A DNA stretch of 51,068 bases from an uncultured Eubacteriales bacterium (GTDB taxonomy: Bacteria; Bacillota; Clostridia; Peptostreptococcales; Anaerovoracaceae). Under the pieces are notes generated by a model, which was not told where the DNA came from, made no database searches, and was given only the letters and a program-made list of their open reading frames with translations. Shown here one piece after another: positions 1-51,068 of this stretch. The position numbers and the translations under genes were made by a program. The stretch lies in contig CADBKM010000010.1 in assembly GCA_902795265.1 (NCBI GenBank), positions 1 to 51,068 of the forward strand. Direction: 5' to 3'. Positions within the stretch are counted from its first letter, which is position 1; every line of letters starts with the position of its first letter.

Positions 1-1004
1 CCGCCCGATCTGAGTACTTCGTGAACAGGACATCTGCCCTGTACGGCATAGTCGACGTCCCATCTCATCTGAGCAGGGATGGACATTTCTACATCGATGA
101 TGCCCTTTACTCTGTCAAAGTCGAGGTTTCTGAACGAGTCATACGGGAATGGCGAGAGTGTGATTGGTCTGATCATTCCTGCCTTGATGCCCTCAGCGCG
201 GAGCTGTCTGATGACTGCTCTTGAGATACGTGCCGAGATTCCGTATGCAGCGAATACGATCTCTGCATCGTCCATCATGTACTCCTCTACTCTTATATCC
301 TTATCCCAGGTCTCATACATAGCAGCAGCTTCAATGTTGACCTTCTCCTGGCCGTCGCCTACAGAACCAGGTCTGCAGTAAGCCTGCTGTCCGAGAGGAT
401 GTCCTACGATAGCTCTGTCAGCAAACTTTGCTCTGCATGCTGCGAGCTCCTCATCTGTCTTCATCGGCGGTAGCACTACAGGCTCCATCATGGTGCCCAT
501 AACGCCGTCAGTGAGAACGAGAACAGGGTTCTGGTCTCTTTCTGCGAGGTCATATGCTTCATAAACCATGTCGACGCACTCCTGGACTGAATCCGGAGCA
601 AGTACGATCATTCTGAATCCGCCGTTGCCGGACGCCTTTGTAGCCTGCAGGTAGTCCTGCTGAGCCGGCTGGATAGCTCCGATTCCCTGGACGTTTACGT
701 AAACCATAGGGATACGTGCCGATGCGCAGTAGGATACGCCTTCGCTGTAGAGTGAGATACCGCATGATGAAGACGAGCTCATCGCTCTGATACCTGTTGA
801 AGCAGCTCCGTACAGCATGTTGACGGAAGCGACTTCGCTCTCGCCCTGTACAAATGTGCCGCCTACTTCAGGAAGCCTTCTTGCCATGTACTCAGGGATC
901 TCATTCTGAGGAGTGATAGGGTAGCCTGCGAAGAAACGGCAGCCTGCTCTTACAGCAGCCTCTGCTATCGCTTCTGTTCCTTTCATGAATACTCTTTCTG
1001 CCAT
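1..1004 (-). CDS. vorB: 2-oxoacid:ferredoxin oxidoreductase alpha subunit, VorB-like (3' end cut by window)
   Basis: The protein (334 residues visible from ATG at 1004) is the alpha subunit of a multi-subunit ketoacid:ferredoxin oxidoreductase, which oxidises branched-chain or other 2-oxoacids to acyl-CoA and CO2 and reduces ferredoxin in the cytoplasm. I read MAERVFMKGTEAIAEAAVRA, then GYPITPQNEIPEYM, then VQGESEVASVNMLYGAAS and a TDGVMGTMMEP segment, which are hallmarks of the pyrimidine-binding and domain II regions of VorB/KorA. The frame is open to the window edge and only a short C-terminal tail should be missing. A ribosome-binding site (GGAGAG) precedes the ATG. It follows the small ferredoxin gene by 14 bases. 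The beta (VorA) and gamma subunits would be expected just beyond the left edge. VorB versus KorA substrate choice cannot be decided from sequence alone. Confidence 0.88.
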   Translation of the reverse strand, partial: MAERVFMKGTEAIAEAAVRAGCRFFAGYPITPQNEIPEYMARRLPEVGGTFVQGESEVASVNMLYGAASTGIRAMSSSSSCGISLYSEGVSYCASARIPMVYVNVQGIGAIQPAQQDYLQATKASGNGGFRMIVLAPDSVQECVDMVYEAYDLAERDQNPVLVLTDGVMGTMMEPVVLPPMKTDEELAACRAKFADRAIVGHPLGQQAYCRPGSVGDGQEKVNIEAAAMYETWDKDIRVEEYMMDDAEIVFAAYGISARISRAVIRQLRAEGIKAGMIRPITLSPFPYDSFRNLDFDRVKGIIDVEMSIPAQMRWDVDYAVQGRCPVHEVLRSG

Positions 1005-1018
1005 ATCGCTCTCCTTTC

Positions 1019-1222
1019 CTATCTCCACACCTCTATTGCAGACTCAGGGCAGATCTGGGCACACATCGCACATCCGATGCAATCCTCAGGTCTGACGGAA
1101 GTCGCATAGAGATATCCCTTGGAGTTAACATGCTCGCCGATCTCGATGCACTTTTTAGGGCATGAAATGACGCAGTAGGAGCATGATTTGCAGGCTTCAT
1201 TCGTGATTTCGATTCTTGCCAT
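1019..1222 (-). CDS. vorD: 4Fe-4S ferredoxin subunit of 2-oxoacid oxidoreductase (VorD/KorD-like)
   Basis: This 67-residue protein is a two-cluster ferredoxin with motifs CKSCSYCVISCP near residues 12-23 and CIGCAMCAQICP near residues 48-59, so it should bind two [4Fe-4S] clusters. It is the delta-type subunit that carries electrons away from the thiamine-dependent oxidoreductase encoded directly downstream. A strong ribosome-binding site (GAAGGAGGAA) lies before the ATG. The gene sits 14 bases before the alpha subunit and 36 bases after a P-loop ATPase gene, so all three are probably one transcript. The length is normal for KorD/VorD subunits. The assignment to the complex rests on gene order, and the ferredoxin fold itself is certain. 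Confidence 0.9.
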   Translation of the reverse strand: MARIEITNEACKSCSYCVISCPKKCIEIGEHVNSKGYLYATSVRPEDCIGCAMCAQICPESAIEVWR

Positions 1223-1258
1223 TAATATTCCTCCTTCTTAGCAATACCTTGATTTTAT

Positions 1259-1959
1259 CTAATCAACCCACGAGTAGGTCAGGAACAGATCGAGAGGCAC
1301 CAGAGACTTGTCAGTCCCCGCCTGCGCTTCATCGAATATGTCTCTTCTGACGCAGGCACTGTTAACGACAGTATAGCCGTCAAACAGCTCGTCGATTCTG
1401 TTCAGTCCTTCCATGAATTCATTAACTGATGTTGAGTATCCGAGGTTCGGATTACCTAGTATGTATATGTGGTCGAGTCTCATGGACCCGAGAATATGCC
1501 TCATTGTGCCGTCTATCGAATCTACGTCTTTTGTCCACGGTCTGTACGGATTTACGATGTACACCGGAACGGCATCGTCTTTGCTGAGCAGATCGCTGTA
1601 TGCTCCGGCAAACTTTGCGGCCTGATGGCCTCCGCCGATATCGAGCAGAGTGTAGTGATCGGATACCAGCGATACTCTTACACCTCCGACCATTACCGGA
1701 GCGTCAAGATACTGCTCCTGATATATGATGTTGACTCCCCTGCCCGCGAAATCGTTCTGCATGTCGCGCGATCTGTAGAGAGGCTTGGTCTGGTCGAGAT
1801 CGAAAAGATCCACCTGCCTGCCGCTCTTCTGCGCGAGCTTGTTGGCGATGTTGAGAACTATCTCGCTCTTTCCGGAGCCGGCTTCACCGATAAAGACGAA
1901 ATTCTTCTTTTCGTCCATCAGCCGCTCAAATGTCTTGTCTGCTTCGTAAAAAAGTCCCA
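1259..1959 (-). CDS. P-loop ATPase of unknown role, linked to 2-oxoacid oxidoreductase genes
   Basis: From ATG at 1959 the protein has 233 residues. It carries a Walker A loop (GEAGSGKSE, about residues 25-33), then VDLFDLDQTKPLYRSRD, which resembles the switch/Walker A' region of ParA/CobQ-type ATPases, and a later LLDIGGGHQAAKF segment that may be the Walker B area. There are no membrane segments. A TTG at 1993 would add 11 residues, but I prefer the ATG because the extra stretch lies in a hairpin-forming leader. The gene is first in a unit with the ferredoxin and alpha subunit of a ketoacid oxidoreductase. A role in assembly, cofactor loading or regulation of that enzyme is inference from position only. 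I do not recognise a named family. Confidence 0.72.
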
Positions 1960-1981
1960 TCGATTTATACCTACAAAAACA

Positions 1982-2004
1982 GCTGTTCCTCAATTCGGAA
2001 CAGC
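1982..2004. repeat. Inverted repeat (8-bp stem, 7-base loop) in leader of P-loop ATPase gene
   Basis: GCTGTTCC at 1982-1989 and GGAACAGC at 1997-2004 form a perfect stem around TCAATTC. The repeat lies between the predicted minus-strand promoter and the ATG at 1959. It has no T-run on the minus strand, so it is not a classical terminator. It may be an operator or a 5' UTR hairpin. Confidence 0.5.
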
Positions 2005-2044
2005 CTCATTCTATATTCTTCCCAACCTTCATTGTCCATATAAA

Positions 2045-2073
2045 TTTATACTATAATATGTAGGCTTTTGCAA
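2045..2073 (-). promoter_or_regulatory. Sigma-70-type promoter for the P-loop ATPase/ferredoxin/vorB unit
   Basis: On the minus strand TTGCAA (2073-2068) is followed after exactly 17 bases by TATAAA (2050-2045). The expected start point is near 2038, giving a leader of about 80 bases that contains the inverted repeat at 1982-2004. Confidence 0.65.
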
Positions 2074-2104
2074 GTAAAGATTGGGTGAAGACTTCATCTT
2101 TTCA

Positions 2105-2113
2105 TGCTATTAT
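2105..2113 (+). promoter_or_regulatory. Extended -10 promoter directly before glycosyltransferase start
   Basis: TGC followed by TATTAT (2108-2113) is an extended -10 element. The ATG at 2120 begins six bases after it, so transcription would start at or beside the start codon. No Shine-Dalgarno sequence is present and no good -35 box is seen. Confidence 0.5.
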
Positions 2114-2119
2114 AACCCT

Positions 2120-3382
2120 ATGAAAATACTTAGTATAACAGCACAAAAGCCGCACTCTACCGGAAGCGGCACATACATGACAGAGCTTGTGAAAGCTTTC
2201 GACCGGATGGGTCACAGACAGTCTGTAGTCTGCGGCATCTTCCCCGATGACGAAGTCGGGTTCCCTGAAGGTGTATCATGCTATCCTGTTTTTTTCAGTG
2301 ACAGCAAAGCAGATATTCTCGCAGCGCCATGTAAAGCAGCAAAGCCTGTGATCAGCACCCTGCCGTTTCCTGTTGTCGGCATGTCGGATATAATGCCGTA
2401 CAGCTCAACCCGCTACCGCGATCTTACTCCGGAAATGATCGCGCAGTTTGAAGATGCGTTTATAAAGGCTGTCGGGCGTGCCGTCGCAGACCTTGACCCC
2501 GATCTCATAATCTGCCATCACCTGTTTCTGCTGACTGCTCTTGTAAGGAAGCACTTTCCTGGCAGACGCATTGCCGGCATCTCGCACGGGACCGATCTCA
2601 GGCAGATGATAAACTGCGACAATCTGCGTGATATAGTCAGGCCTTACATCAAAGGCCTTGATGCCGCACTTGCCCTTCATGCCGAGCAGCGTGATCAGAT
2701 AATCGACATATTCGGAATTGATGAAGACAGAGTTTCCGTCATAGGCAGTGGATATAACGACAGGCTTTTCAACACGGAAGGCAGAGATGACCGTGAAGCC
2801 GGAGCTCCGCTGCGCCTTACATATGCCGGCAAGATAAGCAGGCCTAAAGGCGTACCTGAAATGCTCGCGGCGCTTGAAAAGCTTGCCTCTGAATCCGGAT
2901 CTCCGGAATTTGAACTTACGATGGCCGGCGGATGTCAGGACGAAATGCTCAGGAGCCGTCTCGATTCCCTGCCGGAGTTCGCGGAATGGCTCGGTCAGAT
3001 CCCGCAGCCTGCCCTTGCCGGGCTGCTCCGTCAGACAGACATATTCATTCTGCCTTCATACTTTGAAGGACTGCCGCTCGTACTGATCGAAGCCATGGCA
3101 TCAGGTGCAGTTCCGATCAGCACAGACCTGCCGGGCATACAGAACTGGATAAACACAAATGTCGGCTCACCGAACGCCGTGTATGTGCCTGTTCCTCAGA
3201 TGAAAAGCATAGATGAACCGACCGATGAAGGTCGCAGATCATTTACAGACGATCTTACACAGGCGCTCAGAGACACCATGGCAGCTGTCTGCTCCGGTAA
3301 ACTGCCGGGGCCGCTGCCCGACACCTCAGCTATTACATGGGATGGTGTAGCATCGAGGCTTATAGATATTGCAGACATATGA
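2120..3382 (+). CDS. Glycosyltransferase family 4 protein
   Basis: The 420-residue product starts MKILSITAQKPHSTGSGTYM, a glycine-rich GT4 N-terminus, and has a second Rossmann-like half containing YAGKISRPKGVPEMLAALEK, the usual donor-binding GKxxxxKG-type region. The late motif FILPSYFEGLPLVLIEAMAS carries the E(x7)E nucleotide-sugar motif of GT-B retaining enzymes. It should move a sugar from a nucleotide donor to an unknown acceptor on the cytoplasmic side. The reading frame extends upstream to 2081, but I choose 2120 because conserved sequence begins there and an extended -10 element lies at 2105-2113. That choice implies a leaderless message. A strong terminator follows, so the gene is monocistronic. 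The acceptor is unknown and no cell-surface cluster surrounds it. Confidence 0.85.
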   Translation: MKILSITAQKPHSTGSGTYMTELVKAFDRMGHRQSVVCGIFPDDEVGFPEGVSCYPVFFSDSKADILAAPCKAAKPVISTLPFPVVGMSDIMPYSSTRYRDLTPEMIAQFEDAFIKAVGRAVADLDPDLIICHHLFLLTALVRKHFPGRRIAGISHGTDLRQMINCDNLRDIVRPYIKGLDAALALHAEQRDQIIDIFGIDEDRVSVIGSGYNDRLFNTEGRDDREAGAPLRLTYAGKISRPKGVPEMLAALEKLASESGSPEFELTMAGGCQDEMLRSRLDSLPEFAEWLGQIPQPALAGLLRQTDIFILPSYFEGLPLVLIEAMASGAVPISTDLPGIQNWINTNVGSPNAVYVPVPQMKSIDEPTDEGRRSFTDDLTQALRDTMAAVCSGKLPGPLPDTSAITWDGVASRLIDIADI

Positions 3383-3387
3383 TACTT

Positions 3388-3411
3388 CGCCGCTTCACAG
3401 CGGCGTTTTTT
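3388..3411 (+). terminator. Intrinsic terminator after glycosyltransferase
   Basis: CGCCGCT (3388-3394) pairs with AGCGGCG (3399-3405) around the loop TCAC and is followed by six T residues. Confidence 0.9.
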
Positions 3412-3504
3412 ATATGCTTATACTTCCTATAAGTTCATAAATCTTTCATGAATTACGCGGTTCTGTATGTTAATATTCTAGCTATCAGAAACAAGGAGTT
3501 AACA

Positions 3505-4689
3505 ATGGATAGAGATCAGGCTGCTACCATGATGACAAATGCCCTTAAGGGCTTTCACGGAAAGTTCAAGCTGATGTACGGTCAGCTCTGTGTCCGTGTG
3601 GATGAATATACATTTCTCAGCACAGGCGGAAACAAAGTGCTGGCAGATATAGATGAAGACAGCTATGAAGTATGCGATATAAGCACGGGAGAGCTCGGTG
3701 AGATCTTCCGCAGCAGGCGTGATATCAACGCCATTCTTTTCGGATGCTCTGCCGACACGGTAAGTGCGTCCGAAAAAGCAGACTCCATTCCGGTCACACT
3801 TGAAGATCTGGCAAGGCTCACCGGCTCCGAGCTTAAAGTCATTCCGGATGCCTCAGCCTCAAGCATACTCTCCGGGCTCAAAGACGCTTCCGTATGCCTC
3901 ATCAAAGGCACGGGCGCCATCGCTGTAGGCACAAACTGCAGAAAAGCCGTCGCCGGCATGCATATTGTAGAAAAAGCCTGCGAAGCTGAAAACCACGGGC
4001 CAATGCTCGGAGGCACCGTGCCAATAGAAAAAGCCCTTGCTGATCAGTTCAGAAAGGACTTCGTTTCAGATTATATAAACCGCAATGAATCGCCTAATCC
4101 GGGTTATGTCGAGTATGATGAAGCTGAGTTCGCTGTCAGAGGAAACATCATCGATCACGGCAAAGAGCTCGTCAAGCGCGATCTCACCTACGGTTCATGG
4201 GGCAACCTCTCGGTCAGGCTCAATGAAGACGAGATGCTGATCACCCCGTCTTCAATGGACTTCTTTGATATAAAAATCGAAGATATAGTCAAGGTCGACA
4301 TAAATACCCTCGAGTACGGAAAGCAGCGCACGCCGAGTACCGAAGTCATGATGCACGCAGCTGCGTACAGAGAACTTCCCGACTGCAAGGCCATGATCCA
4401 GACCCGCTCCAATGCCATCAGCGTATTTGCCGCCTGCAAGGCCGGATTCACTCTTGGCGAGGGCGAGCTGCAAGATCTTATAGGCGATGTGAAAGTCACG
4501 CCTTACGCTGCTCCGGGTTCAGAAGAACTCGCCGAAGCGGTAGTCTCGACTCTCAAAGATACTCACGCATGCATAATACCGCACCACGGTGCAGTCTTCT
4601 ACGGTCCGTCACTCGAAGTCGTACTTGCAATAGCCGAGGCTGTCGAGCTTAAAGCCCGCAACCTTCTCAACTTCGATTCAGGACTGTAA
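3505..4689 (+). CDS. Tandem class II aldolase/adducin-like protein with degenerate metal site
   Basis: The start at 3505 is chosen because AAGGAG lies seven bases upstream; an extended -10 (TGTTAATAT, 3468-3476) precedes it. The product has 394 residues. The C-terminal half matches class II aldolases: SWGNLSVRL, MLITPSSMDFFDI, PSTEVMMHAAAYRELPD and PHHGAVFYGPSLE. The expected zinc pair His-x-His is replaced by Gln-Thr-Arg (AMIQTRSNA), although the catalytic-type Glu (PSTE) and a third His remain. The N-terminal half (about residues 1-165) looks like a second, more eroded copy, with GQLCVRV, FLSTGG and ILFGCSAD at matching places. It may be a sugar-phosphate binding or regulatory protein, or an enzyme with another metal-free chemistry. 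The end overlaps the convergent permease gene by 12 bases. Confidence 0.75.
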   Translation: MDRDQAATMMTNALKGFHGKFKLMYGQLCVRVDEYTFLSTGGNKVLADIDEDSYEVCDISTGELGEIFRSRRDINAILFGCSADTVSASEKADSIPVTLEDLARLTGSELKVIPDASASSILSGLKDASVCLIKGTGAIAVGTNCRKAVAGMHIVEKACEAENHGPMLGGTVPIEKALADQFRKDFVSDYINRNESPNPGYVEYDEAEFAVRGNIIDHGKELVKRDLTYGSWGNLSVRLNEDEMLITPSSMDFFDIKIEDIVKVDINTLEYGKQRTPSTEVMMHAAAYRELPDCKAMIQTRSNAISVFAACKAGFTLGEGELQDLIGDVKVTPYAAPGSEELAEAVVSTLKDTHACIIPHHGAVFYGPSLEVVLAIAEAVELKARNLLNFDSGL

Positions 4690-5595
4690 GTGCTCCTTAT
4701 AGGCTTTATATTCGCCATAGCTGAAGAACACGAGGCCGATCCATATGATTGCAAATGAAACCACCTGCACTCTGTCGATCGGCTCTTTATATACAAAAAT
4801 TCCGAGCAGAAGCGTTATTGTCGGGCTGATGTACTGAGCCAGTCCGATAAGGAAGAGCTCTACCTTCTTGGCGGCGCTTCCGAACAGCGCTATAGGTATC
4901 AGCGTCACAAGGCCGCTCGCGAATAGCAATGCATACTTGCCCGGAACGCCGTAACTCAGCGCGCCTATGCCCTTCGCCTCTATGATAATGATCGCGACAG
5001 CTGCTACCACAGCAAGTGCTGCGGTCTCATATACGAGTTCAAGTATCGCCGGCCTGTCAGTGGCCTTTTTGAGTGCAGAGTAGCACGCCCATGTCAGAGC
5101 AAGTCCGAGCGCGACTCCCGGTACCTGCCCGTAATGAACGAGCATCACTGTTAGCGAGAGCGCGGCAAGCACTACTGCTGTAATGTTGTACTGTGTCAGC
5201 TTTTCCTTGAAGAACACGGCACCGAAGACACAGATGACTATAGGCTCAAGGTAATAGCCTATCGAAGACTGTATCATGCGGCCGGTCGTCATGGCCCATA
5301 TATATGTGCTCCAGTTTGCCGTAAGCAGCAGACCGTTAAGCAGGTAGCGTGCGAACACGCCCTTTTCCTTAAGCGGCGCCCATATCTCAGCCCTTGTATA
5401 CTTGAATCTCGCCACTATATACGTATAGACGAACATAGTGGTCATCCTGTATAGAATTATGATCCAGGACGGTATCGGAACCAGAGACTGCCAGTATACC
5501 GGAAGCACTCCCCACACCAGCTGGCATGCCAGCACGCACAGCACACCGTTCCTGTAATCACTTCCCTTATTTATCCCAATACTTTTATTATCCAT
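4678..5595 (-). CDS. rarD: EamA-family transporter, RarD type
   Basis: The protein (305 residues from ATG at 5595) has about ten hydrophobic segments arranged as two EamA repeats. Motifs typical of RarD are present: VLACQLVWGVLPVYWQSL near the N-terminus, LLTANWSTYIWAMTTGRM, SSIGYYLEPIVICVFGAVFF and a late LAQYISPTITLLLGIFVYKE. It is an inner-membrane permease of the drug/metabolite transporter superfamily; its substrate is not known. A TTG at 5631 would give 12 extra residues inside the end of the upstream gene, but GGAAG eight bases before the ATG at 5595 favours the shorter form. It is probably co-transcribed with the C_GCAxxG_C_C gene. The 3' end overlaps the convergent aldolase-like gene. 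Confidence 0.88.
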   Translation of the reverse strand: MDNKSIGINKGSDYRNGVLCVLACQLVWGVLPVYWQSLVPIPSWIIILYRMTTMFVYTYIVARFKYTRAEIWAPLKEKGVFARYLLNGLLLTANWSTYIWAMTTGRMIQSSIGYYLEPIVICVFGAVFFKEKLTQYNITAVVLAALSLTVMLVHYGQVPGVALGLALTWACYSALKKATDRPAILELVYETAALAVVAAVAIIIIEAKGIGALSYGVPGKYALLFASGLVTLIPIALFGSAAKKVELFLIGLAQYISPTITLLLGIFVYKEPIDRVQVVSFAIIWIGLVFFSYGEYKAYKEHLQS

Positions 5596-5608
5596 TAATA
5601 ACTTCCAA

Positions 5609-6016
5609 TCAGAGACCCAGTTCTTCCTCAACGATCCCGCATGCGATCCTGATGCACTCGTCGCATGATGTGAATGCCTTGCCGTCGTTGCCTGTCTTGA
5701 TATCTTTGCAGATCAAAGCCTTTGCCCTTTCGACAAACTTCTTCTGCATTATTCCGGCAGCTCTGGTGGTCTTTGCCTTGGTCATCCCTGCTCTCTCGGT
5801 ATTTCCGTCACTGTAAACGAGACCGGCCAGCATAGCCGCGCCGCTGAGCGCGCCGCAAACACCCTGTGTGGTACCCATTCCTGCACCGAAACCTTCACCC
5901 ATTCTATAGAGCATCGATTCATCGACACCAACCTCTTCAGCAAAAGCACAAGCGACCGACTGGCAGCAGTTGAATCCGTTTCTGTGCTTTGCAGAAGCAA
6001 TATCAGCTTTACTCAT
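5609..6016 (-). CDS. C_GCAxxG_C_C family protein (redox-type cysteine protein)
   Basis: The 135-residue product contains NCCQSVACAFAEEVGVD near residue 16, then GEGFGAGMGTTQGVCGALSG, then SCDECIRIACGI near the C-terminus. This spacing of Cys, GxCGAxxG and a late Cys pair is the signature of the C_GCAxxG_C_C family, which is found in anaerobes and is thought to have a redox or metal-related role; no reaction is established. It has a good ribosome-binding site (AGGAGG) before the ATG at 6016. An extended -10 (TGGTATTAT on the minus strand) lies about 40 bases upstream. It leads a two-gene unit with the RarD-type permease, whose start lies just beyond its stop. Confidence 0.85.
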   Translation of the reverse strand: MSKADIASAKHRNGFNCCQSVACAFAEEVGVDESMLYRMGEGFGAGMGTTQGVCGALSGAAMLAGLVYSDGNTERAGMTKAKTTRAAGIMQKKFVERAKALICKDIKTGNDGKAFTSCDECIRIACGIVEEELGL

Positions 6017-6108
6017 TTGTTTCCTCCTGTTTTCTTTACGATTTACGACGAATATAATACCACATTTTTTGCAACACTATACCCTTTTTACGATACTATT
6101 ATTATAGA

Positions 6109-6251
6109 AAGAGCGGTTTATATGCTCTGGCCGGGTAACTTGAGAACGCCGGCACTTAGCGACTGGCAAGCGTCAGCGCAGACAGAGCTTAGTACCGCTG
6201 CGTTCGAACGTTAGCGAGAGCGGGCCCGGGCAGAGCATATAAACCGCTCTT
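6109..6251. repeat. Palindromic intergenic element, copy 1 (143 bp)
   Basis: Perfect 21-bp inverted ends (6109-6129 and 6231-6251) extend through one mismatch into five more pairs (CCGGG, 6131-6135, with 6225-6229). The interior on the minus strand holds GCTCTCGC, then ACGCA and CGGTACTAAGCTC followed by GTCT and CGCT (6175-6203). The same ordered core is found in the element at 49656-49755, with 26 of 29 bases identical over the main block. It lies between divergent genes and, if transcription starts near the TACTATTATTAT stretch upstream, would form the 5' UTR of the sigma-factor gene. There is no T-run, so it is not a simple terminator. No open frame is present. Confidence 0.75.
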
Positions 6252-6274
6252 AAAAGAATAACGGAGATTAACGA

Positions 6275-6784
6275 ATGGATGAAAGACTTGTACAGGAAGC
6301 AATAGCTGGCAATAAAGAGGCTTTCTGCAAACTTTACGGAAAATATAAGGACAGGCTTTACCGTTATGCTCTTTACAGGCTTAATGATCCTCACGATGCT
6401 GAAGATGCTGTGAGCGAATGCGTGGTCGCGGCGTGGCAGAGCATCGGCAGGCTCAGAAGTGCGGAAGCCTTCGGTTCGTGGATCTTCAGGATCCTGTCCA
6501 ATTGCTGTGCCTCGCAAATCAAAGAGAAGATAAACACCCGCGGCAATCTTGAACGGATATACGATGCCGGTCCGGGAAACAGCACATCCGACGCCCCTTC
6601 TCTCGCAACAGAGCTCAGCGAAGCTCTGCTTCAGTTAAAGGAAGACGAACGCAACATAGTGCTGCTCAGTATCGTAGCCGGCCTGAACAGTTCTGAGATA
6701 TCCGGTATTACCGGAATCTCTTCCGGAAGTGTCCGTTCCAAGCTGTCAAGAAGCCTCGCTAAAATGCGTGATTTTCTGTCATAA
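6275..6784 (+). CDS. RNA polymerase ECF-type sigma factor
   Basis: The 169-residue product has a sigma-70 region 2 (about residues 8-75: FCKLYGKYKDRLYRYALYRL, then DAEDAVSECVVAAWQSI) and a region 4 helix-turn-helix (about residues 110-165: LLQLKEDERNIVLLSIVAGL, SSEISGITGISSGSVRSKLS). It has no region 1 or 3, so it is an ECF (group 4) factor that directs RNA polymerase to a small regulon. CGGAG lies seven bases before the ATG. The downstream gene begins ten bases after its stop and encodes a membrane-anchored beta-propeller protein, which is likely to be its anti-sigma or sensor partner. A 143-bp palindromic element separates it from the divergent gene and may lie in its leader. Confidence 0.9.
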   Translation: MDERLVQEAIAGNKEAFCKLYGKYKDRLYRYALYRLNDPHDAEDAVSECVVAAWQSIGRLRSAEAFGSWIFRILSNCCASQIKEKINTRGNLERIYDAGPGNSTSDAPSLATELSEALLQLKEDERNIVLLSIVAGLNSSEISGITGISSGSVRSKLSRSLAKMRDFLS

Positions 6785-6794
6785 GGAGAAAGAT

Positions 6795-8765
6795 ATGAAC
6801 AAAGACCGTGAACATATACAGGGATTATTTGACAATGACGGCATCAAGGCTCCGGACAGTCTGTCCGAAGAACGAATGCTCGATCTGCTTGAATCCACTG
6901 AGGAAAAACAAAGCACAGATCCGAAAAGCGGATCATTTGAGAAACGCAGGCCAGCCCGCCGTCCGGCGCTGAAACGTGTCGTGTCGCTTGCTGCTGCAGC
7001 TTTGATAGCTGTTGCCGGCATCGGCGGCCTCACTGCGCTCATAACAGCTCCGCCTGATACTTCGACAGTAAACGGCGAACTTTATACTTTTAAAAACGAG
7101 AGAGAAATAAAAAATCTTGTGAACAAGCTTGATAAGAGTCCGCGTATCAGCCTCCAAAATATCGGTGATGAGGAGCTTATTGAAGATGAAACTCCTTTGT
7201 CTGACGGAGCATTGCAGGATTCAGGCAGTTCCTCCGCCGTGGCTGTCAGCAAATCATCCGGAGCATCTCATTCCGAGACCTATCTGCAGGTGGACAGCGT
7301 CGACGAGGCAGATATCATCAAAACTGATGGTAAATACATCTACTATGTAACAGATGACCGCGAAGTCGTCATACTTTCAGCAGAAGACGGAAAAACCGAG
7401 AAGCTCTCAACGATCGGAAACAGCGGGATCGAAAACTACATAGATGACATATATGTCAAAGGAGACAGGCTGATAACTGTCGGAACCGTCTACAAGGATG
7501 ACAGCGACGAAGAACTTTCCGGAATAGTCGTATATGACATCAGCGACCGCAGCAATCCCCAGCTGCTCTATGACTTCAATCAGACCGGAAACATACTTGC
7601 CAGCCGCATGATCGGTGACTATATATACCTCGTGACCAGCGATTATGTGTACAAAGGAGGACGTACGGTTCCTAAGTGCGGAAGCGGAAGCCTTAATAAC
7701 CTTGATGTTTCAGACATCTGCTGCATGCCTGATCCGGATGCTGCTTCATATATAGTATTGAGTGCGGTCGATATTGCCGCGAACAAACAGAGCCGCCCGG
7801 TTACCAAGGCAGTGCTCGGAGCAGGCGGCGAAATATTCTGCAGCGACAGGAATCTCTACTGCACCGCATCTGAATACGATGAGAATAGCGATGTTTTAAA
7901 TACACGCATCGTACGCACCGGTCTTGATGGAACAAAGATAAGATTCAACGCCACCACAAAGGTGCGCGGATATATCAATGACCAATTCTCAATGGATGAA
8001 AACGGTTCCTTCTTCCGCATCGCAACTACATCGGAACGTGCCGGAATGGATGTCAATAACCTGTATATTCTGGATGCCGACCTTAAGGAATCAGGCAAGG
8101 TCACGGGTTTTGCCCGCAACGAAAGCATAAAGGCAGTCCGTTATGTAGGCAGCAAGGCGTATGTGATCACTTATGAGGCCATAGATCCGCTTTTCGTAAT
8201 AGACCTTTCAGACCCGTCCGCTCCGCGTATTGAAGGCGAAGTGAAGATCGACGGCTTCTCAACCCTGCTTATCCCGATAAGCAGCAGCCGGCTGCTCGGC
8301 ATAGGCCATGCAACAGGTGACAACGGCTATGGAGGCGAATACGACAGCGGTCTTAAGCTCGCGCTCTTTGACATATCGGATCCGGCTAAACCTAAGGTTC
8401 TCGACAGCAAGGAATTTGAGAATATGTCTAGTATTGCCCAATACGACCACCACGCCCTTATGGTCAACAGCGAAGAAGGATATTATGCGATACCTTACGA
8501 GGTATGGAATGACACTCTTATAGATGACGGCGGTGTTCTCATTGACGAGCCTGAAGAATCTTCCCCGCAGGATGACTCCATATACGTCGAGCCGGAAACT
8601 GCTTACGAGACCGGAATGCTGTTGTTCAAGGCTGATGACACGATCAGTCAGACAGACAGGCACAAACTCGAAGGACAGCAGATCTATAGAGGCGTGTATA
8701 TAGGCGAATGGGTATATGCCCTCGATGAAGAAGGAAACGTTCAGAGTTTTAAGCCATCTTTCTAA
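6795..8765 (+). CDS. Membrane-anchored beta-propeller protein (Beta_propel domain), probable sigma-factor partner
   Basis: From ATG at 6795 (AAGGAG seven bases upstream) the product has 656 residues. Residues 1-55 are polar and cytoplasmic. A single membrane span follows (VVSLAAAALIAVAGIGGLTA, about residues 57-76). The rest is an extracytoplasmic region with repeats such as VDEADIIKTDGKYIYYVTDD, IVVYDISDRSNPQLLYDF and LFVIDLSDPSAPRIEGEVKI, matching the secreted C-terminal beta-propeller family (PF09826). The order sigma factor then single-span protein, with the short cytoplasmic N-terminus, suggests that it binds the sigma factor and senses something outside the cell. No zinc-binding anti-sigma motif (HxxxCxxC) is visible in the N-terminus, so the anti-sigma role is inferred from position. 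Confidence 0.85.
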   Translation: MNKDREHIQGLFDNDGIKAPDSLSEERMLDLLESTEEKQSTDPKSGSFEKRRPARRPALKRVVSLAAAALIAVAGIGGLTALITAPPDTSTVNGELYTFKNEREIKNLVNKLDKSPRISLQNIGDEELIEDETPLSDGALQDSGSSSAVAVSKSSGASHSETYLQVDSVDEADIIKTDGKYIYYVTDDREVVILSAEDGKTEKLSTIGNSGIENYIDDIYVKGDRLITVGTVYKDDSDEELSGIVVYDISDRSNPQLLYDFNQTGNILASRMIGDYIYLVTSDYVYKGGRTVPKCGSGSLNNLDVSDICCMPDPDAASYIVLSAVDIAANKQSRPVTKAVLGAGGEIFCSDRNLYCTASEYDENSDVLNTRIVRTGLDGTKIRFNATTKVRGYINDQFSMDENGSFFRIATTSERAGMDVNNLYILDADLKESGKVTGFARNESIKAVRYVGSKAYVITYEAIDPLFVIDLSDPSAPRIEGEVKIDGFSTLLIPISSSRLLGIGHATGDNGYGGEYDSGLKLALFDISDPAKPKVLDSKEFENMSSIAQYDHHALMVNSEEGYYAIPYEVWNDTLIDDGGVLIDEPEESSPQDDSIYVEPETAYETGMLLFKADDTISQTDRHKLEGQQIYRGVYIGEWVYALDEEGNVQSFKPSF

Positions 8766-8789
8766 AAGGAGCATCCGCACTATAAATCA

Positions 8790-8818
8790 TTGCATTGAAA
8801 GCCGTCCGATAGTACAAT
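8790..8818 (+). promoter_or_regulatory. Promoter for DUF4914/rqcH unit
   Basis: TTGCAT (8790-8795) is followed after exactly 17 bases by TACAAT (8813-8818). The predicted leader to the ATG at 8877 is about 52 bases. Confidence 0.7.
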
Positions 8819-8876
8819 AAACAGAACTGTGATTACTTTTACGCACAGAAACTTAAAAAACTAAAGGATTGACTTA

Positions 8877-10805
8877 ATGAAATCTGATTATCTTAACAAA
8901 ATGAAGTTACCGGCCGATCTTATGGCCGCACTGAAAGCCTGCCCTAACATTTACTTTCCGAAGACCAAGCAGGAGCTCTATGAGCTTTGCTTCGGCACCT
9001 CGGGAGGCAGCGTGCAGATAGTAGGCTACACTATTCCGGGAGAAGGCTATATACAGGAAGCTGAGGTCGTCCGCTGCAAAAACGGCGCATCAGTAAACTT
9101 CACAGATGAGTACATGAGAAGGCGCGCTCCTAACTGCATGTATATCGGCGATGATCTGCCTACAGACAAGCCTCGCTTCAAAGAGTCCTGGGGAATGGAG
9201 TTCGGAGATCTGCGAGCAGCAACCATGAACTGGCTGTCATCGCAGAATCTCGTCATGATGCCTGCAGGCATCGGCGGCAAGGCTCATACATATTCGTGCC
9301 TTGTGGTCTGCCCTGCCAACGCAGCATTCTTCGCGTACGCACTCTCGAACATACAGGACTTCATCAGCATAGATGATATAAAAGACGGCTATGAGCCGAG
9401 ATCCATCATCTATGTTGCGCCTCCTTTCAGGCACACCCACTTCGGCGGCAAGCAGGCAGTAGTACATTGCCGCGGCAGCAAGCTGCATGAAGTATTCTCA
9501 TACAATCTCTATCCGGGTCCAAGCGCCAAAAAAGGCGTATTCGCCATACTCCTTGATATCGGAGAAAGCGAAGGCTGGATCACCAACCACGCTTCCGCAG
9601 CCCTGCTGCAGACTCCGTATGAGAACGAGTTCGTATTCATGCACGAGGGCGCTTCCGGCGGCGGCAAGAGCGAGATGCTCGAGCAGATACACCGCGAATC
9701 GGACAACCGTGTTCTCGTCGCAAAAGACAATGTTACAGGCGAGTCCTTCCACCTCAATCTCGGAGATACCTGCGACATCTTCCCTATCGCCGACGATATG
9801 GTAATGGCACATAAAGATCTCCAGAACGATTCCGGAAAGCTCGTTATCGCCGATGCCGAGAACGGCTGGTTCCTCAGAGTTGACGGTGACAAATACTACG
9901 GCAACATCCCTCTTTACGAGAGGATCAGCATACATCCTGAAGAGCCGCTCGAATTCTTCAATATCGACGGAACACCCGGAGCTACATGCCTCATCTGGGA
10001 GCACACGATCGAGTCAAACGGAAAGCCGTGCTCGAATCCGAGAGTCATCATTCCTCGCGATATGATAGACAATATCATTCCGGGAGATGAACCTCTTGAG
10101 GTCGACGTACGTTCATTCGGCGTAAGGATGCCGCCAAGCACAAAGGATGCTCCTGACTACGGCATCATGGGATTCGTACAGATCGTGCCGCCTGCACTGG
10201 CATGGCTCTGGAGACTTATTTCGCCGCGCGGATTCAAGAATCCTTCCATAGCGGACAATTCCGGCGGAAGCGGTCTCTCGGCTGAGGGAGTCGGATCATA
10301 CTGGCCGTTCTCCACAGGTCAGAAAGTGACACAGGCAAACATGCTTCTTCACCAGATAGTAAATACTCCGAACACGCTGAACATTCTTATTCCTAACCAG
10401 CACATCGGAGCATACAAGGTCGGATTCATGGCTGAGTGGATCACCCGCGAGTACCTTGCCCGCAGGAGCTGCACTTTAATGGAGAAGCATCTGGTAGAAG
10501 CCCGCTGCCCTCTCTTCGGATATTCTCTCGATGAGATGCGCATAGACGGACAGCACATACGACTCAACTTCCTGAGACCTGAGCTTCAGGTAAGACTTGG
10601 TGATGACGGCTACGATGCCTGCGCAAAGATACTCACGGATTTCTTCAAGAAAGAGCTGCAGCAGTTCCTCGTTCCTGAACTTGACCCTCTGGGCAGACAG
10701 ATAATCGAACTCTGCATGAACGATGCGCCTCTTTCCGAGTATCTCAAGCTGACGCCTATCAACAGCATCAAGAGCAGTCACGGAAAAGGCAGACAGAACA
10801 AATAA
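8877..10805 (+). CDS. DUF4914 family protein (PEP carboxykinase-like P-loop protein)
   Basis: The 642-residue protein matches what I recall of DUF4914, a family distantly related to PEP carboxykinase. It has a kinase-1 style P-loop, HEGASGGGKSEM (about residues 256-267), followed by a possible metal-site region LGDTCDIFPIADDM, and an N-terminal half with MPAGIGGKAHTYSCLVVCPA. No membrane segment is present. The function is not established for the family; nucleotide-dependent phosphoryl transfer is an inference from the P-loop. AAAGGA lies eight bases upstream of the ATG. The rqcH gene begins three bases after its stop, so the two are co-transcribed from the promoter at 8790-8818. Confidence 0.78.
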   Translation: MKSDYLNKMKLPADLMAALKACPNIYFPKTKQELYELCFGTSGGSVQIVGYTIPGEGYIQEAEVVRCKNGASVNFTDEYMRRRAPNCMYIGDDLPTDKPRFKESWGMEFGDLRAATMNWLSSQNLVMMPAGIGGKAHTYSCLVVCPANAAFFAYALSNIQDFISIDDIKDGYEPRSIIYVAPPFRHTHFGGKQAVVHCRGSKLHEVFSYNLYPGPSAKKGVFAILLDIGESEGWITNHASAALLQTPYENEFVFMHEGASGGGKSEMLEQIHRESDNRVLVAKDNVTGESFHLNLGDTCDIFPIADDMVMAHKDLQNDSGKLVIADAENGWFLRVDGDKYYGNIPLYERISIHPEEPLEFFNIDGTPGATCLIWEHTIESNGKPCSNPRVIIPRDMIDNIIPGDEPLEVDVRSFGVRMPPSTKDAPDYGIMGFVQIVPPALAWLWRLISPRGFKNPSIADNSGGSGLSAEGVGSYWPFSTGQKVTQANMLLHQIVNTPNTLNILIPNQHIGAYKVGFMAEWITREYLARRSCTLMEKHLVEARCPLFGYSLDEMRIDGQHIRLNFLRPELQVRLGDDGYDACAKILTDFFKKELQQFLVPELDPLGRQIIELCMNDAPLSEYLKLTPINSIKSSHGKGRQNK

Positions 10806-10808
10806 CAC

Positions 10809-12527
10809 ATGGCTTACGATGGTATCATTACATATGCTGCTGCAAAAGAATTAAAAGAACGCATCGTGCTCGGCAAGATCGAAAAGGTCTACCAGCCGGG
10901 TCCCGAAGATCTTTTGGTGCACATTCACACTGCGCGTGGGAATGTGCGCCTTTTCATTTCGTGCAACAGCCAGGCTGCCCGCGTCTGTCTCACAGGCGGC
11001 AGCTACACTAATCCGGATCAGCCCCCTACCTTCTGCATGCTTCTCAGGAAGCATCTGCAGGGCGGCCGCATAACAGCCTTAAGGCAGAAGGATTCGGAGC
11101 GTATATTCGAGATCGACATTGAGGCTCAGAACGAGCTCGGCTTTTCCGTATGCCGAAGGCTCATAGTCGAGATCATGTCAAAACACAGCAATATCGTTCT
11201 TATCGACCTCGAAAGCGGCAAGATAATCGACTCAATAAAACGCATCTCCATTGACGTAAACAGATACCGCCAGCTTCTGCCCGGAGTGGTATACAAGTAC
11301 CCTCCTGCTCAGGACAAACTGCCATTTACTGAAGTGACAGCAGATACCGAGCTGCCGCATGATGACCGTGCAATCATGTCACGCATCGCCGGCATCTCCC
11401 CTTCCATAAGCCGCGAGATGCTCGCAGGATGCTATACGACTCACGATGCTTCGGTCATATCGGTAGTACCTGCCCGAAGACTGGTCGATATACTCGCCTC
11501 AATAGATGACGGCAGCGCAAGGCCGCGCGTTTATGTCGACGGCGAAGGGACCCCGAGGGAGTTTCATATAACCCCTCTGTCTGAGTTTGAAGAGCTCAGC
11601 ACCATATACTTCGACACTGTGTCGGAGTGCATCGATTATTACTATTCGAACCGTGTGGCTTCAAACATGGTCAGGCAGAAGTCCATGCCTATGCTCAAGT
11701 CCGTTCAGGCCTCGCTGAGCAAAGCACTTCTCAAAAAGAAGAAGCTGTCGGAGGATCTTCTCAACGCCGAGAACTCAGATAAGTACAGGCTGTTCGGGGA
11801 GCTGCTGACTGCTAACCTTCACCTTGTGAAGCCGGGCAGCAGAAGCGTAAAAGTCATAAACTACTACGACGGTCAGGAGATAAGCATACCGCTCGACGAA
11901 AAGATATCCGCGCCGGCAAATGCCCAGAAGTACTTCAAGAAGTACTCCAAGGCCAGGACAGCCATACACGAGAAGCAGAGTCAGCTCGAAGATAACGAGA
12001 AAGACATAGCTTATCTTGAATCCGTAATACAGAACATAGAGTCAGCAGGCGATGTTCCCCTGCTCGACTCCATAAGGGATGAGCTTGAACAGACAGGCTA
12101 TTTAAGAAGAAGGCAGAAAGCTTCGCAGAGAAAGAAAAAGAACCATAAGCCCGAGCCGATCAGGTATACACTGAACGACGGTACCCCTGTTCTGGTCGGG
12201 CGCAACAACACCGAAAACGACTGGCTCACCATGAAGTTCGCATCCAAGACCGATGTCTGGATGCATACCAAGGATATACCGGGATCTCATGTAATAGTCA
12301 GACTCGAAGACGGCCGCAGTATCAACGACCTTCCGGCAGAACTCATATACGAGGCTGCATCGATAGCCGCTTACCACAGCAAAGCGTCCGGCAGCGACAA
12401 CGTGCCCGTTGACTATGTTCCGGTCAGATATGTCAAAAAGCCTAACGGCTCAAAACCGGGCATGGTCATATTCACTCATAATCAGACAGTTTACGTGACA
12501 CCGAAGCTGCCCGGATCAAAAAAATAA
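10809..12527 (+). CDS. rqcH: NFACT family protein, RqcH (ribosome quality control)
   Basis: The 572-residue product has the NFACT-N domain (residues 1 to about 200: MAYDGIITYAAAKELKERI, LLRKHLQGGRI, VEIMSKHSNIVLID), a coiled-coil middle (about residues 290-440: KALLKKKKLSEDLLNAENSD and HEKQSQLEDNEKDIAYLESV) and the NFACT-R domain at the C-terminus (GRNNTENDWLTMKFASKTDV, WMHTKDIPGSHVIVRLED). RqcH binds split large ribosomal subunits with tRNA-Ala and adds C-terminal alanine tails to stalled chains. The position of the conserved Asp-Arg pair near residue 97 holds Glu97-Arg98 here. There is no clear Shine-Dalgarno sequence; translation is probably coupled to the preceding gene, which ends three bases upstream. 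Confidence 0.92.
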   Translation: MAYDGIITYAAAKELKERIVLGKIEKVYQPGPEDLLVHIHTARGNVRLFISCNSQAARVCLTGGSYTNPDQPPTFCMLLRKHLQGGRITALRQKDSERIFEIDIEAQNELGFSVCRRLIVEIMSKHSNIVLIDLESGKIIDSIKRISIDVNRYRQLLPGVVYKYPPAQDKLPFTEVTADTELPHDDRAIMSRIAGISPSISREMLAGCYTTHDASVISVVPARRLVDILASIDDGSARPRVYVDGEGTPREFHITPLSEFEELSTIYFDTVSECIDYYYSNRVASNMVRQKSMPMLKSVQASLSKALLKKKKLSEDLLNAENSDKYRLFGELLTANLHLVKPGSRSVKVINYYDGQEISIPLDEKISAPANAQKYFKKYSKARTAIHEKQSQLEDNEKDIAYLESVIQNIESAGDVPLLDSIRDELEQTGYLRRRQKASQRKKKNHKPEPIRYTLNDGTPVLVGRNNTENDWLTMKFASKTDVWMHTKDIPGSHVIVRLEDGRSINDLPAELIYEAASIAAYHSKASGSDNVPVDYVPVRYVKKPNGSKPGMVIFTHNQTVYVTPKLPGSKK

Positions 12528-12530
12528 ACT

Positions 12531-12560
12531 AGTGAAATCATATCTGAAAAGGAGTACAAT
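12531..12560 (+). promoter_or_regulatory. Probable promoter of tRNA-Val gene
   Basis: TACAAT at 12555-12560 is a good -10 box, with a weak GTGAAA at -35 (17-base spacing). A perfect GC-rich hairpin, CGTGCGC with GCGCACG (12564-12585), sits between it and the tRNA and would lie at the start of the precursor. Confidence 0.45.
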
Positions 12561-12594
12561 AGTCGTGCGCGGTCAGACGCGCACGGCTTAATAA

Positions 12595-12670
12595 GGTCTG
12601 TTAGCTCAGCTGGGAGAGCGCATGGGTCACAACCATGATGTCGCGGGTTCGAGTCCCTCACAGACCACCA
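12595..12670 (+). tRNA. tRNA-Val (anticodon CAC)
   Basis: The acceptor stem GGTCTGT pairs with ACAGACC. The D arm is GCTC/GAGC with an AGCTGGGA loop. The anticodon stem CATGG/CCATG encloses the loop GTCACAA, so the anticodon is CAC (valine GUG codons). The T arm contains GTTCGAGTCC with a C-U opposition at the second pair of the stem. The CCA end is encoded at 12668-12670. The total is 76 bases and no intron is present. Confidence 0.95.
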
Positions 12671-12675
12671 AAAAA

Positions 12676-12702
12676 ACAGATGCCCCTATGGCATCTGTTT
12701 TT
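12676..12702 (+). terminator. Intrinsic terminator after tRNA-Val
   Basis: ACAGATGCC (12676-12684) pairs with GGCATCTGT (12690-12698) around CCTAT, followed by a T-run. Confidence 0.92.
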
Positions 12703-12737
12703 CTTATGATTTGGAAACTTGTCCACTTCGTCTTTTC

Positions 12738-14330
12738 TTATTTTTTACCTTTATATTTGAAACACAGCATCGTAATATCGTCGAACTGCGGCGCTTCACC
12801 GACGAACTCGTCTATTGCATTCTTCATGGCCGGCAGCAGTTCTTCAGGCTGCGCATCTTTGTTTCTGTTAAGCGCATCGAGCATGCGGTCTTCTCCGAAC
12901 AGCTCTTCTTTTATATTGGTAGCTTCCGTAACTCCGTCTGTATATACAAAGAGTGAGTCTCCCGGTTCAAGAGTGAATTCATGCTCTCTGAAGTTGATAC
13001 CGTCTATAGTCGCTACTGCAGGTGAGTGTCTGTACTCTATTACCTCGTAAGAGCCATCCGCTTTTTTCAGCACCGGATGCTCATGGCCTGCGTTCGAGAC
13101 TATACCCTTTCCGGTACTTATCTCGATCACAGCGAGCCATACTGTTACAAACATACCTGTATCGTTGCCGTCGAGGAGCTGCGAGTTGACCTTTGCCATA
13201 ACCTCCGCCGGACTCTTGCCGGACTGGGTGTTGGTCTTTATGAGTATTTTCGATATCGCCATGAACAGAGCTGCCGGAACTCCCTTGCCGGACACATCAG
13301 CCATTACGAGCGCTATGTGGTCGTCATCCACCATGAAGAAGTCGTAGAAGTCTCCGCCTACTTCCTTTGCAGGTATCATCGCGGCATACAGATTGAACTC
13401 CTCACGGTCAGGATAAGGCGGGAATATGCTAGGGAGCATTCCTTCCTGGATCCTCTGTGCGATATGCAGCTCAGTGCCTATGCGCTCTTTTTCAATAGTG
13501 ACCGCAGACAGCTCCTTTATGTAGCTCTTGAGGTCACCATCCATTTTAACGATCGCGCCGGCAAGATCTTCGATCTCATCACCTGTATGGATATCGATAT
13601 CGAACTTTCTGTCGCTTTCAAGGTGATTTATCATCTCGTCAGCACTGGTTCTCAGCATTCTGATCGGATTGATAAGCCTCTTCTCGATAAGCGAGTAGAA
13701 CAGCGTCATTGCGATCAGCGTGATGCCGAATATCGAAAGCATGATGATAAGGATATAGTTTAAAATGCTTTTTCCGATGTAAGGAGCAGACAGATCGACA
13801 GCTGCTATCGCAACAGCCTCACCTTCGCTGTTGAATATCGGAGAATATGCTGAAGCAATGAAACCGTATTTCTCATCTCTCTGAAGACTGATCTTTTCAG
13901 GAGGATCCTTTCTCATTACCGCAAAGGTTGCCGCCTTGCTCTCTTCACTCATGTAAGCCTCATGCTCACCGAGCTCACAGTACCCTTCCTCGTAATAAGC
14001 ATCCCATACGTAGACAAGATCATTTTCATACGGTACAAAAACATAGTAGTACTTGATGTTTGTCTCACGCTGGACCGAATTCATATAAGCGAGGATCCCG
14101 TAATAATAATCATCCGGTTCAAGTGTCTCAACATAATTGAGAACTTCATCGCCATTGATAGCGCCCGCGAGCGAACGCGTATAATCAAAAGCCTGGTTGC
14201 TCAGGTTCTTCATCTGCGAAAAGTAATACTGGACGCAAACAAGGCTTCCGGTCGCAACAACAAGAGCAATTGCGAAAATCACAATGCTCTTCAGCATAGT
14301 ATTTTTTATGCTGTTTGTCTTTTTTTTCAT
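12738..14330 (-). CDS. Membrane-bound PP2C/SpoIIE-type serine phosphatase (RsbU-like) with HAMP domain
   Basis: The 530-residue protein has an N-terminal membrane span (about residues 11-31), an extracytoplasmic sensor region of about 150 residues, a second span (about 183-205), a HAMP linker (LINPIRMLRTSADEMINHLE), a short helix, and a SpoIIE/RsbU phosphatase domain (about 300-530). Metal-binding motifs are visible: AKEVGGDFYDFFMVDDDHIA, ALVMADVSGKGVPAALFM, VTVWLAVIEI and FVYTDGVTEATN, with a final FDDITMLCF. Such proteins dephosphorylate anti-sigma-factor antagonists in response to external signals. No antagonist or anti-sigma kinase gene is nearby. It overlaps the end of the upstream acyltransferase-like gene by four bases (ATGA), so the two are coupled. 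Confidence 0.9.
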   Translation of the reverse strand: MKKKTNSIKNTMLKSIVIFAIALVVATGSLVCVQYYFSQMKNLSNQAFDYTRSLAGAINGDEVLNYVETLEPDDYYYGILAYMNSVQRETNIKYYYVFVPYENDLVYVWDAYYEEGYCELGEHEAYMSEESKAATFAVMRKDPPEKISLQRDEKYGFIASAYSPIFNSEGEAVAIAAVDLSAPYIGKSILNYILIIMLSIFGITLIAMTLFYSLIEKRLINPIRMLRTSADEMINHLESDRKFDIDIHTGDEIEDLAGAIVKMDGDLKSYIKELSAVTIEKERIGTELHIAQRIQEGMLPSIFPPYPDREEFNLYAAMIPAKEVGGDFYDFFMVDDDHIALVMADVSGKGVPAALFMAISKILIKTNTQSGKSPAEVMAKVNSQLLDGNDTGMFVTVWLAVIEISTGKGIVSNAGHEHPVLKKADGSYEVIEYRHSPAVATIDGINFREHEFTLEPGDSLFVYTDGVTEATNIKEELFGEDRMLDALNRNKDAQPEELLPAMKNAIDEFVGEAPQFDDITMLCFKYKGKK

Positions 14331-15481
14331 GACGCGCTTTCAGATCCTCTATTGAGTGCTCTTCTTCCCAAATGTATCGTTTTCCAGATCCGGTAATAAT
14401 GTGATATTACCAGTGAAACGATAAGTATAGCAAACGAAAGCAGCAGCGTCTGCCAGACAGGCAGTACCTGCGTTCCGTTCTTTATATATAGTATAACATT
14501 AGTTATTGTTCTTACGAATACCCAATGTATACAGTATATCGAAGTAATTCCGGTGCTGACCTCTGAAAGGAAGCTTTTAGCACGCGTTCCAAGCACTTTT
14601 GACAGCTGGTGCCATATGCCAAGCATGCCTATGTTGAGGCAGAGGCATACGCAAATATCCCAGATCATCATGTGATAATAGCAGTTCTGCCCCTCGCCGA
14701 ACATGCCCCATCCGAAGTGAATGCCTATCGGGAAGTATATCGCAGCAGCTATAAGTGCCGGTGTTGATATGATGCGGTAAAATGCGGGCTTGTTTTTTAC
14801 CCGTATGAGCACCTTGCCGAAAGCAAAGCCGCAGACCGGCATCACAAGCCAGTTAAAGAACGGGAAATCCGAGATAACATAGCCTGTGGCATCATCGGTA
14901 CCGATGAAATACCCGAGGAATGTATTGCCCATGGCAGACCCTGTATCGATTTCTCCGATAACAGAGCACGCAAGAGCTGATACCGCAGAGATCGCTATCA
15001 TCGTGCTGCTTTTAAGATCAAACCGCCTGAATATGGCTATGGCTATTATAGCCAGGCCTGCGAAAAGCAGCACGTCGTTTCCGAGCCATCTGTAAAGCAG
15101 CGGATCTATGAAATGCTCCCTGTCGCCGCTGATCTTATAGCCGATCAGATACGGGATAAGAAACCTGCAGGTGTTGCTCAGATAAAAGATGCCTATAAGA
15201 GTCAGGCCCCTCTTTATCTGCTGTTCAAATTTGACCTTGCGGCTGTAGACCAGCCCGATCCCCATGGCGAAAAGATACATAGGGGCGCTGAAAGGTCCGC
15301 CGATTATGGTATCAAAAAGATAAGGGATGCCGCTGTTCAGCCCTTCATCCGTCGTGCATTCAATAATGCAGTGGATGAAAGGCAGCATCAGTACCATCTC
15401 TGCCTTGGCGATATCGACATCAAGCTGTCGTCCGCAATTTACAGGCTCATCAGCCAGCTGATCTCTTATTTTCTGTACCAT
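14327..15481 (-). CDS. Multi-pass membrane acyltransferase-like protein
   Basis: The 384-residue product has about ten hydrophobic segments and resembles the Acyl_transf_3/DUF1624 group of integral-membrane acyltransferases that modify surface sugars or lipids. Recognisable parts are KAEMVLMLPFIHCIIECTTD near the start, GGPFSAPMYLFAMGIGLVYS, FPFFNWLVMPVCGFAFGKVL and SIYCIHWVFVRTI near the end. A histidine in the first segment (about residue 37) fits the position of the conserved His of the family, but this is tentative. No Shine-Dalgarno sequence precedes the ATG at 15481. An extended -10 (TGCTAAAAT) ends six bases upstream, so the mRNA is probably leaderless. It leads a two-gene unit with the phosphatase, which could link a surface-modification enzyme to a signalling switch. 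Confidence 0.7.
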   Translation of the reverse strand: MVQKIRDQLADEPVNCGRQLDVDIAKAEMVLMLPFIHCIIECTTDEGLNSGIPYLFDTIIGGPFSAPMYLFAMGIGLVYSRKVKFEQQIKRGLTLIGIFYLSNTCRFLIPYLIGYKISGDREHFIDPLLYRWLGNDVLLFAGLAIIAIAIFRRFDLKSSTMIAISAVSALACSVIGEIDTGSAMGNTFLGYFIGTDDATGYVISDFPFFNWLVMPVCGFAFGKVLIRVKNKPAFYRIISTPALIAAAIYFPIGIHFGWGMFGEGQNCYYHMMIWDICVCLCLNIGMLGIWHQLSKVLGTRAKSFLSEVSTGITSIYCIHWVFVRTITNVILYIKNGTQVLPVWQTLLLSFAILIVSLVISHYYRIWKTIHLGRRALNRGSESAS

Positions 15482-15487
15482 AAAACA

Positions 15488-15496
15488 ATTTTAGCA
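15488..15496 (-). promoter_or_regulatory. Extended -10 promoter of membrane acyltransferase-like gene
   Basis: On the minus strand TGC (15496-15494) is followed by TAAAAT (15493-15488). The ATG begins six bases later at 15481, so the start point falls at the start codon. Confidence 0.55.
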
Positions 15497-15528
15497 GATA
15501 ACGAGCTTTATTTGAAAGTAAAAACACA

Positions 15529-15557
15529 TTGAGAATCAGCTGTTTCGATAGTATCAT
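15529..15557 (+). promoter_or_regulatory. Promoter of lspA
   Basis: TTGAGA (15529-15534) and TATCAT (15552-15557) are separated by 17 bases. The ATG of lspA begins seven bases after the -10 box and no Shine-Dalgarno sequence lies between them. Confidence 0.65.
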
Positions 15558-15564
15558 TAGAAAA

Positions 15565-16029
15565 ATGAAGAAATTATTATTTCCTGCAGTCGCGGCGGCA
15601 CTGATTGCCGTCGACCAGATAACGAAATACCTTGTAAGATCAAACATGCAGCCCGGTGACAGGATCCCCGTGATCGGCGACTGGATGAGTATTTATTATG
15701 TCCAGAATACCGGTACGGCATTCAGCATGTTCGAGGGCAACCGCTTCGTCACGATAGTTCTGACATCACTGCTCATACTTCTGTGCATCTTCTTTATCGT
15801 AAAAGAAGCCCGCGCAGGCCATACTCTGCTGCCACTGCTCTTTACCTTCGTAGCAGCCGGAGGCATATCCAATATGATCGACAGGCTCATGCTCGGATAT
15901 GTTACCGACATGATCTCATGCGGAAGATTTGCCGTGTTCAATGTCGCGGATATAGGAGTCACATGCGGATGCATCGCCGCCATGCTTGCCATTCTGTTTT
16001 TGTATAAGGATGATGAGGAGGAGGCCTGA
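15565..16029 (+). CDS. lspA: Lipoprotein signal peptidase (signal peptidase II)
   Basis: From ATG at 15565 the product has 154 residues and four membrane spans, the usual LspA size and topology. The two catalytic aspartates lie in the conserved motifs NMIDRLMLGYVTDMI and FNVADIGVT, and NTGTAFSMFEGN matches the first conserved block. It removes the signal peptide of prolipoproteins at the lipobox cysteine. The frame runs upstream to 15529, but the promoter occupies that stretch, so 15565 is the better start and translation is probably from a leaderless message. It is followed directly by an RluD-type gene whose ATG overlaps its stop region; lspA-rluD pairing is common in Firmicutes. Confidence 0.93.
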   Translation: MKKLLFPAVAAALIAVDQITKYLVRSNMQPGDRIPVIGDWMSIYYVQNTGTAFSMFEGNRFVTIVLTSLLILLCIFFIVKEARAGHTLLPLLFTFVAAGGISNMIDRLMLGYVTDMISCGRFAVFNVADIGVTCGCIAAMLAILFLYKDDEEEA

Positions 16030-16968
16030 ATGTCAGATTATATTCTTTCAGTGAAGGCCACAGCTGAAGATACCGGCTCAAGGCTCGATGCTTTCATCGG
16101 GTATAATACCGATGAGCTTTCAAGAAGCTATGCAGTTAAGCTCATCGAAAAAGGGCGCGTAAGCATCAACGGAAAAACGGTCACTTCAAAAAAGCATGCA
16201 GTTGCCGAAGGCGATACCGTGACAATAGACATGCCCGAGCCTGAAGTCCTTGAAGTCAGCGCCGAAAACATCCCTATCGAAATAGTTTATGAGGATGACG
16301 ACGTCGCTGTTATCAACAAGCCGCGCGGCATGGTAGTCCATCCTGGTCCCGGCAACTACTCAGGCACTCTCGTCAACGCGATCATGTACCACATGGGAGA
16401 CTCCCTCTCCTCCATTAACGGAGTTATCAGGCCAGGTATAGTCCACAGGATCGACAAGGACACAAGCGGGCTTCTGATGATAGCCAAGAACGACAAAGCT
16501 CACGAATCGCTTGCCGCCCAGCTCAAGGAGCACAGCGTAACCAGGGAATATACCGCTCTCGTATATGACAACATCCGCGAAGATGAGCTTACGATCGACC
16601 TTCCTATAGGCCGTGATGAGCGCAACCGCATGCGGAACGCAGTCAACGGCAGCGGCGCCAGAAATGCTGTCACGCACATCAAAGTGCTCGAACGCTTCGG
16701 GAAGTATACTCTTGTAAAGGCCAGGCTTGAAACAGGCCGCACCCATCAGATTAGAGTACATATGGCTTATATGCATCATCCGCTCGTCGGAGATGAGCTC
16801 TACGGACCGCGCAGGCAGTCTTCAAAAGCCGAAGGGATCGAAGTCCGCGGCCAGCTGCTGCACGCAGGCACACTCGGCTTCATTCATCCTTCCACAAACG
16901 AATACATCGAGTTCCATTCAGAACTTCCGGATGTTTTTCAGAATGTTGTGACTAAGCTCCGCGGATAA
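16030..16968 (+). CDS. rluD: RluA/RluD family rRNA pseudouridine synthase
   Basis: The 312-residue protein has an N-terminal S4 RNA-binding domain (about residues 15-75: RLDAFIGYNTDELSRSYAVK, RVSINGKTV) and a catalytic domain with PRGMVVHPGPGNYSGTLVNA and GIVHRIDKDTSGLLMIAKND. The aspartate in HRIDKDTSG is the conserved nucleophile. LETGRTHQIRVHMAYMHHPL is also typical. It should convert uridines of large-subunit rRNA to pseudouridine, and RluD is the nearest named homologue. The start codon adjoins the lspA stop (TGAATG), so translation is coupled. A strong two-way terminator follows. Confidence 0.92.
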   Translation: MSDYILSVKATAEDTGSRLDAFIGYNTDELSRSYAVKLIEKGRVSINGKTVTSKKHAVAEGDTVTIDMPEPEVLEVSAENIPIEIVYEDDDVAVINKPRGMVVHPGPGNYSGTLVNAIMYHMGDSLSSINGVIRPGIVHRIDKDTSGLLMIAKNDKAHESLAAQLKEHSVTREYTALVYDNIREDELTIDLPIGRDERNRMRNAVNGSGARNAVTHIKVLERFGKYTLVKARLETGRTHQIRVHMAYMHHPLVGDELYGPRRQSSKAEGIEVRGQLLHAGTLGFIHPSTNEYIEFHSELPDVFQNVVTKLRG

Positions 16969-16980
16969 ATAACAGATTGC

Positions 16981-17035
16981 AAAAAAAAAACAGACGTGTG
17001 AATGCCTCAGCGCACTCACACGTCTTTTGATTTTA
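16981..17035. terminator. Bidirectional intrinsic terminator
   Basis: AGACGTGTGA (16992-17001) pairs with TCACACGTCT (17016-17025), with three further pairs after one mismatch. An A-run of ten lies on the left (16981-16990) and a T-rich tail on the right, so it serves both the rluD gene and the convergent membrane-protein gene. Confidence 0.88.
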
Positions 17036-17041
17036 TCTTAT

Positions 17042-17596
17042 TTATTCGCTTATGTTGTCCTGATTGAAGTCGAACTCGACATCACTTTCAGCCGGCTTTG
17101 CCACAGGCTCGACCTTCGGCTCAACCTTTGGCTGTGGCTGGTTCTTAACTACATCGAAGTCAACTGTCTTTGCCTGGCGGGCAGCTCCCGTGCGTGTGTC
17201 GCCGGAACCATAAGGACCATAGTAGCTGTACTGGCTGCTGAATCCGGTGATGCAGTAGAATACAGGGCCAAGGAAAAGATATCCCCATGCCCAGTTTTCG
17301 GACTGTCCGTAAGCTTTTGCTGTTGCCTTGCCGATCTGGAAGTCAAAGTAAAGATACATTATCCATCCTATTACAGGAATGATAACAGCGAACTTCCTGA
17401 CCCAGTACCATGGGTCATTCATAACAGCTTCGCAGAGCTTGTACTGATTGTAAAACGGTATAAAACCTGCCCAGCCCTCGATGCCTGCCTTCTCGAACAT
17501 CTTCCACAGGCCGATAGCCATGATGATATACCATACAAGTGATGGGCCGCTGCTCTCCTGGCCGGTCTCCTGTGCATATGTCAATAATTGTTCCAT
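17042..17596 (-). CDS. DUF5684 domain membrane protein
   Basis: The 184-residue product has four hydrophobic segments. Its first half contains VWYIIMAIGLWKMFEKAGIE and GFIPFYNQYKLCEAVMN, which match DUF5684 membrane proteins of unknown function. The C-terminal third (from about residue 125) is a polar, Pro/Lys/Glu-rich tail with repeated PKVEP units and an acidic end, which should be cytoplasmic. A good ribosome-binding site (AAGGAG) precedes the ATG. It probably follows the small gene at 17643-17888 in one transcript. No enzyme motif is visible. Confidence 0.78.
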   Translation of the reverse strand: MEQLLTYAQETGQESSGPSLVWYIIMAIGLWKMFEKAGIEGWAGFIPFYNQYKLCEAVMNDPWYWVRKFAVIIPVIGWIMYLYFDFQIGKATAKAYGQSENWAWGYLFLGPVFYCITGFSSQYSYYGPYGSGDTRTGAARQAKTVDFDVVKNQPQPKVEPKVEPVAKPAESDVEFDFNQDNISE

Positions 17597-17642
17597 TATA
17601 TAGTCTCCTTTTTCTTATCTATTGATCCTTTCAGCTCGTTAT

Positions 17643-17888
17643 TTACTGTTCGTTCGGATCATTTTCAACAATGCGTCTGACAGCCTCTTTATCGGCTTCA
17701 CGCTTATCAGCGATTTTTTTGCTGTTGCTGTCCTGCTTTTCGAGCAATACTTCTCCGAGTGATTTAGCTCCGCTTATAAGAAGTGCTCCGCCGGCTACAC
17801 CGACGGCAATTATCTTAAGCAGCGCTCCGCCCAGACCGCCGCCCGAATTTGCTTTGACATTGCCAAGTCCCGATTTCTTGCTTGCCAT
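17643..17888 (-). CDS. Small single-span membrane protein, hypothetical
   Basis: The 81-residue product begins with a basic, glycine-rich segment (MASKKSGLGNVKANSGGGLG), has one hydrophobic span (LLKIIAVGVAGGALLISGA, about residues 23-41) and ends in a charged helix (SKKIADKREADKEAVRRIVE). It has a strong Shine-Dalgarno sequence (AAGGAGGG) and its own extended -10 promoter inside the end of the upstream gene, which supports it as a real gene. I do not recognise the family. It may act with the DUF5684 protein encoded 46 bases downstream. Confidence 0.7.
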   Translation of the reverse strand: MASKKSGLGNVKANSGGGLGGALLKIIAVGVAGGALLISGAKSLGEVLLEKQDSNSKKIADKREADKEAVRRIVENDPNEQ

Positions 17889-17917
17889 TTTTTTACCCTC
17901 CTTACGGAAACGACGTT

Positions 17918-18757
17918 CTATCGATCCGTATTATTATAGCACAATTCGTATATATCTGTCCTGCGGGCCGAAAGCAGCGGCAGTTTCCGCCTCACTTCAT
18001 CGACGTAATCAAGGTCGATCTCAGTTATATTATGCCCTTCCTTTTCATCCATCTGCATCAGGACCTTCCCCCATGGGTCGGTTATTATGGAGTGCCCGTA
18101 GCTCAGATAGCCGGCATCGGGATTCTGCGCGTCGGATGTTCCCACCATATATATCTGGTTCTCGACTGATCTCTGTCTGAATGCCAGTTCCCAGTGGGCC
18201 GGTCCCGTCGTCATATTGAATGACGCCGGATTGAAGATCACTTTTGCACCGTTGAGGGCAGGTATGCGCGAACTCTCCGGGAATCTTATGTCGAAGCAGA
18301 TGTTGACAGCCATGGTGCACCATTCTGTTTCAAAAGTGTCGAATGTATTGCCGGCTGTCAGAGAATCCGATTCCTTGAACACCTGCTCACCGTGAGCGTA
18401 AATGTCAAAAAGATGCACTTTGCGGTGCTTGCCTATCTGTCTGCCCTGCCTGTCGAAAACATAGCAGGTATTATATATATTGCCGTCATCTCCGAGTTCG
18501 GGTATCGATCCGCCTACAACGTACATGTTGTTCTTTCTCGCTATTGTTGAGAGCGCCAGCCAGCTGTCGCCCTGCTCAGGCTCCGCATTCACCGGGAACA
18601 GATCAGTCTGGTAAGGACTGTTCCATATCTCGCCCAGGCTGAGGATATCGGCTCCCTCTGCAGCGCCGTCCGCGACCAGCTCAGCGAGCCGCTCGATATT
18701 ATCATATTTGTCTTCACAGACCTTCATCTGAAGACTGGCTATTCTGATTTTGCTCAT
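17918..18757 (-). CDS. Carbon-nitrogen hydrolase (nitrilase superfamily, omega-amidase-like)
   Basis: The 279-residue protein carries the full nitrilase triad: Glu in LSLGEIWNSPYQ (about residue 43), Lys in KHRKVHLFDI (about 114) and Cys in NICFDIRFPES (about 153). The GEIWNSPY context and the overall length fit omega-amidase/Nit2-like enzymes, which deamidate alpha-ketoglutaramate or ketosuccinamate; N-carbamoyl amide hydrolysis is another option in this superfamily. GAGGT lies before the ATG. It is the last gene of a run that begins with the pyrimidine operon, 12 bases after a YdcZ-type transporter, which could point to a nitrogen-salvage function. That link is inference only. Confidence 0.85.
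   Translation of the reverse strand: MSKIRIASLQMKVCEDKYDNIERLAELVADGAAEGADILSLGEIWNSPYQTDLFPVNAEPEQGDSWLALSTIARKNNMYVVGGSIPELGDDGNIYNTCYVFDRQGRQIGKHRKVHLFDIYAHGEQVFKESDSLTAGNTFDTFETEWCTMAVNICFDIRFPESSRIPALNGAKVIFNPASFNMTTGPAHWELAFRQRSVENQIYMVGTSDAQNPDAGYLSYGHSIITDPWGKVLMQMDEKEGHNITEIDLDYVDEVRRKLPLLSARRTDIYELCYNNTDR
17933..17941 (-). promoter_or_regulatory. Extended -10 promoter for small membrane-protein genes
   Basis: On the minus strand TGC (17941-17939) is followed by TATAAT (17938-17933), a consensus extended -10 element. It lies inside the last codons of the amidase gene and 45 bases before the ATG at 17888. Confidence 0.6.
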
Positions 18758-18769
18758 ATCAGACCTCTT

Positions 18770-19714
18770 TCAGAAAGATATCATTGCTGTCCCTGCAAGC
18801 ATCAGGGCCATTCCCAGCAGTTTCCTCATAGTGACAGGTTTTTTGCTGATCCCGAGAAATCCCGTTGCGTCGACTGCAAGGCCGGCTGCCATCATGCCGA
18901 ACAGGTTCATCATGGTGACCATGCCGGTACCAAGCAGCGGACCTGTTACAGCATTGCCGCCTACTACTACAAGAGCCATTACACCGCCGCTTAGTAAGAA
19001 CGGCGTAAATCTTACACGCTTTTCAGGAGCTTTTCTTCCGTCAAAAGCTGCGTTCTTTCCGCCTATGAGAGTAATAAGGCAGCAGATAACAGTCATTGTG
19101 ATCAGTGCTCCGCACATTGAAATGAGAGTCGCTCTTACAGGGCTGTCGGCAACTACACCAAGTGTACCGTTTATCGCAACCTGTGCAGCAGCCACGAAGC
19201 CTGTAAATATATCGAATATTACAAAGAGCAAGACTTTACTGCTCATTCGGCCATCATTCTTACCGCCCTTTTCGACAGATATGAATGCGATCCCGACTAT
19301 CTCGAGTACAGCGCCAAGAGCTCTCATAAGACTCATTTTCGTGACAGGCGCATCGAACAGACCGAAGTGGTCTATGAGAAGCCCCGCCATTATCTGCCCA
19401 AAGCAGAGCAGCATCATGTTTCGCGCACTGCCGAGCACCGGAAGGCAGAGTATTCCTGCCATAACTATAGTAGCGCCGCACACGCCTCCCATCCATATCC
19501 ACGGCGGATATCTGAGTATGTCTGCGACCGGCAGCGCAAGGCTGTGTTCCGTAATCAGCATCACTGCGGCTATCAGGGTCAGTGCTACAACAAAATTGAT
19601 CGCCGCAGTAATATACGGCGATCTGAATCTACTGCGTATCTCACTGTTGAAGCTTGCCTGAACGGTCGCCGCAACACCGGATATTATTCCTATCAGATAT
19701 GCTATTAATGTCAT
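18770..19714 (-). CDS. DMT-family transporter, YdcZ type (two fused halves)
   Basis: The 314-residue product has about ten membrane spans arranged as two similar halves, each opening with a YdcZ-like segment: ISGVAATVQASFNSEIRSRF in the first and IFTGFVAAAQVAINGTLGVV in the second. Conserved glycines such as WIWMGGVCGATIVMAG and LGSARNMMLLCFGQIMAGLL match the DMT_YdcZ family. Single-domain YdcZ proteins are about 150 residues, so this is a fused form. The substrate is unknown. It lies between pyrE and the amidase gene with short gaps of 31 and 12 bases and is probably part of the same transcript. Confidence 0.85.
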   Translation of the reverse strand: MTLIAYLIGIISGVAATVQASFNSEIRSRFRSPYITAAINFVVALTLIAAVMLITEHSLALPVADILRYPPWIWMGGVCGATIVMAGILCLPVLGSARNMMLLCFGQIMAGLLIDHFGLFDAPVTKMSLMRALGAVLEIVGIAFISVEKGGKNDGRMSSKVLLFVIFDIFTGFVAAAQVAINGTLGVVADSPVRATLISMCGALITMTVICCLITLIGGKNAAFDGRKAPEKRVRFTPFLLSGGVMALVVVGGNAVTGPLLGTGMVTMMNLFGMMAAGLAVDATGFLGISKKPVTMRKLLGMALMLAGTAMISF

Positions 19715-19745
19715 TTGTGGTATCTCTCAGTCCCTGAGTCAATGT

Positions 19746-20396
19746 CTATTTGCTGATCCAGCTCTCATCGGAAGGATTATCTCTGAATGCCTTAAGACGC
19801 GAGATGTCATCAGGGGCAATATAGCCGTTCTCGGCAGCAGCGGCAATTACCTCATCGAAGTTGGTGAGTGAAACCCACTCGATATCTGCCTCAGCCATGC
19901 GGTCTATTCCCTTCTTCATGCCATATGTCATTATCGAAATAACACCAAGCACATCCGCACCGGCAGATCTCAGAACGCTAACTGTATCGATGCAGCTTCC
20001 GCCTGTCGAAATAAGGTCTTCAACTACCACTACCTTCTGACCCGGTTCGAGCCTTCCTTCTATCTGGTTTCCTCTGCCGTGATCTTTGGCGCCTGACCTT
20101 ACATAGCCCATCGGGAGTCCCATGAGATGAGCCGTGATGGCTGCATGCGCGATTCCGGCAGTAGCTGTTCCCATAAGGACTTCCGCTTCAGGGAATTTTT
20201 CTCTGATCGTGAAAGCAAGCGATTCCTCTACATCTGTTCTGACATCAGGAGCAGTCAGCGTCAGCCTGTTGTCGCAGTATATAGGACTCTTGATGCCGCT
20301 TGCCCATGTAAAAGGCTCTTCTGGTCTCAGAAATACTGCTTTGATTCTGAGAAGGTCTTCTGCAATAAGTCTTTTGATATCTGTATTCTTATCCAT
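19746..20396 (-). CDS. pyrE: Orotate phosphoribosyltransferase
   Basis: The 216-residue protein carries the PRPP-binding loop VVVVEDLISTGGSCIDTVSV (about residues 122-141) and an upstream catalytic stretch GYVRSGAKDHGRGNQIEGRL, which holds the lysine-rich flexible loop of OPRTases. The N-terminal EEPFTWASGIKSPIYCDNR is also typical. It makes OMP from orotate and PRPP, the fifth step of UMP synthesis. The gene is the last of the pyr genes here, 18 bases after pyrF. The Shine-Dalgarno sequence (AAAGGG) is a little far from the ATG. Confidence 0.95.
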   Translation of the reverse strand: MDKNTDIKRLIAEDLLRIKAVFLRPEEPFTWASGIKSPIYCDNRLTLTAPDVRTDVEESLAFTIREKFPEAEVLMGTATAGIAHAAITAHLMGLPMGYVRSGAKDHGRGNQIEGRLEPGQKVVVVEDLISTGGSCIDTVSVLRSAGADVLGVISIMTYGMKKGIDRMAEADIEWVSLTNFDEVIAAAAENGYIAPDDISRLKAFRDNPSDESWISK

Positions 20397-20414
20397 ATTT
20401 TTTAAATTATCCCT

Positions 20415-21170
20415 TTACAGGAACTCCTCCCTGCATCTTTCATAAGCGTCGCTCGGTCTGTCGGCTGCCGTGATCGGTCTTCCGACAACGATGTAGTCAG
20501 AACCCGCATCCTTTGCCTGTGCCGGCGACATAACTCTCTTCTGATCGTCTGATGCGCTCTCAGCAAACCTTATGCCCGGAGTGATCGTGAGGAAGTCCTC
20601 ACCGCATACTTTATGTATCTCCGCAGCTTCGTAAGCCGAGCAGACAACTCCGTCGAGGCCGGCCTCTTTAGCATTAAGAGCGTACTGCTTTACTACTTCA
20701 CTCATCGGCTTATCGATAAGAAGCTCATTATGAAGAGCATTTTCATCTGTAGAAGTCAGCTGTGTGACTGCGATAAGTTTAGGCTTCTCGGCAAATCTTG
20801 CCGCGCCGAGCATCAGTCCTTCTTTGGCAGCTCTCATCATATCGATACCACCCGCAGCATGCACGTTTACCATGTCGACTCCGTACTCACCGAGCACCTG
20901 CATGGACTTCTTTACCGTGTTAGGTATATCGTGCAGTTTCAGATCGAGGAATATCTTGTGGCCTCTCGATTTCAGCTGTTTGATCATGGCCGGGCCTTCT
21001 GCATAAAACAGTTCCATTCCGATTTTTACGAACGGTCTGCCGGCTCCTATACCTACATCATCACAGCTGATGACCTCGCTTCTGACTCTTGAAAGTCTGT
21101 CAAGAAATTTTATAGTCTCATCGGCACTCTTAAAGTCGCATGCGATTATTACGTCTCTCTGTTTAGCCAT
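20415..21170 (-). CDS. pyrF: Orotidine 5'-phosphate decarboxylase
   Basis: The 251-residue protein has the OMP decarboxylase signature HKIFLDLKLHDIPNTVKKSM, which holds the Asp-Lys-x-x-Asp catalytic set, and DVIIACDFKSADETIKFLDR at the N-terminus. TPGIRFAESASDD and SDYIVVGRPITAADRP form the phosphate-binding end. It converts OMP to UMP. It is 43 bases downstream of pyrD and 18 bases upstream of pyrE in the same direction. GAGGTG precedes the ATG. Length and motifs are normal for the class I bacterial form. Confidence 0.96.
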   Translation of the reverse strand: MAKQRDVIIACDFKSADETIKFLDRLSRVRSEVISCDDVGIGAGRPFVKIGMELFYAEGPAMIKQLKSRGHKIFLDLKLHDIPNTVKKSMQVLGEYGVDMVNVHAAGGIDMMRAAKEGLMLGAARFAEKPKLIAVTQLTSTDENALHNELLIDKPMSEVVKQYALNAKEAGLDGVVCSAYEAAEIHKVCGEDFLTITPGIRFAESASDDQKRVMSPAQAKDAGSDYIVVGRPITAADRPSDAYERCREEFL

Positions 21171-21213
21171 AGTTACACCTCACATATATTAAAAACCAAT
21201 CTCCCTGTGTAAA

Positions 21214-22119
21214 TTATACAACAGGAAAAGCCTCTATTCCGAATTTTTTCATGGTCTCAGGAAGATCACGGACGATTTTCTGTGAAGCATACGGATCAAC
21301 GAGGTTTGCGGCACCGACTTCTACTGCCGCTGCTCCTGCCATCATCATTTCGAGCACATCCTCTGCGGACGATACGCCGCCCATTCCTATAACCGGAATT
21401 CTGACCGCCTTTGCCGTCTGATATACCATGCGCAAAGCTACAGGGAACACAGCCGGTCCCGAAAGGCCTCCCGTAACGTTCGCAAGGATCGGTTTACGTG
21501 TTCTGAGATCGAATCTCATTCCCATGAGTGTATTAATAAGGCTGACCGCATCTGCCCCTTCGGTCTCACACGCTATTGCTATCTCTGTTATGTCTGTCAC
21601 ATTCGGAGAGAGCTTGATTATGATCGGTTTGTCAGTCGTCCAGCGCACAGCCTTAACTACGGATGCAGCCATCTTCGGATCAGTTCCGAAGCTCATTCCG
21701 CCGCCGTGCACATTAGGACAGCTGATATTCACTTCGTACCAGCCTATCATGTCGGCCATGCGTGATCTGTCGAGCCTTCTGATCACCTCTGCATATTCAT
21801 CTGTAGAGAAGCCGCTGACATTCGCCATTACAGGCTTGTGGAAGACCCTTTCAAGTGTAGGGAGCTCTTCTCTGATAACATCATCAACGCCCGGATTCTG
21901 GAGTCCGACTGAATTTAACATACCTGCAGGGCATTCCGCTATGCGCGGAGTTTCGTTTCCGAACCTCGGCTCGAGAGTCGTTCCCTTAAAAGAGAACGTT
22001 CCCAGGCAATTTATGTCGTACAGCTCTGCAAACTCATAGCCATAGCCGAAGGTGCCCGATGCCGGGATCACAGGGTTATCGATGGTGATCCCGCAAAGAT
22101 CGACTTTTGTATCTACCAT
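21214..22119 (-). CDS. pyrD: Dihydroorotate dehydrogenase catalytic subunit (PyrDB type)
   Basis: From ATG at 22119 (AACGGAGGAACTGTT upstream) the product has 301 residues. It shows the class 1B pattern: NPVIPASGTFGYGYEF, then NSVGLQNPGVDD, the active-site Cys in YEVNISCPNVHGGGMSFG, and the FMN phosphate site GMGGVSSAEDVLEMMMAGAA. It oxidises dihydroorotate to orotate and passes electrons to PyrK and NAD. The start overlaps the pyrK stop by seven bases, which supports coupled synthesis of the two subunits. A longer frame from 22158 is less likely because it has no ribosome-binding site. Confidence 0.96.
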   Translation of the reverse strand: MVDTKVDLCGITIDNPVIPASGTFGYGYEFAELYDINCLGTFSFKGTTLEPRFGNETPRIAECPAGMLNSVGLQNPGVDDVIREELPTLERVFHKPVMANVSGFSTDEYAEVIRRLDRSRMADMIGWYEVNISCPNVHGGGMSFGTDPKMAASVVKAVRWTTDKPIIIKLSPNVTDITEIAIACETEGADAVSLINTLMGMRFDLRTRKPILANVTGGLSGPAVFPVALRMVYQTAKAVRIPVIGMGGVSSAEDVLEMMMAGAAAVEVGAANLVDPYASQKIVRDLPETMKKFGIEAFPVV

Positions 22120-22862
22120 AACAGTTCCTCCGTTCTGAAGACCGGACCATCCTTGCAAACTCTCTTATTTCCGTTCGCCGTCTTCATGCTGCAGCCCATG
22201 CAGGCTCCGAAGCCGCACCCCATGCGCTCCTCGAAGCTCATCTGTCCGCTTATGCCGCCTTTGATATATACCCTGTCATATACAGCCCTCAGCATAGGCT
22301 CAGGCCCGCAGGTGTAAAAATGAGTAAATGTCTCGCCCGCCTCGCTCAGTTCTCTGAAAGCGTCGGTGACAAATCCGCGCACTCCGCAGCTTCCGTCAGC
22401 CGTGGCGACTACGACACGCGCTCCGAGCTTTTCAAATTCATCGACATAGTAGATCTCATCCGAGTTGTTGAATCCGAGGATCACTGTCGGTCTGCTCTTC
22501 ATGCAGCGCGCGGCAAGGTAAAGCGGAGGTATGCCGACGCCTCCTCCTATAAGCAGCGGCCTTTCGCCTGCATCGTCCAGATCGTAGCCGTTGCCAAGGC
22601 CTGTCAGAACATCGAGATTCTTCCCTTCAGCCAGATGGGTCATCTCTTCAGTGCCGTGCCCGAGCACTTTATAGATGATAGTTATGCCATCACGGTCCGC
22701 GTCACATATGCTTATAGGACGGCGCAGGAAGTGCCCGTCAAGTTTTATATTTATGAACTGGCCGGGTGCCCTGATGCCGCTCACATCGCCTTCGAGCTTC
22801 ATGCGCCATGTGGTCGGTGTAAGCTGTCTGTTTTCTCTTATGGTATAAATGCCCTGTTTCAT
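22113..22862 (-). CDS. pyrK: Dihydroorotate dehydrogenase electron-transfer subunit
   Basis: The 249-residue protein has an FAD-binding ferredoxin-reductase domain (PGQFINIKLDGHFLRRPISI, with the RRPxSI FAD motif), an NAD-binding part (ERPLLIGGGVGIPPLYLAAR) and a C-terminal [2Fe-2S] motif CGFGACMGCSMKTANGNKRV ending in the fourth Cys. It moves electrons from PyrD to NAD+. It lies between carB (11-base gap) and pyrD (7-base overlap). All four cluster cysteines are present, so the type 1B enzyme should be functional. Confidence 0.96.
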   Translation of the reverse strand: MKQGIYTIRENRQLTPTTWRMKLEGDVSGIRAPGQFINIKLDGHFLRRPISICDADRDGITIIYKVLGHGTEEMTHLAEGKNLDVLTGLGNGYDLDDAGERPLLIGGGVGIPPLYLAARCMKSRPTVILGFNNSDEIYYVDEFEKLGARVVVATADGSCGVRGFVTDAFRELSEAGETFTHFYTCGPEPMLRAVYDRVYIKGGISGQMSFEERMGCGFGACMGCSMKTANGNKRVCKDGPVFRTEELLW

Positions 22863-22873
22863 ATCCGGTTCTC

Positions 22874-25800
22874 TTATGCGTCTATTGTTGAAATAGTCTG
22901 TGTGGTCTCCTCGAGTACATCGAGCAGAACGCTTACTGTATCAAGTGAAGTGAAAAGCGTTGCGTTGTTTTCGCTTGCGCACTGTCTTATGAGCGCGCCG
23001 TCATTTGCCGTAACGTGGTCTCCTACCTTACGCGTATTGATAATATAAGCGATATGACCTTTTCTGATAGCCTCAAGGATCTCCTCCGAGCCCTCGCTGA
23101 TCTTTTTCATCGAGCGTGTCCTTATGCCGTTTTCCCTGAGGAAGGCAGCAGTTCCCGGAGTCGCCTCGATATTGAATCCGAGGTTGTAGAATCTGCGGAT
23201 CAGAGGCAGTGCCTCTGCCTTGTCAGCTCCGGCGAGAGTTGCCAGCACAGTGCCGTAATTACGGAGCTTTGTGCCCGATGCCGTAAGAGCTTTATAGAGC
23301 GCACGGTTGAGCTTGTTGTCGTATCCGATTGCCTCTCCCGTGGACTTCATCTCAGGCGACAGATAGGAGTCGAGGCCTTTTATCTTGTTGGAGCTGAATA
23401 CCGGTACCTTTACGTAGTAGCGCTTCTTCTCCTCAGGATAAAGATCGAATATGCCCTGCTCTTTAAGTGTCTTGCCGAGAATGACCTCTGTTGCGATATC
23501 TGCAAGGCTGAATCCCGTTGCCTTTGAGAGGAACGGCACGGTTCTTGATGATCTCGGGTTGACCTCGATAATGAACACGTCATCGTTCTCGTCAACGATG
23601 AACTGTATGTTGTAAAGTCCGATTATTCCTATGCCCAGACCGAGCTTTTTAGCGTACTGAAGGATCAGACCTTTTACCTTATTGCTTATTGAGTACGTCG
23701 GATATACCGAGATAGAGTCTCCCGAGTGGATTCCCGTTCTCTCGACCAGCTCCATGATGCCCGGTACGAACACGTCGCGTCCGTCGCAAACAGCGTCTAC
23801 CTCTACCTCTTTGCCGAGTATGTATTTATCTACAAGTACAGGTTTATCCTCGTCGATCTCTACCGCTGTCTTGAGATACTGTCTGAGCTGAGCTTCATCG
23901 CCTACGATCTGCATCGCACGGCCGCCAAGTACGAACGACGGTCTCACAAGTACCGGATAGCCGATCTCTGCCGCAGCCCTGACTCCGTCTTCGATCTTTG
24001 TGACCGCACGCCCCGGCGGCTGAGGTATTCCCAGATCCTCGAGAACTTTCTCGAACCTGTCTCTGTTTTCTGCCCTGTCGATGGCCTCACAGTCAGTTCC
24101 AATCAGCTTCACTCCTCTTTCCATCAGCGGCTCAGCAAGGTTGATGGCCGTCTGACCGCCGAGAGTAGCGATGACACCTTCAGGCTTTTCAAAGTCTATG
24201 ATGGCCATTACATCTTCAGCCGTCAGCGGTTCGAAGTAGAGCTTGTCCGCTGTCGTGTAGTCTGTCGAAACAGTCTCCGGGTTGTTGTTGATTATTATCG
24301 CTTCGTATCCGGCACGCCTGATGGTCTGAACAGCATGGACGGTCGAGTAGTCGAATTCCACGCCCTGTCCGATCCTGATAGGACCTGCGCCGAGTACGAT
24401 TATCTTCTTTTTGTCTGTGAGTATGGATTCGTTAACGCCTGTATACGACGAGTACAGGTAAGCGATATATTTGCCGGTGTGCAGCGTATCGACCATTCTG
24501 AATACAGGAGTGATGCCGTTGGTCTTTCTCTTCTGGTATACTTCGGTCTCGCTGAGGTTCCACAGACGGGCTATCTCCTTATCGGAGAATCCCATTACTT
24601 TTGCCGCCTTAAGGGTCTTTATATCATTTACCCTCTCCTTAAGAGTCTTTTCCATATCCACTATGGATTTGAACGCCTCGAGGAATATGTCGGTTATCAT
24701 CGTGGCTTTATGGATCTCTTCCACACTGATACCGCGTCTGAGAAGCTCTGCGATCGCATACATGTTGTCATCCTTAAACTCCGAGATGTACTCCATTAGG
24801 CTGTTGCGGCTCATGCTGTCAAACTTAGCCAGATGCAGATGGCAGACACCTGTCTCAAGGGAGCGTATGGATTTCAGGAAGCTCTCGGTCAGAGTAGCTC
24901 CGATTCCCATTACCTCTCCGGTAGCCTTCATCTGTGTTCCTAGCACATTCGTGGCATCGCTGAACTTATCGAACGGGAATCTCGGGAATTTCGCTACTAT
25001 GTAGTCGAGGCTAGGCTCTGTCGAGGCAAGTCCTCCCGCGACTTCGATCTCGTCGAGAGTCATGCCCATGGCGATCTTTGCGGTCACTCTTGCGATCGGA
25101 TAGCCCGATGCCTTTGAAGCGAGCGCAGATGATCTGGAAACTCTCGGGTTGACCTCGATCAGGTAGTATTCGCTGGTTTCAGGGTGCAAAGCGAACTGAA
25201 CGTTGCAGCCGCCCTCGATCTTGAGCTCGCGGATGATCTTGATCGCCGAATCGTTGAGCATCTTAAGGTCGTGATCGTTCAGCGAAAGAATTGGCGCCAC
25301 TACTATGGAGTCTCCGGTATGAACGCCGACCGGATCGACATTTTCCATGCCGCAGATGGTGATCGCTCTGTCACTGCCGTCACGCATTACTTCGAACTCG
25401 ATCTCTTTATAGCCCTTTACGGACTTTTCGATCAGTACCTGATGCACAGGTGAAAGATTGAACGCATTGATGCCGATGTCTTCGAGCTCTTTTTCGTTAT
25501 TCGCGAAGCCGCCGCCCGTGCCTCCGAGTGTGAATGCCGGTCTGAGAACTACAGGGTAACCGATCCTCTCAGCTGCAGCTTTCGCTTCCTCGATGCTATA
25601 TGTTATTTCGCTCGGAATAACAGGCTCGCCGATGGACTCGCACATCTCTTTGAACAGTTCTCTGTCTTCCGCTCTTTCAATGGAGTCTGCCGGAGTACCA
25701 AGCAGCTTTACACGGCACTCTGCCAGTACGCCCTTGCGGTCGAGCTGCATCGCCAGGTTGAGCCCTGTCTGTCCGCCGATTCCCGGGACGATCGCGTCAG

Positions 25801-26047
25801 GTCTTTCATATCTGAGTATCTTCGCCACGTATTCCAGCGTAAGCGGCTCCATATATACCTTATCCGCGATCGATGTATCTGTCATGATCGTGGCCGGATT
25901 GGAGTTGCAGAGTATGACTTCGTAGCCCTCTTCTTTGAGAGCAAGGCACGCCTGCGTACCGGCGTAGTCAAATTCTGCAGCCTGTCCGATAACTATAGGT
26001 CCGCTTCCGATAATAAGTACTTTTTTGATGTCTTCTCTTTTTGCCAT
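22874..26047 (-). CDS. carB: Carbamoyl-phosphate synthase large subunit
   Basis: The 1057-residue protein has the expected duplicated structure: first carboxyphosphate half (KVLIIGSGPIVIGQAAEFDY), oligomerisation region, second carbamate-kinase half (KIIVLGAGPIRIGQGVEFDY) and a C-terminal MGS-like allosteric domain (from about residue 930). ATP-grasp motifs such as VRPAFTLGGTGGGFANNEKE and VRPSFVLGGRAMQIVGDEA are intact. It makes carbamoyl phosphate from bicarbonate, ammonia and two ATP. The glutaminase partner carA is normally adjacent but is not in this window, so ammonia must come from a CarA encoded elsewhere or be used directly. It is 26 bases after pyrC and 11 bases before pyrK. Confidence 0.97.
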   Translation of the reverse strand: MAKREDIKKVLIIGSGPIVIGQAAEFDYAGTQACLALKEEGYEVILCNSNPATIMTDTSIADKVYMEPLTLEYVAKILRYERPDAIVPGIGGQTGLNLAMQLDRKGVLAECRVKLLGTPADSIERAEDRELFKEMCESIGEPVIPSEITYSIEEAKAAAERIGYPVVLRPAFTLGGTGGGFANNEKELEDIGINAFNLSPVHQVLIEKSVKGYKEIEFEVMRDGSDRAITICGMENVDPVGVHTGDSIVVAPILSLNDHDLKMLNDSAIKIIRELKIEGGCNVQFALHPETSEYYLIEVNPRVSRSSALASKASGYPIARVTAKIAMGMTLDEIEVAGGLASTEPSLDYIVAKFPRFPFDKFSDATNVLGTQMKATGEVMGIGATLTESFLKSIRSLETGVCHLHLAKFDSMSRNSLMEYISEFKDDNMYAIAELLRRGISVEEIHKATMITDIFLEAFKSIVDMEKTLKERVNDIKTLKAAKVMGFSDKEIARLWNLSETEVYQKRKTNGITPVFRMVDTLHTGKYIAYLYSSYTGVNESILTDKKKIIVLGAGPIRIGQGVEFDYSTVHAVQTIRRAGYEAIIINNNPETVSTDYTTADKLYFEPLTAEDVMAIIDFEKPEGVIATLGGQTAINLAEPLMERGVKLIGTDCEAIDRAENRDRFEKVLEDLGIPQPPGRAVTKIEDGVRAAAEIGYPVLVRPSFVLGGRAMQIVGDEAQLRQYLKTAVEIDEDKPVLVDKYILGKEVEVDAVCDGRDVFVPGIMELVERTGIHSGDSISVYPTYSISNKVKGLILQYAKKLGLGIGIIGLYNIQFIVDENDDVFIIEVNPRSSRTVPFLSKATGFSLADIATEVILGKTLKEQGIFDLYPEEKKRYYVKVPVFSSNKIKGLDSYLSPEMKSTGEAIGYDNKLNRALYKALTASGTKLRNYGTVLATLAGADKAEALPLIRRFYNLGFNIEATPGTAAFLRENGIRTRSMKKISEGSEEILEAIRKGHIAYIINTRKVGDHVTANDGALIRQCASENNATLFTSLDTVSVLLDVLEETTQTISTIDA

Positions 26048-26073
26048 TGTTCCACCCTTTTTTTTAATAATAA

Positions 26074-27276
26074 CTACTGATCTTTTGCTGCGCTGTATGC
26101 GATCTTTCCGTCACATACAGTCAGATAATTCCTGCCCATGACTCTCCATCCCTCGAACGGAGTCGCTCTTCCCATGGAGAGCATTTCTTCTTTTTCTATC
26201 GTCCACTCTTCTGTAAGATCCCAGACTGAGTAATCATTGCCGAGCGGTATTCCGAACCTTCTGCGCGGATTATACACGAGCAGCTGCTCGAGTTTTTCCA
26301 TCGTTATGATCCCCGGCATAACCAGATAGGTGTATACAAGCGGGAATGCTGTTTCTATGCCGACTATTCCGAAGGCTGACTTCTCGAGTCCGCGGGATTT
26401 CTCCTCGGCCGAGTGCGGAGCGTGGTCTGTAGCTATGCAGTCTATTGTTCCGTCCGTGATGCCCTCAAGCAGAGCTTCTCTGTCTGATGCATCTCTGAGA
26501 GGCGGATTCATCTTCCACTTGCCATCCTCCTCCAGCATGCTGTCATCGAGCAGCAGATAATGAGGGCCGGTTTCGCAGGTGACATCAACACCGCTCTTTT
26601 TGGCATCTCTTATTATGCTCACGCTCTCTTTTGTTGAGATATGGCACACGTGGTAAGCGCAGCCCGTCTCGTCAGCCAGTTTGAGATCGCGCTCTATCTG
26701 TCTCCATTCCGACTCCGAGCATATGCCCCTGTGGCCGTGAGCAGCGGCGTAAGCGCCGTCATGTATATATCCGCCGTTAAGAAGGCTGTTGACCTCGCAG
26801 TGAGCTGTTATGATCTTTCCGAGTGACTTTGCTTTAAGCATCGCCTCTCTCATCATATCGTCGGACTGAACGCCGTGACCGTCATCGGAGAACGAGATGC
26901 AGTCAGCTGCCATGCCGCTAAGGTCGGCAAGCTGCTCTCCCTTCTGGCCAATTGTTATTGCCGCGTATGGATAAACGTGTATGCAGGCATCCCTGTCTAT
27001 GATATCCTGCTGCATCTTCAGAGTTGCCGCCGAATCAGATACCGGATTCAGATTAGGCATCGTGCATACCGCTGTGTAACCGCCGTGAGCAGCTGCCTTT
27101 GAGCCTGTCGCGATAGTCTCCTTATAAGAAAAACCCGGTTCTCTGAAGTGCACATGCACATCGCAAAAACCGGGTAAAATAGTATATGTTGAGGAGAGAC
27201 CGATCCCCGCGTCTCTCAGAGTCTTTGTATCGATAGTCGGGCTGAAGTTCAGTTCCGTAATACCAGTTCTGTCCAT
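26074..27276 (-). CDS. pyrC: Dihydroorotase (type I)
   Basis: The 400-residue protein contains the metal-binding motif DVHVHFREPGFSYKE near residues 39-53, later histidine ligands in AHCEVNSLL and YHVCHISTKESV, and the catalytic Asp in CIATDHAPHS. These fit class I dihydroorotases, which interconvert carbamoyl-aspartate and dihydroorotate. It opens the pyr operon behind a promoter at 27302-27331, with a strong ribosome-binding site (GAAGGAGG). The usual preceding pyrB (aspartate carbamoyltransferase) is absent here. I found no convincing PyrR-type attenuator in the short leader. Confidence 0.95.
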   Translation of the reverse strand: MDRTGITELNFSPTIDTKTLRDAGIGLSSTYTILPGFCDVHVHFREPGFSYKETIATGSKAAAHGGYTAVCTMPNLNPVSDSAATLKMQQDIIDRDACIHVYPYAAITIGQKGEQLADLSGMAADCISFSDDGHGVQSDDMMREAMLKAKSLGKIITAHCEVNSLLNGGYIHDGAYAAAHGHRGICSESEWRQIERDLKLADETGCAYHVCHISTKESVSIIRDAKKSGVDVTCETGPHYLLLDDSMLEEDGKWKMNPPLRDASDREALLEGITDGTIDCIATDHAPHSAEEKSRGLEKSAFGIVGIETAFPLVYTYLVMPGIITMEKLEQLLVYNPRRRFGIPLGNDYSVWDLTEEWTIEKEEMLSMGRATPFEGWRVMGRNYLTVCDGKIAYSAAKDQ

Positions 27277-27301
27277 TAAATACCTCCTTCTCAGTCGATA
27301 T

Positions 27302-27331
27302 AGTTTATCACGAAGTTAGAGGCGTTATCAA
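27302..27331 (-). promoter_or_regulatory. Promoter of the pyr operon
   Basis: On the minus strand TTGATA (27331-27326) and TAAACT (27307-27302) are separated by 18 bases. The start point would be near 27295, leaving a leader of only about 20 bases, too short for a PyrR attenuator. Confidence 0.5.
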
Positions 27332-27354
27332 CGGAATGGGTAGTGATATGGTGT

Positions 27355-28014
27355 TTATTCTGTGATTTTTATAAGAAGCAAGCGGCCGTTTTTTACGCTG
27401 ATGCGGGCTTTTTGACCCGGCAAAGGCTCGTTGCTTGTAGCATACTGGTAAGAAGGCCCTATGACTGCATCTTCTATCTCAAACTTTGCGTCCTTTATAG
27501 TCACACCTGCAGCATCCCCTTCAAGCGCCACAAGCGAAAAGAACGGATAGCTGTCGTCTACTTCCGCGGATCCTTCTTCATCACCGTGCGATGCAATGAG
27601 CTCCATCTCGGAGTAATCATCCGCTATCATGCCGCGGCAGCCGTTGTTTTCGAGAGCCGAAAGGATGTATGCGTTTACGAGAGTGTGATCGAATCTTGCT
27701 CCGATCACGCCAAGCAGCAGGAATTCTTTGAACCCTCTCCTGATACCCTCGCGCATCGCATAGACTGTATCGGTGTCATCTTTGGCTACAGGCAGAGTTA
27801 TAGTCTCAACATCGAGGTGAGGATTTTCATGCGAGTCCCAGTCCCCTACCAGAAGCGACGGAGCCGCCCCCAGGCCGTTCAGATGTTTAAGTCCGCTGTC
27901 GCAGTATATGACAAAATCATGCGCACTTAAATAAGTGCGCATTCTTGCATAGTCGCTTATATCAGCGCCTCCGACTATTACACATCTTTGTTTATTATCC
28001 GAAATGCTTTCCAT
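27355..28014 (-). CDS. thiN: Thiamine pyrophosphokinase
   Basis: The 219-residue product has the TPK catalytic core: CDSGLKHLNGLGAAPSLLVG, then GDWDSHENP and PVAKDDTDTVYAMREGIRRG, then LLGVIGARFDHTLVNAYIL, which contain the conserved aspartates and Arg-Phe-Asp-His. The C-terminal third is the thiamine-binding beta region (ISVKNGRLLLIKITE). It transfers pyrophosphate from ATP to thiamine, giving the cofactor needed by the ketoacid oxidoreductase on the left. The gene ends close to the pyr promoter. The ATG has a GGAG too close to it for normal spacing, so the exact start is slightly uncertain. Confidence 0.9.
   Translation of the reverse strand: MESISDNKQRCVIVGGADISDYARMRTYLSAHDFVIYCDSGLKHLNGLGAAPSLLVGDWDSHENPHLDVETITLPVAKDDTDTVYAMREGIRRGFKEFLLLGVIGARFDHTLVNAYILSALENNGCRGMIADDYSEMELIASHGDEEGSAEVDDSYPFFSLVALEGDAAGVTIKDAKFEIEDAVIGPSYQYATSNEPLPGQKARISVKNGRLLLIKITE
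27919..27942. repeat. 24-bp interrupted palindrome inside thiN
   Basis: ATGCGCACTTA and TAAGTGCGCAT form perfect 11-base arms around AA. It lies in the coding region for about residues 25-32 of the thiamine pyrophosphokinase. It has the shape of an operator or mRNA hairpin, but no T-run follows. Confidence 0.5.
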
Positions 28015-28031
28015 GCTCCGCAGGTAATGAT

Positions 28032-28508
28032 TTATGCCTCGTGAACGAGTTTGCCGTTCATGTCCTCTATATCGATCGCAATAACAAGAGTCCTGTCAGT
28101 GTCATGGGCGATCTCATGCTCTACATATTCCTTAGTGCATGGGAACTTATCGCAGAGAAGTCTGCAGATCCTGATGATCTCATCTCTGTCTTCTATGAGC
28201 TCGGCCTTTCCGAAGACTATGACGCTCTTCACATACTTAGCCCAGTCGCCTTCCTTTCGGAAGTCCTGACCGAACACGCAGTATGAGACCTTCGGGTCTC
28301 TCTTTACGGCGTCAACTCTGTGCCCGAAAGTCGCTCCGTGAAAATACAGCTTGTTGGCCTCTTCATCATAATAGTGATTGATCGGAACTCCGTACGGGTA
28401 TCCGTCATCACCCTGTACTGACATCACTCCTCTGGTCTCTTTTTTGAGAAGATCAACGATCTCTTCATGGCTGAGGGCCTGCGGGCTTCTTCTCATCTTT
28501 CTGAACAT
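28032..28508 (-). CDS. Pyridoxamine 5'-phosphate oxidase-like flavin-binding protein (NimA-like)
   Basis: The 158-residue product has the split-barrel FMN-binding pattern of the PNPOx-like/nitroimidazole-resistance group: MFRKMRRSPQALSHEEIVDL at the start, MSVQGDDGYPYGVPINHYYD, and LYFHGATFGHRVDAVKRDPK, which is a typical flavin or heme contact region. No membrane segment is present. Members reduce small molecules or bind flavin or heme; the substrate is not predictable. It is preceded by GGAGAA and lies 10 bases after hslO, so the two genes may be co-transcribed. NimA annotation in databases is usually by similarity, so resistance should not be assumed. Confidence 0.85.
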   Translation of the reverse strand: MFRKMRRSPQALSHEEIVDLLKKETRGVMSVQGDDGYPYGVPINHYYDEEANKLYFHGATFGHRVDAVKRDPKVSYCVFGQDFRKEGDWAKYVKSVIVFGKAELIEDRDEIIRICRLLCDKFPCTKEYVEHEIAHDTDRTLVIAIDIEDMNGKLVHEA

Positions 28509-28518
28509 GGCATTTCTC

Positions 28519-29394
28519 CTATCTGGATTCGATCATCTCTTCAAGCTCTGCTGTGCTGAATTTGTACGCGGAGTTGCAGAAATAGCACTTTACTTCTATC
28601 TCTTCTCCGTCATTGATAAGATCTTTAAGATCGTCGGTGCTTATTGTTGCAAGTGCCCCTGCCACTTTCTCTTTTGAGCAGCCGCAGTGATATCTGACCG
28701 GCTGTTTCTCCGTGATCTTAAGCCCCAGATCTTTAAGATAGTATTCAAGTATGTCTTCAGGGCTCATGCCCTTATCCATCATTGTCGTTACAGGGTCGGC
28801 TCCGCTCAGCTTTGCTTCGAGTGCCTCGATGGTCTCTTCAGCGACATCAGGCATCATCTGTATTATGAAACCGCCTGCGTGCTTTACCGAGCTGTCCGTA
28901 TCCACCATTACTCCGAGTCCTACAGCAGACGGTGTCTGCTCTGAGACTGTGAAGTAGTAAGCCAGGTCATCTCCGATCTCTCCGGTCTGTATCTCTACCT
29001 GCCCGTTATACGGCTCCTTCAGTCCGAGGTCCATGATGACAGTGAAGATACCTTTTCCGATTGCCCCGCCGACATCGAGCTTGCCGGCGCGCTTCAGCGG
29101 TATATCCACTGACGGGTTTGCCGGAAAGCCTTTGACATTTCCGTGGCTGTCAGCGGTAACCGTCATCTGCGCGATAGGTCCGTCACCCTTCATCTGAAGA
29201 GTCAGCTTATCGTTCTCTCCCTTCATCATCGACCCCATCATGGCTCCCGCGCTTAGAAGCCTTCCGAGTGCCGCTGTAACTACCGGAAAGGTGTGATGAA
29301 TTTCGCGTGCTTCGGCCGTCAGATTCGTCGATCTTATGGCAAATGCCCTTACAGTATCATCAGCAGCCGTCGCTCTTACAATATAATCTTCCAT
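28519..29394 (-). CDS. hslO: Redox-regulated chaperone Hsp33
   Basis: The 291-residue protein has the Hsp33 fold with the zinc/disulfide switch at the C-terminus: CGC at residues 237-239 and CYFC at 270-273. The N-terminal part (AFAIRSTNLTAEAREIHHTF, VTAALGRLLSAGAMMGSMMK) and GGFIIQMMPD are typical. Oxidation of the four cysteines with loss of zinc activates the holdase in the cytosol. It is useful in an anaerobe exposed to oxidants. AGGAAG precedes the ATG. The neighbours are a flavin-binding protein and a CDF metal transporter in the same direction with gaps of 10 and 14 bases. Confidence 0.95.
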   Translation of the reverse strand: MEDYIVRATAADDTVRAFAIRSTNLTAEAREIHHTFPVVTAALGRLLSAGAMMGSMMKGENDKLTLQMKGDGPIAQMTVTADSHGNVKGFPANPSVDIPLKRAGKLDVGGAIGKGIFTVIMDLGLKEPYNGQVEIQTGEIGDDLAYYFTVSEQTPSAVGLGVMVDTDSSVKHAGGFIIQMMPDVAEETIEALEAKLSGADPVTTMMDKGMSPEDILEYYLKDLGLKITEKQPVRYHCGCSKEKVAGALATISTDDLKDLINDGEEIEVKCYFCNSAYKFSTAELEEMIESR

Positions 29395-29408
29395 TTTTGT
29401 TAACTTCC

Positions 29409-30521
29409 TTAATCTGTAATATCTATGTCAGGAACCACGACGAGGTGGTAATCCGGATATACTTTTCCGACCTCATTGACTATTGTCTGTATTCCCTCAT
29501 CATCAGGCTTGTCGAAGCTCATTACCACGTCAAAGCGCATGATCTTTTTCTCTTCATCGATGTAGAACGCGTGCATCTGAAGCGCCCACTCATGAGCCAG
29601 CACGATCTGCTCTACTTCTTTTCTTATTTTCTCTGCCTCCGGGTCTGTGTTGCGCGAGTAGATACCCATACCGGTAAGGATAACTCCCGTTTCCCTGTAG
29701 ATCCTGTCTGTCAGCCTGCGCGTAAGTATATCGACCTTGTCGACAGTCATCTTATCAGGAAGCTCGACATGCACGGAAGCATATGCCTTGCCCGGGCCGT
29801 AATCGTGTATGAACAGATCGTAAGCTCCGAGCACCTCAGGGTCTGAGGTCACTATCTCTTTGATCTGGTTTGAAAGCTCGCCGCTCGCTCTTCTGCCGAG
29901 GATGTCTTTCACGGTATCGCTTATCATCTCGGTACCTGCTTTGATGATGAAGCCCGAAATGACGACACCGACATAAGCCTCAAGAGAAATGCCCTTGAAT
30001 GTATACAGCAGGGCTGTCAGCAGGACCGCAAACGACAGAGCCGCGTCCGAAAGAGCGTCTGTACCCGATGCGATAAGAGCTCCGGAATGTGTCTGCTCAC
30101 CCTTGCTTTTTACATATCGTCCGAGAAGCACTTTTGCCAGCACCGCTACAGCAATTATCACAAGCGAAATTGTCGAATAATCAGGAGCTGACGGATTTAT
30201 GATCTTTTTGACCGACTCTACCAGCGATGTGATTCCGGCATACAGTACGATCGCAGCTACTATAAGTGCCGAGATATACTCTATACGTCCGTGCCCGAGA
30301 GGATGCTCCTTATCAGGTTTCTTTCCGGCAAGCTTTGCTCCGCCTATCGTTATAACGGATGAGAGCGCATCTGAAAGGTTGTTGACTGCATCGAGAACTA
30401 CCGCGATCGAGTTGGAAAGCAGTCCGACAGCTGCTTTGAATGCAGCAAGAAGGACATTGACAGCGATCCCGACAATACTCGTTCTTACAATTATGCTTTC
30501 TCTGTTTGTCTGTTCACTCAT
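29409..30521 (-). CDS. Cation diffusion facilitator family transporter
   Basis: The 370-residue protein has six membrane spans in the N-terminal two-thirds and a cytoplasmic domain after about residue 210. The first metal-binding helix carries VVLDAVNNLSDALSSVITIG, followed by KEHPLGHGRIEYISALIVAA, and the later ALIASGTDALSDAALSFAVL completes the transport-site Asp pairs. It should exchange divalent metal (Zn, Mn or Fe) for protons out of the cell. The C-terminal domain is longer than in the shortest members, with a repeated ferredoxin-like part (HVELPDKMTVDKVDILTRRL). GAGGG precedes the ATG. The gene heads the hslO unit and is divergent from a glycosyltransferase gene. Confidence 0.93.
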   Translation of the reverse strand: MSEQTNRESIIVRTSIVGIAVNVLLAAFKAAVGLLSNSIAVVLDAVNNLSDALSSVITIGGAKLAGKKPDKEHPLGHGRIEYISALIVAAIVLYAGITSLVESVKKIINPSAPDYSTISLVIIAVAVLAKVLLGRYVKSKGEQTHSGALIASGTDALSDAALSFAVLLTALLYTFKGISLEAYVGVVISGFIIKAGTEMISDTVKDILGRRASGELSNQIKEIVTSDPEVLGAYDLFIHDYGPGKAYASVHVELPDKMTVDKVDILTRRLTDRIYRETGVILTGMGIYSRNTDPEAEKIRKEVEQIVLAHEWALQMHAFYIDEEKKIMRFDVVMSFDKPDDEGIQTIVNEVGKVYPDYHLVVVPDIDITD

Positions 30522-30608
30522 TTCGATCCCTCTTTTCTACCTACGAGGAGAATTTTACTTCAAAAAGTCCGTTCAGGCAATGCGCATAAGGAAATCCTAT
30601 CTTCAATC

Positions 30609-30631
30609 TGTTACAATACATAAGTGTAACA
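30609..30631. promoter_or_regulatory. Operator-like inverted repeat upstream of glycosyltransferase
   Basis: TGTTACA (30609-30615) and TGTAACA (30625-30631) are perfect inverted arms with a nine-base spacer. The left arm overlaps a possible -10 box (TACAAT, 30612-30617), so binding there would block transcription of the gene at 30658. Confidence 0.5.
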
Positions 30632-30657
30632 AATCCATGCATGGAGGTGATTCGAAG

Positions 30658-32118
30658 ATGGATAACAAACAGACTATCTGCCTGTTGAATGACTCTTTCC
30701 CGCCGACCATAGACGGCGTGGCCAATGCAGTGCTCAACTACGCGCGCTATATAGAGCGTGATCACGGACACTCACTTGTAGTGACTCCGCAGATACCGGG
30801 ATCGGACGACAGCGCCTATGATTTCCCTGTCGTAAGATACCCTAGTATAGATACACGAAAACTCATCGGATATGTTACAGGCTATCCGTTCTCTCCTGAA
30901 GCAGCACACGAGACAGAAGCTCAGCACGTTACGCTGCTTCACACACACTGCCCTGTCACATCCTGCCTTCTTGCCAGGCAGCTATCTGAAGCTTACGATC
31001 TTCCGCTCGTGCTTACATGGCATACAAAGTACGATATAGATATCGCGAACGCGGTCAAAAGCCGCATATTGCAGGAAGGTGCCCTGCAGGCGCTTCTCCG
31101 CAATGTGAACGCCTGCGATGAGATATGGACAGTCAGCAGAGGCGCCGGTGAAAATCTGAGATCCATCGGCTATGAAGGTGATTATATCGTCATGCCAAAC
31201 GGAGTCGACCTTCCGAGAGAGAAAGTATCAGAGGATTTTGTCATCGAGACCACTTCGGGCTATGATCTGCCGTCAGGAGTTCCGTTCTTCCTTTTCATAG
31301 GAAGGCTGATGTGGTACAAAGGACTCCGCATCATACTCGACGCGCTGAAAAAGCTCGATGGAAACGGGATCGATTTCCGCATGGTGTTCGTCGGAGGCGG
31401 AGGCGATGAGCATGAGGTCCGCGAGTATTCCGAAAACCTTGGTCTCAGCCGTAAGGTCTTTTTCACGGGTGCGATCTCCGACAGGGAAAAGCTCCGCGCA
31501 TGGTATAGCCGCGCCGATCTCTTCCTCTTCCCTTCCACCTTTGATACCAATGGACTTGTAGTCAGAGAGGCTGCTGCTTCAGATACAGCGTCGGTAATAA
31601 TCGCCGGCAGCTGCGCTTCCGAAGGAGTAACTGACGACCGTAACGGCTTCCTCATAGAAGAGAACGCGGAATCCCTTGCTGCTAAACTGACTGTGCTCTG
31701 CGGCGATCCCGGGCGTATGAGAGCAGTCGGCAAATGCGCAGGAGATGAGCTCTATATATCATGGGAGGATGCCGTGGCGCACGCATATGATCGCTATGGA
31801 GCAGTTATTGACAATTATAAGAGCGGAGTCTACGGAAGACACGATCCTATAAGAGGCTCATGGCTGCAGTCTCAGGGAGAACTTATGCAGGTGCTCGGAG
31901 ACATCGACGCAGCAGGCAAAGCTCTCAGACGCGATATCGCCGAGACACAGGCCGAAGTAGAGACTTCCATCCGATCAATGCGCAACAAGGCGATAGTTGA
32001 TGCCATAACCACCGGATACGAAGCTGCGGAAAGCTTGAAGTCTTTCGGTAAAGACGTCAAAGATACAATAAAAGAGACCGGCGAAGAACTCTGGGAGAAG
32101 CTCGACCGGTACCTGTAA
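30658..32118 (+). CDS. Glycosyltransferase family 4 (diacylglycerol glucosyltransferase-like) with C-terminal helical tail
   Basis: From ATG at 30658 (GGAGGTGA nine bases upstream) the product has 486 residues. The N-terminal half begins ICLLNDSFPPTIDGVANAVL and has HTHCPVTSCLLARQL, as in GT4 lipid glycosyltransferases. The second half contains FFLFIGRLMWYKGLRIILDA and DLFLFPSTFDTNGLVVREAA with the donor-site E(x7)E pattern altered to a shorter spacing. After about residue 390 comes a 95-residue helical extension (AETQAEVETSIRSMRNKAIV, DVKDTIKETGEELWEKLDRY). Such enzymes make glycolipids on the inner membrane face; the acceptor is not proven. It is monocistronic with a strong terminator. A longer frame from 30199 runs antisense through the CDF gene and is not used. 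Confidence 0.87.
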   Translation: MDNKQTICLLNDSFPPTIDGVANAVLNYARYIERDHGHSLVVTPQIPGSDDSAYDFPVVRYPSIDTRKLIGYVTGYPFSPEAAHETEAQHVTLLHTHCPVTSCLLARQLSEAYDLPLVLTWHTKYDIDIANAVKSRILQEGALQALLRNVNACDEIWTVSRGAGENLRSIGYEGDYIVMPNGVDLPREKVSEDFVIETTSGYDLPSGVPFFLFIGRLMWYKGLRIILDALKKLDGNGIDFRMVFVGGGGDEHEVREYSENLGLSRKVFFTGAISDREKLRAWYSRADLFLFPSTFDTNGLVVREAAASDTASVIIAGSCASEGVTDDRNGFLIEENAESLAAKLTVLCGDPGRMRAVGKCAGDELYISWEDAVAHAYDRYGAVIDNYKSGVYGRHDPIRGSWLQSQGELMQVLGDIDAAGKALRRDIAETQAEVETSIRSMRNKAIVDAITTGYEAAESLKSFGKDVKDTIKETGEELWEKLDRYL

Positions 32119-32136
32119 ATAAAGAAGTCAGAAAGG

Positions 32137-32165
32137 AAAAATCCCCGGCATTGCCGGGGATTTTT
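32137..32165. terminator. Bidirectional terminator between glycosyltransferase and tsf
   Basis: AAAAATCCCCGGC (32137-32149) and GCCGGGGATTTTT (32153-32165) form a perfect 13-bp stem with loop ATT. It ends both convergent units. Confidence 0.95.
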
Positions 32166-32177
32166 ATCAGTCTTATC

Positions 32178-33275
32178 TTACTTTGCGGCTGCTTCCATCT
32201 GTGCAGCTACTTCAGCAGCGAAGTCTTCTTCTTTCTTTTCGATTCCTTCGCCTACCTCGAATCTGACTACCTTTGTCAGGCAGAGATCCTTATCAACGCT
32301 CTTCAGATACTCACCAACTGTCTGCTTTCCGTCTTCAGCTCTTACGTAAGTCTGATCCATCAGGCAGATTTCTTTCAGCTGCTTCTTTACACGGCCGTCT
32401 ACCAGGCCCTTGAAGATCTTATTCTCGGAGATCTCCATCTTTGCTGCGATAGCCAGACCTGCAAGTCTTGTCTTTGCTTCGTCTGAAAGGAAGTTTGGCA
32501 GGTAGTTGAAGTTGAAGCTCTTGTCTGCTTTCTTCTCAGCGAGGATATCAAGGTCTGCCTTGTCCCATACGTCTGCAACCTTCTCGAGGAGTCCGTTCAG
32601 GATCGGCTTTGGAAGCGAGAACGGATCGTTGAGTGCGCTCTCAAGAGTGATCTTGCCGATGTTGGCGAGCTCGTCCTCAGAGATCTCATCTCTGCTTACG
32701 TACTGTGGGTTCATAGCAGCAACCTGCATTGCAACGTTCTTCAGAGCTTCCTTGTTGGCATCATTGTCTGCACCGTTAGCAGCAACGATAACGCCGATGT
32801 TTCCGCCACCGTGGATATATGTGGACAGAACTTCTCCGGATGCCTTGTCGATTCTTCTTACTGACATGTTTTCACCGATCTTTGCGATGAGTGCTGTCAG
32901 AGCTTCTCCTACTGTGGAGCCGTTGAATGCCATAGCCTTGAATGCATCCATGTCATTGCTTTCAGCTTCGAGAGCCAGATCAGCAAGTCCCTGAACGAAT
33001 CCGATGAACTCGTCATTCTTAGCAACGAAGTCTGTCTCGGAGTTGACTTCTACGATTGCAGCTGTCTTTCCGTCTTCCGATACGGAAGTCTTAACGAGAC
33101 CCATAGCCGCGATTCTTCCGGCCTTCTTGGCAGCCTTCGAAAGTCCCTTTTCTCTGAGGATCTGAACGGCCTGATCTATATCGCCGTCAGCCTCAACGAG
33201 AGCCTTCTTGCAGTCCATCATTCCTGCGCCGGTCATATCACGCAGCTCTTTAACCATCTTTGCTGTTACAGCCAT
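32178..33275 (-). CDS. tsf: Elongation factor Ts (enlarged form)
   Basis: The 365-residue protein begins MAVTAKMVKELRDMTGAGMM and has DCKKALVEADGDIDQAVQIL and VEVNSETDFVAKNDEFIGF, all diagnostic of EF-Ts. It is the nucleotide exchange factor for EF-Tu. Usual bacterial lengths are about 290-310; the excess is an insertion of roughly 55-60 residues in the C-terminal subdomain, about residues 203-280 (around NDPFSLPKPILNGLLEKVAD and LPNFLSDEAKTRLAGLAIAA). The flanking core (VKKQLKEICLMDQTYV) is intact. It follows rpsB by 15 bases with a clear ribosome-binding site (AAGGAGGA). pyrH and frr, the common next genes, are absent. Confidence 0.96.
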   Translation of the reverse strand: MAVTAKMVKELRDMTGAGMMDCKKALVEADGDIDQAVQILREKGLSKAAKKAGRIAAMGLVKTSVSEDGKTAAIVEVNSETDFVAKNDEFIGFVQGLADLALEAESNDMDAFKAMAFNGSTVGEALTALIAKIGENMSVRRIDKASGEVLSTYIHGGGNIGVIVAANGADNDANKEALKNVAMQVAAMNPQYVSRDEISEDELANIGKITLESALNDPFSLPKPILNGLLEKVADVWDKADLDILAEKKADKSFNFNYLPNFLSDEAKTRLAGLAIAAKMEISENKIFKGLVDGRVKKQLKEICLMDQTYVRAEDGKQTVGEYLKSVDKDLCLTKVVRFEVGEGIEKKEEDFAAEVAAQMEAAAK

Positions 33276-33290
33276 TTTGTCCTCCTTGAA

Positions 33291-34040
33291 TTACTCTTCG
33301 TCTGCAGCTTCCTCTTCTGCTTCAGCCTCAGCTTCTGCAGGAGCTTCCTGGAAGCTCTCACCCTGTTTTGCTTCGATGATAGCGTCAGCCATGCAGCTTG
33401 TGATCAGCTTGACGGCTCTGATAGCGTCATCGTTTGCAGGAATTACATAGTCAACGTCGTCAGGATCGCAGTTTGTATCTACCATACCTACTACCGGAAT
33501 ACCGAGGATAGCGGCTTCCTTGACAGCGATTCTTTCCTTCTTAGGGTCAACAACGAAGATTGCTCCAGGCATTCCCTTCATGTCCTTGATTCCGCCGAGA
33601 TACTTCTCGAGCTTGTCAGCCTCAGCGATCATCTTCAGTGCTTCTTTCTTGGCATACTTGTTGATTGTGCCGTCTTCCTGCATCTGTCTGATCTCTGCGA
33701 GTCTTTCGATTCTCTTGCTGATAGTCTTGTGGTTTGTGAGCATTCCGCCCAGCCATCTCTCGTTTACGTAGAACATTCCGCATCTCTCAGCCTCATCCTT
33801 GATGGCAGCCTGAGCCTGCTTCTTTGTTCCGACGAACAGAACCGGCTTGCCGGTCTCTCCGACCTTTCTCATGAAATCATATGCGTCATCGATGAGTCCC
33901 AGCGTCTGCTGAAGGTCGATGATGTAGATTCCGTTTCTCTCTGCGAAGATGTAAGGAGCCATCTTAGGGTTCCATCTTCTTGTCTGATGTCCAAAGTGGA
34001 CGCCTGCTTCGAGCAGCTGTTTCATTGATACTACTGACAT
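33291..34040 (-). CDS. rpsB: 30S ribosomal protein S2
   Basis: The 249-residue protein starts [20 protein letters not shown] and contains [20 protein letters not shown] and [20 protein letters not shown], all standard S2 motifs. The C-terminus is a Glu/Ala-rich acidic tail ([17 protein letters not shown]), as often seen in clostridia. It assembles late on the small subunit. A strong promoter and about 130 bases of structured leader precede it, which fits autoregulation by S2. tsf follows in the same transcript. Confidence 0.98.
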
Positions 34041-34170
34041 TTTTTAACCTCCGGTTAATCAACTTCCACTGAGTCTTAGCCTATTGGCTATACGCCTTAA
34101 ACCCCTGAGTTTCAGGGCACCGCGGCTGACTGCAGTGTGACAAATAAATACGGACGCGCATGACGCGCGC
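34041..34170 (-). promoter_or_regulatory. rpsB leader with three hairpins
   Basis: The 130-base leader can form, in transcript order, a GC-rich stem near the start (GGGCGCGC with GCGCGTCC, one mismatch), CCCTGA/TCAGGG around AAC (34109-34123 region), and a small AGCC/GGCT hairpin, followed by CGGAGG before the ATG. This layout resembles ribosomal-protein autoregulatory leaders. Binding by S2 is inferred from general knowledge, not shown here. Confidence 0.45.
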
Positions 34171-34176
34171 CCATAT

Positions 34177-34205
34177 ATTATAGGTAAATGCATTTACGTT
34201 TGCAA
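34177..34205 (-). promoter_or_regulatory. Strong promoter of rpsB-tsf
   Basis: On the minus strand TTGCAA (34205-34200) and TATAAT (34182-34177) are separated by exactly 17 bases. Confidence 0.85.
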
Positions 34206-34271
34206 GTATTAAAACACTTTTTTTCTTTGAAAATCCAATGTTTTTTGCTGCTTCCGGCCTATCTGCGGGTT

Positions 34272-35867
34272 CTACACGCGGTTCAGCATCTCAAAGTTCT
34301 TTTTGTTTGATTTATAGAGGTTTTTATAGACCTCATAATTTCTCTGATATACTTCCGCGTCATCGGTGCGCGGACTGTAGACCGCGGCAGCAGGGATCAG
34401 ACTTCCCGCCTCACTGATCTTTTTGACCGAGCCTGTTCCTACAGCTGCCATAAGAGCCGCGCCTGCAGCTCCGGCGTTCTGCGGATTGTCTACGGTCTCA
34501 ATGGTCCTTCCGGTGATATCCGCGAGTATCTGGCAGGTAACCGGCGAAAGCGCTCCTCCGCCTACGAATCTTATCGTCTTCGAGGTTTTGATCTTTTTAT
34601 CTTCACATTCGAGCATCCACTTCAGATGATAGCAGACGCCCTCAGTCACGGCACGCAGCATCTCTGTCTTGCCGGTATCGAGTGAGATATTGAAGAACAT
34701 TCCCCTTGAATAGTGGTCTTCGAACGGGCATCTGTTGCCGTGCAGCCACGGAGTGAAAATAACGCCTCCCGCTCCTGCCGGGCAGCTGTCGATCACTTCC
34801 GACATGTATTCATAGAGGCTTTCATAGACCGTTTCCTTGCTTCCGGCTATGTCCTCCTGATCCATGTATACTCCGATCTCATCCTTTGCCAGGTGGTCCT
34901 TGACCCACTCGAGGCTCTTGCCCGCAGTCTCCATCTCGGCAAAGTAATTGAAGAGTCCCGGCACGACTGCCAGTCCTCCGCCGATCATATACTCCGTATC
35001 GACTACCTGACGTCTTATCAGAGTCGAGACCCATCCGGAAGTTCCGCAGTAAATGTGGGTCTCACCCTTCCTGACGCAGCCGGCGCCGATCCCGATAAGT
35101 GACGCGTCTCCGCCTCCGCCATATACGGCTGTCCCTGCTTTCAGGCCGAGTTCGGCAGCCTGACGCTCTCTGAGCCGGCCGGCTACATCCGTGGTCTTTA
35201 TTACAGGAGGCATATGGCTTATGTCAATGTTGAACATGTCGCACATCTCTTCGCTCCACCCACGTGTTTTCTTACGTGTGTCGTAGAGCATGGTCGAGCA
35301 TGCCGAGTCCTCAGTCATGACGAATTCACCTGTCATGCGCCCTATGATGTACTCCTTGACATCGAGCCACCATTTCACCCTGCTGAAATTCTCCGGTTCG
35401 TGTTTTCTGACCCAGTTATATCTCCAGATAGGGTCCTTGACACTGGCTGCCACAACACCTGTTATCTGCAGTGATTTAAGCAGCTTCACAGCGTTCATGC
35501 CCGCTATCTTAAGGCCGTTTACTATTCCTTCCTTCATCTCTTCGGATGCCCGCTGGTCCATGTAGCTCATCGGGTGCCTGACAGGCACTCCTTCCTCGTC
35601 TACAAGCACCAGGCCCTGCATCTGTGAGCAGAATGTTATGCCGTCGATGTCCGCCGGATCAGCACCGGTTTTTCTGAGCACCTCCGCAGTGCTTTTGCAG
35701 ATGGCATCCCACCACTCATCGGCATGCTGCTCAGCTCCTCCATCAGGGAAAGTATAGAGCTCGTAGCCTTCAGAGGCGGATCCGGCCAGGTCAAGAGTTT
35801 TATCTACATGATACAGGCATGTCTTGACGCCTGTCGTTCCGATATCATATGCAAGAATTTTTGTCAT
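34272..35867 (-). CDS. FGGY-family carbohydrate kinase
   Basis: From ATG at 35867 (GAGGGGG nine bases upstream) the product has 531 residues. It has the N-terminal ATPase motif KILAYDIGTTGVKTCLYHVD, a substrate-loop segment CSQMQGLVLVDEEGVPVRHP, GGGGDASLIGIGAGCVRKGE and the C-terminal RFVGGGALSPVTCQILADIT, all typical of xylulokinase-like FGGY kinases. It should phosphorylate a sugar or polyol in the cytosol. It is the last gene of a minus-strand run with a GPH symporter, two class III aminotransferases and a TetR regulator. No isomerase or epimerase is adjacent, so the substrate is not one of the simple pentose routes. The GTG at 35876 is too close to the ribosome-binding site. Confidence 0.88.
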   Translation of the reverse strand: MTKILAYDIGTTGVKTCLYHVDKTLDLAGSASEGYELYTFPDGGAEQHADEWWDAICKSTAEVLRKTGADPADIDGITFCSQMQGLVLVDEEGVPVRHPMSYMDQRASEEMKEGIVNGLKIAGMNAVKLLKSLQITGVVAASVKDPIWRYNWVRKHEPENFSRVKWWLDVKEYIIGRMTGEFVMTEDSACSTMLYDTRKKTRGWSEEMCDMFNIDISHMPPVIKTTDVAGRLRERQAAELGLKAGTAVYGGGGDASLIGIGAGCVRKGETHIYCGTSGWVSTLIRRQVVDTEYMIGGGLAVVPGLFNYFAEMETAGKSLEWVKDHLAKDEIGVYMDQEDIAGSKETVYESLYEYMSEVIDSCPAGAGGVIFTPWLHGNRCPFEDHYSRGMFFNISLDTGKTEMLRAVTEGVCYHLKWMLECEDKKIKTSKTIRFVGGGALSPVTCQILADITGRTIETVDNPQNAGAAGAALMAAVGTGSVKKISEAGSLIPAAAVYSPRTDDAEVYQRNYEVYKNLYKSNKKNFEMLNRV

Positions 35868-35905
35868 GAAGCGCACCCCCTCTTAGTGCTTCAGATACCG
35901 TCTTA

Positions 35906-37390
35906 CTATTTATCAAGTCTGCCGCACTTGTCGAATACTTTATCGAATCTCGCAATTACGTCATCGATCATTTCTTCAGTGTATGCCGCACTCGTGTAAA
36001 GTCTTGAGCCTGCCAGAGTTATGATACCTTCGGCCATGTATGCAGCTCCGATATGTTCCATCTCTTTCTGCCTTCTCGAGGTCTCTTTAAGGATGTTCGG
36101 AATCTGCCAAGGCTTGCTCCAGTCGATCGCGTAATGCATGGTTCCGACGGTATCTACGTGGCATATCGAGCCCTGATTGAATACAACGAACGGCAGTCCG
36201 TGTCTTTCAGCAGAAGCTTTGATACCTTCAGTAAGGCGGTCGCCCATGCGCCCTGCCTTCTCGCAGGCATTGGTCTTTTCGATCTCTTCGAGTGTATAAT
36301 AGCCGGCGCAGCAGCTTATCGGCGTTGCCGCCATGGTGCCGCCGCAAAGCGCCTTCTTCACCTTTTTGCCCGATGAGTCGAGTCCGGCTCCGAGGTGCTG
36401 CATGCAGTCTCTGTGGCCTCCTATTCCGCCTGCTCCAGGGTAACCGCCTGCGATGACTTTTCCGAATACCGTCAGGTCAGGGTCTACTCCGAAATAGCCC
36501 TGTGCTCCCGAAAGGCCGATGCGGAATCCTGTAACTACCTCATCGAATACGACGAGTGCTCCGTATTTATGAGCGAGTTCGACTGTTCCCTGTATGAATT
36601 CCTTTGTCACAGGCCATGTGCCGCTCTCAGGACCGACCGGTTCAACAAAGACAGCAGCAGTACCGCCTGTAAGCCTGTTCTTTCTCAGCTTCTTCTCGAG
36701 ATCATCGAGATCGCCCGGGAAGAACTCATCGGTATGGCTGAATGCGTATGAAGGGATTCCTCTCGACTGCAGGCCTTTTGTTCCCGGTATCCTTATGCCA
36801 TATGCCAGCATGTCAGACCATCCGTGGTATGCACCGCCCATCTTCAGGATGTTTTTGTTGCCGGTCTTGAGTCTGGCGATTCTCGAAGCGACCATGTCAG
36901 CTTCAGTACCGGAGCCGAGCATGCGGAACATCTCTACCGAAGGCACCAGATCGGAGATCTTTTTAGCCAGCTTGTACTCGTACTCGTGGAAAAGTCCGGT
37001 CGACGGGCCGCAGGTATTCAGAAGATCGATGACCTTCTCCCTGATCACCTGAGGATTGCTCCCGAGCACCGTCGGTCCGCCTGCCTGAAGCAGGTCGTAG
37101 TATTCGTTTCCGTCGATATCATAAAGCTTCGCGCCGTCTGCCTTTGTTATAACGATCGGGAACGGATAATTGAACGCGAGGTTGTGCTGGACTCCTCCCG
37201 GAATGATCTTCTTTGCCTCGCTTATATCTGCCTTTGAGCGCGGGCACTTCTTTTCGAAATACTCATTCTCATACTGCGCGAGAGCATCAGGCAGTACTCC
37301 GTAAACGGCTCCGCTTTTGAGCTTGTCAAGCTGAGCGTTTACCGCGTTTGCATCAAGGTATTTATCAATTGCAAATCCGTCATATGACAT
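35906..37390 (-). CDS. Class III PLP-dependent aminotransferase, GSA-aminomutase-like (copy 1)
   Basis: The 494-residue protein is fold type I. It has KKIIPGGVQHNLAFNYPFPI, YDIDGNEYYDLLQAGGPTVL, MLGSGTEADMVASRIARLKT, the PLP-phosphate region GAYHGWSDMLAYG, the Asp in LVVFDEVVTGFRIGLSGAQG, and the Schiff-base Lys in LTVFGKVIAGGYPGAGGIGG. These match the glutamate-1-semialdehyde aminomutase/class III group, but there are no heme genes nearby. It is about 60 residues longer than GSA aminomutase because of an N-terminal extension. It shares its general plan with the protein from 38027-39460, so the two are paralogues and may act on related substrates or as partners. The gene follows the TetR regulator by 38 bases. 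Confidence 0.87.
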   Translation of the reverse strand: MSYDGFAIDKYLDANAVNAQLDKLKSGAVYGVLPDALAQYENEYFEKKCPRSKADISEAKKIIPGGVQHNLAFNYPFPIVITKADGAKLYDIDGNEYYDLLQAGGPTVLGSNPQVIREKVIDLLNTCGPSTGLFHEYEYKLAKKISDLVPSVEMFRMLGSGTEADMVASRIARLKTGNKNILKMGGAYHGWSDMLAYGIRIPGTKGLQSRGIPSYAFSHTDEFFPGDLDDLEKKLRKNRLTGGTAAVFVEPVGPESGTWPVTKEFIQGTVELAHKYGALVVFDEVVTGFRIGLSGAQGYFGVDPDLTVFGKVIAGGYPGAGGIGGHRDCMQHLGAGLDSSGKKVKKALCGGTMAATPISCCAGYYTLEEIEKTNACEKAGRMGDRLTEGIKASAERHGLPFVVFNQGSICHVDTVGTMHYAIDWSKPWQIPNILKETSRRQKEMEHIGAAYMAEGIITLAGSRLYTSAAYTEEMIDDVIARFDKVFDKCGRLDK

Positions 37391-37428
37391 TTCAGATACC
37401 TCCTGTATCTATTCTTTGGCTGTAGTGT

Positions 37429-38034
37429 TTACGAAAACAGGTAATCGAGCAATTCCGAGATGGTCCGTCTTGTTCTGGCGCAGGCCTCATCAGGCGAAAG
37501 CGTCAGAAACGGATCCGCGAAGCACCCGCCGAGTACAGTCTCAAGCGACTCCCTGCTCAGAGGGCATTCTTTACCGGCGCTTTCAAACGCGGCTTCCACC
37601 ATCTGAGCGCCCAGAACATTGTGTTCCTCTTCGATCGCTCTGAACTCCTGACGCTGAAGCGCGATCCTGTGAAATACGCTGACTGTATTGCAGTATTTAT
37701 CATTGGCATCGCAGATAAACATCAGCATCTTTCTGGCGGCTTCCTTCATATCCGCCGTCTCAGCCAGTATCTTTTCGCGGAATTCATAGCAGTCCTTCAG
37801 ACCGTCTTTCATCACCAGCTCGACTATTTTTTCTTTTGTCCCAAAGTAGTTGAAGAATGTGGACTGCGAGATCATCGCCGCATCACAAAGCTGCTCGATC
37901 GTAGTGTTGTCATATCCGTTCGCCTCAAAATAATGAAGGGCGTTATGCATTACGATCTCGATATTGCGGTTCTTTTTTCTTTCTGCCAGTCCGGTTTTAC
38001 TCATTCGTTCACTACCGTTCCCTTTTTTATTCAT
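37429..38034 (-). CDS. TetR/AcrR family transcriptional regulator
   Basis: The product has 201 residues from ATG at 38034, which overlaps the stop of the upstream aminotransferase gene; ATG at 38004 (191 residues) is a possible alternative. The N-terminal HTH is clear: NALHYFEANGYDNTTIEQLC then AAMISQSTFFNYFGTKEKIV. The rest is a helical ligand-binding domain with no similarity I can name. It lies inside the operon with the symporter, aminotransferases and kinase, which suggests that it controls that operon in response to a pathway metabolite. The 15-bp dyad at 40924-40984 overlapping the operon promoter is the best candidate operator. Confidence 0.88.
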   Translation of the reverse strand: MNKKGNGSERMSKTGLAERKKNRNIEIVMHNALHYFEANGYDNTTIEQLCDAAMISQSTFFNYFGTKEKIVELVMKDGLKDCYEFREKILAETADMKEAARKMLMFICDANDKYCNTVSVFHRIALQRQEFRAIEEEHNVLGAQMVEAAFESAGKECPLSRESLETVLGGCFADPFLTLSPDEACARTRRTISELLDYLFS

Positions 38035-39460
38035 ATTCTTTGAAGACTCTCTCATACACATCGAGGGCGTCATCGACGATGCCGATGCTGCCGTACGGGA
38101 AGTAAGTCTTGCCGCCGTTTGCTATTATGAGGCCCTCCGCAGCCAGTGCCATCGAGAACCCTATGTAGTCCATGTATGAAGCCATCAGCTGGTTCATATA
38201 GTCCGGATCATCCGGGCTGTAATAGTAGTCGACATATGCCAGGCCGCTCACATCGATATGCAGTATCGAGGAGTGATGGAAGAGCACTGCCGGCACATCA
38301 TACCTTTCCGTGATATCCGCCAGTCCCCTCATGAAGTAGTCAGATACTTTATCGAGTTCTCTGTGTACCTCGCCCGACTCAAGCTCTCTGAGAACTGTCA
38401 GTCCGGCAAGTGTTGTAAGAGGGTTTGCGGTGAGCGTACCGCCTACCTTTACCTTGTTGAGGCTCTCAGCGGAGATGCCCGCAGCCAGCATTTCCATAAT
38501 CTCTCTGCGTCCGCCCACTCCGCCGGAGTTGCCGAAGCCGCCGCCGATTATCTTGCCGAACACGGTCAGGTCAGGCACAGTCCCGAAAATGCCCTGGGCG
38601 CCGCTCATACCGAGCCTGAAAGCAGTCACTACCTCGTCGTAAATGAGCAGCATGCCGTATTTATCGCAGAGCTCTCTTGCCGCCTTGTGGTACTCCTTTG
38701 TTGTAGGCACTGCGCCGCTGTCCTGTCCGACAGCTTCCATGATGAAGGCCGCTACACCGCCGTCATCCTGATGCTTCAGTATCTCTGCCTCAAGAGCTTC
38801 CGTATCATTGATAGGCACGGCATGTGTGTTTTTGAAACAGTCCGAAGGGATACCGGCTTTTATGTAATCGCCTTTTCCGTCCGAGTTATATACCAGCTGA
38901 TCCGACCAGCCGTGGTAGCCGCCGCGGAATCTGATTATATGTTTTTTTCCTGTGTAAGCGCGCGCGAGCCTTATAGCGATGATGTCTGCCTCGGTGCCGC
39001 TTGCGAGTGCGCGGAACATCTCTACTCCCGGCACGTGCTTGACGATCATTTCAGCCAGCTCTCTCTCATATACCGAGTAGAGTCCCGATACTGGCCCCTG
39101 CTCCGAAAGATGCTTAAGAGCAGCCTGCTGCACTGAAGGCCAGTTGTTTCCGAGAATCGTCGGTCCGCCGGCACACAGAAAGTCTATGTAGCGGTTGCCG
39201 TCTATGTCGTACAGATACGGACCGTCAGCCCTGTCAATGGCTATCTGGAAAGGATGGTTATTGGCGAGGTTGTGCTGTATCCCTCCCGGGATCACCAGCT
39301 TCGCCTTCTCCATCTCTTCCTTGGACCCTCTGCACTTAGTTTCGAAATACTCCGTATATCTCCCGACCGCGCTCTTTTTCAGATGCTTCCTGTTTTTCAG
39401 AAGCTCTCCTTCCGCAGCGAGCACGGAGTCAAAATCATATTCATTGAGCAGTTTAGCCAT
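38027..39460 (-). CDS. Class III PLP-dependent aminotransferase, GSA-aminomutase-like (copy 2)
   Basis: The 477-residue protein has the same architecture as the copy at 35906-37390: KLVIPGGIQHNLANNHPFQI, YDIDGNRYIDFLCAGGPTIL, ALASGTEADIIAIRLARAYT, GGYHGWSDQLVYN, LLIYDEVVTAFRLGMSGAQG and the Schiff-base Lys in LTVFGKIIGGGFGNSGGVGG. Both keep an unusual IPGG(V/I)QHNLA motif near residue 60, so they form one subfamily distinct from heme-pathway GSA aminomutase. It likely moves an amino group to or from a carbonyl compound, but the substrate is not known. It sits between the symporter gene (11-base gap) and the TetR gene (overlap), on the minus strand. Confidence 0.87.
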   Translation of the reverse strand: MAKLLNEYDFDSVLAAEGELLKNRKHLKKSAVGRYTEYFETKCRGSKEEMEKAKLVIPGGIQHNLANNHPFQIAIDRADGPYLYDIDGNRYIDFLCAGGPTILGNNWPSVQQAALKHLSEQGPVSGLYSVYERELAEMIVKHVPGVEMFRALASGTEADIIAIRLARAYTGKKHIIRFRGGYHGWSDQLVYNSDGKGDYIKAGIPSDCFKNTHAVPINDTEALEAEILKHQDDGGVAAFIMEAVGQDSGAVPTTKEYHKAARELCDKYGMLLIYDEVVTAFRLGMSGAQGIFGTVPDLTVFGKIIGGGFGNSGGVGGRREIMEMLAAGISAESLNKVKVGGTLTANPLTTLAGLTVLRELESGEVHRELDKVSDYFMRGLADITERYDVPAVLFHHSSILHIDVSGLAYVDYYYSPDDPDYMNQLMASYMDYIGFSMALAAEGLIIANGGKTYFPYGSIGIVDDALDVYERVFKEYE

Positions 39461-39471
39461 ATCAGACTCCT

Positions 39472-40866
39472 TTAAAGAATATGCTCGAGTTCAGGATCAA
39501 CGTAATCCGTCTCACCGCTGCGCCTTCTTTCGTTTGCTGCCTGCAGCTTTGCGTATTTTACCTTGTTGATAGGATACTTGATGATGCAGATAAGCGAGAT
39601 GAACAGGCACGCTCCTACAAAGAGTGTCGAGATATTCTCAAGTCCGACAAGTGTCGACGCATCCTGCACCTCTTTGGCAGAATTGAAACCGATCATAGCG
39701 AGCGCGATACCGATTGCCTGAAGTCCTACAGCGTTACCCAGCTTCTGTACGAGCTGAGGGAACGATGTGATACATCCGGCTCTGTTCTTGTGGTTTTTGT
39801 ACTCATCGAGCTCGATCAGGTCGTATGAGAAATCATAGAAGAAGCACCAGAATCCTACACCGGCAAGGCCTGTAACTCCCTGAAGAATGAATATGTCGAG
39901 CAGTGAGCTGATGCCCTTGATCTTGCAGAATACCAGACCTATCAGGCAGAGCACATAGCCCGCTATTACCGCATGCTTTCTGTCCCACTTCGTTGCTACC
40001 CAGGTCATTATAGGAGAGCCGACCAGGAACGCGACAACTGTCATAGCTGAAGTTTCTGTGATTACGGTCGCCGGCAGTTCTGCCTTGTAAATGATTACGT
40101 ATTCCACGTTGGCAGTAGCGATGGCGTTGGCGAAGAGCATGAAGAATACCCAAGGGATGAACCACTTCATCGGCTTCAGCTTCAGGAGGTCTCCGTATGT
40201 CTTTAACAGTCCGTCTGTCTCGCTTTCAGCTGCTTTCTGGATGAATCTTACATCTTTGATCGAGAAGTAGTTGATGAGACCGAATATGATCGAGATAGCT
40301 CCGATAGAGAATGCAGCACCCGTCCAGGCTGTCTTCTCATCGAGAATGCCTGTATAGATACCTACGAATACGGATGGAAGCGCGGCACCGACATAGATGA
40401 ACAGAGCGTTCATCATCGATGAGATGCCTCTGATCTTTGTGAGCTCGTCATAGTTATCTGTCATCTGCGTGACACAGGCGTAATATGGAATGCAGAATGC
40501 CGTATATGCCACCCACATCAGCGACGATACCAATGTGTAATAAATGAATTTCACTGCCTGGCTCCCCGGCACTATAAAGAATGTGCATCCGAGAAGTATA
40601 CCTGTAAGCACACCGCCGACGAGCATGTATTTCTTCATATCCGCACCCGGCTTATCGCAGATCCAGCCGATCAGCGGGTCCGTTACAGCGTCAACACAGA
40701 CAGATATGAGCGATATCGTACCTGCCAGTGCCGGATTGATGCCCGCTACAGTCGTCAGGAACAGAATGAAGTAAACATAAAACATGTTGTAAACTACGGA
40801 TTCCGAGCCGATTCCGGCCTCATATCCGAGCTTACGCAACGGAGTTAAAGTATCGTTCTTTTTCAT
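39472..40866 (-). CDS. MFS transporter, GPH (glycoside-pentoside-hexuronide):cation symporter type
   Basis: The 464-residue protein has twelve predicted membrane spans. RKLGYEAGIGSESVVYNMFY near the N-terminus, then PLIGWICDKPGADMKKYMLV and LTKIRGISSMMNALFIYVGA, are the usual GPH symporter patterns (conserved Asp in DPLIG). It should import a sugar, polyol or glycoside with H+ or Na+. It is the first gene of the run with two aminotransferases, TetR and an FGGY kinase, and its promoter (40920-40948) has a 15-bp dyad overlapping it. AAAAGGGGGA precedes the ATG. Confidence 0.92.
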   Translation of the reverse strand: MKKNDTLTPLRKLGYEAGIGSESVVYNMFYVYFILFLTTVAGINPALAGTISLISVCVDAVTDPLIGWICDKPGADMKKYMLVGGVLTGILLGCTFFIVPGSQAVKFIYYTLVSSLMWVAYTAFCIPYYACVTQMTDNYDELTKIRGISSMMNALFIYVGAALPSVFVGIYTGILDEKTAWTGAAFSIGAISIIFGLINYFSIKDVRFIQKAAESETDGLLKTYGDLLKLKPMKWFIPWVFFMLFANAIATANVEYVIIYKAELPATVITETSAMTVVAFLVGSPIMTWVATKWDRKHAVIAGYVLCLIGLVFCKIKGISSLLDIFILQGVTGLAGVGFWCFFYDFSYDLIELDEYKNHKNRAGCITSFPQLVQKLGNAVGLQAIGIALAMIGFNSAKEVQDASTLVGLENISTLFVGACLFISLICIIKYPINKVKYAKLQAANERRRSGETDYVDPELEHIL

Positions 40867-40919
40867 AGCGTCCCCCTTTTTCCATTACGCCATTCAGACA
40901 AAGAATTCTTTTTATCTTT

Positions 40920-40984
40920 ATTATATTTGCACAAAATTGCACCGTCAATTATTTTTGCAGTCGACTCCAAATTTTGTGCAAATA
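40920..40984 (-). promoter_or_regulatory. Promoter with 15-bp dyad operator for the symporter-aminotransferase-kinase operon
   Basis: On the minus strand TTGACG (40948-40943) and TATAAT (40925-40920) are 17 bases apart. The left dyad arm, TATTTGCACAAAATT (40924-40938), occupies the spacer, and its perfect inverted partner (40970-40984) lies upstream with 31 bases between. Each arm contains a small palindrome of the form TTTGnnCAAA (TTTGCACAAA and TTTGTGCAAA), as expected of a dimer-binding site. Binding by the TetR protein of the operon is inference. Confidence 0.75.
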
Positions 40985-40986
40985 AA

Positions 40987-41013
40987 AACATGCTTCCTGT
41001 ACAGAAGCATGTT
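40987..41013 (-). terminator. Terminator after iron alcohol dehydrogenase unit
   Basis: AACATGCTTC (40987-40996) pairs with GAAGCATGTT (41004-41013) around CTGTACA. The minus-strand product ends in a T-rich run, so it terminates the unit read from the right. Confidence 0.85.
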
Positions 41014-41027
41014 TGTTCAATCATTAT

Positions 41028-42245
41028 TTACCAGCATTCACGGTAGATCTCAAGGATCTCATCCACAGTGAGAGGCCTGAAAGCGCCCTGTGATATAAAG
41101 CAGGATTCAGCTATCTCCGGAAGGAGTTTTTCCTCATCCGCCCCGAAGCCTATGTCTCTGAGAGTCGTCGGGAGTCCTGCCTCTTTTATGAATGCCTGAA
41201 GAGCATCTATTCCTGCAGAAGCCAGCTCTTCATCGCTTTCATAGTCATCCCTGCAAAGGTCCCAGACTCTCTCCGCGAATCTCACGAATTTAGGAAGTCC
41301 GTCTTTGTATATATGTCTGTAATAGGCCGGGTGCAGCACGGCGAGCCCTTCTCCGTGGTTGCAGTCGGTGTATGCCGACAGCTGATGCTCCATGTTGTGA
41401 GCCTGGAAATCGAGTGTTTTTCCGGTCTTGATGATGCGGTTTTCCGCAAGAGACGCCGTCCACATTATATTGCTTCTGGCCTGTATATCTTCAGGATCCG
41501 CGATCGCGGCTCTGAAGTCTCTGACAAGGCCCTTCATGAGGCCCTCGGCAACGTCATCAGCAGGATTCTCTTCGAGCGGGTAGCTGAAATAAGTCTCCAT
41601 TATGTGTGAGAGTATGTCGAAAGTACCTGCTCTGAGCTGGCGCAGCGGCATTGTGAGTGTATACAGCGGATCCATAAGAGCGAAGAGCGGATTCATCTCA
41701 GGATAATCCCTGTCGCATTTGATGCGGGTCTCTTCGTTTGTGAGCACGGCGCAGCCGTTCACCTCGCTGCCTGTTGCAGGCATTGTCACGACTACACCGC
41801 AAGGTATGACTTGGTGAGTCATAGGCTTTCCCTGCATCCAGAAATCTTCCCATGCGTCGCCTTCGTATCCGGCCTGTACGGCAATGGCCTTGCAGCAGTC
41901 CATGACAGATCCTCCGCCAATGCCTATAATGAGTCCGACATCCATCATTGATGCGAGTTCAGCGCCCTCTTTCATTCTGCTGAGCGTCGGGTTCGACATT
42001 ATGCCCGGGAATTCAACTATCAGATTACCTTCCGCGGCATTGCCCTCACGGCTGTAGCCCAACGATTCGAGCACTGAAATGACATCATCATATGCACCGT
42101 TACGCTTTATCGAACCTCCGCCGTAGCCTATCATCACGTTGCGCCCCGGCAGAGCGTATTCCTTTACAAGCTGAGGCAGGTATTCGCTGACGCAGCCCTG
42201 ACCAAATCTTACTTTTGTTCTGCATTCCCATCTGAAATCTCTCAT
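41028..42245 (-). CDS. Iron-containing alcohol dehydrogenase, YqhD/BdhA-like
   Basis: The 405-residue protein has the group III dehydrogenase pattern: VMIGYGGGSIKRNGAYDDVI, then IGIGGGSVMDCCKAIAVQAG for nucleotide binding, and metal ligands in TFDILSHIMETYF and HNMEHQLSAYTDCNHGEGLA (conserved His residues). The GGGS and the YGGGSIK start match the NADPH-dependent YqhD/butanol dehydrogenase branch, which reduces aldehydes to alcohols. The physiological substrate is not decided. It is co-directional with and 46 bases after the MATE gene and has CCGGAGG before its ATG. Confidence 0.92.
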   Translation of the reverse strand: MRDFRWECRTKVRFGQGCVSEYLPQLVKEYALPGRNVMIGYGGGSIKRNGAYDDVISVLESLGYSREGNAAEGNLIVEFPGIMSNPTLSRMKEGAELASMMDVGLIIGIGGGSVMDCCKAIAVQAGYEGDAWEDFWMQGKPMTHQVIPCGVVVTMPATGSEVNGCAVLTNEETRIKCDRDYPEMNPLFALMDPLYTLTMPLRQLRAGTFDILSHIMETYFSYPLEENPADDVAEGLMKGLVRDFRAAIADPEDIQARSNIMWTASLAENRIIKTGKTLDFQAHNMEHQLSAYTDCNHGEGLAVLHPAYYRHIYKDGLPKFVRFAERVWDLCRDDYESDEELASAGIDALQAFIKEAGLPTTLRDIGFGADEEKLLPEIAESCFISQGAFRPLTVDEILEIYRECW

Positions 42246-42291
42246 ACAGATACCTCCGGTAATCTAATACGCAATACCCTTCTATACCGAT

Positions 42292-43665
42292 CTATACCAA
42301 AGCCTTACGCTTCCATCGTCCGACTTTATAAACCACGAAAGTCATGGCAGCACCGATCAGCCAGGTAATGAGAAGTGAAACGAACATCATATAGAACTGC
42401 CCGTTCGGATTCTCCGGCGATCTTGTCATCCAGGTCATCAGGTACGCAAGAGGCACACGGATGGCAACAGTCGATATCATCGAAAGCCACATCGGAGACA
42501 TCGTATCACCGGCTCCTCTCATAATGCCCTGCAGGCACTGTGTCACTTCCATTGCTATATACCCTGCGCCGAGTATCAGCATCATATGATAGCTCTGCTC
42601 GATCAGTTCATCAGTATTTGTAAACAGAGCCATCAGGTACCTTCCGAAAACAAGTATGACAGCCATAATGACAGCGGATGTTGCCATGGCTACATAAGTA
42701 CCCTTCTTTCCACCCGTTTCGACGCGGTCGAGCCTGCCGGCTCCGATATTCTGCCCTGCAAACGTAGTCATCGCAGATCCGAACGAGAACGCCGGCATCA
42801 TTACGAAACCGTCTACTCTCATAACGATTACGTTCGTCGCAATGCACATAGGGCCAAAGCTGTTCGTGAGCGACTGCACGACTACCATCGACAGTGAGAA
42901 GATAGCCTGCGTGATGCCTGAAGGCAGTCCCAGCCTCAGCAGTTCGCGCAGATACTTCCTGGACGGGATCAGATAAGCTGCCTTCATATCGAAGCAGTCT
43001 GTTCTGCGGCGGAGCTTGAGGAATGAAAGCACAGCTGAAACACCCTGAGCTATTACAGTAGCGAGAGCTACACCCGCAACTCCCATATCAAGCGAGGCTA
43101 CGAAGTAAATATCGAGCACTATGTTGAGCAGAGTTGCTATCACAAGATACAGCAACGCCGATACGGAATCGCCGAGACCCCTCAGCATGCCTCCGAGTAT
43201 GTTGTAAAAAGCGCAGCCTGCTATACCAAGGAACAATATCTTCAGATAACCGTCGCACCAGTCGATGATCTCAGCTGGCGTATTGAGCAGCTTCAGAAGC
43301 GGCATCGTAACAAGCGGAGCAAGAGCCATGACTACAAGAGATGCGACAAAGGTCATCGTTATGCAGCATCCGATCGTCTTCGACAGAGAGTTCCTCTGCC
43401 TTGCCCCGAAATACTGCGACACCATGATGCCCGCTCCGACTGATATACCGATAAAGAGCACGAGAAGAAGATTGACTATAGGGCCTGCGCTTCCGACTGC
43501 AGCGAGTGCATTGTCGCCTATATATTTGCCAACGACAATACTGTCAACTGTGTTGTACAGCTGCTGGAATACGTTACCTATCAGCATAGGTATCATGAAT
43601 TTAACGATCTGGCGTACCGGATCGCCTTTTGTCATGTCAACAGGTTCAAATAATTTCTTCCACAT
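42292..43665 (-). CDS. MATE family efflux transporter
   Basis: The 457-residue protein (start ATG 43665) has twelve predicted spans and MATE motifs: LIGNVFQQLYNTVDSIVVGK in span 1, LAAVGSAGPIVNLLLVLFIG, and the second-half copies ATNVIVMRVDGFVMMPAFSF and GYIAMEVTQCLQGIMRGAGD. It should export small cations or drugs using Na+ or H+. A TTG six bases upstream is the longer alternative start, and no close Shine-Dalgarno sequence is present for either. A promoter at 43728-43756 lies about 60 bases upstream. The gene shares a transcript with the alcohol dehydrogenase gene. Confidence 0.93.
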   Translation of the reverse strand: MWKKLFEPVDMTKGDPVRQIVKFMIPMLIGNVFQQLYNTVDSIVVGKYIGDNALAAVGSAGPIVNLLLVLFIGISVGAGIMVSQYFGARQRNSLSKTIGCCITMTFVASLVVMALAPLVTMPLLKLLNTPAEIIDWCDGYLKILFLGIAGCAFYNILGGMLRGLGDSVSALLYLVIATLLNIVLDIYFVASLDMGVAGVALATVIAQGVSAVLSFLKLRRRTDCFDMKAAYLIPSRKYLRELLRLGLPSGITQAIFSLSMVVVQSLTNSFGPMCIATNVIVMRVDGFVMMPAFSFGSAMTTFAGQNIGAGRLDRVETGGKKGTYVAMATSAVIMAVILVFGRYLMALFTNTDELIEQSYHMMLILGAGYIAMEVTQCLQGIMRGAGDTMSPMWLSMISTVAIRVPLAYLMTWMTRSPENPNGQFYMMFVSLLITWLIGAAMTFVVYKVGRWKRKALV

Positions 43666-43727
43666 TTTCAAAAAATCTTATACCCCATATCCTTTTGTTA
43701 TACCGGTTCAAAAAAACCAGTCTACAT

Positions 43728-43756
43728 ATTATGCTTCATCGGAGCAGATAACGCAA
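43728..43756 (-). promoter_or_regulatory. Promoter of MATE-alcohol dehydrogenase unit
   Basis: On the minus strand TTGCGT (43756-43751) and CATAAT (43733-43728) are separated by 17 bases. A small inverted repeat (CGCAA/TTGCG, 43752-43765) overlaps the -35 box, and an ACTGGTT/AACCGGT-type repeat lies downstream near 43702-43721. Confidence 0.6.
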
Positions 43757-43766
43757 GTAATTGCGC

Positions 43767-43821
43767 AATAAAAAAGAGGACGGACTCCGCCCCGATGCAG
43801 GATAACGGATATCCGTCCTCT
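43767..43821 (-). terminator. Terminator after PrdA N-terminal-like gene
   Basis: AGAGGACGGA (43775-43784) pairs with TCCGTCCTCT (43812-43821), and the loop region can fold further. On the minus strand the stem is followed by six T residues. Confidence 0.8.
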
Positions 43822-43834
43822 CTCTCTTTATCGC

Positions 43835-44242
43835 TTATACTGGAAACTCGATCGCGATGTCTTTGCCCTCTGCGATGTAGAGCTTAACAACTCCGCCGCC
43901 GAATGTCATCTGTGTGCCTGCAGGTACTGCAAGTGCAGGAGCTGCTGCTTCAGCAGGTGCTTCCTCTGCTGCTTCCTCTTCACCTGCGTCAGGATCCTGA
44001 ATGTTATCAACGATCTCTGCTGTGAGCGGTGTGAGGGAGTCAGAGACTTCCTTCAGAGTAGCGCCGAGGCACTGTCCGATTGTGAGGCATCCGTCAAGCT
44101 TCAGAAGTCCTGTGTCTACCAGATCAGGGAAGATAGCAGGGTCTTCGAGGTTGTGATGCGAAATTTCGCCAGGTTCCATTCTGCAGCAAAGAACTGCAGG
44201 ATCATTCTTATGCTCTAATGCATATTCCAGTTCAATTGACAT
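43835..44242 (-). CDS. Stand-alone PrdA N-terminal domain protein (D-proline reductase proprotein-like)
   Basis: The 135-residue product aligns with the N-terminal domain of the D-proline reductase proprotein PrdA: HKNDPAVLCCRMEPGEI corresponds to the Cys-rich start, and NLEDPAIFPDLVDTGLLKLD then LTIGQCLGATLKEVSDSLTP match the next blocks. A Glu/Ala-rich linker (EEEAAEEAPAEAAAPALAVP) is followed by a last beta-like segment, VVKLYIAEGKDIAIEFPV, and a stop. The catalytic PrdA part (about 500 residues) is absent in all frames downstream, and a terminator follows at once, so this is not a simple truncation. It has AGGAGGAG before the ATG and its own promoter with a 14-bp palindrome. Function unknown; possible carrier or partner of a proline-reductase-like complex. 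Confidence 0.72.
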   Translation of the reverse strand: MSIELEYALEHKNDPAVLCCRMEPGEISHHNLEDPAIFPDLVDTGLLKLDGCLTIGQCLGATLKEVSDSLTPLTAEIVDNIQDPDAGEEEAAEEAPAEAAAPALAVPAGTQMTFGGGVVKLYIAEGKDIAIEFPV

Positions 44243-44266
44243 TATTTACTCCTCCTATTTTCTTCG

Positions 44267-44289
44267 AAAAAATACTGAGGCAAACCTCA
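44267..44289 (-). promoter_or_regulatory. Small 5' hairpin followed by a T-run (possible attenuator)
   Basis: On the minus strand TGAGG (44289-44285) pairs with CCTCA (44280-44276) around TTTG, then GTATTTTTT follows. It lies right at the predicted start of the transcript of the PrdA N-terminal-like gene. The stem is only five pairs, so it is weak. Confidence 0.35.
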
Positions 44290-44323
44290 TTACAATTGTA
44301 ATTTCGAGGTATTCAGATAACAA
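44289..44323 (-). promoter_or_regulatory. Promoter of PrdA N-terminal-like gene with a perfect 14-bp palindrome
   Basis: On the minus strand TTGTTA (44323-44318) and TACAAT (44300-44295) are separated by 17 bases. The palindrome ATTACAATTGTAAT (44289-44302) covers the -10 box, which is where a repressor would bind. The regulator is not known. Confidence 0.65.
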
Positions 44324-44377
44324 ATAGGCTCTTTCTATAAATTTCTGTCACATCATAGCCTTTATCAATATCTTGGT

Positions 44378-44926
44378 TTACAACAGTTTTTTTCGGGCAT
44401 CTTTTACAAGTGATGTGATGTTTTCACGTCTTACGAGATCACAGCCGTTGTCTATGCGGTCCTTCATCATGTTGGCCTGCGATTTCACGTCCTTCGTGCT
44501 GCCCGAAAGAAGCACGGCACGCATGGTCTTCATGAGGAATTTATCAAGACCCGTTACGGACTCAGGGTCATACCTTCCCCCGAGGATGTACATCAATACA
44601 CGGTTTTCGTTTTTAGGATCGATCTTCCCGAGGCTATATCCCCACACCTGAGCATAATTCTCTGCTGTTTCATCAGCAAAACCGACTCCGAAAACGATGA
44701 GCCGCTTCATGAGCTCGTCATCGAGCATCTTCGCGAATTTATCGAAATCAACGATACCGGAGCCGCGGATCCATCCTCCGTAAATGATGCAGTCATAGCT
44801 GTAAAGGTCTGTTCCCTTTGCATCCGAAAGAGGAACAGCCTCGCAGCCGAGGTCTTCAGCGATCCACTCCGCGTACTGCTTCGTGGATCCTCTTTTTGAC
44901 GTGTATATTACAATGCTTTTTTTCAT
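44378..44926 (-). CDS. Flavodoxin-domain protein
   Basis: The 182-residue product has the FMN-binding flavodoxin pattern: SIVIYTSKRGSTKQYAEWIA at the N-terminus (phosphate loop) and YDCIIYGGWIRGSGIVDFDK with later LIVFGVGFADETAENYAQVW. The longer C-terminal part (about 60 residues after residue 120) is helical and resembles HemG/flavodoxin-type membrane-associated proteins. It is a cytosolic electron carrier or a flavoprotein oxidoreductase of unknown partner. The gene begins 14 bases after dnaE ends and has AGAGAAGAG before the ATG, so it may be co-transcribed with it. Confidence 0.85.
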   Translation of the reverse strand: MKKSIVIYTSKRGSTKQYAEWIAEDLGCEAVPLSDAKGTDLYSYDCIIYGGWIRGSGIVDFDKFAKMLDDELMKRLIVFGVGFADETAENYAQVWGYSLGKIDPKNENRVLMYILGGRYDPESVTGLDKFLMKTMRAVLLSGSTKDVKSQANMMKDRIDNGCDLVRRENITSLVKDARKKLL

Positions 44927-44940
44927 TAATGCTCTTCTCT

Positions 44941-47900
44941 CTATCCCTTAACGTTTTCTTCTCCGAGAAGTCTTACCAGCTTTGCGCGCAGATCGTCAGT
45001 GAACGTGACGCGCTTATCGGCATTGCACCTCATCGGCTTCTGCCCCGGCAAGTATACAAGCACATCTCTGCTTCCCGGATACAGACTGATCATATCTGTC
45101 AGATGCATGAGCAGCTTTCTCGGGCTGCCGTGAGCCGCGAGTACCTCTTCATTTACTCTCAGCTTTACCGGATCATTGACAGGCGAAGGTGCGGGTCTCT
45201 GTGCTTCACGAGGGGCTTCTTCATGAGGAGCACCGTTATAGTATCCGTAGTCAGGCTGCTGTCTGCCTCCTGCCCTGCCTCTGGCCAGCGATGCGATATT
45301 CTCTATCGGGACTATATCCTCTACGAGGATCTCAGCCTCGCTTTCATCCTTGAAGCTGACGCGTCCCAGAATGCCGACTATCATGTCGTTGCTTACGAGA
45401 TTGCGCTTCCGCTCAAATACTTTCGGGAAGACGATCGCGTCTATGACTCCGTCGAAGTCTTCAAGCGTAAGCCTTGCCATCTCCTGAGACTTTCTGGTTA
45501 TCATGGTGCGGACGCCGCTTATCATGCCTGCCATGATGACACTGTCGCCATCCTTGAATGAGGATGTATTGATGATCATGCTGTCGGCATCGTCGCCTTC
45601 GGCGGTAAATTCCTCTCCTCCTCCGGTAAGCTCAGCCGTGCCGGCGCTCGTGTTGTCTCTTATAAGAGCCGCATATTCATCGAGAGGGTGACCGGACAGA
45701 TAAACGCCCAGCATCTCTTTCTCCATCGCAAGCTTAGTATCTTTGCTGAAGTCCGCAACTTTCGGAAGTTCAGGGCTCACAAAGGCTTCATCAGCGAAAT
45801 CTTCTAGCTGGAACAGACTGATCTGCGCCTTGCTGCCATGCTTCGCCTTCTTCTGGGCACGCTGCACAGCGTCGTCACAGACCGCCATTACCTGTGCCCT
45901 GTTAGGATTGATATCATCGAAAGCACCCGCTCTGACAAGAGATTCTATCGCCTTTCGGTTGAGTTCTCCGGCATCTATGGAATCGATAAATTCGTACACA
46001 TCATGCGTGCCTTCAACAGAACTGCGGCCCTCAATTATCGCATCGATTATGCCCTCGCCCACATTTTTGACCGAAAGCATTCCGAATCTGATGCGCCCGT
46101 CCTTTGCGGAGAAGTTCTTGTCACTCTTCACGACTGAAGGCGGATCAAGAGCGATGCCCATCTCTCTGCAGTTTCTTACATAGTCTGCCGTGTGTCTTGC
46201 ATCGCCTGCCATGCTGGTCATCAGAGCTGCCATGAATTCCACCGGATAATGGCACTTCAGATATGCTGTCTGATATGAGATCACGGCATATGCAGCCGCG
46301 TGTGATTTATTGAAGGCATACGAAGCGAAGGTGACCATGTCTTCGAATATGGTCTCGGCAGCAGCCGCAGGCACACCATTGCGCACGCAGCCTGCTATTT
46401 CAACATTGCCCGCCTCGTCGGTCTTTCCGTTGATGAAGTACTCTTTTTCCTCAAGCATCACCTGCAGCTTTTTCTTGCTCATGGCACGGCGGACAAGGTC
46501 GGACCGGCCGAATGAGTAGCCGCCAAGGTCACGGACTATCTGCATTACCTGCTCCTGATAGATGAGGCAGCCATAGGTGACTCCGAGTATATGTTCAAGA
46601 TGCGGATCCACATACTTAACGTGATCAGGATGCTTCTTGTTGTCTATGTATTTAGGGATCGAATCCATCGGACCCGGTCTGTAAAGAGCGATTCCGGCGA
46701 CGATATCTTCGAAGCAGCTCGGTCTGAGGTTCTTCATGAAGTCCGTCATGCCGCCGCTTTCAAGCTGGAATACGCCCTTCGTATTTCCGTCTGAAATGAG
46801 TTTGTATACCTCAGGGTCATCAAAATCCATGGACGAAAAATCCAGATCTATTCCATGGTTCTCTTTGATCATTCGGAGAGCGTCCCTTATGACCGTCAGG
46901 TTTCTGAGCCCGAGGAAGTCCATCTTAAGGAGTCCGAGCTCCTCTATCGTGGTCATATTGAACTGTGTAGCGACACCCTTATCGGACGAATACAGAGGAA
47001 CGTATTCATCGAGAGGCATCTTGGAGATCACGATGCCGGCCGCGTGAGTCGACGCGTGGCGCGGCAGACCCTCGAGCGCCATCGACAGGTCGAGCACCTG
47101 CTTTACAAGCGGCTCTGACTCATACCTCTGCCTGAGGTCGGGATTGACTTCGAGCGCCTTGGCAATTGTGATGCCGAGTTCGTTCGGTATCGCCTTTGCG
47201 ATAGCGTCTCCCTCCGCGTACGTCGCGTCGAGAGCCCTCGCGATATCCCTGACGGCAGCCTTGGCCTTGAGAGTACCGAAGGTGATTATCTGTGAGACCT
47301 TATCCTTTCCGTACTTTCGGATGACATAGTCGATAACCTCCTGCCTTCTTTCGATGCAGAAGTCAATGTCTATATCAGGCATGCTGACACGTTCAGGGTT
47401 AAGGAATCTTTCGAAAATAAGATTGTACTTGATTGGATCTATTTCTGTTATGTCGAGACTGTAGGCAACTATGCTGCCTGCTGCCGATCCTCTTCCGGGA
47501 CCTACAGCTATGCCGTGGGATTTTGCGTAATTGATGAAATCCCATACGATAAGGAAGTACTCCACATAGCCCATTCCCTCGATGACGCCAAGCTCGGTCT
47601 CAAGCCTCTGCCTGTACATGGAATCCGCGTCCATCGCGCTTTCGCCATAACGCTTGACAAGTCCCCTGCAGCAGAGCTCACGAAGGTAATCTTTAGTGCT
47701 CTTTCCGTCAGGCGGAATGTACTCAGGCAGGTGGTAATTGCCGAATTCAAATTCGACATTGCATCTTTCGGCTATTTCGTGCGATCTCTCTACAGCGTCG
47801 GGCATGTCAGGGAAGAGCTCAAGCATCTCCGCTTCCGATTTCAGGTAGAACTCATCGTTCTCAAAACGCATGCGGTTCTCATCTGTCACCTTCGCCTGTG

Positions 47901-48570
47901 TCTGGATGCACATAAGCACATCCTGAGCGGTAGCATCACTGCGCCTCAGATAGTGGACATCGTTGGTCGCAACCATAGGAACGCCGATCTCTTTGCTGAG
48001 CCTTTTAAGCCCGTCGATCACTACCCTGTCCTCCTCTAGCAGGTGATTCTGTACCTCAAGGAAGAAATTATCGCTGCCGAAGGTGTCCCGCAGCCAGAGA
48101 GCTTCTTTTTTTGCGCCTTCGTCATCACCCGTAAGGATCAGACGCTGCACGTTACCGGCCAGACAGGCCGAGAGGCAGATTATGCCCTCGCTGTAACGGC
48201 TCAGAAGGTCTTTGTCGACACGCGGTTTATAGTAAAAACCGTCGACATAGCTCTTCGACACAATCTTTACAAGGTTGCTGTAGCCCTTCTGATTCTCGGC
48301 AAGGAGTATCAGATGGCCTGAGTTGCGGTCTCTGTCCGGGTCTTTATCATAAAGCGTACGTGCGGCGGTGTATACCTCACAGCCGATGACAGGCTTGATG
48401 CCGGCCTTTTTGCATGCTTTATAGAAATCTATCACGCCGAACATGGCGCCATGGTCAGTAATGGCGCACGAATCCATGCCGAGCTCCTTCACCAGTGAAG
48501 GGAGTTCGGAGATCCTGCTCATGCCGTCGAGCAGGCTGTATTCAGTATGCAGATGCAAATGTGTAAACAT
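44941..48570 (-). CDS. dnaE: DNA polymerase III alpha subunit (DnaE)
   Basis: The 1209-residue protein starts with a PHP domain (FTHLHLHTEYSLLDGMSRIS, SCAITDHGAMFGVIDFYKAC), followed by the C-family polymerase palm with VGPGRGSAAGSIVAYSLDIT and MPDIDIDFCIERRQEVIDYV, which hold the metal-binding aspartates, then GVFQLESGGMTDFMKNLRPS and a C-terminal OB-fold region (from about residue 1000). It is the DnaE form, not the Gram-positive PolC, and here likely does lagging-strand or repair synthesis. No Shine-Dalgarno sequence lies before the ATG; an extended -10 (TGATATACT) ends six bases upstream, so a leaderless message is probable. Confidence 0.95.
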   Translation of the reverse strand: MFTHLHLHTEYSLLDGMSRISELPSLVKELGMDSCAITDHGAMFGVIDFYKACKKAGIKPVIGCEVYTAARTLYDKDPDRDRNSGHLILLAENQKGYSNLVKIVSKSYVDGFYYKPRVDKDLLSRYSEGIICLSACLAGNVQRLILTGDDEGAKKEALWLRDTFGSDNFFLEVQNHLLEEDRVVIDGLKRLSKEIGVPMVATNDVHYLRRSDATAQDVLMCIQTQAKVTDENRMRFENDEFYLKSEAEMLELFPDMPDAVERSHEIAERCNVEFEFGNYHLPEYIPPDGKSTKDYLRELCCRGLVKRYGESAMDADSMYRQRLETELGVIEGMGYVEYFLIVWDFINYAKSHGIAVGPGRGSAAGSIVAYSLDITEIDPIKYNLIFERFLNPERVSMPDIDIDFCIERRQEVIDYVIRKYGKDKVSQIITFGTLKAKAAVRDIARALDATYAEGDAIAKAIPNELGITIAKALEVNPDLRQRYESEPLVKQVLDLSMALEGLPRHASTHAAGIVISKMPLDEYVPLYSSDKGVATQFNMTTIEELGLLKMDFLGLRNLTVIRDALRMIKENHGIDLDFSSMDFDDPEVYKLISDGNTKGVFQLESGGMTDFMKNLRPSCFEDIVAGIALYRPGPMDSIPKYIDNKKHPDHVKYVDPHLEHILGVTYGCLIYQEQVMQIVRDLGGYSFGRSDLVRRAMSKKKLQVMLEEKEYFINGKTDEAGNVEIAGCVRNGVPAAAAETIFEDMVTFASYAFNKSHAAAYAVISYQTAYLKCHYPVEFMAALMTSMAGDARHTADYVRNCREMGIALDPPSVVKSDKNFSAKDGRIRFGMLSVKNVGEGIIDAIIEGRSSVEGTHDVYEFIDSIDAGELNRKAIESLVRAGAFDDINPNRAQVMAVCDDAVQRAQKKAKHGSKAQISLFQLEDFADEAFVSPELPKVADFSKDTKLAMEKEMLGVYLSGHPLDEYAALIRDNTSAGTAELTGGGEEFTAEGDDADSMIINTSSFKDGDSVIMAGMISGVRTMITRKSQEMARLTLEDFDGVIDAIVFPKVFERKRNLVSNDMIVGILGRVSFKDESEAEILVEDIVPIENIASLARGRAGGRQQPDYGYYNGAPHEEAPREAQRPAPSPVNDPVKLRVNEEVLAAHGSPRKLLMHLTDMISLYPGSRDVLVYLPGQKPMRCNADKRVTFTDDLRAKLVRLLGEENVKG

Positions 48571-48576
48571 GGAATA

Positions 48577-48585
48577 AGTATATCA
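48577..48585 (-). promoter_or_regulatory. Extended -10 promoter of dnaE
   Basis: On the minus strand TGA (48585-48583) is followed by TATACT (48582-48577). The ATG begins six bases later at 48570 and no ribosome-binding site is present. Confidence 0.5.
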
Positions 48586-48712
48586 CAACTGCAGTGCTCC
48601 TGCTTCCTCTCACTTAATTTGCGGTTTTTATTCCGCCGTTATTGCCTTGCTTACATAGTTAGATGTAAAATACCTTGTATGTTTTTTGAAATAAGAAGTT
48701 ACAGGATAAATA

Positions 48713-49642
48713 ATGATTTATAACAATATTCTCGAGGCAATGGGACACACCCCGATGATACGCCTCAATCATATCAACCCTCCTACCAATGCAGAGGTCC
48801 TCGTAAAATTTGAAGGTCTCAACGTAGGCGGTTCGATAAAGACAAGAACAGCATATAAGATGATACAGGCAGCCGAGGAAGCCGGTGTAGTGGGTCCTAG
48901 CTCCATAATAGTCGAGCCTACCAGCGGCAATCAGGGGATCGGTCTGGCTCTCGTGGGTGCTGTCCGCGGATATAAGACGATAATAGTCATGCCTGACTCG
49001 GTCAGCGAAGAGCGCCGCAAGCTGGTGAAGCACTACGGAGCTGAAGTCGTACTCGTTCACGACGAGGGCGATATCGGAAAGTGCATCCATGAATGCCTTG
49101 CGACAGCCATGAGAATGAAGGAACAGGACAGCAGAGTATTCGTTCCTCAGCAGTTCATCAATAAGAACAACATCGTTGCGCAGAAAACGACAACGGCTAA
49201 AGAGATACTTGAGCAGGTCAACGGCCCTATCCACGGCTTCTGTTCGGGTATAGGCACAGGCGGCACTATCACCGGTATCGGAGAAGTGCTTCGTGAGCAC
49301 AATCCGGATATCGAGATATGGGCTGCTGAGCCTGAAGACGCTGCGATCCTTGCAGGAGGAAGCATAGGCACACATGTGCAGATGGGCATAGGCGACGGAC
49401 TTATTCCGGATATCCTGAACACCGAGATCTATGACAACACCTGCATAATCCCGGATGACAACGCCCTCGACATGGCAAAGCGCCTTGCAAAGGAAGAAGG
49501 CATCATGTGCGGCATATCGTCAGGAACCAACGTTGTAGCAGCGATCATGCTGGCCGAAAAACTCGGACCGGGCAAGACAGTAGTAACAGTGCTGCCGGAC
49601 ACAGCAGAGCGCTACTTCTCAACCCCACTATTTGAAGATTAG
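48713..49642 (+). CDS. Cysteine-synthase family PLP enzyme (divergent motif)
   Basis: The 309-residue protein has the fold type II pattern: LEAMGHTPMIRLNHINPPTN, the PLP lysine in GLNVGGSIKTRTAYKMIQAA, the substrate loop VEPTSGNQGIGLALVGAVRG, and the phosphate-binding GIGTGGTITGIGEVLREHNP. In ordinary O-acetylserine sulfhydrylase the lysine motif is usually GSVKDR and the loop TSGNTG; here they read GSIKTR and TSGNQG, so the beta-substituted substrate or nucleophile may differ. No CBS domain is present. AGGA lies seven bases before the ATG, and a plausible promoter (TTGCCT-18-TAAAAT) lies upstream. A palindromic element begins 13 bases after its stop. Confidence 0.85.
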   Translation: MIYNNILEAMGHTPMIRLNHINPPTNAEVLVKFEGLNVGGSIKTRTAYKMIQAAEEAGVVGPSSIIVEPTSGNQGIGLALVGAVRGYKTIIVMPDSVSEERRKLVKHYGAEVVLVHDEGDIGKCIHECLATAMRMKEQDSRVFVPQQFINKNNIVAQKTTTAKEILEQVNGPIHGFCSGIGTGGTITGIGEVLREHNPDIEIWAAEPEDAAILAGGSIGTHVQMGIGDGLIPDILNTEIYDNTCIIPDDNALDMAKRLAKEEGIMCGISSGTNVVAAIMLAEKLGPGKTVVTVLPDTAERYFSTPLFED

Positions 49643-49655
49643 GCATAAAAAAACG

Positions 49656-49755
49656 GCGGCTATAAAAGTCCTGCCGCGGAGCACGGCTCTCGCCTCGTCG
49701 CGGTTATACGCAACGGTACTAAGCTCAGTCTCCGCTTCACGACTTTTATAGCCGC
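49656..49755. repeat. Palindromic intergenic element, copy 2 (100 bp)
   Basis: GCGGCTATAAAAGTC (49656-49670) and its perfect inverse (49741-49755) bound the element. The plus-strand interior has GCTCTCGC, then ACGCA, CGGTACTAAGCTC, GTCT and CGCT (49708-49736) in the same order as on the minus strand of copy 1 at 6109-6251. The arms have different bases from copy 1 but the same pairing. An A7 run (49647-49653) lies just left, so on the minus strand the stem is followed by T7 and can end the prdD-prdE unit. It also lies 13 bases after the plus-strand cysteine-synthase-like gene. Confidence 0.75.
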
Positions 49756-49770
49756 TATTTGATTGCTTGT

Positions 49771-50250
49771 TTATTTAATTCCGCGCTCCTTCTTGAGCAT
49801 AGCGATCTTGAGCTTCTTAATGCACTCTTTTACATCGTCTTCGGTGTAGTTGTTCTCACCTACGATGTTGGACTCGATGCCCTCAGGATTCTTGTTGAAG
49901 TCTACAACGTTGTCGAGATACGGACTCTCAACTACGAAAGTTCCGGCTGTGCCGCTCCAGTTGAGTCCGGCAACAGGGATCCCTCTCTCACCTATCTCGT
50001 TTACGCAGTTTACGTAGTCTACGTCAAGGTTTCCCCATCCGTCTGTCTCAACGATGACTCCGTCAGGTCTGCAGCACTCAGCGACTACTGCGGCTGTTCT
50101 GGAGCATCTGATTTTCTCCTCGTTGCCCTCAGGGGAACCGAATACCAGAACTCCCATCAGGTCGATGCCAGGGTCCTCACCAAGCAGTCTGATCAGCGGA
50201 TCTCTGAAATGGTGAAGGCTTGTTTCTTTTGTCGAAGGACCTACTCCCAT
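49771..50250 (-). CDS. prdE: D-proline reductase family protein PrdE-like
   Basis: The 159-residue product starts MGVGPSTKETSLHHFRDPLI and has DGVIVETDGWGNLDVDYVNC and VVDFNKNPEGIESNIVGENN, matching PrdE and, more distantly, the beta part of PrdA. In PrdA and GrdE the VGPSTKE stretch follows the self-cleaved residue that becomes the pyruvoyl group; here it follows the initiator Met-Gly, so no pyruvoyl group is expected. PrdE is encoded with the proline reductase operon, but its exact role is unproven. It follows the prdD-like gene by 11 bases with GGAGG before the ATG. Confidence 0.82.
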   Translation of the reverse strand: MGVGPSTKETSLHHFRDPLIRLLGEDPGIDLMGVLVFGSPEGNEEKIRCSRTAAVVAECCRPDGVIVETDGWGNLDVDYVNCVNEIGERGIPVAGLNWSGTAGTFVVESPYLDNVVDFNKNPEGIESNIVGENNYTEDDVKECIKKLKIAMLKKERGIK

Positions 50251-50261
50251 ACTGCACCTCC

Positions 50262-51007
50262 TTAGTTCATCGCCTTGATAGCACCGTCTCTGAACTCGTT
50301 AGGAGTCAGCATGACAGGCATCGCGCCGTAATCGATAAGTGACTTTCCTCCTCAGGGAAGATCCATGTGTCGAGCATCGCGCCGTGAGCGACCATCTCCT
50401 TGATAACGAGTACTTTCTTCTGGCCCTTACGGATTCTGTCATAATACTCGTGTCTCTCGGTGCACTTGGTGCCCTCAAACTTCTTCAGCTGAGGTCTGAA
50501 CTCATTCATCCACTCCTCGACCATTCTGTACGCGTCGATTATCGCGTATCTTTCCTGGCCCATACCCTTCTTGAAGGTTATGTCGAATGAAATGATGTAG
50601 TCGTCATCAGCAGGTGTGCCGGCTCTGTTGAGGTAGAGCATATCCTTGAGGTTGCCCTCTGAGGAACCGAACTCGTGAGCCTGCTCTCCGTCGACGTCAA
50701 CGCCTGTAGGCATAACATATACACCTGTAATAGTGTGAGTGATGCCCTCTCCGCACTTTCCGAGCACCTTCACAGAAATCGGAATGATATCCATGATGGT
50801 GTTTGTATATCTGTCATGATCACCGGGTTTGATGATCTGGATGTCTATTTTCTCTATTACTTCGCTGTATTTAGCGGCCAGCGCGTCAAGACCGTCTTTC
50901 TTAATGGTCATCTTGCCGCCTGTAGTGATCTTGTTCTCATCTCCGAACTCGACATCATCCATGTGGAATGCCTTGATCACTAATCTTCTCAGTTCAATGT
51001 CTTCCAT
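50262..51007 (-). CDS. prdD: D-proline reductase family protein PrdD-like, frame broken near 3' end
   Basis: The uninterrupted frame from ATG at 51007 ends at 50306 and gives 233 residues with MEDIELRRLVIKAFHMDDVE, FGSSEGNLKDMLYLNRAG and VLVIKEMVAHGAMLDTWIFP, a PrdD-like protein. Just after IFPEE the sequence reads into a -1 frame that encodes KSLIDYGAMPVMLTPNEFRD then GAIKAMN and a stop at 50262, which is the C-terminal motif I expect for this family. One base missing in the GAGGAGGAAAG stretch (50344-50356 region) would restore a 248-residue protein that ends 11 bases before prdE. It may be a sequencing or assembly gap, a real mutation, or programmed frameshifting. Confidence 0.78.
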
Positions 51008-51068
51008 TGTATATTATCCTCTCGCGCATAATGCGATAGTCTGAAATCCTCTCTTTTAAAAGATGGGG

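What the first reader, a model, noticed from the sequence alone, without database searches (positions are those of the whole stretch)
6109..6251. Palindromic element copy 1 shares an ordered core with a second element at 49656-49755
Seen in the sequence: two intergenic palindromes, 43 kb apart, carry in the same order GCTCTCGC, ACGCA, CGGTACTAAGCTC, GTCT and CGCT, on opposite window strands. Over the 29-base main block 26 bases agree. The inverted ends differ in sequence but keep perfect pairing (21 bp here and 15 bp there), so the pairing is conserved while bases change. That pattern is expected for an RNA structure or a small mobile palindrome moved by a transposase in trans. I do not know of a named family that matches.
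Basis: seen in the sequence. Interest (0 to 1): 0.72.

Follow-up and report, generated by a model that had tools for sequence, protein, structure and literature searches.

The report
Folded mobile repeat family in Clostridia
The two matching palindromes belong to a family of small DNA repeats, present in many copies in some gut bacteria, that share one folded shape with long variable arms and look like tiny mobile elements recognised by their shape rather than by their end sequences.

Summary
The core occurs 12 times in the window's genome (reversed control 0). A covariance model finds it in 18 of 18 same-genus genomes drawn, patchily in its family (21 of 119) and in two further families of the phylum. 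Covariation is strong. Neighbouring genes show no direction preference. Relatives without it lack core and arms. One copy is inverted in place in a relative. Window copy 1 is intact; copy 2 is a decayed copy lacking half its core. Best reading: a non-autonomous mobile element recognised as a folded single strand by an enzyme supplied in trans. The enzyme is unknown: Y1 transposase and reverse transcriptase were not detected in many carriers (drafts). A host-functional RNA is the main rival. Rfam has no match.

The parts
6109..6251 (+). Copy 1, intact element; proposed sense strand is the window + strand
   Evidence: R1 106.6 bits, R2 90.7 bits; sense strand
6109..6129 (+). Outer arm, 5' side (21 bp, perfect partner at 6231-6251)
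   Evidence: read; arms of other copies compared
6231..6251 (+). Outer arm, 3' side
   Evidence: read
6131..6135 (+). P1 5' strand CCGGG (pairs 6225-6229)
   Evidence: helix 1 of A3: 4 of 4 counted pairs have changes on both sides
6225..6229 (+). P1 3' strand
6136..6149 (+). P2 5' strands TAAC and GAACGC around a 4-nt internal loop (pair with 6210-6213 and 6200-6205)
   Evidence: helices 2 and 3
6150..6161 (+). Core 5' strand CGGCACTTAGCG with CTTAG (6155-6159)
6162..6186 (+). Apical hairpin, variable
6187..6197 (+).
6198..6199 (+). 2-nt bulge CT (CT in 39, TT in 5 of 44 rows of A4)
6200..6213 (+). P2 3' strands
6214..6221 (+). P3 hairpin GC-GAGA-GC (GNRA loop)
   Evidence: GNRA in 119 of 131 copies, 44 of 44 rows of A4
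6275..6784 (+). Downstream sigma-70-type (ECF-like) factor gene; copy 1 lies upstream of it
   Evidence: Pfam Sigma70_r2 and r4_2 over cut-off, Sigma70_ECF just under its cut-off
49656..49755 (-). Copy 2: deleted remnant (3' half of the antisense-strand core missing), outer arms kept
   Evidence: R2 15.3 bits; compare L142, L145, L139
49685..49694 (-). P3 hairpin of copy 2 (sense GGC-GAGA-GCC)
   Evidence: read

Best explanation
A family of small (roughly 130-220 nt with arms) non-autonomous mobile elements that are recognised as a folded single strand. Shown: many copies per genome, genome-specific subfamilies, patchy presence in three bacterial families, sites in relatives without core or arms, no preference for the direction of neighbouring genes, one covarying fold that looks natural on one strand. 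Inferred: an enzyme supplied in trans recognises the three-way junction (GNRA-capped P3, the T.T mismatch motif, the 2-nt bulge) on RNA, or on DNA made single-stranded during replication, and inserts the element between genes. The outer arms act as a clamp in which mainly pairing matters, so they drift with paired changes. After insertion the hairpin can invert between its arms or lose its interior, as in window copy 2, where the kept arms may serve the two convergent genes as a bidirectional terminator.
For: 12 exact cores and 12 model hits at 14 places of the genome. 18 of 18 same-genus genomes drawn, incl. own, against 0 of 12 genomes of other families in the order. 21 of 119 family genomes in 17 of 91 genera, 17 against 1 copies inside one genus. 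Relatives in two other families, 1-12 matches per genome. Covariation: four of five measures 0/500 shuffles in each of three alignments. GNRA loop on one strand in 119 of 131. Sites without the element. In-place inversion, L139 against L142 and L145. Arms: own right arm best partner in 48 of 73 copies of five genomes.
Against: No transposition between very close strains was seen. No mobilising enzyme found: genes between paired copies look ordinary, Y1 and RT were not detected in many carriers. At shared sites the core is often better conserved than flanking genes, which suits a host function. No end consensus and no clear target duplication. Arms fold equally on both strands (67 against 64). 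In 25 of 73 copies another copy's arm paired as well or better.
Confidence: 0.58

Rival explanations
1. A host-functional structured RNA or mRNA element (processing, stability or termination signal) that once spread and is now kept by selection at each site.
For: At orthologous sites the core is 92-100% identical in groups G1, G3, H2, G33, locus2, H5 and L016/L041, where flanking DNA is 75-98% (two close pairs, L063/L080 and L016/L041, say little). Double changes in arms give Watson-Crick pairs in 17 of 24 cases. The truncated window copy 2 differs from intact copies at the same site at 7-8 of 54 bases, these among themselves at 1-2. The fold is RNA-like (GNRA).
Against: Both directions in tandem gene settings are equally common (33 and 33 copies). 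Often absent at the same site in relatives. In groups H1 and H4 the core (88%, 86%) is no better conserved than the flanks. A second repeat sits inside some copies.
Confidence: 0.25
2. A REP/REPIN-type repeat moved by a RAYT (Y1 HUH) transposase.
For: Small intergenic palindromes thought to move as single strands are the closest known kind; closely spaced inverted pairs occur in family f37, like REP dimers. Y1 genes were found in 8 of 18 carriers searched.
Against: PF01797 not detected in 10 of 18 carriers searched, among them G153 (97% complete) and G067 (98%). No GTAG or CGTC tag at the ends. The unit is several times longer than a REP.
Confidence: 0.08
3. Outer arms are pre-existing target hairpins into whose loop a shorter element inserts.
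For: At window locus 2 relatives without the element have a terminator with the same GCGGCTGT/ACAGCCGC stem as the arms (L143, L144). At locus 1 many relatives have the palindrome GAGCTC where the element sits. REPs inside palindromes are described (PMC3733652, passages).
Against: I saw no palindrome at the other sites without the element that I read. In G119 arms pair with their own partner (score 16.3) far better than with other copies' (6.2), with 27% arm identity between copies: many long unrelated palindromes, too many for chance targets. Arms at one site change together between species.
Confidence: 0.15
4. Chance resemblance of two unrelated terminators.
For: Both palindromes are intergenic; copy 2 lies between convergent genes.
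Confidence: 0.01

Closest known systems
REP / REPIN sequences and RAYT transposases
   Same: Short dispersed intergenic palindromes, thought to be mobilised in trans; some lie inside other palindromes (PMC3733652, passages)
   Different: REPs are 20-40 bp with GTAG or CGTC at one end (PMC3733652, abstract start in the listing and passages); here a three-way junction of over 100 nt, no such tag, no Y1 gene detected in 10 of 18 carriers
MITEs (BOX, RUP, QMITE and similar)
   Same: Non-autonomous, intergenic, structured transcripts expected
   Different: MITEs have terminal inverted repeats thought to derive from a parent insertion sequence (PMC10969869, passages); here the end sequences are unrelated between copies and only pairing is kept
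attC recombination sites of integrons
   Same: Variable sequence, conserved fold on one strand, recognised by structure (recalled, not tested)
   Different: Scattered single copies, no cassette array noticed; R and L boxes not tested
Double-hairpin elements of fungal mitochondria
   Same: Mobile hairpins whose stems change in a compensated way (recalled; the one paper search, did not list them)
   Different: Mitochondrial, different fold (recalled)
Rfam structured RNA families
   Same: GNRA loop, junction, covariation
   Different: No Rfam 15 family matched the copies in the window, or 11 loci with copies from other genomes, at gathering score; only weak hits in evalue mode around copy 1

Membership tests
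REP/REPIN (RAYT-mobilised) | GTAG (or CGTC) tetranucleotide at one foot of the hairpin | tested here: not met
   At and around the arm ends of 74 copies no base exceeds half of the copies (the ends are estimated by pairing)
REP/REPIN (RAYT-mobilised) | RAYT/Y1 gene in the carrying genome | tested here: not met
   PF01797 found in 8 of 18 carriers searched, not detected in 10; drafts, so no single absence is certain
REP/REPIN (RAYT-mobilised) | Y1 gene flanked by the repeat | not tested
   Y1 loci were fetched but not scanned with the models
MITE | Conserved terminal inverted repeats shared by all copies | tested here: not met
   Ungapped left-arm identity 0.25-0.31 between copies of one genome; no end consensus
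MITE | Target site duplication | tested here: inconclusive
   Closest pairs with and without the element are too diverged
MITE | Dispersed, non-coding, presence/absence between relatives | tested here: met
Structured RNA family of Rfam 15 | Covariance-model match at gathering score | tested here: not met
Structured RNA | Covariation of a defined fold | tested here: met
Structured RNA | Transcript | not testable with these tools
   No RNA data held
Retroelement-driven repeat | Reverse transcriptase in the carrying genome | tested here: not met
   PF00078 in 6 of 18 carriers searched, not detected in 12; drafts

The most novel reading that the evidence does not exclude
A bacterial mobile RNA: a compact structured RNA, built on a GNRA-capped three-way junction, that spreads through genomes of several families of the phylum as a folded molecule recognised by shape alone, with arms whose sequence is free but whose complementarity is renewed by the copying process, and that can flip in place.
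Probability: 0.2. Interest if true: 0.85.

Novelty: new variant of a known kind. Interest (0 to 1): 0.6.

Why it matters
Known small mobile repeats are defined by conserved end sequences or tags that a transposase reads. Here I found no shared end sequence; a fold is kept, across families of the phylum. If it moves, something reads shape, and that enzyme is unknown. If instead copies are kept for the host, it is an unnamed, dispersed structured RNA element. The covariance models built here make either testable. It also warns against taking paired sequence change as proof of a fixed regulatory RNA: these copies are dispersed, inserted and sometimes inverted.

Tried and rejected
Rejected: chance; a cis-regulatory RNA tied to one gene direction; strand preference following transcription (Fisher p 0.16); Y1 and RT as universal partners; a transposase between closely paired copies (the genes look like a transporter, a nucleosidase, a MATE and a CapA protein, named by eye, not by a search); phage or plasmid carriage (no blastn hit of copy 1; no exact match of a long core pattern in viral contigs; 11 matches of a 16-base pattern there, none matching R2). 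A 5S rRNA resemblance of the core was considered and dropped (no Rfam support).

Led nowhere: consensus at the arm ends. Apical loop tally: the expression parsed only 59 of 131 copies, so I rest nothing on it. The excess of A.C over G.T mismatches in arms (225 against 150, binomial p 1.3e-4) is not borne out by folding the arms (67 against 64); I use only the mid-domain result (minus strand more stable in 120 of 131), noting that the copies are homologous, not independent, and that random windows differ by sd 9 kcal/mol. Papers: eight searches listed no description of this family; most subscription journals and all supplements were out of reach, and the 250 palindromic candidate RNAs of PMC8040213 (passages and one section read) are tabulated only in a supplement, so prior listing there is not excluded.

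Full report
WHAT IS THERE. The core CGGTACTAAGCTC occurs twice exactly in the window and 12 times in the genome, with 0 hits for the reversed pattern. A longer pattern hits 82 stretches of genome contigs; the listed titles read Bacillota, Clostridiales, Clostridia, Mogibacterium or Lachnospiraceae, many from ruminant guts. One search found 96 distinct sequences around the core (printed output partly cut); one of them, on L039 minus, looks like a coding-region match and not a copy.

FAMILY AND SPREAD. Model R1 (50 copies, alignment A1) gives 12 hits in the genome; with the exact cores that makes 14 places. At E <= 0.001 it hits 18 of 18 same-genus genomes drawn, including the own one, two of them weakly (best E 4.3e-4 in G001, 1.9e-6 in G014), and 0 of 12 genomes of other families in the order; the genus holds at least 47 genomes, which were not all searched with the model. 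Within the family 21 of 119 genomes, 17 of 91 genera, at E <= 1e-9. In the class R1 hits 6 of 291 at E <= 1e-7: the own genome and five of another family, f37. Model R2 (44 copies, A4) hits 10 of 391 in the class (own plus nine of f37) and 5 of 398 in the phylum (own, three of f37, one of family f120), both at E <= 1e-6. Filters were strict and 10 to 31 candidates per genome were scored, so counts are lower bounds. The host names of f37 and f120 are not known to me. Rfam gave nothing at gathering score for this element, and only weak, unrelated hits around copy 1 at high E-value.

THE FOLD. Two subtypes were aligned in sense orientation: A3 (34 copies) and A2 (23 copies), chosen from the 131 copies held then that have both core halves. 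Structures were written by hand from the sequences, which favours them against slid controls. A3: 16 of 33 pairs show changes on both sides, score 0.187 against 0.077 in shuffles. A2: 22 of 37 pairs, 0.358 against 0.109. Across families (A4): 15 of 20, 0.244 against 0.095. In each, four of five measures were reached by 0 of 500 shuffles; the fifth, further pair types, by 9, 1 and 21. Against the model: in A3 pairs 31/74, 44/62 and 14/95 are often not standard (15, 31 and 24 of 34), and 31/74 would be a wobble only on the other strand. The fold is: outer arm helix; P1; on the 3' side of the junction P3, a 2-3-bp hairpin; P2, in subtype A with an internal loop; a 2-nt bulge (CT in 39, TT in 5 of 44 rows); an inner helix with a T.T mismatch in 44 of 44 rows, in a CTTAG context in 35 (5') and 34 (3') of 44; a variable apical hairpin.

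WHICH STRAND. In A4 44 of 44 rows are GNRA. The middle domain folds more stably on that strand in 120 of 131 copies, and the whole element does so on average in all classes of gene neighbourhood. GNRA suits RNA better than DNA (established knowledge), but single-stranded DNA is not excluded.

ARMS. Within a genome the arms of different copies are about as alike as random DNA (0.25-0.31 ungapped), yet they tend to pair with their own partner: own right arm is the best partner in 9/14, 11/17, 17/19, 7/13 and 4/10 copies of five genomes (the tested stretch excludes inner arm parts, and some copies hold deletions or nested inserts). Between orthologous copies (15 comparisons in 7 groups, not independent), of 362 arm pairs 288 are unchanged, 17 changed on both sides to another Watson-Crick pair, 7 changed on both sides without pairing, 22 broke on one side, 20 became wobble or A.C, 8 gapped. 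So compensation is real but incomplete.

INSERTION AND LATER CHANGE. In one search I read six sites by eye in relatives lacking the element: most have short spacers with neither core nor arms, for example beside genes that look like atpG and atpD (gene names are my reading). At site G5 three relatives have 207-262 bases of other sequence there, not examined, and at G3 one presumed empty relative (L080) turned out to hold the element. Copy 1 has no counterpart in any of the 29 relatives' fetched stretches; 24 of the 29 spacers could be read. At locus 2, 13 relatives could be read: G017 and G015 carry the full element in the same direction, G168 carries it inverted between the outer arms, G006 keeps only a remnant, nine lack it. 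The window copy there has lost the 3' half of the core, and its remaining 54 bases differ from those of the intact copies at 7-8 positions, these among themselves at 1-2. A second inverted case, L037 against L058, shares site and similar arms. At locus 2 several relatives have a terminator-like hairpin instead, L143 and L144 with the same GCGGCTGT stem and L140 nearly so; whether that is the ancestral target or a deletion remnant is open. The core of orthologous copies is 92-100% identical in seven of the ten groups that gave rows, with flanks 75-98% (flank values for the inverted L139 do not count); H10 is 90% against 79-81%; in H1 (88%) and H4 (86%) it is no better than the flanks, and those may be separate insertions.

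PLACE. Copy 1 lies upstream of a sigma-70-type, ECF-like factor gene; copy 2 between a PLP-dependent enzyme gene and a glycine-reductase-type gene.

PARTNER. PF01797 (Y1) was not detected in G000, G003, G011, G153, G119, G067, G099, G055, G129, G096 but was found in eight other carriers; PF00078 (RT) was not detected in G000, G003, G015, G153, G005, G119, G126, G067, G044, G079, G129, G141 but was found in six. All are drafts. Genes between paired copies look ordinary.

VERDICT. Real, more than chance, and not described in the sources I could search. The mechanism (shape-read, trans-mobilised element) is inferred at about 0.58; a host-functional RNA is the main rival.

Noticed in passing
L001, L007, L012, L037, L041, L043, L054, L061, L074, L078, L083, L092 (inside or beside copies of the element): A second hairpin repeat (about 75 nt, ACGGCGTTGCCGT-like hairpin with its own variable paired arms, one end CGATAAC) inserted into or next to copies of this element; possibly REP-like. 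In the window only 4 matches with 2 mismatches to its loop stem.
   Followed up: partly
L289, L290, L292, L293, L296 (family f37): Copies come as closely spaced inverted pairs, 53-98 bases apart, recalling REP dimers.
   Followed up: no
G161:C44:141-595: Three tandem same-direction matches to copy 1 within about 450 bases.
   Followed up: no
window 49771-51007, strand -: Two adjacent ORFs match different parts of glycine reductase component B (PF09338) in different frames: a frameshift, a processed form or an assembly error.
   Followed up: no
window about 6060-6110 and L108-L135: A sequence like TTGCAACACTT ... ACGATACTAT followed by GAGAGCTCTTAA upstream of the sigma-factor gene recurs in many relatives, perhaps an autoregulated ECF promoter.
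   Followed up: no
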